Of a DNA stretch of 56,991 nucleotides, positions 1 through 56,991 are shown one piece after another. The stretch's first letter is position 1. Every line of letters starts with the position of its first letter. The notes beneath the pieces are model-generated. The model saw nothing but the letters and a program-made list of their open reading frames with translations, did not search any database and was not told where the DNA came from. The translations under genes were made by a program, and so were the position numbers. The stretch covers positions 1 through 56,991 of the forward strand of contig JAJOIN010000060.1 in the NCBI GenBank assembly GCA_021209335.1. The letters run 5' to 3'. The DNA comes from Aeromonadaceae bacterium. Its GTDB lineage: Bacteria > Pseudomonadota > Gammaproteobacteria > Enterobacterales > Aeromonadaceae.

Positions 1-2
1 AC

Positions 3-179
3 TCTGTGAAAGGCAACGCGAATCTGGACAGAGGCCTGTACCGCAATCGCCACCTGGTGGAAAACGCTTTCGCCCGGCTGAAGCACTACCGGGCGGTGGC
101 CTCTCGATTCGACAAGCTCAAGAGAAACTACGAGAGCGTGGTGGCCATGGCCTGCGCCTTCCTATGGTTGCCCATGTAA
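3..179 (+). mobile_element. IS5-family transposase, C-terminal 58 residues (partial)
   Basis: The reading frame is open from the window edge to a TAA at 177-179. The residues LVENAFARLKHYRAVASRFD followed by KLKRNY are the C-terminal signature of IS5-family (IS1031/IS427-like) DDE transposases: the catalytic Glu lies in VENAF and is followed by the basic RLKHYR helix. The N-terminal part is off the left edge. The IS right end is probably near position 195, where the sequence reads CAGACCC followed by CTA; that boundary is inferred, since the left end is not visible. The insertion has cut the 3' end of the oppositely oriented small gene at 162-539. Confidence 0.85.
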
Positions 180-539
180 AACGGCAACAGACCCTAGGTA
201 CTCTGTGTAAAACGCTGCCTCATAGCGGCTCTGACCTTCCACTCGTGGTAATGATTGTCCGGTCAACCGCTCGATTTCCGCTATCAACGCTGCGTTCAGG
301 TGAGAGCTGGGGCCATAGGTCAGCACAGCCAAGGCTTGCAAGGGAGTCCACATCCCTAATCCATTATCAGGTTCGGGAACCTCTGGCAGGTCAAGTCCCT
401 GTACCTGCCGGATGTTGCTGATTGCCCGCCTGACGTACTGACTGTACCGCCCATTGAAGCCAGGTATCTGCGAGAGCGTACCCCGTGGATCGATAAGCCC
501 TTGTGCAGGAGGCCCGATAAAAATGTCTGTAACGTTCAA
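162..539 (-). pseudogene. hypothetical protein, 3' end replaced by IS sequence
   Basis: A 125-residue product that I do not recognise. The TTG start at 537-539 is supported by a perfect AGGAGG five bases upstream. It begins 30 bp after the integrase stop, so it could be co-transcribed with the integrase as island cargo. The last dozen residues (from about YLGSVAV on) and the stop are read from inside the IS5-family element. The native C-terminus is therefore missing and the gene is likely truncated. No domain or membrane segment is evident. The alternative is a natural short ORF that happens to end in the IS, but the frame crosses the inferred IS border. Confidence 0.55.
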
Positions 540-569
540 TGCAGCCTCCTACGGCCTCTTTGCTTCCTT

Positions 570-2282
570 TTATCCGGCATCAGCCGGGATGGGGGCCAAT
601 GGGATGGCTTCAACAGCAGCTAGCTTTTGGCTCAACGTATAGGTTCCATAATTTCGCCCTGTCGCTGTCCTCTCGCCGTGTTGGCTGTGACCCGTGATGG
701 CGTTCTGGATATCCTCACGAGCCCCTGCATCCCGCATGAAATTGATAAAGGTGTGCCGGAAGCTATGGAACGGCTGAATATCTTCTCGCACGATGCTGAG
801 CTTTTCACGCAAGTAGCGCTGCCACCACACACCCAGCCGCACATGGTAGTTCTGCTTGGGGCCAGAGGGCTGCAACAGGGGGAACAGGCGGCCATCAGCA
901 GGTAAGGTGCGAACATAGTCCAGTAGACCAAGCGCCAGCAGATGGGGATGCACCGGAATGTCCCGGTTACTGCTGCGGTTCTTCACACTCTGATCTTCCC
1001 GCAACTCCGCCACTCGGAAGGACCAGACGCCATCCTGCTGCATCAAGTCTGCCACGTAGAGCTGGCAAATCTCCTCGGCTCGAGCCCCCGTATAGTAGAG
1101 CATCAGCGGCACCCAGTAGTGAGCCTCCCCGAATCGGGTATGCTGGGTACGTCTCACAAACAAGGGGGAACCGAACAGGGTCGTCAGCTCCGTTGCAGTG
1201 TACGGGCGTTCCGGCTCTGCCAGTGGGTTAACCGCCGTCTCTGCATAAGTAAGCCCGTGAGCCGGATTGTACTCTAACAGTCCATCTTCAACCGCAAGCC
1301 CTAACACGGCTGACAAGGCTCGCCCCAGCTTTTTGACCGTGGCAGCCGACAGGCAAGGCAGGTTGTGCTCTTGGGCATAGGCAATCTGCTGTCGTAACGG
1401 CATGGCCGACACATCTTGCTTGGGACGGGTTGGCAGTTGCTCCATTAGATTACGGAACTCGGCAACGTCCCTCTTATGGATCTCCTCGATACCTTTATCG
1501 CCTAGCAGTTCGATAAACCGATCAACGGCCACCTGATACTCAAGGATGCGTCCCTCGGCCTTCTTCGGCTCTCGCCGCCGGACGGTGGTCTTGTAGCGTT
1601 CAAACAAGGCTGACAGGCGAAGTCCACGCGTCCCCATGAGCGGGGCGGTGGTGGCTCCAGTCGGTACGAGGGGGATCTCAGGTTGGCCGATGCGTCTCTG
1701 CATGGCGTTAGTGCGGGTATTCTGCTGGACGGCCACCGACAGCTGTAGGAATTTACCCGCAAGAAGCCGAGCGAGAGCCTGATAGTTGGCCGAGCCGACA
1801 AACAGGCAGAGGCCTGATGCCCGAAGTGCCTCGTCAGTGTAAGGCTTCATCCACGTGAGGAAACGGGCGAGCCTTGCTGCTCTGTCCTTTTTGGAGATAC
1901 CCGGTTGGAATCTTTCAACATCGGCCAGTAAGGTCTGCAAGATATCTGCTGGCTCGATGGTAGAACCTGCATCCTGTAGGGGGATGAAACGAGCACGTAC
2001 ATCCGGTTCGTCAAGACACCCTATCATCGAGTTGTACCAACAGTCCGCCGCGTTGGATAGGTCGAGGGGCTGCACCACCAGATCAATCTTGGCGGCCTCT
2101 AGTAGGCGATGTAGCTCATCCAGCACAGGTAGGGCAGCCCGAAGGGCATGTGGCTTACTTGTGGTATTCAGGGAACGCTTGATCTCACCCTTGTTGATAA
2201 CAGGGCGGAGTGCTTTGGGGATGACAACACGGGCGTACCATGTGCCATTTCGGTTTTGGAGTAGGTTGCTCATAGACCTCAT
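570..2282 (-). CDS. tyrosine recombinase (phage/island integrase), 570 aa
   Basis: Site-specific recombinase that would catalyse integration and excision of a genomic island at the neighbouring tRNA-Ser. The N-terminus (NLLQNRNGTWYARVVIPKAL) is the short beta-rich domain seen at the start of many island integrases and is followed by a SAM-like core-binding region. The catalytic domain carries the Arg of YTGARAEE, the HSFRHTF box, the second His in ITGHS, and the nucleophile Tyr at about 545 in RNYGTYT, so all catalytic residues are present. ATG at 2282 is preceded by GGTGG at good spacing; ATG at 2273 is an alternative. The gene is transcribed away from the tRNA, with two tandem 12-bp repeats directly upstream. 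The island body must lie to the left, beyond the window. Confidence 0.93.
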   Translation of the reverse strand: MRSMSNLLQNRNGTWYARVVIPKALRPVINKGEIKRSLNTTSKPHALRAALPVLDELHRLLEAAKIDLVVQPLDLSNAADCWYNSMIGCLDEPDVRARFIPLQDAGSTIEPADILQTLLADVERFQPGISKKDRAARLARFLTWMKPYTDEALRASGLCLFVGSANYQALARLLAGKFLQLSVAVQQNTRTNAMQRRIGQPEIPLVPTGATTAPLMGTRGLRLSALFERYKTTVRRREPKKAEGRILEYQVAVDRFIELLGDKGIEEIHKRDVAEFRNLMEQLPTRPKQDVSAMPLRQQIAYAQEHNLPCLSAATVKKLGRALSAVLGLAVEDGLLEYNPAHGLTYAETAVNPLAEPERPYTATELTTLFGSPLFVRRTQHTRFGEAHYWVPLMLYYTGARAEEICQLYVADLMQQDGVWSFRVAELREDQSVKNRSSNRDIPVHPHLLALGLLDYVRTLPADGRLFPLLQPSGPKQNYHVRLGVWWQRYLREKLSIVREDIQPFHSFRHTFINFMRDAGAREDIQNAITGHSQHGERTATGRNYGTYTLSQKLAAVEAIPLAPIPADAG

Positions 2283-2306
2283 TTTGTACCACCTTTTTGT
2301 ACCACC
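2282..2306. repeat. tandem 12-bp repeat at the integrase start
   Basis: TTTTGTACCACC occurs twice in direct tandem (2282-2293 and 2295-2306, one extra T between), immediately upstream of and touching the integrase start codon. On the coding strand each unit reads GGTGGTACAAAA, so each offers a GGTGG Shine-Dalgarno-like core. It could be an operator or arm-type integrase site, or a duplicated ribosome-binding segment; I cannot tell which. Confidence 0.6.
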
Positions 2307-2376
2307 TCGGAAGTGTCGGGATGGAAGGGTTGATCACAAAATCGCTATGAAATCAGGAAGTTTTTGACCTATAAAG

Positions 2377-2405
2377 AAAAACCCCCGCTCGAAAGCAGGG
2401 GTTTT
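2377..2405 (-). terminator. rho-independent terminator of tRNA-Ser
   Basis: On the minus strand AAAACCCCTGC, loop TTTCGA, GCGGGGGTTTTTC: a GC-rich stem (one G-U pair) with a U-run, six bases after the CCA end of the tRNA. It lies between the tRNA and the integrase. Confidence 0.8.
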
Positions 2406-2410
2406 CAATG

Positions 2411-2498
2411 TGGCGGTGAGGGAGGGATTCGAACCCTCGATACGTTGCCGTATACACACTTTCCAGGCGTGCTCCTTCAGCCACTCGGACACCTCACC
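2411..2498 (-). tRNA. tRNA-Ser (anticodon GGA)
   Basis: 88 nt including an encoded CCA (complement of TGG at 2411-2413). The acceptor stem is GGTGAGG/CCTCACC, the anticodon GGA sits in CCTGGAAAG, the long variable arm (GTATACGGCAACGTATC) is typical of class II tRNA, and the T-loop is GGTTCGAATCC. It is close to identical to enterobacterial tRNA-Ser(GGA). It is probably the attachment site of the island whose integrase lies just downstream. Confidence 0.97.
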
Positions 2499-2703
2499 GT
2501 TTTTTGATCTCTTGTTTCAGGCGTGAGATCTCACCTTGTTCCAGTTCAGTGTGTTTGTGGCTGCGTCGCACGCCTTGCGTGCTCTCCTCAATGCCAGCTT
2601 TGCTGGCTTGGGCAGCCACTCGGACACCTCACCGTTTTTTGGTCTCTTGTTTAAGGCGTGAGACCTCACCTTTATCTCTTGGTTAAGGCGTGAGATCTCG
2701 CCT
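2478..2703. repeat. partial tRNA-Ser copy and three imperfect 30-bp repeats upstream of tRNA-Ser
   Basis: The segment 2478-2518, which covers the first 21 nt of tRNA-Ser and its upstream flank, recurs almost unchanged at 2612-2652, so the tRNA 5' end exists twice. A unit of about 30 bp (TCTCTTG, then AGGCGTGAG, then CTCACC) occurs at 2506-2535, 2641-2671 and 2674-2703. The first copy contains the perfect palindrome GTGAGATCTCAC. The second tRNA copy loses homology after the D-stem, so it is a degraded duplicate and not a functional tRNA. The likely origin is unequal recombination in a former tandem tRNA array, or old integration events. Confidence 0.75.
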
Positions 2704-2841
2704 GGTCCATCAGACTGGCTGACGACGGGGCGCATGATAGACAAGGCCTTGGGCAAACACAACCAAAAAACTTAAAAAACCATGCAGTTGCCTAGATTTG
2801 CAGCAAAGCCGGCAGCCAGTCTGCACCGCCGGCGGCGCCGG

Positions 2842-4371
2842 TTACTCCACTTCATGAATAGGCACCGGCTGCAACTTGGCACGCCAGTGGGCCGGGCCCA
2901 GTTCGTGGATGTTGTTGCCCCGGGCGTCTACCGCCACCGTCACCGGCATGTCCACCACCTCAAACTCGTAGATGGCTTCCATCCCCAGCTCTTCAAAGGC
3001 CACCTTGCGGGCCTGCTTGATGGCCTTGGAGACAAGATAGGCCGCCCCCCCCCACCGCCATCAGATAGGCGGCGCCGTGGGCATGGATGGCCTCCACCGC
3101 CTCAGGGCCCCGCTCGGACTTGCCAATCATGCCGAACAGGCCGCACTGCCCCAGCATCATCTGGCTGAACTTGTCCATCCGGGTGGAGGTGGTGGGGCCG
3201 GCAGGACCCACCACTTCGTCGCGCACCGGATCCACCGGGCCCACGTAGTAGATGAAGCGTCCGTTGAAGTCCACGCCATCCGGCAAGGGCTCGCCGCTGG
3301 CCAGCAGATCGCTGATGCGCTTGTGGGCTGCATCGCGCCCTGTAAGTATCTTGCCCGAGAGCAGCAGGGTCTCCCCCACCTGCCAGGTGGCGATCTCCTC
3401 CTTGCTGATGCCATCAAGCTGCACCCGGCGCGCCTGCTTGGCCCCTTCCCAGGCGATCTCAGGCCAGGCGGACAGGGGGCGGGGGGCGTGAGCTGGGCTG
3501 GCCCCGAGCCATCCAGGGTGAAATGAATGTGCCGGGTGGCGGCGCAGTTGGGGATCATGGCGATGGGCTTGGCCACCGCATGGGTCGGGGCGGATTTGAT
3601 CTTCACATCCAGCACAGTGGTGAGCCCTCCCAACCCCTGGGCACCGATCCCCAGGCGGTTGATCTTGTCGAACAGCTCCAGGCGCAGGGCCTCTTCGCCA
3701 TTGGCGGGCCCACGGGCCTGGAGCTCCTGGATATCGATGCTCTCCATCAGGGCTTCTTTGGCCATCAGGGCCGCCTTTTCGGCGGTGCCGCCGATGCCGA
3801 TGCCCAGCATGCCGGGCGGACACCAGCCCGCGCCCATGGTGGGCACCGTCTTGAGCACCCAATCCACCACCGAATCGGATGGATCCAGCATGGCGAGCTT
3901 GGACTTGTTCTCCGAGCCGCCGCCCTTGGCGGCGATATGCACCTCCACCTGATCCCCCTTGACCATCTCCACGTGCACCACCGCCGGGGTGTTGTCCCGG
4001 GTGTTTTTGCGGCTGCCGGCCGGGTCGGCCAGGATGGAGAGGCGCAGCGGATTATCCGGGTTCAGGTAGGCGCGACGGGTGCCCTCGTCCACCATCTCCT
4101 GCACCGTCATCTCGGCCTGCCACTGCACCTGCATGCCAATCTTCACAAAGCAGGTGACGATGCCGGTATCCTGGCACAGGGGCCTGTGACCTTCGGCGGA
4201 CATGCGGGAGTTGATCAGGATCTGCGCCATGGCATCCTTGGCGGCGGGGCTCTCTTCGCGCTCATAGGCCTGGGTCATGGCCTGGACGAAATCCAGCGGG
4301 TGGTAATAGGAGATGAATTGCAGGGCATCGGCGATGGAATCGATGAAATCCTGTTGTTTTATCACTGCCAT
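2842..4371 (-). CDS. class I (iron-sulfur) fumarate hydratase, with two frameshifts
   Basis: Interconverts fumarate and malate in the TCA cycle using a [4Fe-4S] cluster. The start is ATG at 4371 (MAVIKQQDFIDS). Cluster ligands expected for the family are visible: Cys66 in LCQDTG, Cys184 in WCPPGM and Cys276 in PNCAAT. The C-terminal domain (GRFIYYVGPVDPVRDE) follows in another frame. One base is missing in the G-runs at 3475-3486, and one is extra in the nine-C run at 3045-3053 (MAVGG, then AAYL if corrected). The two changes cancel, so the full span is 510 codons and ends normally in VPIHEVE. Sequencing error is the simplest reading; otherwise about 145 residues are scrambled and the gene is dead. 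It is divergent from pabB across a 126-bp intergenic gap. Confidence 0.9.
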
Positions 4372-4497
4372 AACATTGCTCCCGTGGCCGTCCGGCCGGG
4401 GCGCGGGCGACAAAGTTCATGAATTTAGCGGTGTTATGATACGCTCTGGCCGCCCGCCTCACCAATCCCGAGGCCAATTCTGTTGTCCAGGTTACAA

Positions 4498-5865
4498 ATG
4501 AGTTACCCACTGCAATCGCTGAGTCTGCCCTTCGACGGGGATCTGTTTGCCTTCTTTGCTCCCCTGGCCCACCAGCCCTGGGCCATGCTGCTGGAGTCCG
4601 GCGGCTCCGAGCATGTCGACAGCCGCTATCACCTGATCTGCGCCGACCCGCTGGCCACCCTGACCACCCAGGGGGAGATGACCCGCATTGACCGGCGCGG
4701 TGAGATCACGACGTCAAGCGAGGATCCCCTGGCGCTGGTGGCCCAGTGGCAGGCGCAGCTGTTGGGCACGCTGGATGACGTACCGACCGGCTGGCCCTTT
4801 AGCGGTGGCGCCATGGGGCTCTTTGGTTACGATCTGGGCCGGCGGTTTGAGCGCCTGCCTGTACAGGCCGAGGCCGATCTGCAACTGCCGCAGATGGCCG
4901 TCGGCATCTATGACTGGACCTGGGTGCTCGACCCGCACCAGGGGGTGGCCCATCTGCTGGTGCGCGGCAGCCAGGCCGATCTGCAGCGCCGGCTGGCCTG
5001 GTGGCAAGCCCAGCAGGTGCTGCCGCAACCCGCGTGCAAGCTCACCGGCCCCTGGCAGGCTAACCTGAGCCAGGCCGAATATGCCGAGCGCTTCGCCCGG
5101 GTGCAGGCCTATCTGCAGGCCGGCGATTGCTATCAGATCAACCTGACCCTGCGCTTCGATGCCCCCTATGCGGGCGATGAATGGCAAGCCTATCAGGTGC
5201 TCAGCCGAGTGAATCGCGCGCCCTTTAGCGCCTTCCTCCGCCTGGCCGATGCGGCCGTACTGAGCCTCTCCCCCGAGCGCTTCTTACGCCTGGAGGGCTC
5301 TCAGGTACAGACCAAGCCCATCAAGGGCACCCTGCCCCGGCACGCCGATCCCGACTTGGACTCCCAGGCCGCCGCGACCCTGCGTCACAGCCCCAAGGAC
5401 AGGGCGGAGAACCTGATGATCGTGGATCTGCTGCGCAACGACATAGGCCGGGTCTGCGTGCCCGGCTCGGTGGCGGTGCCCAGCCTGTTTGCCATCGAAT
5501 CCTTCCCGGCGGTGCATCACCTGGTTTCCACCGTCACCGGCACCCTGATGGCCGGCTTAAGCGGCCTGGATCTGCTGCGGGCCTGCTTTCCCGGCGGCTC
5601 CATCACAGGCGCCCCCAAGATCCGCGCCATGGAGATCATTGAGGAGCTGGAGCCCCAGCGGCGCAATCTCTACTGCGGCAGCATCGGCTATCACAGCCAG
5701 GATGGACGGCTCGACACCAGCATCTGCATCCGAACCCTGGTGGCCGAAGCCGGTCGGCTGCATGTGTGGGCCGGCGGCGGCATAGTGGCCGACTCCCAGG
5801 TGGAGTCTGAATATGCCGAGCTGTTTCATAAGCTGGGCAAGATATTGCCGGTGCTCTGGCCATGA
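4498..5865 (+). CDS. pabB: aminodeoxychorismate synthase component I
   Basis: Converts chorismate plus ammonia (from PabA) to 4-amino-4-deoxychorismate for folate synthesis. The chorismate-binding signatures are all present: PIKGTLPR, ENLMIVDLLRNDIGRV, GSITGAPKIRAMEIIEELEP and the terminal AGGGIVADS. The length of 455 aa is usual for PabB. ATG at 4498 (MSYPLQSL) is preferred over an upstream in-frame TTG at 4483. The stop overlaps the nudL start by 4 bp, and sdaA follows, the same order as in enteric bacteria. The lysine of PIKGT is characteristic of PabB and separates it from TrpE. Confidence 0.95.
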   Translation: MSYPLQSLSLPFDGDLFAFFAPLAHQPWAMLLESGGSEHVDSRYHLICADPLATLTTQGEMTRIDRRGEITTSSEDPLALVAQWQAQLLGTLDDVPTGWPFSGGAMGLFGYDLGRRFERLPVQAEADLQLPQMAVGIYDWTWVLDPHQGVAHLLVRGSQADLQRRLAWWQAQQVLPQPACKLTGPWQANLSQAEYAERFARVQAYLQAGDCYQINLTLRFDAPYAGDEWQAYQVLSRVNRAPFSAFLRLADAAVLSLSPERFLRLEGSQVQTKPIKGTLPRHADPDLDSQAAATLRHSPKDRAENLMIVDLLRNDIGRVCVPGSVAVPSLFAIESFPAVHHLVSTVTGTLMAGLSGLDLLRACFPGGSITGAPKIRAMEIIEELEPQRRNLYCGSIGYHSQDGRLDTSICIRTLVAEAGRLHVWAGGGIVADSQVESEYAELFHKLGKILPVLWP

Positions 5866-6425
5866 CAAACCACTGGCTGGCCCGCTATCTGCTGCGCCCC
5901 CAGAGCCAGCTGGGGGTGGCCCCCCGCTCCCAGGACAAACCGGCCGCCGTGCTGCTGCCCCTGCTGGAGCGGGAAGGTCAGCTGCAGCTGCTGTTGACCC
6001 GCCGCAGCCTGAGCTTGCGCCATCATGCGGGCCAGATCAGCTTCCCCGGTGGCCGCTTCGACCCGACCGATGGCGATCTGCGCACTACGGCCCTGCGGGA
6101 AACCCATGAGGAGCTGGGCATCCCTCCCGATGCGGTACGGCTGCTGGGCCAACTGCCGGGCTACCATACGGTGACCGGGTTTCATATCACTCCCTATCTG
6201 GGGCTACTGGCCCCCGGCACCCGCTGGCAGGCCGCCAGCGGCGAGGTGGCGGAAGCCTTCACCCTGCCCCTCACCGAACTGCTGGATCCCGCCGCCTATG
6301 GCCGCTGGCGCTTTGTCCGCCACGGCCAGCTCACCAGTGCCTGGGGCATCAGCCGCCAGGGCTACCTCATCTGGGGCGCTACCGCCCGCATCTTGCAAGA
6401 GCTTGCGCGTCTCTGCACAGAATGA
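5862..6425 (+). CDS. nudL: Nudix hydrolase, CoA pyrophosphatase type
   Basis: 187 aa. The Nudix box is complete: GGRFDPTDGDLRTTALRETH, then EELGI, with the GG, REx2EE and G positions intact. The LLTRRSLSLRHHAGQISFPGG segment before it is the extra motif of the CoA-pyrophosphatase subfamily (NudL/YeaB), which splits CoA or its derivatives into 3',5'-ADP and phosphopantetheine products. It is translationally coupled to pabB through an ATGA overlap and is followed 110 bp later by sdaA. Confidence 0.92.
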   Translation: MTNHWLARYLLRPQSQLGVAPRSQDKPAAVLLPLLEREGQLQLLLTRRSLSLRHHAGQISFPGGRFDPTDGDLRTTALRETHEELGIPPDAVRLLGQLPGYHTVTGFHITPYLGLLAPGTRWQAASGEVAEAFTLPLTELLDPAAYGRWRFVRHGQLTSAWGISRQGYLIWGATARILQELARLCTE

Positions 6426-6535
6426 ATATCTAGCCTTTTAAAATATCCTGGCTCTTCACTCGATAAAAACTGCCACTTGCAGAATAATTACAGATGCCAG
6501 ATCCTGGCGCGCCGTCTCTGCCCCCTCGAGGTCCT

Positions 6536-8982
<2,447 letters not shown>

Positions 8983-9101
8983 TCATCCTAAAGTTAGGGC
9001 GAGTTGCCCGCCGCTTCGGCCGGGCGCGCTACCGCCCTCGCCGGGGATAAGGTAGTATCGGGGGCAGTGCGTTTCTATTTAGGGAAGCTATTGAGGCGAT
9101 T

Positions 9102-9866
9102 ATGGTTTTAACACTTGTGCTCTTGTCCATAGGCGCGCTGCTGTTTCTGATCATCGGCTACAACATAGTCCAGCAGTACAAGCAGAAACTCGAGGCGGAT
9201 CGCCGGGCCCTGATGGCCAAGCAAAAGATTATCATCGAGGAGGCGGAGGAGATTTTGCTCAACGCCAACCGGCTGCCCTTTAGCAAGACCCTGGTGCTCT
9301 TGATGCAGACCCGGATCCACGATGCTCTCAAGGCGATACTGCAGGCGGCTCCCGGCATGGACAGCGTGCGCCAGCGGCTGCAGGACGTGCAGGCCCAGAT
9401 CAAGTACGTGCAGGAGAATTACCAGTCCAACGACGAGAGCAGCTTCCGGGCGCCGGACTCGGATCAGCAGGCCTTGCAGATGCTGCAGGTGGTCAAGAAG
9501 ATCCGCGCCGTGGTGCGGGTCGAGCACAACAAGGGCAAGATAGACCCTCAGGCCTTCGTCAGCGAAGACCGCCGGTTGGAGCTGATGCTGCTGAAGATCA
9601 ACATCGCCAACCTGACCCAACGGGCCTTTGAAAGCCGCATGCAGCGGCAGTTCGGCACCGCCAAGCAATTGCTCACCAAGGGGATCAGCGCCCTGGCCGC
9701 CATCCATGATAAGGATGCCTGGCTCATCGCCCGGGAAGACGAGATGCGTAACGCCCTGCGGGAGATGAATCAGCAGATCGAAGAGGCCAGTCAGAAAGAG
9801 CGCGAAGAGCTGCAGGAGAAGAAAGACGATCTGGATGTCCTGTTCCAGCCCAAGAAGAAGTGGTGA
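9102..9866 (+). CDS. membrane-anchored coiled-coil protein of unknown function
   Basis: 254 aa. One N-terminal membrane segment (residues 2-22, LTLVLLSIGALLFLIIGYNIV) is followed by long helical, charged, heptad-rich stretches at about 23-45, 80-110 and 215-245. The tail is rich in Lys and Glu and ends in FQPKKKW. No enzymatic motif is seen. The topology suggests a protein held in the inner membrane with a cytoplasmic coiled coil. The gene starts at ATG 9102 after GAGG and lies between cysB and an MFS gene. I do not recognise the family. Confidence 0.85.
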   Translation: MVLTLVLLSIGALLFLIIGYNIVQQYKQKLEADRRALMAKQKIIIEEAEEILLNANRLPFSKTLVLLMQTRIHDALKAILQAAPGMDSVRQRLQDVQAQIKYVQENYQSNDESSFRAPDSDQQALQMLQVVKKIRAVVRVEHNKGKIDPQAFVSEDRRLELMLLKINIANLTQRAFESRMQRQFGTAKQLLTKGISALAAIHDKDAWLIAREDEMRNALREMNQQIEEASQKEREELQEKKDDLDVLFQPKKKW

Positions 9867-9880
9867 GCCCCTGATGGGCC

Positions 9881-9914
9881 AAGCACAACCCTCCCCCGGG
9901 AGGCGTTGTGCTTT
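9881..9914. terminator. bidirectional hairpin terminator
   Basis: AAGCACAAC...GTTGTGCTTT stem around a CCCGGG-rich inner part, between the convergent unknown gene (ends 9866) and the MFS gene (ends 9913). The U-run is short on the plus strand. Confidence 0.6.
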
Positions 9915-11046
9915 AGGCCGGCACAAAGGGCTTCAGCCGCAGGAACAGCACAGGCATGACCAGGGCGGCCATCAGCAAAAACACCTGGCTGCCGAGGCTC
10001 GGATAACAAGCGCCCACCAGTGCCGTCAACACGGCGGTAAACATGCCCTGGGCCAGAGCGGCATACAGGGTTTGGCCGGCGATCAGCTGCTCCCGCGGCA
10101 GCTGCTGGGTCAGGTAGCGGATGGCCGCCAGATGACTGACGCAGAAGGTGAGGCTATGCAGCAACTGGGCACCGGCCAGCAGCGGCAAACTGGTGGTAAG
10201 CCCCAGGGTTACCCAACGCACCAGGCCGCCGCCGGCACCAAGCAACAGCATCTGGCGCGGTGACAGACGGCGCAGCAGGCGTTTATCCAGGGCAAACATG
10301 CCAATCTCGGCCAACACCCCCAGCCCCCACAGGTAACCTATGGTGCCTTCACTGTAGCCATTGGCCTTCCAGTGGATGGCGCTAAAGCCATAATAGGCGG
10401 CGTGACTGCCCTGTAGCAGGCACATGATGAGCAGGAAACGGCGAAAGGAGGCCTGTTTGAGCAGGCCAAGCAGGTTGCCGCGCCGCGGCTGGCCCGGGCT
10501 CTCCTCCGGCATGGGCGACAGGGGCAACCAACTGAGCAGACACAAGAGCAAGAGCCCCAGCAGCATGATGTGCAGCACCCATTGGGCTCCGCCCCAGCCG
10601 ATGATAGCCCCCACCAGGCTAGAGCCGACGATGAAAGCCGCCGAGCCCCACAACCGCACCTTACCGTAGTCCAGATTGACCTGGAGTATCATGCGTGAGG
10701 CCAGGGCATCGCTCATGGGCAGCAAGGTGGGATAGATAAAGTTGGCCAGCAACATCAGCAGCAAGAGGGGCCAGAAGCTGTGGGTGAGATAAAACAGGGA
10801 GAAACTCACCAGGCTCAGCATGGCCAGCGCTCGCCCCAGCGGCAACAACTGCCGGGCATGGCGCACCTGACTCATGATGGCCAGATTACCGGGAAAGCGA
10901 ATGGCCAGCCCCAGGCCGATGAGCAGGCCTATCTGCTCGGGGCTCACCCCAACCGAGGCCAACCACAGGGACCAGAAGGGCACATAGGCGCCGTAGACGA
11001 AATAGAGGGCAAAGAAAAACAGCGAAAGCCAGGCAAAGGGACGCAT
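9913..11046 (-). CDS. MFS transporter of the phenylpropionate permease (HcaT-like) family
   Basis: 377 aa, twelve predicted membrane segments and no signal peptide. The N-terminus (AWLSLFFFALYFVYGAYVPF) and the LDYGKVRLWGSAAFIVGS motif at the end of the first half are characteristic of the MFS_1-like/HcaT branch (3-phenylpropionate/H+ symport and relatives). The substrate cannot be told from sequence. It lies 67 bp downstream of nfsA on the same strand, so the two may be co-transcribed. Confidence 0.85.
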   Translation of the reverse strand: MRPFAWLSLFFFALYFVYGAYVPFWSLWLASVGVSPEQIGLLIGLGLAIRFPGNLAIMSQVRHARQLLPLGRALAMLSLVSFSLFYLTHSFWPLLLLMLLANFIYPTLLPMSDALASRMILQVNLDYGKVRLWGSAAFIVGSSLVGAIIGWGGAQWVLHIMLLGLLLLCLLSWLPLSPMPEESPGQPRRGNLLGLLKQASFRRFLLIMCLLQGSHAAYYGFSAIHWKANGYSEGTIGYLWGLGVLAEIGMFALDKRLLRRLSPRQMLLLGAGGGLVRWVTLGLTTSLPLLAGAQLLHSLTFCVSHLAAIRYLTQQLPREQLIAGQTLYAALAQGMFTAVLTALVGACYPSLGSQVFLLMAALVMPVLFLRLKPFVPA

Positions 11047-11113
11047 AACAGACCGCCAGGAAACAGGAGGCCGCCAAGGGTAGCAGAAGCGGCTGGGACT
11101 GTCAGCGCAGGCC

Positions 11114-11833
11114 TTATTTCAGGGCGAAACCGCGCCGCTTGAGGTAGTCAAACATGAAGGGTCTGGCCTCTTTGCTCAGAATTTTCTCCAGCTGGTCGGT
11201 CCAACCCCGCCCCTGCATCTCACCCCGCCCCCGGTAGTAGTGCGCCAGCAGGGCATCATAGGCGGCAAACTGGCAGGGATCCGGCGCCTGATACTGCTCC
11301 TCGTGCAGCACCAGCTGCAGGGGCAGGCGCGGCTTGAGATCCGGGCTCTGGGCGGGATACCCCAGGCACAGACCAAACAGGGGCACCACCAGCTCGGGTA
11401 AACCCAGCAATTGGCTGACCCCTTCCGGATCATTACGGATGGCGCCGATAAAGACGCCGCCCAAACCCATGGATTCGGCCGCCAGCAAGGCATTCTGGCC
11501 CATGAGGCCGGCATCGATGGCGCCGATCAACAGTTGCTCTATGTAGCCGGTCTTGGCCGCCGGCACCAGGGTGCGATGGCGGTGAAAATCGATGCAAAAT
11601 ACCAAAAACTCCGCCGCACTGGCCACGTAGGCCTGCTCACCGCACAGGCGCACCAGCTGATGGCGCTTGGCCATATCCTTCACTCGTATCACGCTGACCG
11701 CCTGCAGGAAGCTGGAGCTGGAGGCGGACTGGGCCGCCAGCAAGATCTGCTCCAGCTGCCCTGGGCTGATGGGCTGCTCAGCAAACTGGCGAATGGATCT
11801 ATGGGCGCACATCAGCTCCACTACACTCTTCAT
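11114..11833 (-). CDS. nfsA: oxygen-insensitive NADPH nitroreductase
   Basis: 239 aa from ATG 11833 (MKSVVELMCAHRSIRQF). FMN-dependent reductase of nitroaromatics and quinones. The family features HRSIRQFAEQPI (FMN phosphate contact), AAQSASSSSFLQAVS and MGLGGVFIGAIRN are in place. C-terminal EMQGRGWTDQL and RPFMFDYLKRRGFALK match the NfsA end. The family uses NADPH; the FMN binds at a dimer interface. Probably first gene of a two-gene unit with the MFS permease. Confidence 0.93.
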   Translation of the reverse strand: MKSVVELMCAHRSIRQFAEQPISPGQLEQILLAAQSASSSSFLQAVSVIRVKDMAKRHQLVRLCGEQAYVASAAEFLVFCIDFHRHRTLVPAAKTGYIEQLLIGAIDAGLMGQNALLAAESMGLGGVFIGAIRNDPEGVSQLLGLPELVVPLFGLCLGYPAQSPDLKPRLPLQLVLHEEQYQAPDPCQFAAYDALLAHYYRGRGEMQGRGWTDQLEKILSKEARPFMFDYLKRRGFALK

Positions 11834-11974
11834 CTTGGGTCTCCTATCACGGTGAGCTCCTCGCTGGCAGCCACAATCATGGACGGCAGATCCATGTTTT
11901 ACAACGCGGATCCCGGCCAAGCCAAGCGTACTTTCCTATACTGGTGCCATTAGCTGACAAGAGGAGAATGGCCG

Positions 11975-12967
11975 GTGAATGTTCTGATTTGTGATGACTC
12001 CGCCTTCGCCCGCAAGCAGTTAGCCCGTGCCCTGCCCGCCGACTGGCCCATCAAACTCCATCAGGCCGGTAATGGCCAGGAGGGGCTGGAGAAAATCTTG
12101 AGTGGCCATGGGGATCTGGTGTTTTTGGATCTCACCATGCCCATCATGGACGGCTATGAGGTGCTCAAGGCACTGCAGGAGCAGGGGATCCGCAGCCGCA
12201 TCATTGTCGTCTCCGGCGATATTCAACCCGCCGCCTACCAGGCAGTGATGGCGCTGGGTGCCCTGGCCTTTATCCAAAAACCCTGCTCGGCAGACAAGCT
12301 GCAGGGCCTGCTGCTGGAGCTGGGGGTCTATCAAAGTGGTGATGGCAGCCAGGCGGAACCGGTGTCGCCCCTGGGGATGACCCTGGAGCTGCGGGATGTC
12401 TATCAGGAGCTAGCCAACGTGGCCATGGGGCAGGCGGGCGATCTGCTGGCCCGCCTGCTGGGGCAGTTCGTCATCCTGCCTATCCCCAATGTCAACGTGC
12501 TGGAGGTGAGCGAGCTGCACATGGCCCTGAGCGCCGCCGCCGGCGAGGATACCCTCTCCGCCGTGTGCCAGGGCTTCATCGGTGCCGGCATCGCCGGCGA
12601 AGCCCTGGTGCTGTTCCACGACTCCAGCTTCACCGATCTGGCCAAGCTGATGCGCCACCAGGGCCCCATCGACAAGGCGGTGGAGCTGGAGCTGCTGATG
12701 GACATGGCTAACGTGCTGATCGGCGCCTTCTTACGCGGCTTTGGTACCCAGCTCGATACCCCCTTCCACCAGGGGCAACCGGTGGTGCTGGGGCAGCACA
12801 GCGCCATTGATGATCTCATTCGCACCAACGCCACCCGCTGGCGGCGCACCCTGGCCATCGAGATCAACTATCGGATCCGGGATCACAGGGTACAGTGCGA
12901 TCTGTTGTTGCTGTTTACCGAGGAGTCCATCCGCTTCATGAACCACAAGATAGAGCACCTACTGTAA
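11975..12967 (+). CDS. response regulator with CheC/CheX-type phosphatase output
   Basis: 330 aa. Residues 1-118 are a receiver domain with acidic pair Asp7/Asp8, phospho-acceptor Asp52 (VFLDLTMP), Ser80 and Lys102 (IQKPC). Residues 130-325 resemble the CheC/CheX/FliY phosphatase fold, with the ELANVAMGQAGDLL and DMANVLIGAFL helices carrying the ExxN-like and DxxN motifs. The output is thus likely a phospho-aspartate phosphatase or a protein-binding module, not DNA binding. The start is GTG 11975 behind GAGGAG. It is followed after 9 bp by the PAS gene; no kinase gene is adjacent. Confidence 0.88.
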   Translation: MNVLICDDSAFARKQLARALPADWPIKLHQAGNGQEGLEKILSGHGDLVFLDLTMPIMDGYEVLKALQEQGIRSRIIVVSGDIQPAAYQAVMALGALAFIQKPCSADKLQGLLLELGVYQSGDGSQAEPVSPLGMTLELRDVYQELANVAMGQAGDLLARLLGQFVILPIPNVNVLEVSELHMALSAAAGEDTLSAVCQGFIGAGIAGEALVLFHDSSFTDLAKLMRHQGPIDKAVELELLMDMANVLIGAFLRGFGTQLDTPFHQGQPVVLGQHSAIDDLIRTNATRWRRTLAIEINYRIRDHRVQCDLLLLFTEESIRFMNHKIEHLL

Positions 12968-12976
12968 GGAGGCGTC

Positions 12977-13414
12977 ATGGAGATTCGGGAGTTTCATTGG
13001 CTGATGAGCATCATCCAGACCCTGGATGTGGGCCTGGTGGTGCTGGATCAGGAAGACAGGGTACAGGTGTGGAATGGCTTCATGGAGAGCCACAGCGGCC
13101 GCTTGAGTCATGAGGTGAAGGATCAGGTGTTGTTTGATGCTTTTCCCGATCTGGACAGCGCCTGGCTTGGCCGCAAGCTGGCCATGGTGCGTACCCTCAA
13201 CAACCGCGCCTTCATCAGCTGGGAGCAGCGTCCCTACCTGTTTCGTTTTGCCAATGGCCGGCCCATCACGGGGCAGGCGGATCAGATGTACCAGAACGTC
13301 ACCATCATGCCCCTGCCCGACTTCACCGGCCAGATCAGCCATCTGGCACTGCTGATCTACGATGTGACAGATCTGGCCCTGGGCCAGTTGGCGCAGCAAG
13401 TCAGCGAAGAGTGA
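12977..13414 (+). CDS. single PAS-domain protein
   Basis: 145 aa, with essentially one PAS fold (TLDVGLVVLDQEDRVQVWNG, then MESHSGRLSHE and the C-terminal strand HLALLIYDVTDLA). There is no kinase, GGDEF or effector domain. ATG 12977 has a perfect AAGGAGG. It lies 9 bp after the receiver-CheX gene, so the pair is an operon and probably one signalling unit, in which the PAS protein could sense a ligand or redox state, or partner the phosphatase. A conserved Cys typical of a heme or flavin photosite is not obvious. Confidence 0.85.
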   Translation: MEIREFHWLMSIIQTLDVGLVVLDQEDRVQVWNGFMESHSGRLSHEVKDQVLFDAFPDLDSAWLGRKLAMVRTLNNRAFISWEQRPYLFRFANGRPITGQADQMYQNVTIMPLPDFTGQISHLALLIYDVTDLALGQLAQQVSEE

Positions 13415-13420
13415 GACAAC

Positions 13421-13446
13421 AAAAAGGGCCGCAATTGCGGCCCTTT
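13421..13446. terminator. bidirectional terminator
   Basis: AAAAAGGGCCGCAATTGCGGCCCTTT is a perfect palindromic stem between the PAS gene and the convergent yfcL gene, with an A-run on one side and a T-run on the other. Confidence 0.85.
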
Positions 13447-13469
13447 GACAAGGGTTCAGGCAAGCAGCA

Positions 13470-13760
13470 TCAGGCCAATTGCGACTCGGCCTGTTGCAGC
13501 AGGCGCTGCCACATCAGCAACACCAGTTTCTGATCCTTGTCAGAGAGTTCGCCGCTGATGCAGGCCTCCTGCAGCCCGGCCAGCACCCTGTGTTTCACAT
13601 CTTGGATGTGATTGCGCCCGTCAATTTCGCAATGGGCCACCGCCAACGAGATGTGACCACGGAGATACCCGCTGGCAAACAACTCATCGGCTGTCCCCGT
13701 GCTGACCAGGGCATCAATCAAGTTCAGTAGCACGCGTTCAAATTCAAATATGGTTTTCAT
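13470..13760 (-). CDS. yfcL: YfcL family protein
   Basis: 96 aa. The DELFASGYLRGHISLAVA segment is almost the same as enteric YfcL, and the C-terminal ELSDKDQKLVLLMWQRLLQQ also matches. The function of the family is unknown. ATG 13760 (MKTIFEFERV) is chosen; a GTG two codons upstream is possible, and neither has a clear ribosome-binding site. Its position near aroC, prmB and smrB repeats the enteric yfc cluster. Confidence 0.9.
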   Translation of the reverse strand: MKTIFEFERVLLNLIDALVSTGTADELFASGYLRGHISLAVAHCEIDGRNHIQDVKHRVLAGLQEACISGELSDKDQKLVLLMWQRLLQQAESQLA

Positions 13761-13888
13761 AGACACCAGATGGCAGGGGGCTGGATAAGCCCCGCGAGGT
13801 CTTTGCTACGCCTTGTCGGCAACCGGCCCCGGGTTGGGGGCGGTGAGATCCTGCCTTAAGGCGCTGCCTTTGGCTAGTGTTCTGCGCC

Positions 13889-13911
13889 GGGACAAGACTA
13901 TTTTTTGTCCC
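13889..13911 (+). promoter_or_regulatory. hairpin upstream of the terC-like gene
   Basis: GGGACAA, nine-base loop, TTGTCCC, followed by CCCCTTTT, about 70 bp before the terC-like start. It could be a weak terminator or leader structure. I do not see the conserved yybP-ykoY manganese riboswitch core. Confidence 0.3.
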
Positions 13912-13979
13912 CCCCTTTTCGATTGCAAACAAGGCGCTAAGATAGCGGCCCAGATCCCATTGATAGGAAGCCAAAACGG

Positions 13980-14702
<723 letters not shown>

Positions 14703-14711
14703 CCCAGAAAA

Positions 14712-14740
14712 AAGAAGGCCGTGCAATGCACGGCCTTCTT
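14712..14740. terminator. bidirectional terminator between terC-like gene and aroC
   Basis: AAGAAGGCCGTGCAATGCACGGCCTTCTT is a long perfect stem with A-rich and T-rich flanks. Confidence 0.88.
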
Positions 14741-14753
14741 GTCGGCTCACCCA

Positions 14754-15842
14754 TTAGCGCAGGTGCGGCGTCTGGGTCTGCACCCCTTGATTCTGCGCCC
14801 GGTGACGCAGCAGGTGGTCCATCAGCACCAGGGCCAGCATGGCCTCGGCGATGGGCACGGCCCGGATCCCTACGCAAGGGTCATGGCGGCCACGGGTCAC
14901 CATCTCCTGGGCATGCCCCTCCTTGTCGATGGTGCGTCCGGGCACCATGATGCTGGAGGTGGGCTTCAACGCCAGGCTGGCACTGATGGTCTGGCCGGTG
15001 GAGATGCCTCCCAGGATACCGCCGGCATGGTTGCTCACAAAGCCGTCCGGCGTCATCTCGTCCCTGTGTTGGGAGCCGCGCTGCTCCACCACCTCAAAGC
15101 CATCGCCGATCGCTACCGCCTTGACCGCATTGATGCCCATCAGGGCATGGGCGATGTCCGCATCCAGCCTGTCGAACACGGGTTCCCCCAGCCCTACCGG
15201 CACATTTTCCGCCACCACCCTGAGCTTGGCACCGATGGAGTCGCCCTGTTTCTTCAGATCCCGCATGAAGGCGTCCAACGCCTCCAGCTTGGAGGCATCG
15301 GCAAAGAAGAAGTCGTTACGGTTGATGATGTCCTTGTCCACCTGCTCGCCCTTGATGGGGCCCAACTGCTCCAGGTAGCCGTAGATCTCGATGCCATGCA
15401 CCTGCTTGAGGTACTTCTTGGCGATGGCCCCGGCGGCGACCCGCATGGCAGTCTCCCGCGCGGAGGAGCGGCCGCCCCCCCGGTAGTCGCGGATGCCGTA
15501 CTTCTGGTGATAGGTGTAATCGGCGTGCCCAGGGCGGAACAAGTCCTTGATATCACCATAATCCTTGGAGCGCTGATCGGTGTTTTCGATGAGCAGGCCG
15601 ATGGAGGTGCCTGTGGTCTGGCCCTCGAAGACCCCGGAGAGGATCTTCACCTTGTCCTCCTCCCGGCGCTGGGTGGTGAAACGGGAGGTGCCCGGCTTGC
15701 GCCTGTCCAGATCCCCCTGCAGATCCGCTTCGCTCAGTGCCAGCCCAGGCGGGCAGCCATCCACCACGGCGCCCAGGGCCAGACCATGACTCTCACCGAA
15801 GGTGGTGATACGAAAGAGGTGTCCGAAGCTGTTCCCTGCCAT
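14754..15842 (-). CDS. aroC: chorismate synthase
   Basis: Last step of the shikimate pathway, EPSP to chorismate, needing reduced FMN. 362 aa, normal length. The signatures GESHG near the N-terminus, [29 protein letters not shown] and [20 protein letters not shown] are present. It starts 7 bp after the prmB stop, so the two form an operon, as in enteric bacteria. It provides chorismate for pabB, which is encoded elsewhere in the window. Confidence 0.97.
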
Positions 15843-15849
15843 AAGTTCC

Positions 15850-16818
15850 TCAAGAAGGTTCGGTTACAAAAAGATCCCGGTGAGCCAGCAGCTGTGCCTT
15901 GGTCAGCACGAAAACGCCGTGGCCACCCTGTTCAAATTCCACCCAGGTGAAGGGCACCTGGGGATACTGGGCACTCAGGTGCACCTGACTGTTGCCCACC
16001 TCCACCACCAGCAGGCCGTCGTCGGTGAGAAAATCCGCCGCCTTGGCCAGGATCTGGCGGGTCAGGTCCAGACCATCGAAGCCGGAAGCCAGCGCCAGCT
16101 CGGGTTCATGATGGAACTCATCCGGCAGATCCGCCATGTCTTCCTCGTCCACGTAGGGTGGGTTGGAGACGATGAGATCGTACTGATCTCCCGCCGGCAA
16201 CGCCTGCCAGACGTCCGACACAATGGGGATGACCCGCTCTTCCAGACCGTGGTGCTGGATGTTGATCTCCGCCACGTTCAGGGCATCCACCGAGATATCC
16301 AGCGCATCCACCTCCGCCTCGGGGAAGGCATAGGCCAGGGCGATGGCGATGCAGCCGGAGCCGGTGCACAGGTCCATGATGCGGCGCGGTTCGCTCTGCA
16401 GCCAAGGCGTAAAGCGCCGGGCGATGAGCTCGGCAATGGGTGAGCGCGGCACTATCACCCGCTCGTCCACATAAAATTCCAGGCCGGCAAACCAGGCCTT
16501 GTTGGTGAGATACGGCGCCGGCAACCGCTCCTCCACCCGACGCGCCACCAGCTCGGCCAGCAGCTGCCGCTCGCTGCGGGTCAGGCGGGCCGCCTTGATG
16601 TCATCGGAGATGAAGGGCGGCAGGTGCAAGGAGGGCAGCATCAGCTGGACCGCTTCGTCCCAGCCATTGTCGGTGCCATGACCGTAAAACAGGCCGGCCT
16701 CGTTGAAGCAGCTCACCGCCCAGCGCATCATGTCGTTGACGGTGCGCAGCTCGCTGACTGCCTCGTCGATGAATAACTTGTCCAAAACCGCCTCCGGGTC
16801 GAGTAAACTTGCCGGCAT
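15850..16818 (-). CDS. prmB: ribosomal protein uL3 glutamine methyltransferase
   Basis: 322 aa. N5-methylates the glutamine of ribosomal protein L3 using SAM. The SAM motif I is [20 protein letters not shown], and the catalytic [10 protein letters not shown] motif of HemK/PrmB glutamine methyltransferases is intact. ATG 16818 ([11 protein letters not shown]) is chosen over an in-frame TTG at 16830. It is followed by aroC and is divergent from smrB, the two start codons being only 33 bp apart, so their promoters must overlap. Confidence 0.95.
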
Positions 16819-16851
16819 ATGCCGAGCCAATAACAGCCAGATACCTGATTA

Positions 16852-17376
16852 ATGAAGAAAAAAGACGAACTCGATGAACAGGACAAGGCGCTGTTTCGCG
16901 AGGCCGCCCAGGGTACCCGCCGAATAAAGCAGGATACCATAAGTCCCACCTATCGCTCGGTCAAGCAGAAAGCTTTGGCCCGCCAGCAGCGAGAGGATCT
17001 GGGGCTGGCCCACCCCTTCTCCGACAGTTTCGAGCCCCATCTGAGCGATGACGGCCCCATGCGCTACGTGCGCAGCGATGTCTCCAGCTTTGAGGCCAAG
17101 CGGCTGCGCCGGGGCGACTATGTGCCGGACATGCTCTTGGATCTGCACGGCCTCACCCAGCAGCAGGCCAAGCTGGAGCTGGCCGCCCTGCTGGAGGCCT
17201 GCCGCCGGCAACACATCCGCTGTGCCTGCGTCATGCATGGCCACGGCAAGCATATCCTCAAGCAGCGGGTGCCCATGTGGCTGGCCCAGCACCCGGATGT
17301 GATGGCCTTTCACCAGGCGCCCAAGGAGTGGGGTGGCGATTCGGCCCTGCTGGTGCTGATCGAACTGGCGCCCTAG
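16852..17376 (+). CDS. smrB: Smr-domain endonuclease SmrB (ribosome collision rescue)
   Basis: 174 aa. Highly charged N-terminus ([20 protein letters not shown]), then an Smr domain with [20 protein letters not shown] and the [16 protein letters not shown] core. In E. coli SmrB is recruited to collided ribosomes and cuts the mRNA. The stop shares bases with the convergent methyltransferase stop (CTAG). Confidence 0.94.
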
Positions 17377-18570
17377 CGGCCGCCGCCCTCGCTGTCGGCA
17401 CGCCTGTGTGCCTGCAGCAAGAGATTGCGCGGCGTCAGCGGACGCTCGCAAAATTCCCCCAGGCTCACCACGTAGCCCTGCTCCTCCAGATACAGGGCGT
17501 AGTCCAGTACCAGCCAGAGCTCCACCGGACGCCGAAACAGCCCCAACACCAGCTCCATGCGCAGCACCTGGGCCAGCCGGATCTCAGCCTGCTGCTGATA
17601 AGGGGCCAGATCCAGCGGCGCCGGCAGGATCAGCCCCTTGGTCTGAGCCGCCCAGTCGATAAAGGCCGTCAGCTCACCGGCCAGCAACCCCTTGGCAAAG
17701 GAGGGCAAGGGCAGGTAGCTGTTCTCCCCTCGCAAGTCGCGCTGCAGGGCATCGAAGGTGAGCCGCCAGCTGAGCTCCTGCCAGCGCAGCCGCCGCACCC
17801 GGGCGCCGGCGTCACCGTCTCCTGCAGCGGCAATTGCAACAGGCGGCGGTTTAGCGGCAGACCGCTGGCCTGCGCCGCCTGGCTCAGGGGCTGATAGTAC
17901 TCATGGGCATGCTTGTGATAGCAGCAGGGCGCCAGGCTCAGGCTGGCCACCTGCTGGGCCGCCCCCTGCCGTATCAGGTGGCGGTGCAGATCGCCGCAAG
18001 CATGCAGCGCCACCGCCTGCCGGGCACCGGCGAGCCAGCCAGTGGCCTCGGCGGCCATCACATCCTGCTGCACCGTCTGTTGGGGCAAGCCCGTCGACAG
18101 CTGACGGGCGCCAAACACAGTTTGGCATCCCATTCCAGACTCACCACGCTATGCCCCTGGCGCGCCAGCAAACGACCCAGGTGCCCCTTCCCGGCACACC
18201 ACTCCAGCAGATGCCCAGGCCCGCACCCAGCCGCCAGCCCCAGTTGCTGGGCAAACGCCCAGATCTGTGACCACTTGCGCCCCGGCACATGAGCCGGGGC
18301 CGGCGGCGGCGACGTACTCGGCAGTCTGGGCAAGTGGCACAAGGCAGCCAGCTCGCTCGCCTCCGGCACCAGGGGCCATAACAGAGCTGCACGCGCCGCC
18401 TCATCCTGCTCCAGCGCCTGCAAGTCCGGCAGTGCCAAGGCCGCCAGCGCTTCACATAAGGCCGGATGGGTTTGCCACCAGGGCAAACGCAGATGATGAA
18501 AAGGCTGCTCCTGCCACAGGGGCTGGGTGTGCCGCAGTAGGCCTTCGAGGGCAGAAAAACGTGACAGCAA
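17373..18570 (-). CDS. SAM-dependent methyltransferase, with two frameshifts
   Basis: TTG start at 18570 behind AGGAG. The SAM-binding motif [20 protein letters not shown] lies in the first frame. The second frame carries [15 protein letters not shown] and LAPCCYHK, motifs of the class I Methyltransf_32 family found also in eukaryotic GSTCD. The third frame encodes the C-terminal third ([20 protein letters not shown]). Shifts occur near 18112-18122 and near 17800-17808 (a CCC/GGG run). Replacing one base at each gives an uninterrupted 399-aa protein. The substrate is unknown. Intact gene with sequence errors is more likely than a pseudogene. Confidence 0.75.
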
Positions 18571-18654
18571 GATCGACTCCTGAAAAAGAGGATGTCGAGT
18601 CTAGGGGCTCGGCGAAATAAGCACCAGAGGGTGGTCAGGCCGGCGCATAAAAAT

Positions 18655-18680
18655 AAGGCCAGTCCGATGGGACTGGCCTT
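18655..18680 (-). terminator. glk terminator
   Basis: An 11-bp stem (AAGGCCAGTCC/GGACTGGCCTT) followed on the minus strand by ATTTTTA, 20 bp after the glk stop. Confidence 0.85.
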
Positions 18681-18700
18681 AGGGGCAGCAAGAAAACGCC

Positions 18701-19666
18701 TTATAGACGGATACCCAGAGACTGGCGCAGGTAGGCACCGGCGCCCAACAGCCCCGGATGAGCGTGAGTAATGAGATAAACAGGGATGTCCTTGAGATAG
18801 GACTGGAAGCGGCCCTTGTCCTCGAAGGCCACCCGGAAGCCGGAGGACTTAAAGAAGTCGAGGAAGCGCGGCACTATGCCACCGGCGATATACACGCCGC
18901 CAAAGGTGCCCATGTTCAAGGCCAGGTTGCCGCCAAAACGGCCCATCAGCACACAGAACAGGCTCAGCGCCCGACGGCAATCGGTGCATTCGTCTGCCAG
19001 GGCTCGCTCGGTCACGTCCTTGGGTTGCAGCTCCTCGGGCTCACGGCCATCGGCCTTGACCAGGGCACGGTAGAGGTTGACAAGCCCCGGGCCGGAGAGC
19101 AGACGCTCGGCAGAGACGTGGCCCAGATCCTGACGCATCACCTGCAGCACGGCATCTTCTTCTTCACAGTTGGAGGCGAAGTCCACATGACCACCCTCAC
19201 CCGGCAGGCTCAGCCACTGACTGCCGGTATGCACCAAGTGCGCCACCCCCAGGCCAGTACCGGCACCATACACGGCGATCGGTTTGCCTGCCTGGGCATC
19301 GCTACCACCAAATTGCAGCTTGTCCTCATCTTCCAGCACCGGAATGGCCATGGAGACGGCGGTGAAGTCGTTGATGATCTCCAGATGCTGAAGACCCAGG
19401 TTGGCCTTCATCTCGGCGATGGAGAACTCCCAGGTGTGGTTGGTCATCGCCACCCAATCGCCCTTGATGGGACAGGCAATGGCGATGCAGGCATCGTCTA
19501 CCTGGGCGTTGTGCTCCTCCAGATAGAGGCGGACCACCGCCTCCAAACTGGGATGTTCAAGACCTGAATAGGTCTTTGCTTGTGAAATATCACCTGTGGT
19601 CATGTCACACAATGCCAGGCGTGCATTGGTACCACCGACGTCCCCTACCAGGGCAAAACTCGCCAT
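18701..19666 (-). CDS. glk: glucokinase
   Basis: Phosphorylates glucose with ATP. 321 aa, the length of the enteric enzyme. It has the phosphate-binding motif [14 protein letters not shown], the INDFTAV substrate loop with catalytic Asp, [12 protein letters not shown] and [13 protein letters not shown] 19666 follows AAGGAG. It is divergent from hexR with a 332-bp gap holding candidate HexR sites; in HexR-containing gammaproteobacteria glk is often part of that regulon. Confidence 0.96.
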
Positions 19667-19791
19667 AAACAACTCCTTAAAGACCAAAAAATGCCGAATA
19701 TTCTCATTATTGTGGCCGCCGATTTTACCTGCTGGCGGCGTGCAGAAATACAACCGGGATCACAGCCAGATCAATCAGTGACGCTGATTGT

Positions 19792-19864
19792 AGTAGTTTT
19801 ATTACAAAACCCTGCCGCAGCGGATGAGAATCTGCTAAATTTGCCCTGTTGTAAGTAATTTTAA
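19792..19864. promoter_or_regulatory. two candidate HexR operators between glk and hexR
   Basis: The minus strand at 19792-19806 reads TGTAATAAAACTACT and matches the published HexR consensus TGTAATTAAATTACA at 12 of 15 positions. A weaker 11 of 15 match (TGTAAGTAATTTTAA) lies at 19850-19864 on the plus strand. Both lie in the divergent glk/hexR control region, where autoregulation and glk control would act. The rest of the 332-bp gap holds a small GTTAGC/GCTAAC hairpin at about 19937-19952 and no gene. Confidence 0.6.
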
Positions 19865-19998
19865 GACAGGCCGCACACTTTCTTGTCCGGCTTGTGCTGT
19901 TGGCCACCAATTGGGTATAGGCTGCCAAGTCAATAAGTTAGCAAAGCTAACCGGCAGCTGGCCCTTGGCTAACTCAATCTTGTACCTGAGTATTTCAC

Positions 19999-20850
19999 AT
20001 GAATACGTTGGAAAAAATCAGTAAATATCTGGACAGTTTCAGCAAGTCTGAACGCAAGGTGGCCGAAGTGATCATGGCCTCGCCTCAAACCGCCATTCAC
20101 TCCAGCATTGCCGCCTTGGCCAAGATGGCGGATGTCAGCGAGCCCACCGTCAACCGCTTCTGCCGTCGCCTGGATACCAAGGGGTTCCCGGACTTCAAGC
20201 TGCACCTGGCGCAGAGTCTGGCCAACGGCACCCCCTACGTGAACCTGCACGTGGAAGAGGACGATACCCCCGAGGCCTACACCGCCAAGATCTTCGAGTC
20301 CACCATGGCCTGTCTGGACGTGGCCAAGAACAGTTTGGATACCCAGACGGTCAACCGTTGTGTGGATCTGTTGACCCAAGCCAAGAAAATTTCTTTCTTT
20401 GGCTTGGGGGCCTCCTCCTCGGTGGCCCACGATGCCCTGAACAAATTTTTCCGCTTCAATATTCCGGTGGCTTGCTTTGACGACATCATCATGATGCGCA
20501 TGGCCTGCATCAATTGCAGTGAAGGGGATGTGGTGGTGGTTATCTCCCACACGGGGCGCACCAAGGCGCTGGTGGAGATTGCCGGTCTGGCACGGCACAA
20601 CGATGCCACCGTCATCGGCATCACTGCCAAGGACTCGCCGCTGGCCCGCGAATGCAGCCTGGTACTCTCGATGGATGTACCGGAAGATACCGATGTCTAT
20701 CTGCCCATGGCTTCACGCATCGCCCAGCTGACGCTGATCGATGTACTGGCAACAGGATTCACCCTGCGTCGCGGTCTTAAGTTTCGAGAAAACCTGAAAA
20801 AAGTCAAAGAAGGCATCAAAGATTCTCGCTTTGAGAGCTTTCATCCCTGA
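19999..20850 (+). CDS. hexR: RpiR-family regulator HexR
   Basis: 283 aa. N-terminal helix-turn-helix (AALAKMADVSEPTVNRFCRR) and C-terminal SIS domain (KKISFFGLGASSSVAHDALN and VVVISHTGRTKALVEIAG). In gammaproteobacteria HexR senses 2-keto-3-deoxy-6-phosphogluconate and controls glycolytic, Entner-Doudoroff and gluconeogenic genes. Placement between glk and pykA supports this. A strong terminator follows, so pykA has its own promoter. Confidence 0.95.
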   Translation: MNTLEKISKYLDSFSKSERKVAEVIMASPQTAIHSSIAALAKMADVSEPTVNRFCRRLDTKGFPDFKLHLAQSLANGTPYVNLHVEEDDTPEAYTAKIFESTMACLDVAKNSLDTQTVNRCVDLLTQAKKISFFGLGASSSVAHDALNKFFRFNIPVACFDDIIMMRMACINCSEGDVVVVISHTGRTKALVEIAGLARHNDATVIGITAKDSPLARECSLVLSMDVPEDTDVYLPMASRIAQLTLIDVLATGFTLRRGLKFRENLKKVKEGIKDSRFESFHP

Positions 20851-20856
20851 TGCTCA

Positions 20857-20883
20857 AAACGCCTCCTGATGGAGGCGTTTTTT
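20857..20883 (+). terminator. hexR terminator
   Basis: AAAACGCCTCC, loop TGAT, GGAGGCGTTTTTT directly after the hexR stop. Confidence 0.9.
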
Positions 20884-21050
20884 CTCCCGCCCCCGCGGTA
20901 TCGCAAGCCCAGTCCTTGGTGTAGAATCCGGCTATTCGTTACGGTTTTTAACATTGCGCAGTAATGGTGTAACCCAGGGTAATACCCGCACCGCTTGCTC
21001 AGGCCGTCTCTGATTTTCATGCTCATACAACCTTTACTCTGGAGTGAAAG

Positions 21051-22490
21051 ATGTTAAGACGCACTAAGATCGTGACCACCCTAGGTCCTGCCACCGACCG
21101 TGAGGGAGTTCTGGAGAACATCATCAAGGCCGGCGCCAACATGGTTCGCATGAACTTCTCCCACGGTGCGGCCGAAGATCATATCGCTCGCGCCAACCAG
21201 GTGCGGGAATTGGCCGCCAAGCTGGGCCGCCATGTGGCCATACTGGGGGACTTGCAAGGTCCCAAGATCCGCGTCTCCACCTTCAAGGACGGTAAGATTT
21301 ATCTGACCCTGGGTGACAAGTTCATCCTGGATGCCAACCTGGGTAAGGGTGAAGGGGATCAGCAGCAGGTCGGCATCGACTACAAGCAGCTGCCCGAGGA
21401 TGTGGTACCCGGCGATATCCTCTTGCTGGACGACGGTCGCGTGCAGCTGCAGGTGGAGCGGGTGGAAGGCAGTCGCATCTTTACCTGTGTGACCGTGGCC
21501 GGCCCCCTGTCCAACAACAAGGGCATCAACAAGAAGGGGGGTGGCTTGTCTGCCCCGGCGCTGACCGACAAGGACAAGGAAGACATCAAGACCGCCGCCG
21601 CCATGGCGGTGGACTACCTGGCGGTCTCCTTCCCCCGCTCTGGTGCCGATCTGAACTATGCCCGGGAACTGGCCCGCGAGGCCGGTTGCAACGCCAAGAT
21701 AGTGGCCAAGGTGGAGCGAGCCGAAACCGTGGCCACCGATGAAGCCATGGAAGATGTGATCCTGGCCTCCGACGTGGTGATGGTGGCCCGGGGGGATCTG
21801 GGCGTCGAAATTGGTGATTCCGAGCTGATGGGGGTGCAAAAGAAGCTGATCCGCACCGCCCGCCGCCTGAACCGTGTGGTGATCACCGCCACCCAGATGA
21901 TGGAGTCCATGATCAAGGCACCGCTGCCCACCCGTGCCGAGGTGATGGACGTGGCCAACGCCGTGCTGGACGGTACCGATGCGGTGATGCTCTCCGCTGA
22001 AACCGCCGCCGGTGACTTCCCGGTGGAAACCGTCATGGCCATGGCCAACGTCTGCCTGGGGGCCGAGAAGCACCCCAGCGTGAACGTCTCCAACCACCGC
22101 ATGAACTACACCTTCAACTCCATCGAGGAGTGTGTGGCCATGAGCGCCATGTATGCCGCCAACCACATGGCCGGCATCAAGGGGATAGTGACCATGACCG
22201 AATCCGGCACCACGCCACTGCTGATGTCCCGCCTCAGCTCTGGTTTGCCGATTTTTGCCATGTCCCGCCACCCGCAGACCCTCAACTGGGCCAGCCTGTA
22301 CCGTGGCGTCACGCCGGTATTCTACGACGGCGACGAGAACCAGCCGGTGCTGCAGTTCTGCCTGGGCGCTCTGGCCGTGCTCAAGGAGCAGGGCTACGTC
22401 AAGGCGGGCGATCTGGTGATCGTCACTCATGGCGACAAACTGGAAACCACCGGCAGCACCAATACCTGCAAGCTGATCACCGTCGAGTGA
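21051..22490 (+). CDS. pykA: pyruvate kinase II
   Basis: Makes pyruvate and ATP from phosphoenolpyruvate. 479 aa, closest in length and sequence pattern to PykA ([20 protein letters not shown]). It has the substrate and metal-binding motifs [40 protein letters not shown] and [11 protein letters not shown]. The start has GGAG upstream. The RGDLGVEIG strip with Glu and the [20 protein letters not shown] segment mark an active enzyme. No convincing HexR box is seen upstream. Confidence 0.96.
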
Positions 22491-22508
22491 GCCGCTCCGG
22501 CTGATGAA

Positions 22509-22535
22509 TGCGCCCACCCTAAGGTGGGCGTTTTC
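22509..22535 (+). terminator. pykA terminator
   Basis: CGCCCACC, loop CTAA, GGTGGGCGTTTTC just after the pykA stop; it also separates pykA from the convergent fadE. Confidence 0.85.
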
Positions 22536-24845
22536 TTATCCCCCAGGCCAGGTCCCCCGCTCCAGCTCACCCATCGCAAAGCTATCCACCTGCAAGGCTT
22601 CATATCTGAGCCGTTCGGCTTCTTGCAAGCTGGCCGCCTCGGCGGCATCCAGCAGGCCCTTTTGCTGCGCCAACGCAATCAGCTCCGCCATGCCTATCGG
22701 ACTGGGCAGACCGCCTTGCCGTTGCGCTTGCCATAACCGCTCATGCAAGGGCGCCACAAGGTGCAATTGCTCAAAGGCCAACTCCACCCGCCCAACTGGA
22801 TCCGCCTCTTGCAGCGGGAACGACAGCAGGCTCATCAACCGCTCCCGCATCCCACCGGGCTGCTGCATGGCCTGGGCGAGGGCGGCGATCAGCCGATCTG
22901 ATGGACCGGCATAACCATTACCAAAGGGAAAGATCCAGCGCTTGAGCAACCATCCCAGCCAAGGCCAGGGCAGATTGGCACACACCCCCACCACCGCCAG
23001 GCCTATCTGCTGTAGGCAATGCTGCAGGGCATACTCCAGCAGCAAGCGATCCTGCGGCGACGCCCCCTCTTCCTCAAAGCGCTTCAGGGCGGCCGACGCC
23101 AGATAGAGCTGGCTCAACCAGTCCCCCAGCCGGGCCGTCAACAGCTCACGCCGTTTGAGCCGCCCGCCCAGCAGCAGCATCACCAGATCGCTGGTCAGCG
23201 CCAGTGCTCGGCTCATGCGTGACAACTGGCGATAATAGCCCGCCGGATAACCCTGGATGGGCGTGGCATCCAAGCGCCCCAGTGTTAACCCCGATGCCAG
23301 GGTCAGCAATAGGTGGCGGGCAAAGCGAGGGACATGCTGGCCCAGCAAACGATCGAACTCCGCCAAGCCCCCTTGCTGCTGCAGGCAGGCCAGCTCCTGA
23401 CGCAAGAAGGGGTGACAACGCAGCGCGCCTTGGCCGTAGATCATCAGGCTACGGGTGAGGATATTGGCCCCCTCCACCGTGATGGCGATGGGAATACCCA
23501 TGTAGTGGTAGGCCAGATAATTGCTCCGCCCCAGCATGATGGCGCGGCCGGCATGGATGTCCATGGCATCCTGCAGGCAACGGCGCGCCAACTCAGTAAG
23601 GTGGTACTTGGCGATGGCCGTGGCCACAGCGGGCCTGGCCCCCTGATCCAGGGCCGTGGTGGTCAATCGTCGCGTGGCATCCATCAGATAGGTCAGGCCG
23701 CCCATGCGGGCCAACGCCTCCTGCACCCCCTCAAAGCGGCCGATGGGCTGGCCAAATTGCCGTCGGACGAAGGCATAGGCAGAACTGGTGCTACAGGCGA
23801 GCTGGCCACAGGCGGTGCCCAATGCGGGTAGCGAGATGCCGCGTCCGGCGCTTAGACACTCGACCAGCATACGCCAACCCTTACCAGCCCAATCAAGACC
23901 GCCAATCAGGCTCTCCAACGGAATGAAGACATCCTCACCGCGAATGGGGCCATTCAAGAAACGCTGTCCCATCGGCAGGTGCCGCTCCCCGATCTGGATA
24001 CCGGGCAAATGGGCCGGTACCAGCGCGCAGCAGATGCCGTACGTCTCCTGCTCACCCAGCAGGTGAGCAGGATCGGTAAGCTTAAAGGCCAGGCCGATGA
24101 CACTGGCCCTGGGCGCCAGCGTGATATAACGCTTGTTCCAATTAAGCCGGATCCCGAGCACCTCACTACCCTGCCACTGGCCGCGCGTCACCACCCCCAG
24201 ATCCGGAATGGCACCGGCATCCGAGCCCGCCTCTGGCCCGGTCAGGGCAAAGCATGGGATCTCCTGCCCACGGGCCAGACGAGGCAACCAATAGTCTTGC
24301 TGCGCCACAGTGCCGTAGTGCAATAACAACTCCGCCGGCCCCAGAGAGTTGGGCACCATGACGGTGACGGCAGCACTCAAGTTGACGGCGGCGATGCGTG
24401 CCACTATCTGGGAATTGGCATAGTGGGAAAACTCCCGGCCACCATAGGCCTTGGGGATGATGAGGGCAAAGAAGCCCTCCCGGGCCAGATAACGCCACAC
24501 GTCATCCGGCAGATCCAGCTGGTGGGGATTGCCGGGCAAGGCGGCCAGCCGGGCAAGCAGCTCAGCCACCTGATGCGCCATGAAGGCCTGCTCCTCTTGG
24601 CTCAGATGTGGTGCCGGAAGCTGCCTGAGTTGCTGCCAATTGGGGCTGCCACCAAACAATTCGGCCTCCCAAAAAACCGTACCCGCCGCCATGGCTTCCT
24701 GCTCTGTGGCTGACAAGGGTGGCATGGCACGAGCAAGATAGGCCATGAGCGGTGAGCTGATGAGACGCTGCCGCCATGGCGTGTGCAACCAGATGACCAA
24801 GGGGATCCCCACCAGCAATAGCAGACTCAACAGGATAAGTAGCAT
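22536..24845 (-). CDS. fadE: acyl-CoA dehydrogenase, FadE type
   Basis: First step of fatty acid beta-oxidation. 769 aa, slightly shorter than the 814-aa E. coli FadE. A hydrophobic N-terminal helix (LLILLSLLLLVGIPLVIWL) suggests membrane association. The dehydrogenase core includes FALTGPEAGSDAGAIPD (substrate loop), LGRSNYLAYHYMGIPIAITV and EGANILTRSLMIYGQGA, followed by the C-terminal DUF1974-type domain of FadE. ATG 24845 is preceded by a GGGAGG. A FadR-like site lies about 75 bp upstream. Confidence 0.94.
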   Translation of the reverse strand: MLLILLSLLLLVGIPLVIWLHTPWRQRLISSPLMAYLARAMPPLSATEQEAMAAGTVFWEAELFGGSPNWQQLRQLPAPHLSQEEQAFMAHQVAELLARLAALPGNPHQLDLPDDVWRYLAREGFFALIIPKAYGGREFSHYANSQIVARIAAVNLSAAVTVMVPNSLGPAELLLHYGTVAQQDYWLPRLARGQEIPCFALTGPEAGSDAGAIPDLGVVTRGQWQGSEVLGIRLNWNKRYITLAPRASVIGLAFKLTDPAHLLGEQETYGICCALVPAHLPGIQIGERHLPMGQRFLNGPIRGEDVFIPLESLIGGLDWAGKGWRMLVECLSAGRGISLPALGTACGQLACSTSSAYAFVRRQFGQPIGRFEGVQEALARMGGLTYLMDATRRLTTTALDQGARPAVATAIAKYHLTELARRCLQDAMDIHAGRAIMLGRSNYLAYHYMGIPIAITVEGANILTRSLMIYGQGALRCHPFLRQELACLQQQGGLAEFDRLLGQHVPRFARHLLLTLASGLTLGRLDATPIQGYPAGYYRQLSRMSRALALTSDLVMLLLGGRLKRRELLTARLGDWLSQLYLASAALKRFEEEGASPQDRLLLEYALQHCLQQIGLAVVGVCANLPWPWLGWLLKRWIFPFGNGYAGPSDRLIAALAQAMQQPGGMRERLMSLLSFPLQEADPVGRVELAFEQLHLVAPLHERLWQAQRQGGLPSPIGMAELIALAQQKGLLDAAEAASLQEAERLRYEALQVDSFAMGELERGTWPGG

Positions 24846-24918
24846 ACCGCCGCCCTCCCCTTAAGGCGCGTTGGCCTAGGTTGACTCACCCTAGCCGCAG
24901 ATCGACCGACGCCTGTGA

Positions 24919-24935
24919 TGGTGGTTTGACCAGTA
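24919..24935. promoter_or_regulatory. candidate FadR operator upstream of fadE
   Basis: TGGTGGTTTGACCAGTA. The core GTGGTTTGACCAGT agrees with the FadR consensus CTGGTCNGACCAGT at all but two non-N positions. The right half-site GACCAGT is perfect. Repression of fadE by FadR without long-chain acyl-CoA is the known arrangement in this class. Confidence 0.6.
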
Positions 24936-25020
24936 GCAATGTGATAAGTAAGGCACAGGATGTTGGCAGACGATTTTTTTTGTATTTTTTTCTGCTCAAT
25001 GTGAACTTTTTGCGATAAAC

Positions 25021-25099
25021 GGCACTCTATATAAGTGCCACTGCAATTAAGCATTAAGTCTTCGCCCAGCTAGCATCCCTGTTATCTGGGCATTTTTTT
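25021..25099 (+). promoter_or_regulatory. rsmS leader: palindromic promoter-like site and terminator-like hairpin
   Basis: GGCACT-CTATATA-AGTGCC (25021-25039) is a perfect 6-bp inverted repeat that encloses a TATAAG -10-like hexamer. It is followed by GCCCAG, 16-nt loop, CTGGGC, A, seven Ts (25064-25099), a good rho-independent terminator lying 27 bp before the rsmS start. The layout suggests either attenuation of rsmS or a short leader RNA; no alternative antiterminator helix is obvious. Confidence 0.5.
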
Positions 25100-25125
25100 A
25101 TCGGTTAAATAAGGGAATAAACCCC

Positions 25126-25306
25126 ATGTCGCTGGCGACCGCCCCCGCTGAAGTCAAACTGGCCGTGGATATCATCCAGTGGCTGGAAGAAAATCAGATC
25201 CCCCCCCGCTCAGGTGCTGGCAGCCTTGGCCCTAGTTCAGCGGGATTATGAGCAAAAACGGCAAGCCGAACTGACGGCCAGCACCAGTAACCCAGCCAAG
25301 GCGTGA
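25126..25306 (+). CDS. rsmS: RsmS (YbaM) small protein, with a +1 frameshift
   Basis: Starts MSLATAPAEVKLAVDIIQWL and continues EENQIPP, then AQVLAALALVQRDYEQK in the next frame. This matches enteric YbaM/RsmS (MSLENAPDDVKLAVDLI pattern). An eight-C run at 25200-25207 has one C too many; with seven Cs the gene is 60 codons and encodes 59 aa ending at TGA 25304. E. coli YbaM was renamed RsmS; I cannot say more about its role from sequence. The gene is too short and too shifted to appear as a long open frame, but its family identity is clear. Confidence 0.82.
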
Positions 25307-25340
25307 AAAGCCGGCGTCAGCTCTAAGTCTGACGTTGATG

Positions 25341-25368
25341 AAAAAGGGGCCATCAGGCCCCTTGCAAG
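25341..25368 (-). terminator. speA terminator
   Basis: Minus strand AAGGGGCC, loop TGAT, GGCCCCTTTTTC, shortly after the speA stop. Confidence 0.85.
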
Positions 25369-25385
25369 CATGTCGGCTAACCGAC

Positions 25386-27287
25386 TCATTCGTCTTCCAG
25401 GTAGGCGTAGCCTTGCAGGCCCGCCTCCAGATCTGCCAGCAAATCCGCCCGGATCTGTTCATCTACCGACAAGTCGGCGGCCAGACGGCGATAGTTATGA
25501 CGGATGCGATCCGGGTTGATGTTCACGTAGCGCAGCAGGTTGTCAACCGTATCCCCCTTGGTGATATGGCTGATCACCGGCTTGCCCTCGGCATCCAGAC
25601 AAACATCGGCACTGTGGGTGTCACCAAACAGGTTGTGCAGATCCCCCAGGATCTCCTGATAGGCCCCCACCAGGAAGAAGCCCATATAGCAGGTCTCATC
25701 CGGCCCGAATTCCGGCATCGGCAGGGTAGTTTCCACCCCAACCCCATCGACATAATGGTCAATCATGCCATCGGAGTCGCAGGTGATGTCCAACACCACA
25801 CCACGGCGCACCGGCGGACGATCCAGCCCGGTCAACGGCATGACAGGGAAGATCTGATCGATACCCCAGGCATCCGGCAACGACTGGAACAAGGAGAAGT
25901 TCACAAAGCACTTGTCGGCCAGTTTCTCATTGAGTTCATCCAGCATGGCCCTGTGCTGACGGTTCACCGGATTGAGCAGCTCCTTGACCCGCATGCACAG
26001 GTTGATATGCAACTCCTCGGCCCAGGCTCGCTCGGACAGGTTCATGAAGCCCATGGTGTATTGGGCATGCACGTCGGCCAGATCGGAGATGGAGTCGTGG
26101 AAGATCTCCAGCAGACCCGGATCTTCGTCGTTGAGCTCCTCCCAGCTACGCCACATGTTTTGCAGCAGCAAGGGTGCCGTCTCTTCCGGTGGATCCAGCT
26201 CTCGCTGTTGCACCGTCTCGGTCCCGATGACATTAGACACCAAGACGGCATGGTGAGCGGTCAGGGCCCGGCCGGACTCGCTGATGATAGTGGGATGGGG
26301 CAGCTCAAACTCGCGGCAGATATCGCCGATCCCCCACACCACGTTGTTGGCATATTCCCGCAGGCTGTAGTTGGCGGAGCAATGACTCTGGGAGCGGGAA
26401 CCTTCGTAATCCACCCCCAGACCGCCGCCCACATCCACCACCTGAATGTCTGCGCCCAGGCGGCGCAGTTCGGCGTAGAAGCGGCCGCACTCGCGGATCC
26501 CGCCCTGTATGTCGCGGATATTGGCGATCTGGGAGCCCAGATGGAAGTGCACCAGCTGCAGGCAATCGAGCTTGTCCTCCTGGCGCAAGCGTTCCACCAT
26601 GCGCAGGATCTGAGCGGCACTCAGACCAAACTTGGACTTCTCGCCGCCACTGGCCTGCCATTTACCTGAGCCCTGGGAAGCCAGACGCGCACGCACCCCG
26701 ATACAGGGCTCCACGCCCAGATTAGCCGCTTCGGAGAGCACCAGCTCCAGCTCAGAGGTCTTCTCCACCACTATGTAGACCTTGTGGCCCATCATGTTGC
26801 CCAACAGGGCATGGCGGACGTATTCCCGATCCTTGTAACCATTACAGACAATCACGGAACCACGGGCATGGCGGTGGGACAAGACAGCCAACAACTCGGG
26901 CTTGGAGCCGGCCTCAAGGCCCAGCCGAGGCTTATCCTGATAGGCGCGGGTGATGGACTCCAGCACCTGATTTTGCTGGTTCACCTTGATGGGATAGACG
27001 CACTGATACTGTCCTTCGTAGCCGTAGGCCTCAATCGCCTGCTGGAAGGCCCCAAACAGTGCGTCGACCCGGCTCTTGATGATGTCGGGGAAACGCAGCA
27101 ACACAGGCGCCGCATAGCCCTGGCTGCGGAGTTGCTCAATCACGTCCTTGAGCACGATACGACAGTCAGGGCGGCTCTTATCCGGCGCCACCACTACCTG
27201 TCCTTGCTCATCCAAATGAAAAAAACCACCGCCCCAGTAGGGCAGGTTATACACCTTCAGGGCGTCCGAAGCGGACCAATTCGTCAT
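25386..27287 (-). CDS. speA: biosynthetic arginine decarboxylase
   Basis: PLP-dependent conversion of arginine to agmatine, entry to putrescine synthesis. 633 aa, usual for SpeA. The N-terminal fold-III barrel has the PLP lysine in QCVYPIKVNQQ, the glycine-rich VVDVGGGLGVDYEGS, and HFHLGSQIANIRDIQGGIRE. Catalytic-domain residues continue to CDSDGMIDHY (substrate Cys-Asp pair). The long 617-bp region upstream contains several palindromes and no gene. Confidence 0.97.
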   Translation of the reverse strand: MTNWSASDALKVYNLPYWGGGFFHLDEQGQVVVAPDKSRPDCRIVLKDVIEQLRSQGYAAPVLLRFPDIIKSRVDALFGAFQQAIEAYGYEGQYQCVYPIKVNQQNQVLESITRAYQDKPRLGLEAGSKPELLAVLSHRHARGSVIVCNGYKDREYVRHALLGNMMGHKVYIVVEKTSELELVLSEAANLGVEPCIGVRARLASQGSGKWQASGGEKSKFGLSAAQILRMVERLRQEDKLDCLQLVHFHLGSQIANIRDIQGGIRECGRFYAELRRLGADIQVVDVGGGLGVDYEGSRSQSHCSANYSLREYANNVVWGIGDICREFELPHPTIISESGRALTAHHAVLVSNVIGTETVQQRELDPPEETAPLLLQNMWRSWEELNDEDPGLLEIFHDSISDLADVHAQYTMGFMNLSERAWAEELHINLCMRVKELLNPVNRQHRAMLDELNEKLADKCFVNFSLFQSLPDAWGIDQIFPVMPLTGLDRPPVRRGVVLDITCDSDGMIDHYVDGVGVETTLPMPEFGPDETCYMGFFLVGAYQEILGDLHNLFGDTHSADVCLDAEGKPVISHITKGDTVDNLLRYVNINPDRIRHNYRRLAADLSVDEQIRADLLADLEAGLQGYAYLEDE

Positions 27288-27904
27288 GGACTATGCCTCA
27301 CAATAAGACAGCGGATCCGGCTGTCATTACTGCCAATCTCATCCAACCTCCCCGGGCTTGGCCTCGGGCACGCTGGTACAAAGAGCCGCTGCACCTCAAA
27401 AGGCAGGCGGCCTAAGGCCGGTCTTGCGACCTATCGCCATCCCCCGGCACGGACGATGAACGAATACGTTGAGCATATCGCATCTGCTCCCAGGATCATC
27501 CTGCAGAGCCGGTGCCAACCCCGCAAAGGCAGAGCCCCAAGGGTAACCTTGGGGCTCTGATGCAAGCATGCACTTCGGGCGGAGTGTACACAGTCTGACA
27601 GCTTGACGCCAAGGGAAAAAACCGTCAGATCCGCCATGAATAGAGGGATTACTGGAACAATTGATTATCAACCGTTGAAATATGCATATTATTTCATGGG
27701 TTAAACAGTGCACATCCATGCATTGCACTGGTGGTCACTTGTTAAGTAGCAGAATTTCCCAGCCAACTGACAACACGCAGGACAATTACAATGCCATACC
27801 ACGCCAGACGGGGTTGCCATCATCATGAGTTGCATACAGTTGCTATGCACTGCCCAGAGAAAAGCCCCTCACGGGGCTAATAAAGCAAATGGGCAACCAG
27901 GCAA
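27288..27904. other. 617-bp intergenic region, speA leader side, with palindromes
   Basis: No convincing gene. It holds a perfect 12-bp stem with a 4-nt loop at 27531-27558 (AGAGCCCCAAGG/CCTTGGGGCTCT) without a U-run; a 21-bp dyad TGAAATA-N7-TATTTCA at 27676-27696; an inverted repeat CAGTGCA/TGCACTG at about 27706-27731; and the folE terminator at 27857-27879. The region between 27600 and 27800 is AT-rich relative to the flanks, in keeping with a promoter for speA. A 26-codon arginine-containing ORF (27396-27474, minus strand) could be a leader peptide but lacks a good ribosome-binding site. Confidence 0.55.
27857..27879 (-). terminator. folE terminator
   Basis: Minus strand AGCCCC, loop GTGA, GGGGCTTTTCTC, 27 bp after the folE stop. 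Confidence 0.8.
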
Positions 27905-28561
27905 TTAACGCTCAGCGGCCGTTAAAAACTCATGGCGAGTGGCCGCATTGGTCTTGAAAGAACCACCCAATGCCGTTGTCGTGGTGACACTGGTGGCATC
28001 CTGTACCCCCCTGGCCTTCACGCAGTAGTGGGTGGCCGTGATGCTGATCGCCACATCCTCGCTGCCTAGTAGGGTCTGCAACGCCACCAGCACCTGCTGG
28101 GTCAGCCGCTCCTGCACTTGGGGCCGTTTGGCAAAGAACTGGACAATGCGATTGATCTTGGACAGACCAATCACTTTCTTCCGGGGAAAGTAGGCCACAG
28201 TGGCATAACCATCGATGGTGACAAAATGATGCTCGCAGGTGCTGGTCAGGCTGATGCGACTGACCTTGATCATCTCATCCATGCCCATCTTGTTCTCGAT
28301 GACGGTGATCTTGGGAAAGGCACGGTAATCCAGCCCAGAGAAAATCTCATCCACATACATCTTGGCAATGCGCCTGGGGGTCTCGGCCAAGCTGTCATCG
28401 GCCAAATCCAACCCCAGCACCTGCATGATCTGCTCCATGCTGGCAGTGATCTGCTGCCGTTTTTGCTCGGCGCTAAGACCGTTCTCCAGGCGGGGGGTTT
28501 CCAGACCTCGGGACTCCAAGGCGGCTCGGACCAGCAGGGCTTCTTGACTCAGCTCGCTCAT
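27905..28561 (-). CDS. folE: GTP cyclohydrolase I
   Basis: First enzyme of tetrahydrofolate synthesis, GTP to dihydroneopterin triphosphate. 218 aa. Zinc ligands are visible: Cys in TSTCEHHF with the two adjacent His, and Cys in THYCVKARG. Signature [21 protein letters not shown] and the [22 protein letters not shown] motif are complete. ATG 28561. A TATAAT -10 box on the minus strand lies at 28662-28667. Upstream, on the other strand, begins a candidate sigma-54 small RNA gene. Confidence 0.96.
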
Positions 28562-28737
28562 TACATCTCTCCAGCACCTAACAGCAGGATCCTCGACTCG
28601 CGGCCGCTAACCTGAGGATGTCCACACCGATGAACTACAACGCAAATCGAAACCGGCAGGCATTATAGCCTCGCGCGCCACAGGGCCCATTACTATTTTT
28701 GCCCTGTCCTTATCCGTGCCCGCCCCCTGTCATCAAT

Positions 28738-28783
28738 TTGCAATCTGCAACGCTGCGAATGACCTCCGATTTGCAAAATGCAA
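28738..28783. promoter_or_regulatory. two TTGCA-N3-TGCAA boxes (LuxO-type enhancer sites)
   Basis: TTGCA-ATC-TGCAA at 28738-28750 and TTGCA-AAA-TGCAA at 28771-28783. The second extends to a 19-bp perfect dyad GATTTGCA-AAA-TGCAAATC (28768-28786). Centres are 33 bp apart, about three helical turns. TTGCA-N3-TGCAA is the known binding motif of the bacterial enhancer-binding protein LuxO at vibrio qrr promoters. They lie 90-120 bp upstream of a sigma-54-like element, the usual enhancer distance. Confidence 0.65.
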
Positions 28784-28864
28784 ATCCAAATGGCTCCGCT
28801 TAGCAAAAGTTAACCTTTTAGGGGTCAAAACAGCGAGTTGGCGTGAAAAAGGTCCCAAAAAAAG

Positions 28865-28881
28865 TTGGCACGCTATTTCCA
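28865..28881 (+). promoter_or_regulatory. candidate sigma-54 promoter (-24/-12)
   Basis: TTGGCACG-CTAT-TTCCA. The -24 element is a perfect TTGGCACG and the spacing to -12 is right. The -12 element is TTCC instead of TTGC, one mismatch at a conserved base. The predicted transcript start is about 28891-28893. Confidence 0.55.
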
Positions 28882-28890
28882 TATATGAAG

Positions 28891-28973
28891 GGGTAAACCA
28901 GTTTTATCCCGTGCTCTCTTCGGCTTATTGCTGAAGTTTGGTCAACACTTACTAGGGTTGACCATTTTTTTTT
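28891..28973 (+). ncRNA. candidate LuxO/sigma-54-dependent small RNA (Qrr-like in arrangement)
   Basis: About 83 nt between the predicted start and a nine-T terminator. Three successive hairpins are visible: GGGGTAAA/TTTATCCC (8 bp with one G-U, 28891-28912), CTTCGGC/GCTGAAG (7 bp with one G-U, 28919-28937) and the terminator GGTCAA/TTGACC plus T9 (28940-28973). No coding frame with a ribosome-binding site fits. The order of enhancer boxes, sigma-54 element and short structured transcript is that of vibrio qrr genes, but the transcript does not show the conserved qrr pairing segment as I remember it. Identity as a true Qrr homologue is therefore open. Confidence 0.6.
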
Positions 28974-29017
28974 ATCTGGTGAACGTCACCGCCTCAAACG
29001 AGCCCTTACTAGCCGGA

Positions 29018-29377
29018 TCAACCCTGCATTAACCGCGGTTCACTCACAAGATCCTGAATAGCCATCAGACTGTGAGGCAGGCTGGTCTTTAGCTGTGTGA
29101 CCCACTGCTGTATGATACCCCAGTCACGCCGTCGGCAGGCCTGCTCTAGGCTCTGTGCATGATCGCGGCAAACCAGGGCGCCATAGGTGGCGCAGACCGA
29201 TTTGAGGGTATGGGCCAGCAAGCAGAGTTCTTCCGCATCATGGCTGGCCAGGGCACTGTCGATAGCCAGCAAATTTTGCTGCCCATCCTCCACAAAGATC
29301 TGAACCAGTGCAGGCAGCAGCTCTTCACCCGTGTCTTGCCCAAGGCGAGCAAAGACCTCTCGTGAGATCCACTCCAT
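29018..29377 (-). CDS. single-domain histidine phosphotransfer (Hpt) protein
   Basis: 119 aa, made of one Hpt four-helix domain. The phospho-acceptor is His56 in LLAHTLKSVCATYGA, followed by the C-terminal helix pair. It begins MEWISREVFARLGQDTGEEL. ATG 29377 has GGGAG upstream. It passes phosphate between a hybrid kinase and a response regulator; in size and type it is comparable to LuxU, but I see no LuxO-type regulator in this window. Its stop lies 45 bp from the small RNA terminator (convergent), and it is divergent from the kinase-like gene at 29607. Confidence 0.88.
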   Translation of the reverse strand: MEWISREVFARLGQDTGEELLPALVQIFVEDGQQNLLAIDSALASHDAEELCLLAHTLKSVCATYGALVCRDHAQSLEQACRRRDWGIIQQWVTQLKTSLPHSLMAIQDLVSEPRLMQG

Positions 29378-29400
29378 GTTTAACTCCCGTGCTTATAATT

Positions 29401-29415
29401 CCCACTGACAGTGGG
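29401..29415. promoter_or_regulatory. perfect 15-bp palindrome upstream of the Hpt gene
   Basis: CCCACTGACAGTGGG, 7-bp arms around one base, 24 bp upstream of the Hpt start and next to a TATAAG-like -10 on the minus strand. It is a plausible operator for the divergent Hpt/kinase-like pair. Confidence 0.4.
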
Positions 29416-29606
29416 GCTGATCGTGTCAGCGTTATGTTGTTCAGTTGCGCCCCGCCAAGGTGGCAGGCACAGCCTCATTTGCATATAGGATAAAGTATCC
29501 TGGAGGTCATCGCCACGCAAAGCACGGTGGCAGTCAGACGAAAGCCACGTATGCTTAGAAGCAAGTGAGACTCCCCCTATTTCGCTCACGGCTGCTGAGG
29601 TTATTG

Positions 29607-31334
29607 ATGGATTTATCCTTCAGTCAGAAGATCCGCATTAGCATCATAATGGCCGGTCTGCTGCCTTGGTGTCTCTTCATGCTGCTGATGCTGCAATACA
29701 GCGATGGGCCTGCTGAACGGTTGGCTCCGCAGATCCGGCAGAGTTGGCAGCAGCTAAATCATCAACTCCATAGGGTGATGGATCTGGCCATGCTCACCGC
29801 CCATCTGGACACCCCTCTCCCGCCTATCATGAGCGGCTACTGGGAAAAGACCCAGGGCGGCTGGCAGGGCGGCGGTTCAGCGCTCCCGCTGGACGATTAT
29901 CGCTGCGAGCCACAACCCTATTTTGCCACTCAATCCCTCAAACCCGAACAGCTTAAGCTGTTTGCCTGTCAGCGCCTGGGCAGCAAATTACGACTGTTCA
30001 TCTTTGATGTGCCGACCCTGCTGCGCCAGCTGGATGTACAGGGCTATCAGATCAAGCTGTTCTACCCGGTGAAGGATCGCATTATCACCCTTAACGGCGT
30101 AAACAGCCGGCTGATCCTGCTGCCGATGAACAAAAGTGCCGGCATAGACACGGCTGTCTTCCGCACACCTAAGGGCTATCTGACCCGCCATGGACAGGGC
30201 TACTATTGGGATAAAACCGCCTTTGGCTGGACTCTGTATCTGAGCAGCCCCCTACCGGCGCTGAACCCTAGTCTGGATCAGTTGGGGCTCTTCATCTGCC
30301 TGACCTTGGGGTTGATCCTGCTGCAAGGCTGGACGATTGGGATCCTGTTGCGTCGCCGGCTCAACTATCTTGGCCATGCCTTTGCCCGGATCGCCCTGGG
30401 GGATGCCAACTTTCGCCTGCCCATCGCCGGCAAGGGGGAGTTTCACCAGCTCAACTTAGGCTTCAATCATATGCTGGATCATCTGCAACGCCAGCAACAG
30501 CAGCTTGATGAGCAGCGGCAGGCCGCCAACGACAAGGTGACGCGCCTAGAAACGATCTTGAGCCAAGTGCAGCAAGTGCATAACCAGCTGTTCAAAAAGG
30601 CAAAGATGACTTCGGTCACCACAGAGCTATCGGCCTTGTGGAGCGAGCTGGCGCCCTGTCTGCAAACCCTGATAGGCAGCCTGGCGGCACTCAATGAACG
30701 GCAGCAACAGATCCAGCAGCAAGTGGAGCGTTCGAGTATGGATCGCAAACAGGTGCGGCAATTGATTGCTACCTGCGCCGGTGATCTGGCGGCGAGTCAA
30801 GCCACAGTGCAGCAAGCCTGGCAATTAGTCGTCAGCCGAATTGACGGGCTGGCCGATGCCAAGATGTGCGAGCAGCAAGATCTCAACCTGTATGAACTTC
30901 TGCTGCAGGTGCAACATAGCTACACAGAACCATTGCGCCTGGCAGGTCACAGTCTCTACCTGCGCGGCCCGCACGATCTGGTCGTCCACAGTAATCCACA
31001 AGCCCTGCAACGCATCTTCGCCAACCTGATTGAGCACACCCTTAACCAGGCCTTTGCCACGCACACCGCCGGGGAGATCATCATCAGCATCAAGGCCGTA
31101 TCAGATGAAGAGATCCAGATCCAGTATCGTGATAATGGTGCGGGTATCCCCTTGTCACTGCAGGAGCAGCTGTTCGAACCCTTTACCGGTCGCCAGGATG
31201 ATCTGCCCAGCGGGCTGGGACTCTATCTGATCCACGAGCTGGTCATTCATCTGCTGGGCGGCCGCATTGCCTGCAATTCAACCCCCTCACAGGGGACCGA
31301 ATTTCTCATCTGGCTGCCGCGCCCTCACCTCTAA
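29607..31334 (+). CDS. membrane histidine-kinase-like protein lacking the phospho-acceptor His
   Basis: 575 aa. TM1 is at about 8-30, followed by a periplasmic domain at about 31-224, TM2 at 226-248 (LGLFICLTLGLILLQGWTIG), a HAMP domain at 249-300, a coiled coil at 285-335, a dimerisation-like helix pair at 334-412 and a HATPase_c domain at 430-575. Where a HisKA H-box should read HExxxP, the sequence is LWSELAP: Trp345-Ser346 replace the His. The ATP site keeps Asn in FANLIEH, DNGAGIP (G1), LFEPFTG (F) and SGLGLYL (G2), but the second N-box Asn is His. ATG 29607 has GAGG at good spacing; a GTG at 29565 is the alternative. Likely a pseudokinase, sensor or allosteric partner, perhaps acting with the divergent Hpt gene. 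Confidence 0.85.
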   Translation: MDLSFSQKIRISIIMAGLLPWCLFMLLMLQYSDGPAERLAPQIRQSWQQLNHQLHRVMDLAMLTAHLDTPLPPIMSGYWEKTQGGWQGGGSALPLDDYRCEPQPYFATQSLKPEQLKLFACQRLGSKLRLFIFDVPTLLRQLDVQGYQIKLFYPVKDRIITLNGVNSRLILLPMNKSAGIDTAVFRTPKGYLTRHGQGYYWDKTAFGWTLYLSSPLPALNPSLDQLGLFICLTLGLILLQGWTIGILLRRRLNYLGHAFARIALGDANFRLPIAGKGEFHQLNLGFNHMLDHLQRQQQQLDEQRQAANDKVTRLETILSQVQQVHNQLFKKAKMTSVTTELSALWSELAPCLQTLIGSLAALNERQQQIQQQVERSSMDRKQVRQLIATCAGDLAASQATVQQAWQLVVSRIDGLADAKMCEQQDLNLYELLLQVQHSYTEPLRLAGHSLYLRGPHDLVVHSNPQALQRIFANLIEHTLNQAFATHTAGEIIISIKAVSDEEIQIQYRDNGAGIPLSLQEQLFEPFTGRQDDLPSGLGLYLIHELVIHLLGGRIACNSTPSQGTEFLIWLPRPHL

Positions 31335-32093
31335 GCGGGATTGGCGATATCCACAAAGCGCACCTCAAGCCCATGTTGCGCCGCGATCCAGTCGCCCAAC
31401 GCCCAGACACCATAACGCTCCGTGGCATGGTGCCCGGCGGCGAAGAAATGGATCCCCAATTCACGGGCCACGTGGATGGTCTGTTCCGACACCTCACCTG
31501 TGATAAAGGCATCCATACCGGCCTCAGCGGCCTGCTGGATATAACTTTGGCCGCCCCCGGTACACCAGGCCAGACGCTCGATGGGCCGACCACAGGGCGA
31601 TGCCTCGAGCAGGATGTCACGCCCCAATACTGAGGCCAAGTGGGCCTGCCACTGCTCAGCCGTGACGGGACGCACCAAGTCACCACAAAACAGCAGACAG
31701 CTTGGGTCATCCGGCTGGAGCGTGCTGACGGCCTCTATCCCCAGCCGGCGAGCCAGTTGGGCGTTATTGCCCAGCTCAGCATGACCATCCAGCGGCAGAT
31801 GATAGGCAAACAGATTGATATCATGGGCCAGCAGGGTCTGCAGGCGACGTTTTTTTCATGCCCCGGATGGCAGGCGCCTCATTCCCCCAAAAATAGCCAT
31901 GGTGCACCAGCACCGCATCCGCTTGCCAGGCGACAGCCTCATCCAGTAGGGCCTGACACGCCGTGACACCGGTGAGCAGACGACGGATAGGCCGCCGCCC
32001 CTCGACCTGCAGGCCATTGGGGGCATAGTCTTTGTAACGGCGAGCCGACAGTAATTCGTCCAGTTCGGCTTCCAACGCCAGATTGGTGATCAT
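31331..32093 (-). CDS. NIF3-like (YbgI/DUF34) metal-binding protein, with a +1 frameshift
   Basis: Family of dinuclear-metal proteins, in some bacteria linked to GTP cyclohydrolase-type or NIF3 function, not settled. Motifs are split by frame: YKDYAPNGLQVEGRRPIRRL and LVHHGYFWGNE (His-His metal ligands) in the first frame, then NLFAYHLPLDGHAELGNN, GGGQSYIQQAAEAGMDAFIT and AAGHHATERYG in the second. A seven-A run (plus-strand T run 31850-31856) has one base too many; correcting it gives a 253-aa protein of normal length. It overlaps the kinase-like gene stop by 4 bp. Confidence 0.87.
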
Positions 32094-32102
32094 GGAGCGC
32101 TC

Positions 32103-33113
32103 CTAACCTGCCGGGCTGTAGGCAATCACTTTACCCGCCGTGCCACTGGCCTGGTTAACCTTGGGCAGCATGGCCTCGAGGCGCGCACGAGAGACATCCG
32201 GCCCCACCACCACCCGATGCAGCAACCCTTGGGGATGCTTGACCAGCTGGATACCGGCCGCATAGCCGGCGGCACGCAGGCGACCGACCAAAGAACGGGC
32301 ATTATCGCCATTTTGGAAGACACCCAGCTGAATGATCCAACTACCACCGCTGGCGGTCGCGCTCGGGCTGGCCGCCACAGGGCGACTGCTCACAGGGGCT
32401 ACGGGTTTGGTCATGGAGGGCTGCGCCTCCACCACCTCTACGCCGCCAACGCGGCCACCGCTGGTGGCACTGGCGGTGGCCGTCGGCATACTGTTGACCT
32501 GTGTTGCCGGCGCAACCGGCTTGATCTGTGGGGCTACGGGTTTGGCATCCGGGGCAAAGGGCTTGATTTCGTAGGCCGGCTTAGCGGCAGGCTTGGCCTG
32601 TGCCACCGGCTGAGCCGGCTGGGCAACCGGTTTGGCCGTGGGCGCCACCGGCTTGGGCTGCGTGACCTTGACCTGGGCGGTCAGAGATTGGCTGTCCGCT
32701 GAGCTCTGCGCAGCAGGCTTGTCTGCCACCGGCGGCGCGGTGACAGCTTGGGCAGGCGTGGCGTTTGTGCCTTGCGGCGCAGACGGCTGGGGGGCCGCCG
32801 CCACGACAGTGCCGGCCGGCACCACCTGGTTGGCATCAGGCTCGCGGCCATTGAGGGTTACGGGGGCAGCCACCTCCTCCATCTGCCAGGATTCGCTTTG
32901 CGCAGCGGAGGCTGAAGCGGCCACAACCAGTGACTGCGCCTGACTGACGGTCTCGGGGCGCGGCAGAGGCGAGGCCTCTGGCTGCAGTGGGATGGCAGCC
33001 ACCGGCACTGTCGGGGTCTTTGGCTTGCCAGTAAGGATATCCGGCAAGAAAATGACCCCGAGGGATACCAAAATCACGCTGCCAATCAGGCGGTTTTGAA
33101 ATTGTGAAGCCAA
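32103..33113 (-). CDS. dedD: DedD, SPOR-domain cell division protein
   Basis: 336 aa. N-terminal cytoplasmic stub and one membrane helix (FQNRLIGSVILVSLGVIFLP), a long Pro/Ala/Lys/Val-rich linker with repeated KPVAP and QPAQP units, and a C-terminal SPOR domain at about 255-330 (GSWIIQLGVFQNGDNARSLV). SPOR domains bind denuded glycan at the septum. TTG 33113 (MASQFQNRLIG, matching enteric MASKFQNRL) is behind AGGGAG at good spacing and is preferred over GTG 33119. The gene follows folC, as in enteric bacteria. Confidence 0.92.
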   Translation of the reverse strand: MASQFQNRLIGSVILVSLGVIFLPDILTGKPKTPTVPVAAIPLQPEASPLPRPETVSQAQSLVVAASASAAQSESWQMEEVAAPVTLNGREPDANQVVPAGTVVAAAPQPSAPQGTNATPAQAVTAPPVADKPAAQSSADSQSLTAQVKVTQPKPVAPTAKPVAQPAQPVAQAKPAAKPAYEIKPFAPDAKPVAPQIKPVAPATQVNSMPTATASATSGGRVGGVEVVEAQPSMTKPVAPVSSRPVAASPSATASGGSWIIQLGVFQNGDNARSLVGRLRAAGYAAGIQLVKHPQGLLHRVVVGPDVSRARLEAMLPKVNQASGTAGKVIAYSPAG

Positions 33114-33131
33114 GACCACTCCCTATTTCGC

Positions 33132-34385
33132 TTAAGATTGCTCGCGGGCCAACACATCGGCCACTGTGTAGAAAGAACCCAATACCAGGATCATATCTAC
33201 TGACTTGGCAGCCGCCAAGGCCGCACTGTAGGCGGAATCCACATCGGTATGACAGCTGACCTGCCGGCCGGGTAAGTTGGCCGCCAACTGGGCGGCACTG
33301 GCCGCCCGCGGACCATGCAGGTCGGCCAAAAACCACAAATCCACCAGAGCGTCCAGCTCAGCCAGGGTGCCGGCTATGTCTTTGTCCTGCAGCATACCCA
33401 CCACCGCCAGACGACGGCCGGCCTTGGGCAGCGGCGGCAAGACAGACGCCAGGTAGGCTGCCGCATGGGGATTGTGGGCCACATCCACCCACACTGCCGG
33501 TGTCTGTCGCACCTGCTGCAGGCGGCCATTGAGGCGCGCTTGCCGCAAGCCGTCACAGACGGCCTCACGGCCGACCGGCAGTCCCAGGCTGATGAGGGCC
33601 GCTACGGCCGTCACAGCATTGGCCAGCGGCAACACAGGCAAGGGCAGATGGGTCCAGGATACCCCCAGGCCGGTAAAGCACCAGCTGTCGGTCTGGCGGT
33701 CAAGTCGAAAATCTAGCCCCAGCTGCTTGAGGTGGGCCCGACAAAGTTGGGCCTGCTCTGCCAGGCTAGCAGGCGGTTGCGGCTCGCCACAGATCGCCGG
33801 CCGGCCGGTACGAAAGATACCGGCTTTCTCCCGGGCGATACTCTGGCGATCAGTGCCCAGCCACTCGCAATGATCCAGCGCTATGCTGGTGATCACCGCC
33901 ACGTCGGCATCAATCAGATTGGTCGCATCCAGCCGCCCGCCTAATCCCACCTCCAGCACAGTGACATCCGGCGCGGCCTGGCAAAACAGCCAGAGGGCGG
34001 CCAGGGTGCCGAACTCGAAGAAGGTTAAGGAGAGATCATCTCTGGCCTGCTCCACCTGGGCAAAGGCGTCACAGAGAGCGGCATCACTGACATAGGCCCC
34101 GTCGATGCGCACCCGTTCGTTGTAGCGCAGCAGATGAGGTGAGGCATACACCCCCACCCGATAGCCGGCGGCGGTCAGCATCGCCTCCAACATGGCGCAG
34201 GTGGTGCCTTTGCCATTGGTGCCACCGACCGTGATCACCTTGCCAGGCAGCCGATCAACCCCCAGGCGCTGTGCCACGGCGCCGACCCGCTGCAAGCCCA
34301 GATCGATGCTCTTGGGATGGATCTGCTCCAAATAAGAAAGCCAGTCGGCCAACGACTGGCTTTGAAACAGCGATGTCTGACTCAC
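33132..34385 (-). CDS. folC: bifunctional dihydrofolate/folylpolyglutamate synthase
   Basis: Adds glutamate to dihydropteroate and tetrahydrofolate. 417 aa. The P-loop is ITVGGTNGKGTTCAMLEAML, with YASPHLLRYNERVRIDG, EVGLGGRLDATNLID and HCEWLGTDRQSIAREKAGIF as family blocks. GTG start at 34385, 4 bp after the accD stop. It is the folate-pathway partner of pabB and folE elsewhere in this window. Confidence 0.95.
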   Translation of the reverse strand: MSQTSLFQSQSLADWLSYLEQIHPKSIDLGLQRVGAVAQRLGVDRLPGKVITVGGTNGKGTTCAMLEAMLTAAGYRVGVYASPHLLRYNERVRIDGAYVSDAALCDAFAQVEQARDDLSLTFFEFGTLAALWLFCQAAPDVTVLEVGLGGRLDATNLIDADVAVITSIALDHCEWLGTDRQSIAREKAGIFRTGRPAICGEPQPPASLAEQAQLCRAHLKQLGLDFRLDRQTDSWCFTGLGVSWTHLPLPVLPLANAVTAVAALISLGLPVGREAVCDGLRQARLNGRLQQVRQTPAVWVDVAHNPHAAAYLASVLPPLPKAGRRLAVVGMLQDKDIAGTLAELDALVDLWFLADLHGPRAASAAQLAANLPGRQVSCHTDVDSAYSAALAAAKSVDMILVLGSFYTVADVLAREQS

Positions 34386-34389
34386 AGGG

Positions 34390-35247
34390 TCAATCCTGAA
34401 TCACCTGAGTGTGCATAAACTTGGCCACCAGCTGGGCCAGCCGATCCCGCATCTGGCGACGGTCGATGATGATGTCGACTGCCCCCTTCTCCAGCAAGAA
34501 CTCAGCCCGCTGGAAGCCCTCCGGCAGCTTCTCGCGTACCGTCTGCTCGATGACCCGGGGACCGGCGAAGCCGATCAGCGCCTTGGGTTCCGCCACATTG
34601 ATATCCCCCAGCATGGCGAGACTGGCCGACACCCCCCCCATGGTGGGATCGGTCAGCACAGAGATATAGGGCAATCCCGCCTCAGACAGACGATTCAGGG
34701 CCGCACTGGTCTTGGCCATCTGCATCAAGGAGAACAAGGCCTCCTGCATGCGGGCCCCACCGGAGGCGGAGAAGCAGATCAGCGCACGGCGCTCCTTGAT
34801 ACACTCCTCCACCGCCCGCACGAATCGGGCCCCCACCACAGAGGCCATGGAGCCGCCCATGAAGGAGAACTCAAAGGCACAAGCCACCACGGGCACGCCC
34901 TTGAGCAGGCCTTTCATCACCACCAGCGCGTCTTTCTCGCCAGTCTCCTTCTGTGCCGCCTGCAGGCGCTCCTTGTAGCGCTTGGAGTCCTTGAACTTGA
35001 GGGCGTCCTGTGGCTCTAGCTCGGCCCCCAGCTCGCTACGGTGCTCAGCATCCAGCAACCGCTCCAGGCGAGGCCGAGCGCCGATACGCATATGATGATC
35101 ACACTTGGGACAAACGCACAGATTGCGCTCTACCTCGGCCCGATACAGCACCTGTTCACATGCGGAACACTTGGTCCAGACACCTTCTGGAATGCTATGC
35201 CGACGGGAGCTATCGCTTTTGGGAAGAATTTTCTCAAGCCAGCTCAT
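34390..35247 (-). CDS. accD: acetyl-CoA carboxylase carboxyltransferase beta subunit
   Basis: 285 aa. N-terminal zinc ribbon ([20 protein letters not shown], then PKC) and the crotonase-fold carboxyltransferase core ([20 protein letters not shown], then [19 protein letters not shown] and [15 protein letters not shown]). It pairs with AccA to transfer carboxyl from biotin to acetyl-CoA. Followed by folC and dedD, the conserved enteric order. Confidence 0.97.
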
Positions 35248-35359
35248 GAAATACCTTCATGTAGTTGTTGGAATGACGCCTGGCGGCAATGCGACCTCGA
35301 TCCCACCGCCCCCCTGCGCCCAGCTAACGGACGATTTAACCATAAATGGTTGAGGTTGT

Positions 35360-36172
35360 TTACTGAAAACTGGTCATACCCGGTTCATTGTCCGGTAACC
35401 ACAGTGGCCCCAGACTAGGCCTGGGCAAGGCGAAGGCGGCGGGATAGGTGACATCCACCAGGTACAAGCCCGCCGCCTTGGCGGTGGCCCCGGCCTGCTC
35501 CCGATCCCGCAAGGCCAGCAGTTCGGCCAGCCAGCCTACCGGCCGCTCACCGCGCCCCACCAGCAAGAGACTGCCGACGATATTGCGCACCATATGATGC
35601 AAGAAGGCGTTGGCGCGAATATCCACCACCACATAGGGGCCATGGCGAAACACCGCCAGGTGGGTCAGATTGCGAAACGGCGTGCGGGACTGGCACTGCA
35701 CGGCCCGAAACGAGCTAAAGTCATGTTCCCCCAACAATTGCTGGGCCGCCAGATGCATGGCGGGGACATCCAGATCCCCATGGTAGTGGCTGATGCCTCC
35801 CCCCAGGATCCCAGGGCGCAAGTTGTCGTTATAGATGACGTAGCGATAGCGGCGGGCGGTGGCGCTGAAGCGGGCATGGAAGTCATCAGGTACCTCTTTG
35901 GCCCAGCGCACTGCGATATCCGGCGGCAGATTGGCATTCATGCCCAGGGTCCAGGCAGCCAATTTGCGGGGCTGCGCGGTGTCAAAATGGATCACCTGAC
36001 CTGTGGCATGCACACCGGCATCGGTCCGCCCGGCGCACTGTACCTCCACCGGATGATCGGCGATGCGAGAGAGCGCCCGCTCCAGTTCCGCCTGCACGCT
36101 GATGACCTCACGCTGTCGCTGCCAGCCATAATAGCGACTGCCGTCATATTCGATGCCCAAAGCGATACGCAT
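35360..36172 (-). CDS. truA: tRNA pseudouridine(38-40) synthase
   Basis: 270 aa. Makes pseudouridine at positions 38-40 of the tRNA anticodon stem. The catalytic Asp is in [18 protein letters not shown]. The core [13 protein letters not shown] at the start and [19 protein letters not shown] near the C-terminus are typical. Downstream of a strong fimV terminator, upstream of accD. Confidence 0.96.
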
Positions 36173-36194
36173 CTGTTGCCCCCCAAAATAAAAA

Positions 36195-36224
36195 CAGGGC
36201 GCGATTATACGAAATCGCGCCCTG
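36195..36224 (-). terminator. fimV terminator
   Basis: Minus strand CAGGGCGCGATTT, loop, AATCGCGCCCTG followed by TTTTTATTTT: a 12-bp stem just after the fimV stop and just before truA. Confidence 0.93.
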
Positions 36225-36243
36225 GAGTGAAGTCACACCGCGA

Positions 36244-38724
36244 TCAGCTTAGGCGCTTCAACAACTTGTCGGCCTCCGCCTGCTGTTGTGTGTTCCCCTG
36301 CGCCAGCGCTTCTTGCAACAGCTCACGGGCACTCTCCTTGTCATCGATCTCCAGGTAGGCGCGGGCCAGATCCAACTTGGCTCCCACACCACCATCGTCG
36401 GCATCCACGTCCACATCATTACCCTGAGCCAGCAGGTCGGGGAAATCATCCAGCCCGGTATCCAGATCGAAGGCCATCTCCTTGGTCTCGACACTGCCCG
36501 GGGCGTCGGCCTCGGCCAGCAGTTCATCAATGTCCAAGAAGGGTTCTTTGGTCTGGGCCGCTGCAGGGGTGACCGGTGCGCTGGCTGGCGTCGACGAGAG
36601 CGCATCGTCCTGGTTATACCAGTCAGCCGCCTCATCAGAGACAGGCGCCGAACCAAACTGCTGCGCCAGCTGACGCAGTGACGCCTCTTCTAAGCTGGAC
36701 GTGGAAGGCTCAGCCACGGGCGCCGTCTCCAAGGTCGGCGCATCTACCGACCTTGGGCTCAGCTCGTCACTGGCCGTGTCCGCTGAGGCCATTGGCTCGG
36801 CGGATGTTTGCAGCGAGGCAAGCGACTCAAACTCCAGCTCCTCCGCCTGGGCAGACTCTTCGGGCAGATCCAGTTCATCAAGGCCCTTGAGATCCAACCC
36901 TTCAAAGCTGCTTTCGACCGCCAGTATGTCATCATCGGCCGGCTGTTGCGGCATGGCAGACAGACCGTCCGGCGACGCATCGGTGGTCAAGGGGCTGGCC
37001 AGATCCAGCTCGTCTTCGTCCGCCAGCTCGGGCAGCTCCAATTCCGGCTCGGCCACCTGCTCCGTGACCCCCAGCTGGGCCAAGAGTTCGTCGGCATCCG
37101 CCAAGCTCTCTTCGCCCTCCGCCAGCTCAACGAACTCATCACCTAGCGCCTCGGCGGGCTGCTCGATCTCACGCCAACCCAGATCCGGCAGCTCCATCTC
37201 GCTCAGATCGGCATCCTCATCCGGCACCGACAAGTCCAGGCTGCTCAGGGCCAGCTCATCCTCGTCAAGTTGACCGAGCTGAGACTCCCCCAGGGGCAAC
37301 AAGTCCTCATCGGCCTCGTCCAGCTGGGCCAGAGCGGAGGCAGTGTCATCCGCCAGTTCACCATCACTCAAGGCAAAGTCTGCCTCATCCAGACTGCTGC
37401 CCAATTCAGGTGCCGGACTCAGGGTCTCATCGTCGGCCTCCAGATCTGGCAAGGTCTCGATAGGCGCCAATCCGGCCGTCAGCAGTTGATCATATTGACT
37501 GGCATCCTGTTCCATCTGCAGCGCGGTGGACTCGGCCAACTCGGCCTCCCGGGCCTGCAGCTCCCGCATGGCCCGCGCCCGCAGCCAGAGGCTGACCAGC
37601 GCCAGGATCAGGAGAATGGGCAGCAAGATGATGAGCACCAGGTTGACCGGGGAAGCCAGCAACTGGCTAACGAAGCCTTTGTCTGATGCGGGTGCCGGCT
37701 GATTGGCCTGCAGCTCACTGAGCTGACTGCGCAACTGGGCCAGTTGTTCTTCCAACTGGGCCTGCTGTTGCAGCTGGTTGGTAAGATCCGCCAGTTGCGC
37801 CGCCTGCTCCTGTACCCGCAGCTTGAGGCGGTTGTTGTTCTCGGACAGCTGGGCAATCTCGGTCTCGTATTCAGTGAGCTGGGACTGCAGCGGCTCTACC
37901 GCAGACAGGTTACCGGTCGGTTCAGCCTGACTGGCGGCGCCCACCACGGCCTTGACCGCCGCATCCACCTGGGGAGATTCCGCTTGGCTGGCTATCTCGA
38001 TCTTGCTGCCTTCCGTGCCCGAAACCACCGGCGTGACAGCCTCCGGCTTGGCTGTCTGAGCGGGCGTCAGCTTGCTGGCCTCCGGTGTCAGCTTCACCTC
38101 GGGCTTGACTTCTATGGGGGCCTGCTTGACAGGCTCAGGCTGGGGGCTGGTTTCGGCCTGAGCCGGTCGCGGCGTCACCGAGGCCACCTGGGTGGTAGTT
38201 TCCTGCTCTGAGCGAGCCAGCAAGGCAGGGCTGATACGGCCGGTGCGCACTGCCTCGCGCGCCGCAGCATCGTTTTCAGCCTGCGCCTCAGCCAGGGAGG
38301 GCAACTGCAAGATGGCACCTTTATAGATGGAGTTGAGCCGTCCATTGGCAAAGGCTTGCGGGTTCTTGCGGTAGATGGCCATCAAGGTCTGCTGGAGAGA
38401 AACACCCGGGCCAGGCAGGTGGCGCTGCGCGATGGACCAGAGGGTATCATTGCTGCGCACCGGGCCATAGGTGCCGGCCGCTGCCGGCGCCGAGGCCAGG
38501 AAGCTGGTGGCCGGAGCGGTCCGGGGGGCGTCCGCCGGCGCGACAGCTTGGCGATTGGCGGGTTGGGCGACGGGTTTGGGGATCAGGCTGGGGGCCGGTG
38601 CAGCGGCATCCGGGCCCTTGATCTCGACGTAGAATTCATCGAACTGCTGGGCGGCCTGTACGGTGGCGGAGAGTTCCAGGCAAAGCGCCACCGCCAGCGC
38701 CAGACGGGAGACAGGTAATCCCAT
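36244..38724 (-). CDS. fimV: FimV/HubP-like LysM polar organizer protein
   Basis: 826 aa from ATG 38724 with AAGGAA upstream. Signal peptide (PVSRLALAVALCLELSATVQA), LysM-like motif around 90-140 (PVRSNDTLWSIAQRHLP), a Pro/Ala/Glu linker, coiled coil (about 280-335), one membrane helix at about 355-378 (LVLIILLPILLILALVSLWL), then a very acidic cytoplasmic region of Asp/Glu/Leu-rich repeats, and the C-terminal FimV domain (GAKLDLARAYLEIDDKESAR). Homologues localise at the cell pole and affect pilus assembly and chemoreceptor placement. In the pdxB-usg-truA context the gene stands in its normal position. Confidence 0.95.
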   Translation of the reverse strand: MGLPVSRLALAVALCLELSATVQAAQQFDEFYVEIKGPDAAAPAPSLIPKPVAQPANRQAVAPADAPRTAPATSFLASAPAAAGTYGPVRSNDTLWSIAQRHLPGPGVSLQQTLMAIYRKNPQAFANGRLNSIYKGAILQLPSLAEAQAENDAAAREAVRTGRISPALLARSEQETTTQVASVTPRPAQAETSPQPEPVKQAPIEVKPEVKLTPEASKLTPAQTAKPEAVTPVVSGTEGSKIEIASQAESPQVDAAVKAVVGAASQAEPTGNLSAVEPLQSQLTEYETEIAQLSENNNRLKLRVQEQAAQLADLTNQLQQQAQLEEQLAQLRSQLSELQANQPAPASDKGFVSQLLASPVNLVLIILLPILLILALVSLWLRARAMRELQAREAELAESTALQMEQDASQYDQLLTAGLAPIETLPDLEADDETLSPAPELGSSLDEADFALSDGELADDTASALAQLDEADEDLLPLGESQLGQLDEDELALSSLDLSVPDEDADLSEMELPDLGWREIEQPAEALGDEFVELAEGEESLADADELLAQLGVTEQVAEPELELPELADEDELDLASPLTTDASPDGLSAMPQQPADDDILAVESSFEGLDLKGLDELDLPEESAQAEELEFESLASLQTSAEPMASADTASDELSPRSVDAPTLETAPVAEPSTSSLEEASLRQLAQQFGSAPVSDEAADWYNQDDALSSTPASAPVTPAAAQTKEPFLDIDELLAEADAPGSVETKEMAFDLDTGLDDFPDLLAQGNDVDVDADDGGVGAKLDLARAYLEIDDKESARELLQEALAQGNTQQQAEADKLLKRLS

Positions 38725-38888
38725 AATCGTTCCTTCGTGATTGAGCCCCATTTGACATCAAATGAGCCTTGTCTGCATGGCAGCAATATAAACCAGCCAC
38801 CCAGGGCATTCTAGGGGGCAGCGCGCAGATATGGCCTGGAGGAATTCTAGGAAAATTTTGATTTGGCTGATATTTATCGATGAAAAGA

Positions 38889-38907
38889 GGGCCGCTAGTT
38901 GCGGCCC
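38889..38907 (-). terminator. usg terminator
   Basis: GGGCCGC, loop TAGTT, GCGGCCC, with TCTTTTC on the minus strand, 9 bp after the usg stop. Confidence 0.8.
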
Positions 38908-38915
38908 CTGTCACA

Positions 38916-39926
38916 TCAGTGCTGCGGTTGTATCCAGGCTTCCGCCAGTTGCAGACAGTTCAGGGCTCCCCCCTTGCGAACATTGTCGGTGACCAGCCAA
39001 AAATCCAGCCCCTGGGGATGAGAAGGATCCTGGCGCAGGCGAGACAGATACACCTGAGTATCATTGACACCGTGGGTCACCGGCGTCACCAGCTCGTCGT
39101 CCACCAGTGTCAGGCCCGGCATCTGCGCCAGACAGTGACGCACCTCCGTCAGGCTGACCGGATAACGGGTCTCCAGATGCACCACCTGGCTGTGGCCAAA
39201 GAACACAGGCACCCGCACACAGGTGGCATTGACCCCTATGCTGTCATCCTCCAGCAGACGGCGGGTCTCCTCGGCCAACCGCCACTCCTCCAGGGTAAAA
39301 CCGTCCTCCTGAACCTCGTCTACGCAGGGTAGGAGGTTGAAGGCAATTTGCGCGGCGTAGGCGCTGGGCTCCACCGGCCGGCCATTGAGCAGTTGGGCTG
39401 TCTGCCGGGCCAGTTCATCCACCCCGGCCTGGCCGGTACCGGACACCGACTGCAAGCTGACCAGGTTGATCCGGGCAATCCCCGCCTCATCGTGCAAGGG
39501 CTTTAACGCCATCATCAGCTGGGTGACGATACAGGTGGGGCTGGCCACGATATGCCGCGCCCGGGCCTCGGCCAGGGCGTCACCGTTGACCTCCGGGATC
39601 ACCAAAGGAACAGAGGGATCGGTGCGATAGTGCTGACTATTGTCGATGACAAGGCAACCGGCCTCGGCCGCCTGCTCGGCCCAGCGGGCAGTGGCCGCGC
39701 TCCCGGCCATGAAGAATGCCAGCTGCACTTGGCTCCAGTCGAAGTCCGCCGCTTCTTGCACCCGCAGGGTCTTGCCGGCAAAGCGCACGCTCTCGAGCTC
39801 GCCGGCCTGGCTCACCAGGGGGAAGAGACGTCCACAGGGATAATCACGCTCCTCGAGCAACTCCAGCAGGGTCTGGCCGCCGAGGGTATCCACCCCCAGC
39901 AGCGCGATATCAAACTGCTGACTCAT
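38916..39926 (-). CDS. usg: aspartate-semialdehyde dehydrogenase family protein (Usg)
   Basis: 336 aa from ATG 39926 (MSQQFDIALLGVDTLGGQTL). NAD(P)-binding fold with GVDTLGGQTLLELL and the family SPTCIVTQLMMALKP block containing the position of the catalytic Cys, plus VPVFFGHSQVVHLE. The gene lies between fimV and pdxB as usg does in enteric bacteria, so it is more likely the Usg paralogue than the main Asd. It keeps a Cys at the nucleophile position, so activity cannot be excluded. Confidence 0.88.
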   Translation of the reverse strand: MSQQFDIALLGVDTLGGQTLLELLEERDYPCGRLFPLVSQAGELESVRFAGKTLRVQEAADFDWSQVQLAFFMAGSAATARWAEQAAEAGCLVIDNSQHYRTDPSVPLVIPEVNGDALAEARARHIVASPTCIVTQLMMALKPLHDEAGIARINLVSLQSVSGTGQAGVDELARQTAQLLNGRPVEPSAYAAQIAFNLLPCVDEVQEDGFTLEEWRLAEETRRLLEDDSIGVNATCVRVPVFFGHSQVVHLETRYPVSLTEVRHCLAQMPGLTLVDDELVTPVTHGVNDTQVYLSRLRQDPSHPQGLDFWLVTDNVRKGGALNCLQLAEAWIQPQH

Positions 39927-39969
39927 GTCAGTCTCCTTATTGCATGACAAGTTAGTGTCGTTCAGACGA

Positions 39970-41094
39970 TCAGGCCAGCGGCGCCAGGCTAAAGCCCAGC
40001 GCCGCCAGTTGTTCGCGGCCTTCGGCCGCGGCTAGCTGTAGCGAGGACCATTCCCGCCGCTCAGGGTAATGCTTGCGCAAACGATCAAAGTCTGCCGCTG
40101 TGACAAAGCCGTGACGAAACAGGGCGTCATCCCGCCGCACATCATAAACCAAATGGATAAGCCGCTTGAGCAGGGCCTGATCCGGCGCCTGCTGCAGCGT
40201 CAGCCGATCCAGCGGCGGCCTGGGCAACAGGGGGGCAAAGTCCTGCGTCACCGGCAGGCCCATCCAGTCACAGCAAGCCTGATAGACCTGGTAGGTACCG
40301 CGCATCTTGCCCTCCAGGCTGTAGCCGGCGATATGGGGCGTCGCCAGCTCGGTATGGCGGATGAGCGGGGTCAACAGCTGAGGCTCCCCCTCCCAGACAT
40401 CCATCACCAGACGCAGGGGATCCGGGCCGGACTGCCGGGCCAGCAGGGCCTGGTTATCCCACACCTCGCCGCGACAGGCGTTGATCAATATCTGTTCGCC
40501 CTCTAGCACACAAAGGGCCGCCTCATCCAACAGGTGCCAGGTGGCATGGGGGCCCTCCCGGGTCAGGGGAACATGGAAACTCACCACATCCGAGCACAGG
40601 GCCACCTCGTAGGGCACAAACTCTCGCGGGTCGCCGGCGGCGGCCAACGGTGGATCGCACAGGCAAACCTGCATGCCCAGGGCTCGGGCGCGTTCGGCGA
40701 CCGCCGTGCCGGTGTTACCGGCGCCAATCACCCCCAGCGTCATGCCGGAAAGATGCAGTTGGTGACGCTCGGCCAGCACCAGCAGGGCACTGATGACATA
40801 CTCCCCCACCGCAATCTTGTTGCAGCCGGGCGCATTGGCAAAGTGAATGCCACGGCGGGCCAACAGCGCCTGATCCACATGATCCGTGCCTATGGTGGCA
40901 GATCCCACGAATTTAAGCTTGTGTGCCTGACTGAGCAGCTGCTCATCGATCTGCGTGACAGAACGCACCAACAATAGGTCGGCTTCGGCCAGGCTATCCG
41001 GGCTCATCTGCCGACCGGGCAGGCACCTCAGATCGCCGAACCCGGCAAACAGCGACGCCACCAGGGGCATGTTTTCATCTGCGATGATGTTCAT
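39970..41094 (-). CDS. pdxB: erythronate-4-phosphate dehydrogenase
   Basis: 374 aa from ATG 41094 (MNIIADENMPLVASL). NAD-dependent step of pyridoxal phosphate synthesis. The Rossmann motif is LGVIGAGNTGTAVAERARAL, with catalytic Arg in NACRGEVWDN, Glu in VWEGEP and His in TPHIAGYS. C-terminal PdxB dimerisation domain present. An in-frame ATG at 41124 gives a 10-residue extension without support. PLP produced here serves SpeA and the PatB-type lyase of this window. Confidence 0.96.
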   Translation of the reverse strand: MNIIADENMPLVASLFAGFGDLRCLPGRQMSPDSLAEADLLLVRSVTQIDEQLLSQAHKLKFVGSATIGTDHVDQALLARRGIHFANAPGCNKIAVGEYVISALLVLAERHQLHLSGMTLGVIGAGNTGTAVAERARALGMQVCLCDPPLAAAGDPREFVPYEVALCSDVVSFHVPLTREGPHATWHLLDEAALCVLEGEQILINACRGEVWDNQALLARQSGPDPLRLVMDVWEGEPQLLTPLIRHTELATPHIAGYSLEGKMRGTYQVYQACCDWMGLPVTQDFAPLLPRPPLDRLTLQQAPDQALLKRLIHLVYDVRRDDALFRHGFVTAADFDRLRKHYPERREWSSLQLAAAEGREQLAALGFSLAPLA

Positions 41095-41170
41095 TTTCTG
41101 TCCTAGGGAGAAGACAAAGGTCAAGAGCCATTGTAGGTTGTCGGGCCGCCGGGTGCCGCCTTACCGCCGT

Positions 41171-41785
41171 TCAGGGCGATGGCGCAGCCGGCTCAGGTGA
41201 CGCCGCTGTCGCCGATGGGTCGACCGGCGCGGGCGAGACAGGCAGCAAACGAAACGACCGCTCCAGCAGCAGGCGCCGATCTGCCACCTTATCCCACAGC
41301 TCGGCAGCCGCCAAATACTCCCCTGGGGGATCGTCAGTGGCAAAGGTCAGCCGTAAACACCCCTGCCCCAGCTGCACACCGTCACGCTGGGTCGGTGCTA
41401 CCCCCTGCCAGACGGCAAAGGGCTGGGGCGCCACATAGACAGAGCCATCGGGCCGGCTGATCAGCATCTGCACCTGTACAACACAGTGTCCCGTCATGTT
41501 CACCTGGCAGCCGCCCAGCACAAACATCAATGACAGGGGATCGCCCGCCCGGATCTGCCGCACCACAGGCACCACCACAGGCTCAGCCGGTGCCGCCCAG
41601 GCCGATAGCACGGCGGCTTCATCGGCGGTGGCCAACAAGGTGGCAAACAGCGGTGGCGCCTGTACCAGCAGATCATGTTCAGCCAGCCAGGCCTTGTCCA
41701 GATGCCAGATGGGCTGGGCCCACAGGGCCAGGGACTGCCCGAGCAGCAGCACCATCAGCCCAGACCGCTTGTACCAATTGCTCAT
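41171..41785 (-). CDS. predicted secreted protein of unknown function
   Basis: 204 aa. N-terminal signal peptide (KRSGLMVLLLGQSLALWA, likely cleaved before QPIWH). The rest is a beta-rich domain with two cysteines (GGCQVNMTGHCVVQVQM), QPFAVWQGVAPT and FATDDPPGEYLAAAEL, and a Pro/Ala/Ser tail. No family recognised. It is downstream of the GGDEF/EAL gene on the same strand, 51 bp apart, so the two may be co-transcribed. It is followed by pdxB on the same strand with 76 bp between. Confidence 0.8.
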   Translation of the reverse strand: MSNWYKRSGLMVLLLGQSLALWAQPIWHLDKAWLAEHDLLVQAPPLFATLLATADEAAVLSAWAAPAEPVVVPVVRQIRAGDPLSLMFVLGGCQVNMTGHCVVQVQMLISRPDGSVYVAPQPFAVWQGVAPTQRDGVQLGQGCLRLTFATDDPPGEYLAAAELWDKVADRRLLLERSFRLLPVSPAPVDPSATAASPEPAAPSP

Positions 41786-41836
41786 CGGCCCCCCTCATCG
41801 GCTTACGGCAGTGGCAAACCACCCTGTTGGGTGTCA

Positions 41837-43140
41837 TCAAGCCACCTGAGAATCCAAGATGGCCAAGAGCTTACACTCGTCCAGTGCCGGCGAGAAGACA
41901 AAGCCTTGCAACAGGGGGATCCCCTGCGCTAGCAACCAGGCCTGCTGGGCTGGGGTTTCGACCCCCTCTGCCACGGCAATCAGCTCCAGCTCCCCTGCCA
42001 ACTGCTGCAGGTGGCGCAACACTATGCCGGCACGCGGCGAATCCGGTACCGCCTGGATCAGGCTGCGATCCAGCTTGAGAGCCGTCAGTGGAAAGCCGAT
42101 CAGGCAGTGCAAGGCCGAATAGCCAGTTCCAAAATCATCCAGCGCCAGCCCCACCCCGAGCTGACGCAGGCGGCGCATCTGTGCCAAAGCCCGCTCGGGG
42201 GACTGCATCAACTGACTCTCGGTGATCTCCAGCACCAGTTGCTCCGGTGGGATCTGATGGTGCGCCAGCAAGCGCTCCAGCCGCAGGAGCAGATGCTGAC
42301 TATAGAGTTGGCGCGTCGCCAGATTGACATGCAGGGTGATCGACGGCCGGCCGCGCGCGCCAGCCGGGCCAACATCGCCAGGCTCTGCGCCAGCATGACG
42401 TCGCCTAATTGCTCGATGAGCGCGCTCTCCTCGGCCACCGGAATAAATTCTGCCGGCGACACGGCCCCCAGGTCGGGATGCCGCCAGCGGGCCAGCGCCT
42501 CCACCGCCACCACCCGACCACTGGCACCATCCAGCACCGGCTGATAGTGGGCCTGCAGGCGACCCTCGGCAATGGCCTGCGGCAGCTCCCGACGGATCAC
42601 CAGACTCCGCGCCGCCTGCTGCGCCTGTCGGCGCCCAAATAGCTGCCGCCCCGACGGACGCATCTTGGCCCCCAGCAGCGCATAGTCAGACGCACGCAGC
42701 AGATCCGCCAGGCGCACCGGCACGTCCCCCCCCACCACCATGGCCACCAAGACTCTGGGGCTTACGGCGCTGCCCGCCAGCACCAGGGGTTGCTGCAGTT
42801 GCTGTTGCAACCGCCTGGCCAACGCCAGCACCCGGCACACCTTGCCCAACGCCGGTATAAAGAGAGCAAACTCATCGGCCCCCAGGTGAGCCACCCATTC
42901 TGCCTGGCCGGCACAGGCATGCAGCCGGCGGCCCAGCTCCTGTTGCAGCAGATCGGCGGCACCATGACCAAACAGGCCATTTATCTGACGAAAATCGGCC
43001 ACATTGAAATGCAAGAAGGCGAAACGCTGAGACGGGCGGCGGGGCTTGGCAAGATAAGCGGCGAGCTGTGACATCAGCTGTTGCCGATCCAGCAGGTCAG
43101 CACAGGGGATGGTGGGGGAACCGCCTGGCAGGTTCAACAC
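41837..43140 (-). CDS. GGDEF/EAL c-di-GMP phosphodiesterase, with a frameshift
   Basis: The GGDEF-like domain is degenerate (HLGADEF) and unlikely to be an active cyclase. The EAL domain is complete across the frameshift: VEALARWRHP, NLATRQL (second frame), LVLEITES, LALDDFGTGYS, KLDRSLI, AEGVET and LQGFVF retain the catalytic Glu, Asn, Asp-Asp, Lys and Glu. Restoring one base near 42345-42362 (GGCCGGCCGCGCGCG) gives a 434-aa protein; the span is one base short of a whole number of codons. GTG start at 43140 with AAGGAG. A c-di-GMP-I riboswitch lies upstream, so expression should respond to the same nucleotide that the enzyme hydrolyses. Confidence 0.86.
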
Positions 43141-43214
43141 GTCTGAAGACTCCTTTGGCTAGGCAAACGGATCCTCAAAGACGCGCAGCCAAGCACAGGG
43201 CGGCATGCGTCGAC

Positions 43215-43305
43215 CTAGCCTTGGTGGCCCCGCTATCGTTCCCCTGGCGGGGAGTAGACCGGAAGCTTTGCGTCCTGACCTTTCGGTACAGTTTGCCATT
43301 TCATG
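43215..43305 (-). promoter_or_regulatory. cyclic di-GMP-I (GEMM-I) riboswitch
   Basis: On the minus strand: GGCAAACTG, tetraloop hairpin TACC-GAAA-GGTC, then AGGACGCAAAGC, CCGG and, after a variable stem, TAGCGGGG. These match the GEMM-I core (GGCAAACC, GAAA loop, GGGACGCAAAGCC, CCGG, tetraloop receptor). The 3' flank GGCTAGG (43214-43220) is a perfect complement of CCTAGCC (43157-43163), which directly abuts the AAAGGAG ribosome-binding site (43150-43156), a likely expression platform. Exact P1 ends are uncertain. Confidence 0.85.
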
Positions 43306-43510
43306 CAGTCATTAATGTGCGACGACTGTAATGGAGACGAATGAGAATTACAATGAAGTCATTGATATTTTGACTTTTTTTCAAAAATAACCGAAAGAAA
43401 GCGCTTTCATAACCCCGCGACTGCCCAGTCATAACCCCCAAAAAACGGTTTCATGCGAGTCGTTACCTGAGGATAACCAGAGCAAAGATGGCAAGGCTGA
43501 CTCAGAGCAA

Positions 43511-43615
43511 TGCACCAAAATGGGACTTTTGCCTGACGAGGGCGCAGGGCGCCCCTGCCACAAGGCGCTGCAAACAGCGCCATAAGCCCAACGGCAAATT
43601 GGCACACAGTTTGAA
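43511..43615 (+). promoter_or_regulatory. possible sigma-54 promoter with NtrC-like upstream site
   Basis: TTGGCACA-CAGT-TTGAA at 43599-43615 has a perfect -24 GG-C and one mismatch in the -12 element. About 90 bp upstream, TGCACCA-AAA-TGGGACT (43511-43527) resembles the NtrC consensus TGCACCA-N3-TGGTGCA with mismatches in the right half. It lies upstream of a 41-aa membrane protein gene. A weak hairpin with T-run (43662-43690) sits in between. Confidence 0.35.
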
Positions 43616-43760
43616 TATCACTCCCTGCCACTGGGCGACCGGGTTCTGGCGGATGGACGTCACTCAAGTGTCTTTTTTGAGTCACTTTTTTGTCATCCCT
43701 CCCCGCTATCTTGGCCGCCATTGATGAGCACGGGATAAAACCATTCAACAGGAGCGCACT

Positions 43761-43886
43761 ATGGATATGGATGCCATGAATGCAAAACTGGGTCTGGGGG
43801 GCGTCTGGGTTGTGGGTCTTGCCATCGGCGGCGCCGTACAACTCTTTTTGCAATGGTTCAGCCTCTCACTGGCCCAGCTGTTTTAA
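43761..43886 (+). CDS. small membrane protein, 41 aa
   Basis: MDMDAMNAKLGLGGVWVVGL followed by AIGGAVQLFLQWFSLSLAQLF. A short acidic N-terminus is followed by one hydrophobic helix (VWVVGLAIGGAVQLFLQW). GGAG lies 7 bp upstream of ATG 43761. A strong terminator follows. The ORF is too short to identify a family. Coding is supported by the ribosome-binding site, sharp start and terminator; function is unknown. The 620-bp region between the GGDEF/EAL gene and this ORF otherwise contains the riboswitch and the sigma-54-like site. Confidence 0.6.
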   Translation: MDMDAMNAKLGLGGVWVVGLAIGGAVQLFLQWFSLSLAQLF

Positions 43887-43951
43887 GCTCACGCCAGCTT
43901 TCACTGTCTGTTATTCCTTACATTGGTTCTTTGTCGTCACCTTTTTTCGCC

Positions 43952-43978
43952 AAGATCAGCCAAGCTGATCTTTTTTTT
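43952..43978 (+). terminator. terminator of the small membrane protein gene
   Basis: AAGATCAGC, loop CAA, GCTGATCTTTTTTTT. Confidence 0.93.
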
Positions 43979-44075
43979 ATCCGCTAGCCATGGGCCGCCC
44001 TGCGCGATAGCATTCTATATCCCGTTGTTCAGTATGGTTTTATCTCCCTAAGACCAGACTATCGAGAGCCTCCCC

Positions 44076-46190
44076 ATGCTTAAGCTGCAATCGCGTCGTC
44101 TGCTGACTGACTCACACCTGTTCTTTGCCCTCAAGATCACCGTCACCATGCTGGGTGTGCTACTGCCCGGCTGGCTGTTGGGCATGACCCACGAATCGGT
44201 GATCCTCTCCCTGGGGGTGGTGGCCGGGGCCATCGCCGAACCCGATGACTCCTTGAGCGGTCGCATCAAGAACCTGCTGATGACCCTGGGCTGTTTTCTC
44301 ATCGCCACCTTCTCGGTGCAATATCTCTATCCCTACCCGCCCGCTTTTGCGCTGGGACTATTTAGCTCTACGGTCGGTTTTATCATGCTGGGGGCCCTGG
44401 GGCCGCGCTACGCCGCCATCAGTTTTGGCTCCCTGCTGGTGGCCATCTATGCCATGCTGGGCGCCGCCCAGGCACCAACGCCCTGGTACCTGCCCCTCTG
44501 GTTGTGTCTGGGCGCCCTCTGGTATGGCCTGGTATCGGTGATCTGGCTGCATTTTCACCCCTACAAGTCGCTGCATGAGCAACTCTCCCAGATCTACTTT
44601 GCCCTGGGGCGCTATTTTGAGACCAAGTCTGGCCTGTTCACCCAGCCGGCCAGCGCCTTTCCCCAACTGCGCCATCAGCTGTCGGTGGTGAACATAGGTA
44701 CAGTCACCAGCCTCAACCAGGCCAAGATCATGTTGCAACGGCGTTTGGGTAATAAGCAGCCACCACACTTGAGCCGCTTGTTGCAACTCTACCTGCTGGC
44801 CCAGGAAATCCATGAAAAGATCGCCTCCAGCCACTACCTGTACGAGCGGCTGGAGCGGGAGATGGCCAATGCCGCCATTCTGGACGGATTTGCCGAAACC
44901 CTCGACCAACTGGGCCAAGCCTGCCGCCAGCTGGGCTTTGCCATCCTGATGCACAGAGCCTTTGCCCTAAGCCGCTCCCCCCGTTGGGCGTTGCAGGCCC
45001 TGGCAGATCAGCTGCAACTGCACCGCCAGCAAGCGGCGCAGCAGGATCCCTTGCACAACTCACTGGAATTTTTGCACCAGAATCTCAGCAGTATCGGCGA
45101 GCTGTTGCAGCAAGCGGGCCAGATCAGCGGTCAGATGGATGCCCCCTTCACCGAACCTGCGCCGCCGCAGCTGCCACGGGAAAACCAGCCCGATTTGCGG
45201 GGTCTGGCAAGTCACTTCACCCCCGACTCGCCCCTGTTCCGTCACGCCATCCGCATGGGCGTCTGTCTGGTGAGCGCCTATGGCCTCTTGCTGCTCTTCC
45301 CCATTCACCAGGGTTTCTGGGTGCTGTTGACCTGCCTGTTTGTCTGCCAGTCCAGCTACACCGCTACCCGAACCCGGCTGGTAGAGCGGATCCTCGGCAC
45401 CCTGCTCGGCCTGGTGCTGGGGCTGGGGCTGCTCTGGCTGGCTCCGGGTCCCCATGGCCAACTGCTGATCATGGGCATCGCCGCCGTGCTGTTCTTTGCC
45501 CAGCTGCGCAGCAACTACAGCGCCGCCGTCACCTTCATCACCCTCTATGCCGTCACCGCCTTTGGCCTCTTGGGGATAGAAGGCAGCACCATACTGCTGC
45601 CGCGTCTCATCGACACCCTGTTAGGTGGCCTGCTTGCCTATCTGGCAGTGACCTTCATCTGGCCAGACTGGAGTTTTCGGCGACTGCCGACGCTGCTGGC
45701 CAGTGCCCTGGGCAGCACGGCCAACTATTTTACCCAGGTTCGCCAGAGCCTGGCCGGCGAACATGAGGCCCTGGCCTACCGCATCGCCCGTCGTCGGGCT
45801 CATCAGGCCGACTGCGCCTTGGCCCAGGCCTGGCAGCAGATACTGGCCGAGCCCAAGCCGAGCCGCCACCTGCTGCGCTTGAGCGTGGCGCTAACCCAGC
45901 GCAGCCATGCCCTCCTCTCCTATGTCTCCACCCTGGGCGCCCATCGCCAACGTTTGCAGCTATCACCGGATAACCCCTGGTTACAACTGGCTGACGAAAT
46001 TGAACGGGTGTTGCGCTGCGCCGCCCAGGGGGAGCAGGGAGAGCTCATTCATCTGCCCGCCCCGCAGGACGACAGCGCACTGACCCCGGCGGAGCGTCTG
46101 TTGGCGCAGGAGATGGGGCTCATCGCCGAGGTGGCCAACGAGTTGCTACGCCTGAGCTGGTTGATGGCGCACCAGAAGGAGAGCCCCTAG
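44076..46190 (+). CDS. yccS: YccS/YhfK family (FUSC) membrane protein
   Basis: 704 aa. Two blocks of about six membrane segments at 15-165 and 400-530, with a cytoplasmic helical region between and after, as in the FUSC/YccS family. The second block contains GLGLLWLAPGPHGQLLIMG and the RTRLVERILGTLLG motif typical of the family. Possibly an efflux permease of aromatic acids or osmolytes; not shown by sequence. Adjacent to tusE, as yccS lies near tusE in enteric genomes. Confidence 0.9.
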   Translation: MLKLQSRRLLTDSHLFFALKITVTMLGVLLPGWLLGMTHESVILSLGVVAGAIAEPDDSLSGRIKNLLMTLGCFLIATFSVQYLYPYPPAFALGLFSSTVGFIMLGALGPRYAAISFGSLLVAIYAMLGAAQAPTPWYLPLWLCLGALWYGLVSVIWLHFHPYKSLHEQLSQIYFALGRYFETKSGLFTQPASAFPQLRHQLSVVNIGTVTSLNQAKIMLQRRLGNKQPPHLSRLLQLYLLAQEIHEKIASSHYLYERLEREMANAAILDGFAETLDQLGQACRQLGFAILMHRAFALSRSPRWALQALADQLQLHRQQAAQQDPLHNSLEFLHQNLSSIGELLQQAGQISGQMDAPFTEPAPPQLPRENQPDLRGLASHFTPDSPLFRHAIRMGVCLVSAYGLLLLFPIHQGFWVLLTCLFVCQSSYTATRTRLVERILGTLLGLVLGLGLLWLAPGPHGQLLIMGIAAVLFFAQLRSNYSAAVTFITLYAVTAFGLLGIEGSTILLPRLIDTLLGGLLAYLAVTFIWPDWSFRRLPTLLASALGSTANYFTQVRQSLAGEHEALAYRIARRRAHQADCALAQAWQQILAEPKPSRHLLRLSVALTQRSHALLSYVSTLGAHRQRLQLSPDNPWLQLADEIERVLRCAAQGEQGELIHLPAPQDDSALTPAERLLAQEMGLIAEVANELLRLSWLMAHQKESP

Positions 46191-46250
46191 GCGGTGGAGC
46201 CAGGGCCGGGCCGGTGCTACACTCGCCGCCTTTGCAAGACGAGGTATCCG

Positions 46251-46580
46251 ATGCTGATGATTGACGGGCGAGCGATCGCCACCGACCACCATGGCTACCT
46301 GAGCCATCTGGAAGATTGGAGCGAGGCGGTGGCCTGTGCCCTGGCTGAGCAGGAGGGCATAGCGCTCACCGAGGCCCACTGGGAGGTGATCCACTTCGTG
46401 CGGGACTTCTACCAGGAGTACAAGACCTCCCCCGCCGTGCGGGCCCTGGTCAAGGCCATGGAGCTTAAGTTCGGCCCGGAGAAGGGCAACAGCCGCTATC
46501 TGTTCAAGCTGTTTCCCAAGGGGCCGGCCAAACAGGCCACCCTGCTGGCTGGCCTGCCCAAGCCCGCCAAGTGCTTGTAA
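46251..46580 (+). CDS. tusE: sulfur relay protein TusE (DsrC-like)
   Basis: 109 aa, the E. coli length. Accepts persulfide from TusBCD and passes it to MnmA for 2-thiouridine in tRNA. The C-terminal redox Cys is the second-to-last residue (PKPAKCL). Family blocks [34 protein letters not shown] and [20 protein letters not shown] 46251 with GAGG. An upstream in-frame start adds a stretch with no family match. Confidence 0.95.
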
Positions 46581-46590
46581 GGCATCCCAA

Positions 46591-46621
46591 TGTAACAAGG
46601 CGCCGTTGGCGCCTTGTTACA
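46591..46621 (+). terminator. terminator after tusE
   Basis: TGTAACAAGGCGCC, loop GTT, GGCGCCTTGTTACA: a near-perfect long dyad with no long U-run. It overlaps the stop codon of the convergent small gene ending at 46617. Confidence 0.7.
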
Positions 46622-46817
46622 ACCCCCGTTTTTCCATGCACCGATTGCGCATCAGCCATACTGGCTCGTCGCTGCGCTTGAGCCACAATCGGTGCAGGTA
46701 ACTGTAACTACGGCGGCGCCAGCGGGGCACCCAGACCACCAGGGGAAACAACAAGATCCCCAATAAAAGGGCACTGATCCGCCGGCGGAATAACCTGATA
46801 CGGGTGTATCGACTCAT
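46617..46817 (-). CDS. small basic protein with a single membrane segment, 66 aa
   Basis: MSRYTRIRLFRRRISALLLG then ILLFPLVVWVPRWRRRSYSY, followed by a basic tail ending CMEKRGL. One hydrophobic segment (ISALLLGILLFPLVVWVP) sits between arginine clusters. ATG 46817 has a perfect AGGAGG six bases upstream, so translation is likely. No family recognised. It is convergent with tusE; the stop codon sits inside the terminator dyad. Confidence 0.72.
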   Translation of the reverse strand: MSRYTRIRLFRRRISALLLGILLFPLVVWVPRWRRRSYSYLHRLWLKRSDEPVWLMRNRCMEKRGL

Positions 46818-46872
46818 GGCTTCCTCCTGCGCCTTGACCCTGGTCACTTTGTATACCATCCCCCTGTCAGAT

Positions 46873-47310
46873 TCAACGGTCCCGCCGCCGCCGCAACCCT
46901 GGCGGTAAAAATAAGCCTGTGCTAGCGCGGTAATCCTGGTACGCCGGAAACTGGCTGAGCAAGCCTTGCTCTTCCCGGTGGGCCTTGGCCCAGAGCACGC
47001 CGGCCAGCAGCAGGGCCGACACAAGCGTGGCCAGGCTCAGGTAGCCCAGCACACAGCCCAGGGCAAACAACAGCAGTGAGGCGTACATGGGATGCCGGAT
47101 ATGGCGATAGGGCCCGGTGCAGACCAGGCGGCCTTTAGGATGCGGCACCGGACGAATACGAAAGTTCCCCGGCGGATTACACCACAGGCTCCACAGCGCC
47201 AACCCCAGGCTTGGCAGCCAGCCCAATAGCACCAGGGGTGACGGCCACTGCCCTGACCAGGGCCAGGCCACCAGCAACAGGGCGGTAAACTGGGCAACGA
47301 CATAAGGCAT
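46873..47310 (-). CDS. isoprenylcysteine carboxyl methyltransferase family membrane protein
   Basis: 145 aa, about four membrane segments. Family signature PHPKGRLVCTGPYRHIRHPM, then YASLLLFALG, with HREEQGLLSQFPAYQDYR near the C-terminus, as in ICMT/PEMT-like methyltransferases (SAM-binding RHPxY and EE motifs). The substrate in bacteria is usually unknown (phospholipid or small molecule). ATG 47310 with GGGAG. It is followed by the 66-aa gene on the same strand. Confidence 0.87.
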   Translation of the reverse strand: MPYVVAQFTALLLVAWPWSGQWPSPLVLLGWLPSLGLALWSLWCNPPGNFRIRPVPHPKGRLVCTGPYRHIRHPMYASLLLFALGCVLGYLSLATLVSALLLAGVLWAKAHREEQGLLSQFPAYQDYRASTGLFLPPGLRRRRDR

Positions 47311-47380
47311 GACAGACTCCCGCAACAAGCCAGAGATCACTATAGCAGGGGGAGATAGGGAGGATCGAGGAGCCTAGAGA

Positions 47381-47454
47381 TGGAGGCGCGTTCCGGAGTC
47401 GAACCGGACTACACGGATTTGCAATCCGCTGCATAACCGCTTTGCTAACGCGCC
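47381..47454 (-). tRNA. tRNA-Cys (anticodon GCA)
   Basis: 74 nt with CCA encoded (TGG at 47381-47383). Acceptor GGCGCGT/ACGCGCC, anticodon GCA in ATTGCAAAT, T-arm GGTTCGACTCC. Confidence 0.97.
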
Positions 47455-47464
47455 AATCAGAAAT

Positions 47465-47540
<76 letters not shown>

Positions 47541-47681
47541 ACCGCGTCCTCTGCTCGAGGACGGGCGCATTATACGTAGTTGCCGGCGCGGCACAAACCC
47601 TTTTTTCGTTAACCCAAGCTGTTTGCTTAGCAAATCAACAATCTAGCACCTACTGGAGCAATATCTCGGCACCGTCTGGGC

Positions 47682-47708
47682 AAAAAAAGGCGGCCAAAAC
47701 AGCCGCCT
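47682..47708 (-). terminator. topA terminator
   Basis: Minus strand AGGCGGC, loop, GCCGCCTTTTTTTG, 26 bp after the topA stop. Confidence 0.9.
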
Positions 47709-47734
47709 GTGCGCAACGGGACTGCCGTTTCGGG

Positions 47735-50353
47735 CTATTTACCCTTCCCCTGGCTGGCCACCCACTGGCCATCCTGGTAGTGAGCGCTCCAGCCGGTGGC
47801 CTTGCCGTTGACCTCGGTCATGACATATTGCTCCTTGGTCTTGCGGCTAAAGCGCACCACCGCCGGGTTACCCTCCGGATCCTGGGCCGGCGCCTCGGCC
47901 AGATAGCGGTGCTTAGGCGCCAGCCGGTCGGCAAAGCGTTGCAGCTCGGCCACCAGGGGAGCGCGGGTCTCGCGGGATTTGGGGAAGGTGCTGGCCGCCA
48001 GGAACAGGCCGGCCGCCCCGTCACGCAAGACGAAGTGGGCATCGGACTGGCTGCACTTGAGCTCAGGCAGCGGCACGGGATCTTCCTTGGGCGGCGCCAC
48101 CTCGCCGTTTTTCAAGATCTTGCGGGTGTTCTTGCACGCCTCGTTGGTGCAGGCCATGTACTTGCCGAAACGACCGGTCCGCAGTTGCATCTGGGCGCCG
48201 CAACGGTCGCAGTCGATCACCGGCCCCTCATAGCCTTTGAGGCGGAACTGCCCCAGCTCCAGCTCATAGCCGTCGCAGTCGGGGTTATTGCCGCAGACGT
48301 GCAGCTTGCGGCTCTCGTCCACCACATAGGAGTCCATGGCAGTGCCGCACTTGGGGCAACGGCGCATGGCCCGCAGGGCGTCCACTTCCCCCTCCTCGTT
48401 GTCGGCGGCGATGAACTCGTCACCCGGCACCAGGTTGATGGTCTTCTTGCAGCGCTCCTTGGGCGGTAAGGCATAGCCGGAGCAACCGAGAAACACCCCT
48501 GTGGTGGCGGTGCGGATGCCCATCTTGCGGCCGCAGTCGGGGCAATCGATGTCGGTGAGGATCATCTGGTTGCCGCGCATGCCGCCGGACTGGGCTTCCT
48601 GTTCGGCCTGCTGCAGGGTCTGGCGGAACTCGGCGTAGAAGCTGTCCAGCTGGGCCTTCCAGTCACGCTGCCCCTGGGCGATGGCGTCCAGGTTGGTTTC
48701 CATCTGGGCGGTGAAGTCGTAGCTCATCAGCTCTTGAAAGCTCTCCACCAGCCGCTCGGTGACGATCTCGCCCATCTTCTCAGCGTAGAAGCGGCGGTTC
48801 TCCACCTTGACGTAGCCGCGCTCCTGAATGGTGGAGATGATGGCCGCGTAGGTGGAAGGGCGGCCGATGCCGCGCTTCTCCAGCTCCTTGACCAGGGCCG
48901 CCTCGGTGAAGCGTGCCGGCGGCTTGGTGAAGTGCTGCTTGGGATCCAGCCGTTGCAGGCTCAGCTCGTCCCCCTGGGCCACCTGGGGCAGCTGGATGTC
49001 GTCGCCCTTGCGGCCCATGGGCGGCAATACCTTGGTCCAGCCGGCAAAGCGCAGTATGCGACCCTTGGCCTTGAGCTGGTACCCGGCGGCTTCCACCGTC
49101 AACACTGTGGCGTCGTACTGGGCCGGGGTCATCTGACAGGCGACAAACTGCCGCCAGATCAGGTCATACAGGCGGACGGCATCGGCCTCCATACCCTCGA
49201 GTTGCTCGGCCAGCAGACGCACCGACGAGGGCCGGATGGCTTCGTGCGCCTCCTGGGCGTTGGCCTTGGCGCCGTAGCGGATGGCCTCCTCCGGCAGATA
49301 CTCGGTGCCAAACTGCTTGCCGATATACTCGCGCACCGAGTCCAGCGCTTCCTGGCTCAGGTTGGTGGAGTCGGTACGCATGTAGGTGATGTAGCCGGCC
49401 TCGTACAGGCGTTGGGCCATCATCATGGTCTTCTTCACACCAAAGCCCAGCCGGGTGCTGGCCGCCTGTTGCAGGGTGGAGGTGATGAAGGGGGCCGAAG
49501 GTTTGCTGCCGGTGGGCTTGTCCTCCCGGCTCAGCACCCGATAAGCGGCGCCTTGCAGGGCGTCGCAGGCAATTTGGGCCTGCTGCTGGGTCTTGGGCTC
49601 GAAGGCGCTGCCGTTAAAACTGGTCACCTCCATGCGCAGGGGATCTTGGCGCGAGGTCAGCAGGTCGGCGTTGATATCCCAGTATTCTTCGGGGACGAAG
49701 GCCTTGATCTCCCGCTCTTTCTCCACGATGAGGCGCACCGCCACCGACTGCACCCGGCCGGCGGAGAGGCCCCGGGCTATCTTCTTCCACAGCAGGGGCG
49801 AGACCATGTAGCCCACCACCCGGTCGAGAAAACGACGGGACTGCTGGGCGTTGACCCTATCCAGGTTGAGTTCACCCGGGTGGGCGAAAGCCTCCTGGAT
49901 GGCACTCTTGGTGATTTCGTTGAACACCACCCGCTTGAAGCGGCTATCATCGCCGCCGATCAACTCCCGCAGGTGCCAGGCGATGGCCTCCCCTTCGCGG
50001 TCCAAGTCGGTGGCCAGATAGATGGTGTCGGCCTTGTCGGCCAGGCTCTTGAGCTCGCTGACCACCTTCTCCTTGCCCGGCAGCACCTGGTAGCGGGCCT
50101 GCCAGCCCTGCTCCGGATCTATGCCCATGCGGTTGACGAGTGCCAGGTACTCCTTGCGCTGCTTGTCAGTTTCAGTGCTCTTGCCCCGGCGGGTAGCGGC
50201 TTGTCCGGCCTCCTTCTCGCTGGCGGCACTGCCACTGGTGGGCAGATCACGCACATGCCCAACGCTGGACTTCACCACAAAGTCCTTGCCCAGATACTTG
50301 TTTATGGTCTTGGCCTTGGCCGGCGACTCAACGATCACCAGAGATTTGCCCAT
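47735..50353 (-). CDS. topA: DNA topoisomerase I
   Basis: 872 aa (E. coli 865). ATG 50353 ([20 protein letters not shown]). Relaxes negative supercoils. The Toprim domain has [15 protein letters not shown]. The catalytic Tyr is in [14 protein letters not shown]. Three zinc-ribbon repeats follow at the C-terminus ([35 protein letters not shown]). An upstream in-frame ATG at 50431 would add 26 residues without homology. Confidence 0.97.
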
Positions 50354-50492
50354 ACGAATGCTGGAATCCTTGTAGAACACAGGGGCCCCAAAACGGGGCC
50401 GGAAGAATCTCGATGCCCCCATAGGTGGCACCTGCTTATTATTAAGATGTAAGGCGGCTTGGCCAGAATCAACCGATTTTTTTCACGGCCGG

Positions 50493-51527
50493 CTACCAGC
50501 CCTTCCAGGGTGACCCCTGCCACCAGCGCAGTAAGGTGCGCTCGACCGCCAGGCTGGCCCCCTGGCCAAAGCGTTCGCCGAAGCCCTTTTTGTGCCGAAA
50601 CCGCACCGCCACCACCTGGCGCTGTTCGGCCTGCTCCAGCAGGTAATCATCACTGGTGCGCAGCTCGTCCACGAGACCCAGGCTCAGAGCCTCATTGGCC
50701 AGCCAATGCTCGCCGGTGGCGGTCTTGGCCAGATCCAGCATGGGCCGATAACGGGCGATATGCTGCTTGAACTGCTGATGAATGGACTCCAGCTCGGCGC
50801 GGAACTTCTCCCGGCCCTCGTCATTGTTCTCGCCAAACAAGGTCAGGGTGCGCTTGAACTGACCGGCGGTGTGCAGCTCCACATCGATGTCGTGTTTTTG
50901 CAGCAGTCGATGGAAGTTGGGCAGTTGCGCCACCACGCCGATGGAGCCGACGATGGCAAAGGGCGCCGCCAGTATCTTCTGCGCCACCACCGCCATCATG
51001 TAGCCACCGCTGGCCGCTACCTTGTCGATGGCCACCGTCAGGCGCAGCCCCCGCTCACGCAGCCGCTGCAGCTGGGAGGCACACAGGCCATAGCCATGCA
51101 CCACGCCGCCGCCGGACTCAAGACGCACAAGCACCTCATCTTCGGGTTTGGCGATGCCCAGGATGGCGGTGACCTCTTCGCGCAGGCTGGCGGCCTCGTG
51201 TGCATCCATGCTGCCCTTGAAATCCACCACGAACAGGCGGGGCCGCGTGCCTTCGGCCCGTTCCTTGGCGCGCCGCTTGTGGGTCAGCTTGAGCTCCTTG
51301 CGGTAGCGCTTGAGGGCCGCGCCCTCCAGCAGACTGGCTTGCAGCGCTTCGCGATGCTCGGTCAGGCGCTGACTCAAATCCGTCACCTCCAACGCCCCCT
51401 TCTGTCCCTTGTGTTTGGCCACCGCCACGGCCAGCAGCAAGCAGGGCAATACAAAGATCAGCAACAGGGTCAATAACTTGGCTAGAAATAGCCCGTATTC
51501 GAACAAGAAGCTCACGTCTGACTCCAT
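50493..51527 (-). CDS. sohB: inner-membrane protease SohB
   Basis: 344 aa. N-terminal membrane helix (LTLLLIFVLPCLLLAVAVA), then an SppA/ClpP-like serine protease domain. The Ser nucleophile is likely in KVAASGGYMM and the Lys in GQFKRTLTLFGENNDEGREK, as for this S49 family. Downstream of it on the same strand is topA; upstream, yciK diverges, as in enteric genomes. Confidence 0.95.
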   Translation of the reverse strand: MESDVSFLFEYGLFLAKLLTLLLIFVLPCLLLAVAVAKHKGQKGALEVTDLSQRLTEHREALQASLLEGAALKRYRKELKLTHKRRAKERAEGTRPRLFVVDFKGSMDAHEAASLREEVTAILGIAKPEDEVLVRLESGGGVVHGYGLCASQLQRLRERGLRLTVAIDKVAASGGYMMAVVAQKILAAPFAIVGSIGVVAQLPNFHRLLQKHDIDVELHTAGQFKRTLTLFGENNDEGREKFRAELESIHQQFKQHIARYRPMLDLAKTATGEHWLANEALSLGLVDELRTSDDYLLEQAEQRQVVAVRFRHKKGFGERFGQGASLAVERTLLRWWQGSPWKGW

Positions 51528-51695
51528 GGCAAAACAAAAGCGCCATTCTACGGCCAGTTACCCGGGCTGGCAAAACCTCTGCAACACAGTCACTTATCCG
51601 GCATTTTCGCCCGAGATGACTGTTCAGCATCGGCGGCTTGTGAGTACACTGACGCCCTCGCATCATGCCGTACACCGGCCACCAGGAGGCGAACC

Positions 51696-52433
51696 ATGCT
51701 GGATTACCAGGCGCCGCCAACGCTGTTGGCGGGCAAGATCATACTGATCACCGGCGCCACCGCCGGGATAGGCCGTACCGCCGCCCTCACCTACGCCGCC
51801 CACGGCGCCCAATTGGTGCTACTGGGCCGGGATCCGGCCAGACTGAACTCGCTGGGCGACGAGCTACGCGCCCTGGGGGCGCCCCAGCCAAGGTACGTGC
51901 TGCTGGATCTGGCCGTGGCGGATCAAGCCAGCACCCGGGACGCCATCGCCGCCTTGGCTCTCCCCCGGCTGGACGGCCTCTTGCTCAATGCCGGCGTGCT
52001 GGGCAGCTTGGGCCCCCTGGCCGAGATTGACGAACGGCAATGGCACACAGTGCTGCAGGTAAACGTCAGTGCCAATCTGTGGCTGATCCAGGCCTGCCTG
52101 CCCTTGCTGCAACAAGCGCCACAAGCCAGCCTGCTGCTCACCTCCTCCGGCGTGGGCAAACGAGGCCGGGCCGGCTGGGGTAGCTATGCCATCGCCAAAT
52201 TTGCCACCGAGGGCATGATGCAGGTGCTGGCCGATGAGCTGGCCGGCACCGGGGTAAGGGTCAATGCCATCAATCCGGGCGCCACCCGCACCGCCATGCG
52301 CGCCGCTGCCTGCCCAAACGAAGATCCCTTGACCCTGCGTACGCCAAGCGATCTGATGCCCCTGTATCTGTACCTGATGGGCCAGCACAGTCAGGGACTC
52401 AATGGTCAGAGTTGGGATGCTCAGCCAAAATAG
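51696..52433 (+). CDS. yciK: short-chain dehydrogenase YciK
   Basis: 245 aa. Rossmann motif ITGATAGIGRTAALTYAAHG, NAG motif LLNAGVLG, and the catalytic Ser/Tyr/Lys in LLTSSGVGKRGRAGWGSYAI followed by AKFA. ATG 51696 with AGGAGG. Divergent from sohB, the usual neighbour. Substrate not known. Confidence 0.9.
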   Translation: MLDYQAPPTLLAGKIILITGATAGIGRTAALTYAAHGAQLVLLGRDPARLNSLGDELRALGAPQPRYVLLDLAVADQASTRDAIAALALPRLDGLLLNAGVLGSLGPLAEIDERQWHTVLQVNVSANLWLIQACLPLLQQAPQASLLLTSSGVGKRGRAGWGSYAIAKFATEGMMQVLADELAGTGVRVNAINPGATRTAMRAAACPNEDPLTLRTPSDLMPLYLYLMGQHSQGLNGQSWDAQPK

Positions 52434-52528
52434 CCCCGGCAAGTCGGCTGGCGCGACTGTGCTATGGCATATCGTGTAGGCTTAGACGGTAGGCGGACGA
52501 GACAAGAAGAAGAAGGATCCTCACCCCC

Positions 52529-53464
52529 ATGTTCAGACCCAAAAGCACATTGGAGCAATGGCGTATCTTTCAGGCCGTGGTGGAATACGGCGGCTATGCC
52601 CAGGCGGCAGAGCAGCTCAACAAGAGCCAGTCGGCGCTTAATCATGCCGTGGCCAAGCTGCAGCAGACCTTGGGTGTGGCCCTGCTGGAGGTGCGCGGAC
52701 GCAAGGCGTTTCTTACCGCTGAAGGGCAGGTATTCCTGCGACGCGCCAAGCTGCTGACCCAGCAGATGGAAGAGCTGGAACTGCTGGCTCACAACATCCA
52801 TCAGGGCTGGGAGGCCCAGCTCACCCTGGCGGTGGAGCTGGTGCACCCGCGTCCCCTGCTTAATCGGGCCCTGCAGCTCTACTATCCCCAGTCCCGCGCC
52901 ACCCAGCTGCAACTGGTGGATACTGTGCTGACGGGCTCCATGGAGGCCATCACAGACGGCAGCGCGGATCTGGTGATCACAGGCACAGTGCCGCGCGGTC
53001 ATCTGGGTGAGCCACTGACCGAGATCACCCTGCTGCCCGTCTGTCACCCCCAGCATCCTCTGGCCAGCGAGCCGGAGCTCAACCTGGATCTGCTCAGCCA
53101 CCATCTGCAGATCGTCATCCGTGACACCGGCAAACAACCCAAGGAGCTGGGCGGCTGGCTCAAGTCCGATCAGCGCTGGACGGTGAACAACTTCCATGAG
53201 GCCATCGGCATCATGCTCTCCGGCCTTGGCTTTGCCTGGGTGCCGCTGCACCTGGTGGAGCAACTGCTGGCCCAGGGGCGGCTGCAACGGCTCAACCTGC
53301 TGGAGCAAGCCACCCGCAAGTTTTACACCTACCTGGTGCAGCCCAATCCCGGCCAGCTGGGGCCCAGCGGCCTGAAGCTGCTGGAGGCCCTGCGGGCCAG
53401 CCACAGGGCCGATGCCTCAGCTGTTAGCCACCCGACCAAAGCAGAAGCAGGCGATGCCGGCTAG
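52529..53464 (+). CDS. LysR-family transcriptional regulator
   Basis: 311 aa. N-terminal winged helix (YGGYAQAAEQLNKSQSALNH, then AVAKLQQTLGVALLE) and a C-terminal effector-binding domain with LTLAVELVHPRPLL and AITDGSADLVITG. The target is unknown. The last 16 codons overlap the convergent MFS gene by 48 bp; that tail (DASAVSHPTKAEAGDAG) is low-complexity and may be non-native. The start is ATG 52529. Confidence 0.9.
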   Translation: MFRPKSTLEQWRIFQAVVEYGGYAQAAEQLNKSQSALNHAVAKLQQTLGVALLEVRGRKAFLTAEGQVFLRRAKLLTQQMEELELLAHNIHQGWEAQLTLAVELVHPRPLLNRALQLYYPQSRATQLQLVDTVLTGSMEAITDGSADLVITGTVPRGHLGEPLTEITLLPVCHPQHPLASEPELNLDLLSHHLQIVIRDTGKQPKELGGWLKSDQRWTVNNFHEAIGIMLSGLGFAWVPLHLVEQLLAQGRLQRLNLLEQATRKFYTYLVQPNPGQLGPSGLKLLEALRASHRADASAVSHPTKAEAGDAG

Positions 53465-54586
53465 TAAGATGGCCAGCCAAAACACCCCCTGGTAGCCCCA
53501 GGTCTCGGCAATCACCCCGGCCAGGGCCCCGGCGGCAATGGATCCCGTGCGCACGGCACTTGGCAAACAGTGTGGTGCGGCCACCCGGGCGCCCGGCATC
53601 AGATCCTGAAAGTAGGACATACCTAACCCGGCGACGATACCGATGAGGATGGCATTAAACAGCTGGACGCCGATGAGGGCCGCCGGGTGAGTCAGCCAGG
53701 GCAACAGACCATAAAACACCACCCCAGCCAGTCCCGCCAGCCTCATCATGGGACGCTTGCCCCAGCGAGCGGACCAGTGACCGGCCATCAGCATCAGGGG
53801 GATCTCCAGCCCCGCCGCCGTGCCCATCAGCCACCCCACCAGCGACTGTTCGAACCCTAACTGACGGGTCAGATACAGGGGCATGCTGATGAGGTACATG
53901 CTGTTACAGGTCCATACCAGCAGACAACCGACAAACAGCCAGCGAACATCTGTCTTGGCCGACGTCAGATCGCCGGTTCCGGTTGCCGCCCCGCTGGCCG
54001 GCCCCAGATCCGGCAGCCGCCGCTGTACCGTCCAGCCACACAGCAAATAGGTCAGGCCGGCTCCGATAAACAGCCAGACAAAGCCCCATTGCGCCACCAC
54101 CGCAAAAGCCAGCGGCGGGCCCACCACCCAGGCCAGGGAGAACTGAGCCCGCATCAGGGTGCTGAACATCACAGCGCGACGCCCCTGGTGATCACAATAA
54201 ACCCGGGCCAAGGCAAACATCTGCGGCGAGGCGGTGGAGGCCAGGTTCAGCAGCAAAACCCCCAGGGTGATCAGGAGCCAATAGTGGCGCACCCCGGCAA
54301 ACAGCAGACCAGCGACCAGCCCGGCCAGACAGCAATAGACGATAAGGCGCTTGCGGCTACCCTGGCGATCCGAACGCTTGGCCAGCCACTGGCTGATCAG
54401 GATACCGGCCACAGCGTTGACGGTGTAAAAGAGCCCCACCAGCAGGGGGCGTACCCCAAGCTCGTCGGCGAGAAACAGACTCAGAACAGGCACCATCAGG
54501 GCCACGGCGGCGCCTGTGATGAAGGTCACCAACATGAAGGAGAGCAACACCGGATCCCGGTTGCGCCAGCGCGACTGCCAAGCCAT
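53417..54586 (-). CDS. sugar efflux MFS transporter (SetA/SetB-like), local frame disturbance
   Basis: 389 aa, twelve membrane segments. The N-terminus (DPVLLSFMLVTFITGAAVAL) and the motif GRRAVMFSTLMRAQFSLAWV, followed by GPPLAF, match the SET sugar exporters. ATG 54586 follows GAGAGG. Near 53556-53590 the residues PHCLPSA replace what other SET proteins have as ATTLFAN in MPGxxxATTLFANxxRxGS. One base lost and one gained about 20 bases apart would explain it. The frame is otherwise normal. Probably a sequencing error, so the protein is likely functional. Confidence 0.85.
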   Translation of the reverse strand: MAWQSRWRNRDPVLLSFMLVTFITGAAVALMVPVLSLFLADELGVRPLLVGLFYTVNAVAGILISQWLAKRSDRQGSRKRLIVYCCLAGLVAGLLFAGVRHYWLLITLGVLLLNLASTASPQMFALARVYCDHQGRRAVMFSTLMRAQFSLAWVVGPPLAFAVVAQWGFVWLFIGAGLTYLLCGWTVQRRLPDLGPASGAATGTGDLTSAKTDVRWLFVGCLLVWTCNSMYLISMPLYLTRQLGFEQSLVGWLMGTAAGLEIPLMLMAGHWSARWGKRPMMRLAGLAGVVFYGLLPWLTHPAALIGVQLFNAILIGIVAGLGMSYFQDLMPGARVAAPHCLPSAVRTGSIAAGALAGVIAETWGYQGVFWLAILLAGIACFCFGRVANS

Positions 54587-54711
54587 ACCACCTCTCTTAA
54601 CCAATGCCCGCGCATTCTCCGCCTGAGCCCAAGTCAACTCAAGCCCAGCCTTGCCCGCTGCCCCGTTTATTCATACAGTGGCCACTTCACAGCCCAACAT
54701 GAGACGGATGC

Positions 54712-55854
54712 ATGTTTGATTTTGACACCCCCATCGATCGTCGCGACACCCAGAGCCTCAAGTGGGACAAGTACAAGGAGCGTGACGTGCTGCCCCTGTG
54801 GGTCGCAGATACCGACTTTGCCGCCCCCCAGGCGGTGATCGATGCCCTGCAGGCGCGGGTCGCCCATGGCATCTTTGGCTACAGCCGCCCGTCACCGCGA
54901 CTGATCCAACTGATCGTGGAGCGCATGGCCGAGCGCTACGGCTGGACCATCTCCCCCGAGTGGCTCCTCTTCATGCCCGGCGTGGTACCCGGCCTCAACT
55001 TCGCCTGCCGGGCCTGGTGCCGCCCGGATCAGCAGATCATCACCCCCAGCCCCGTCTACTACCCCTTCTTGCATGCACCAGAGTACAACCAACGCGGGGT
55101 GAGCCACCTGCCGATGCAACTGGTGAACGACCGCTGGCTGCCGGACTTTGCCGCCCTGGAGGCCCAGGCACCCCAGGCGGATCTACTGTTGCTGTGCAGC
55201 CCCCACAACCCAGGCGGCACAGTATTTAGCCGGGATGAGCTGCTGCGCATTCATGACATAGCCCGGCGCCATGATCTGGTGGTCTGCTCCGATGAGATCC
55301 ACTGCGATCTGCTGCTTGATGAGGTGGCGCACATTCCCTTTGCCAGCCTCAACGAGGAGGCGGCCAGCCGCAGCGCCGTGCTGATGGCCCCTAGCAAGAC
55401 CTTCAACATCGCCGGCCTGTGCTGCTCCTTTGCCATCATCCCCAATCCCCGATTGCGCCTGTCATTGCAACAGAGCATGCGCGGCTTGATGGCAGACAAC
55501 AATCTGTTGGGTTTTGTGGCCGCTGAAGCGGCCTATGCCGCAGGCCAACCCTGGCTGGAGGCTCAGCTGACGTACCTCAAGGGCAACCGGGATCTCGTGA
55601 TGGACAAACTGGGCCGGGTGCCGGGCGTCAAGATAGCCAGGATAGAGGCCACCTATCTGGCCTGGATTGATGTCGCCGGGTTGGGGCTGGAAAACCCCAT
55701 CCAGGCCTTCGAAGAGGGCGGTGTGGGTCTCTCTCCCGGGGCACAATTTGGTGACAGCCGTTTTGTCCGCCTCAACTTTGGCTGCCCCCGCGCCTTGCTG
55801 GATGAGGCCCTGGATCGCATGCTCAAGGTGATTGACCAACATCGTCAGGCCTGA
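54712..55854 (+). CDS. PLP-dependent C-S lyase of the MalY/PatB family
   Basis: 380 aa. Cystathionine beta-lyase type, cleaving C-S bonds of cystathionine or cysteine conjugates. The PLP lysine is in APSKTFNIAGLCC. DTDFAAPQAVIDAL, HNPGGTVFSRDEL and SDEIHCDLL mark the MalY/PatB branch of aminotransferase fold I. Divergent from the sugar exporter; followed by a TAXI protein. Regulatory MalY-type moonlighting cannot be inferred here. Confidence 0.92.
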   Translation: MFDFDTPIDRRDTQSLKWDKYKERDVLPLWVADTDFAAPQAVIDALQARVAHGIFGYSRPSPRLIQLIVERMAERYGWTISPEWLLFMPGVVPGLNFACRAWCRPDQQIITPSPVYYPFLHAPEYNQRGVSHLPMQLVNDRWLPDFAALEAQAPQADLLLLCSPHNPGGTVFSRDELLRIHDIARRHDLVVCSDEIHCDLLLDEVAHIPFASLNEEAASRSAVLMAPSKTFNIAGLCCSFAIIPNPRLRLSLQQSMRGLMADNNLLGFVAAEAAYAAGQPWLEAQLTYLKGNRDLVMDKLGRVPGVKIARIEATYLAWIDVAGLGLENPIQAFEEGGVGLSPGAQFGDSRFVRLNFGCPRALLDEALDRMLKVIDQHRQA

Positions 55855-55869
55855 TGGTGGGAGGCGGCC

Positions 55870-56823
55870 ATGCGCCCATTGCTCTGCTTGCTCTGCCTGT
55901 TGCTGCTGATGACGATACCCAGTGTCAGGGCCGCCCCGCCCCTGCTCATCGGCTCAGGCAGTCTGACCGGTGTCTATTACCCGGCAGGTGGCGCCCTGTG
56001 CCGCCTGCTGGCCCGCGCCCCGGCCAAATTACCTTGTCAGGTGGTGGCCACCGGCGGCTCGGCAGAGAACCTCATGGCCCTGAGCCGGGGTGCGCTGAGC
56101 CTGGCCCTGGTGCAAGCAGACGTTCAGATCACCAGCACACAACTGCCTCCCCTCTATCGGCTGTTCAATCTGCATCAGGAAAGCCTGACCCTGGTGACCC
56201 GCCTGGACAGCGGCATCAGCTCCTTGGCCGAGCTGGCGAATAAACGTCTGGATATCGGCAATCCGGGCTCAGGTGACCACAGCACCATGCTGGCCCTGAT
56301 ACAGGCGCTCGACTGGCCGCAGGAGCGTATTGACCAGCTCTCCCAGCGGCCGGGCAGTGAGCGAGCGCAAGCCCTGTGTGACGGAGAGATCGACGCCTTT
56401 GCCTATGTGGTGGGGCACCCCAGCAGCGCCATCAGCGAAGCCGCCAGCCTTTGCCCTATCCGCCTGCTACCCATCACCGGAGAGGCGGTGGAGCGCTGGC
56501 TGCAGGCACACCCTTATTACCAGCGCACACAGATCCCGGCGGCACTCTATGCCGGCGTGGATACCGCCATTGCAACCATCGGCATGCCGGCAGGCCTCAT
56601 TGCCGGCCCCCAGATCGACGAGGCACTGGCCTACCGTATCACCCAGCAGGTGTTCCACCGCCTGCCCCAGCTTAAGCGTCTGCATCCGGCCTTGAGTCAA
56701 CTGGATCAGCAGCAGATGATTGGCGAAGCCAGCGGCCTGCCACTACACCCCGGCGCCCGACGGTTCTTTGTCGAACAAGGCTGGCTGCCCCCCCTGCCCG
56801 ACACCCCGCCACCGCGCTCATAG
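55870..56823 (+). CDS. TAXI-family TRAP transporter substrate-binding protein
   Basis: 317 aa. Signal peptide (LLCLLCLLLLMTIPSVRA, cleaved before APPLL). Family motifs LLIGSGSLTGVYYPAGGALC, GGSAENLMALSRGALSLALV and the ligand region NPGSGDHSTM. Periplasmic receptor of a TRAP system. No TRAP membrane subunits are visible in the rest of the window; a transposase remnant directly follows the stop, so an adjoining permease gene may have been lost. ATG 55870 with GGGAGG. 15 bp after the MalY/PatB-type gene, probably one transcript. Confidence 0.9.
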   Translation: MRPLLCLLCLLLLMTIPSVRAAPPLLIGSGSLTGVYYPAGGALCRLLARAPAKLPCQVVATGGSAENLMALSRGALSLALVQADVQITSTQLPPLYRLFNLHQESLTLVTRLDSGISSLAELANKRLDIGNPGSGDHSTMLALIQALDWPQERIDQLSQRPGSERAQALCDGEIDAFAYVVGHPSSAISEAASLCPIRLLPITGEAVERWLQAHPYYQRTQIPAALYAGVDTAIATIGMPAGLIAGPQIDEALAYRITQQVFHRLPQLKRLHPALSQLDQQQMIGEASGLPLHPGARRFFVEQGWLPPLPDTPPPRS

Positions 56824-56991
56824 GCCATTGCCCCCATTTGAGAGCCCTTGAGCAAGGCTTTACAGTGCGTCTTCCACAGCAACGGGGTGTTGCGTCCGTG
56901 GCTGGTTTGCAGGCTGATGACCAGGGTGCTGTGGTCATCGGCATCGAACTCGGTCCAGTCCATGGAGACCACGATTTCGGTGCGTTCACCG
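56824..56991 (-). mobile_element. transposase remnant (IS4-like), partial
   Basis: The minus-strand frame enters from the right edge as GERTEIVVSMDWTEFDADDH, then STLVISLQTSHGRNTPLLWK. This is the first catalytic Asp region of IS4-type DDE transposases. Homology fades after KALLKGSQMG near 56830, and the frame continues across the TAXI gene stop. The later catalytic residues are therefore lost here. It may be an old remnant or an IS inserted at this point. Family assignment rests only on the DWTxFD pattern. Confidence 0.6.

Follow-up and report, generated by a model that had tools for sequence, protein, structure and literature searches.

A previously uncatalogued small RNA gene unit with LuxO-type boxes and a sigma-54 promoter beside a LuxU-type gene in Aeromonadaceae

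Does the DNA between folE and a LuxU-type gene in an Aeromonadaceae genome encode a small RNA of the kind that LuxO and sigma-54 control in vibrios, and is that RNA a Qrr? The question was addressed in a window of 56,991 nucleotides (the whole stretch of DNA analyzed), contig JAJOIN010000060.1 of assembly GCA_021209335.1, from an Aeromonadaceae bacterium whose genome (G000) is 66% complete. Positions 28738-28973 are a real small RNA gene unit located between the two protein-coding genes. The unit was previously uncatalogued, and Rfam is without an entry for the RNA. The unit and its neighbors consist of the following features.

27905-28561, minus strand: folE (GTP cyclohydrolase I), divergent neighbor of the RNA gene
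28738-28750, no strand assigned: upstream LuxO-type box TTGCAATCTGCAA, TTGCA-N3-TGCAA with perfect arms
28771-28783, no strand assigned: downstream LuxO-type box TTGCAAAATGCAA, TTGCA-N3-TGCAA with perfect arms
28865-28881, plus strand: sigma-54 -24/-12 promoter TTGGCACGCTATTTCCA, of the form TTGGCACG-N4-TTCC-A (family form TTGGCACG-N4-TTTC-A)
28891-28973, plus strand: small RNA gene of about 83 nt, predicted start about 28890-28892, end in the T run
28890-28910, plus strand: hairpin 1 (GGGGTAAA/TTTATCCC, 28890-28897/28903-28910), particular to the window
28902-28921, plus strand: core TTTTATCCCGTGCTCTCTTC, 20 nt, nearly invariant, the proposed mRNA-pairing segment
28918-28936, plus strand: hairpin 2 (CTTCGGC/GCTGAAG; CTTCAGC/GCTGAAG in most relatives)
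28940-28973, plus strand: intrinsic terminator, hairpin GGTCAACA..GGTTGACC followed by nine T (28965-28973)
29018-29377, minus strand: LuxU-type histidine phosphotransfer protein of 119 aa (Pfam Hpt), convergent with the RNA

Boxes, promoter and RNA body

An earlier note on this DNA had described two perfect boxes 33 bp apart, and these were confirmed with starts at 28738 and 28771. The two boxes compare with 0.14 perfect matches expected by chance in the whole window. The upstream box has a C at one W position of the consensus TTGCAWWWTGCAA for LuxO boxes (PMC10162802), and the downstream box is identical to the LuxO ChIP-seq site of V. cholerae qrr1 (PMC10328515). LuxO binding at the locus is inferred from these matches. 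The promoter, which the note had placed about 90 bp downstream of the nearer box, lies 94 bp from it, start to start. The TTCC at -12 had been regarded as a weak point of the assignment; it is instead a lineage trait, because most Aeromonadaceae have TTTC at this box and some Succinivibrionaceae have TTGC. The RNA start, 11-12 nt after the C of -12, is inferred from sigma-54 geometry, and transcription itself remains an inference without expression data. A promoter/terminator scan found no sigma-70-like promoter in 28500-29500. The same scan applies strict stem-loop rules and did not report the RNA terminator; the hairpin and T run were read from the sequence and fold. A further promoter-like match, at G000:C96 of the window's genome, was rejected as an ordinary sigma-54 promoter before an apparent transporter binding-protein gene.

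The strand from 28885 to 28975 folds at -30.3 kcal/mol (z = -4.2) into three hairpins. The three hairpins and nine-T end that had been read in the window are thus present in its fold, but only part of this structure is kept in relatives: pairing is 100% in hairpin 2 and in the terminator hairpin across 27 Aeromonadaceae sequences, whereas hairpin 1 is not conserved (53% of cells paired). The terminator has one compensatory pair, U-A to C-G, in the Oceanimonas/Zobellella relatives, and covariation is modest because the RNA sequence itself barely changes. In the core, TTTATCCCGTG is invariant in 34/34 aligned sequences, Succinivibrionaceae among them, and UUUAUCCCGUG is likewise unchanged across all 34.

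The conserved terminator hairpin, with the end of the luxU-type gene close behind it on the opposite strand of the window, leaves room for a terminator or leader element that makes no regulatory RNA. This explanation is hardly credible. The T run serves only the plus strand, yet that strand has no gene ahead of the RNA (folE being divergent) and no gene start between the RNA and the convergent gene. The most conserved segment is the unpaired core, not a hairpin.

Two riboswitches were recorded as separate observations. A c-di-GMP-I riboswitch lies at 43220-43307 on the minus strand of the window (66.9 bits), and a molybdenum-cofactor riboswitch lies near the RNA gene of an Oceanimonas-group genome (L020 1837-1980, plus strand).

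Conservation and distribution

A DNA search found the unit in 33/36 family genomes besides the window; among the other families sampled, no full match reached significance. The genera with the unit are Aeromonas, Tolumonas, Oceanimonas, Oceanisphaera and Zobellella, joined by several Succinivibrionaceae; folE also adjoins the RNA gene in Tolumonas and in one sister genome. Covariance searches of 395 genomes of the order matched every Aeromonadaceae genome drawn and seven Succinivibrionaceae, diverged copies included, and returned nothing credible elsewhere in these genomes or in 253 genomes of the class. A second model found none outside in the 253 class genomes apart from a single weak match that had neither box nor core, and weak matches in G123, G277 and G554 were rejected for lacking boxes, promoter and core. 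An exact scan of a named collection with a 21-nt core returned 56 stretches, all from the five genera above, from Succinivibrionaceae/Aeromonadales or from unplaced proteobacterial metagenome genomes.

Within genera, identity is 93-100% in the RNA core and 77-83% in the promoter, about 42-49% in the adjacent spacer, 42-55% in spacer and box-zone DNA together, 31-54% in the distal upstream block and 45-75% in the downstream block. Absence of conservation in relatives had been named in advance as grounds for refutation, and the boxes, -24/-12 element, core, hairpin 2 and terminator are all observed to be kept.

Boxes with ≤1 mismatch occur upstream of the promoter in 30/37 homologous loci (1.8 expected), and the 37 loci hold 51 such boxes in total, against the same expectation of 1.8. 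Succinivibrionaceae RNA loci have two to four tandem boxes, mostly perfect, several Oceanimonas-group loci have boxes only with two mismatches, and one locus has none. Tandem perfect boxes are rare, being found in 13/395 genomes of the order and in none with a reversed-pattern control. Seven of these 13 genomes carry them upstream of the new RNA or of a vibrio-type qrr1; one of the 13 has them at a Vibrionaceae qrr1/luxO promoter that shares the promoter start AAAAAGTTGGCACGCTA with the new RNA gene. Tandem boxes in other families (L203-L207, L210, L212) were rejected as relatives, there being no comparable small RNA downstream.

Some of these other tandem-box loci have features of their own. 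At L207 (G128:C183:2038-2070), in another family, tandem perfect boxes are followed by a TTGGCACAGTATCTGC sigma-54 promoter before a protein gene. L203 (G321:C10:533271-533315) lies beside an apparent STAS-domain gene and about 5.6 kb from a LuxO-type gene; its boxes may reflect direct LuxO-type control of another cluster. L212 (G084:C16:58461-58504) is a second tandem-box locus in a Succinivibrionaceae genome, separate from the RNA gene.

LuxU-type gene, LuxO homologues and a proposed relay

The gene convergent with the RNA was called an orphan Hpt gene in the earlier note. It is LuxU-type and not an orphan in this lineage, where a homologue follows luxO in sister genomes. Its best-scoring family is NCBIfam LuxU (NF041948) at E 1.8e-8 and 34.7 bits, below the curated cut-off of 140. 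The order luxO-hpt was observed in G001, G002, Oceanimonas, Oceanisphaera and Zobellella, and luxO is not adjacent in the window itself. The three named genera have the order luxO-hpt-(convergent) RNA; two genomes of the window's genus have luxO-hpt at a distance of about 3.5-4.5 kb from the RNA gene. An Aeromonas genome has a hybrid kinase gene convergent with the RNA, followed by a FIST-domain protein, another gene and the Hpt gene. The spacing of locus tags leads us to infer that this kinase/Hpt cluster matches the A. hydrophila 'LuxQ'/'LuxU' locus tags, which are three genes apart (PMC7512022).

Other kinase genes were noted. The Aeromonas FIST-domain protein and hybrid histidine kinase convergent with the RNA span L080 5856-9140, and the window's genome has a similar FIST and kinase-Hpt pair close to luxO (L039 9262-12440). 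In the window, a histidine-kinase-like gene divergent from luxU (29565-31334, plus strand) has HAMP and ATPase domains and no Pfam HisKA match.

The search for a luxO gene elsewhere in the genome, proposed in the earlier note, succeeded. The LuxO homologue of the window's genome scores 639 bits over its full length with NCBIfam NF041946, below the cut-off of 800, with 384 for the next NtrC-type protein. The surroundings of this luxO show no conspicuous LuxO boxes. Among complete family genomes only G004 is without the RNA, and it has no LuxO either; LuxO homologues are present in families with neither the new RNA nor Qrr. A tree places the proteins in two LuxO-type clades with limited backbone support. 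One clade, linked to luxU, contains the Oceanimonas group, the sister genomes and Succinivibrionaceae; the second contains Aeromonas, Tolumonas, the sister genomes and the window's genome. Both paralogues coexist in sister genomes (L083, L103, L306, L307), and clade distribution differs between genera. The window's genome, 66% complete, yielded only the second paralogue and not the luxU-neighboring one of the sister genomes. Of 11 HTH residues essential in V. cholerae LuxO (PMC11407668), 9 are identical in the window genome's LuxO and 10-11 in the luxU-linked Aeromonadaceae paralogue.

These data bear on which protein would be the activator. The second paralogue, in the manner of SypG, could be the main one at the same boxes and sigma-54 promoter and respond to a surface/biofilm or nitric-oxide signal, not to density. 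We consider this a serious possibility that falls somewhat short of an even chance. This clade is the only one seen in Aeromonas, Tolumonas and the window's genome, V. fischeri SypG and LuxO both activate qrr1 via overlapping TTGCAWWWTGCAA sites (PMC10162802), and the Aeromonas FIST and hybrid kinase genes beside the RNA are comparable to NosP/VpsS feeding LuxU (PMC6769237). However, it is the luxU-linked clade that accompanies the RNA in the Oceanimonas group and Succinivibrionaceae, in most of which it is the only strong LuxO-type match, and there are no data on FIST or kinase specificity.

The conserved elements, the LuxO homologue in the same genome and luxO-luxU beside the RNA in relatives support the initial reading of a LuxO/sigma-54-type small RNA. 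We consider it very likely that the gene makes a single-copy, trans-acting RNA driven by LuxO and sigma-54 that is Qrr-like in action and not Qrr by sequence. In the proposed mechanism, the LuxU-type Hpt protein encoded beside the RNA would pass phosphate to LuxO, with the FIST-domain protein and hybrid kinase of the same cluster in relatives as the likely sensor input. The phosphorylated LuxO-type enhancer-binding protein on the two boxes would activate the sigma-54 promoter, and the RNA would be made when the relay is phosphorylated. The nearly frozen core UUUUAUCCCGUGCUCUCUUC would then base-pair at ribosome-binding sites in the manner of Qrr RNAs. The direction of the phosphorelay and the use of Hfq are inferred, and luxO/rpoN dependence and quorum-sensing control have not been shown.

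Relation to Qrr, predicted targets and known systems

Rfam searches at gathering and permissive thresholds found no relative of the RNA, and Qrr (RF00378) was unmatched in the window region at E up to 10. The Rfam Qrr model scored its Vibrionaceae positive controls at 108-116 bits and left the new RNA loci unmatched; above its cut-off it matched only Vibrionaceae and nothing in Aeromonadaceae or Succinivibrionaceae. The reciprocal search of Qrr loci with the new RNA model gave nothing better than E 0.1. Qrr and the new RNA are mutually exclusive, the latter not being found in Vibrionaceae. The earlier note could not recognize the vibrio Qrr segment in the transcript and allowed for a diverged or a new family; the new-family branch is right because Rfam Qrr does not match.

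A true Qrr orthologue whose body diverged past recognition under a conserved promoter would account for the same boxes, promoter start and luxO-luxU neighborhood, and for an RNA of similar size with hairpins and a terminator. The promoters are alike, AAAAAGTTGGCACGCTACCTGC for Vibrionaceae qrr1 and AAAAAGTTGGCACGCTATTTCC in the window, and the transcripts are wholly different. We regard such orthology as unlikely. Neither the Rfam Qrr model nor the reciprocal model finds a cross-match, Qrr1 is divergent from the 5' side of luxO whereas the new RNA is at the 3' side of luxU, and gradual drift is disfavored by a core that does not vary between two families. A swapped output RNA, in which the same relay, boxes and sigma-54 promoter drive two non-homologous RNAs with different targets, one in vibrios and one in aeromonads/Succinivibrionaceae, and the aeromonad cue may be nitric oxide or FIST-sensed instead of density, is only just short of an even chance in our judgment. 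If this is true, anaerobic rumen bacteria would have a circuit of the Qrr type that operates with no regulator of the HapR type.

The complement of the core, GAAGAGAGCACGGGATAAAA, resembles ribosome-binding regions. One predicted site lies in the window.

29385-29393, minus strand: predicted pairing site AGCACGGGA, whose 9 nt complement the core, in the ribosome-binding region of luxU (a prediction only)

The luxU starts in the window's genus, AGCACGGGA (window), GAGCACGGGA (G002) and GAGAGCAC (G001), are complementary to different registers of one core, and these predicted sites therefore suggest feedback on the relay. In Aeromonas, galE AGCACGGGATAAAAAATG has 13-15 contiguous pairs with the core in some species and keeps parts of the site in others; the site in the galE ribosome-binding region at L232 1500-1520 is a perfect complement, and the site is absent in other genera. 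Both luxU in the window's genus and galE in Aeromonas are targets by prediction only. Target predictions are lineage-specific, and no universal target was found. A HapR/LitR-type gene is present in Aeromonas and the window's sister genomes, but searches of Oceanimonas-group, Tolumonas and Succinivibrionaceae genomes did not recover one, so it is not a general target. The HapR query served as a probe only; it matched a vibrio-family genome at 60% identity. The litR leader has a 9-10 nt complement to the RNA in two sister genomes and is not convincing in Aeromonas. LuxO-type 5' regions held no convincing universal pairing site. A search for the pattern GAGCACGGG before ATG was discarded, its many matches being mostly inside genes and not common to genomes.

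Aeromonas papers draw LuxQ-LuxU-LuxO-LitR without an RNA step on genetic evidence only (PMC5247445, PMC7512022), and the A. salmonicida genome paper states that unidentified genes may participate, vibrios using multiple small RNAs (PMC2556355). No description of the RNA was found in the open-access literature; subscription papers were outside that scope. The new RNA is a natural candidate for the missing RNA step in Aeromonas, a genus with pathogens of fish and humans, and would extend Qrr-type circuits beyond Vibrionaceae and into gut anaerobes with a different RNA.

GlmY/GlmZ and CrcZ are sigma-54-driven small RNAs, and the sigma-54 promoter of a small RNA gene is what the new RNA shares with them; their activators and boxes are different, and neither has an Rfam match at the window RNA. 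NosP proteins carry FIST domains. The V. cholerae NosP/VpsS-LuxU-LuxO relay (PMC6769237) likewise has a FIST-domain protein and hybrid kinase encoded with a LuxU relay, whereas the Aeromonas FIST and kinase genes are located between luxU and the RNA gene and lack NosP identity or NO-binding data. Dual activation of qrr1 by SypG and LuxO in V. fischeri (PMC10162802) also involves two LuxO-type paralogues and one box type, but the second aeromonad paralogue does not group specifically with the Vibrio paralogue and its role at the RNA is undemonstrated. Compared with Vibrio Qrr1-5 (RF00378), the new RNA has no sequence or covariance match, a different conserved core, a single copy, a -12 that is usually TTTC, a position on the luxU 3' side, and a HapR/LitR-type target missing in several lineages. 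It is inferred to work like a Qrr but is not filed as one because the Rfam Qrr and reciprocal models both fail; the two share a TTGGCACG sigma-54 promoter with LuxO-type boxes lying about 70-130 bp ahead of it, an RNA of ~85-110 nt with a terminator, and a genomic link to luxO in some lineages.
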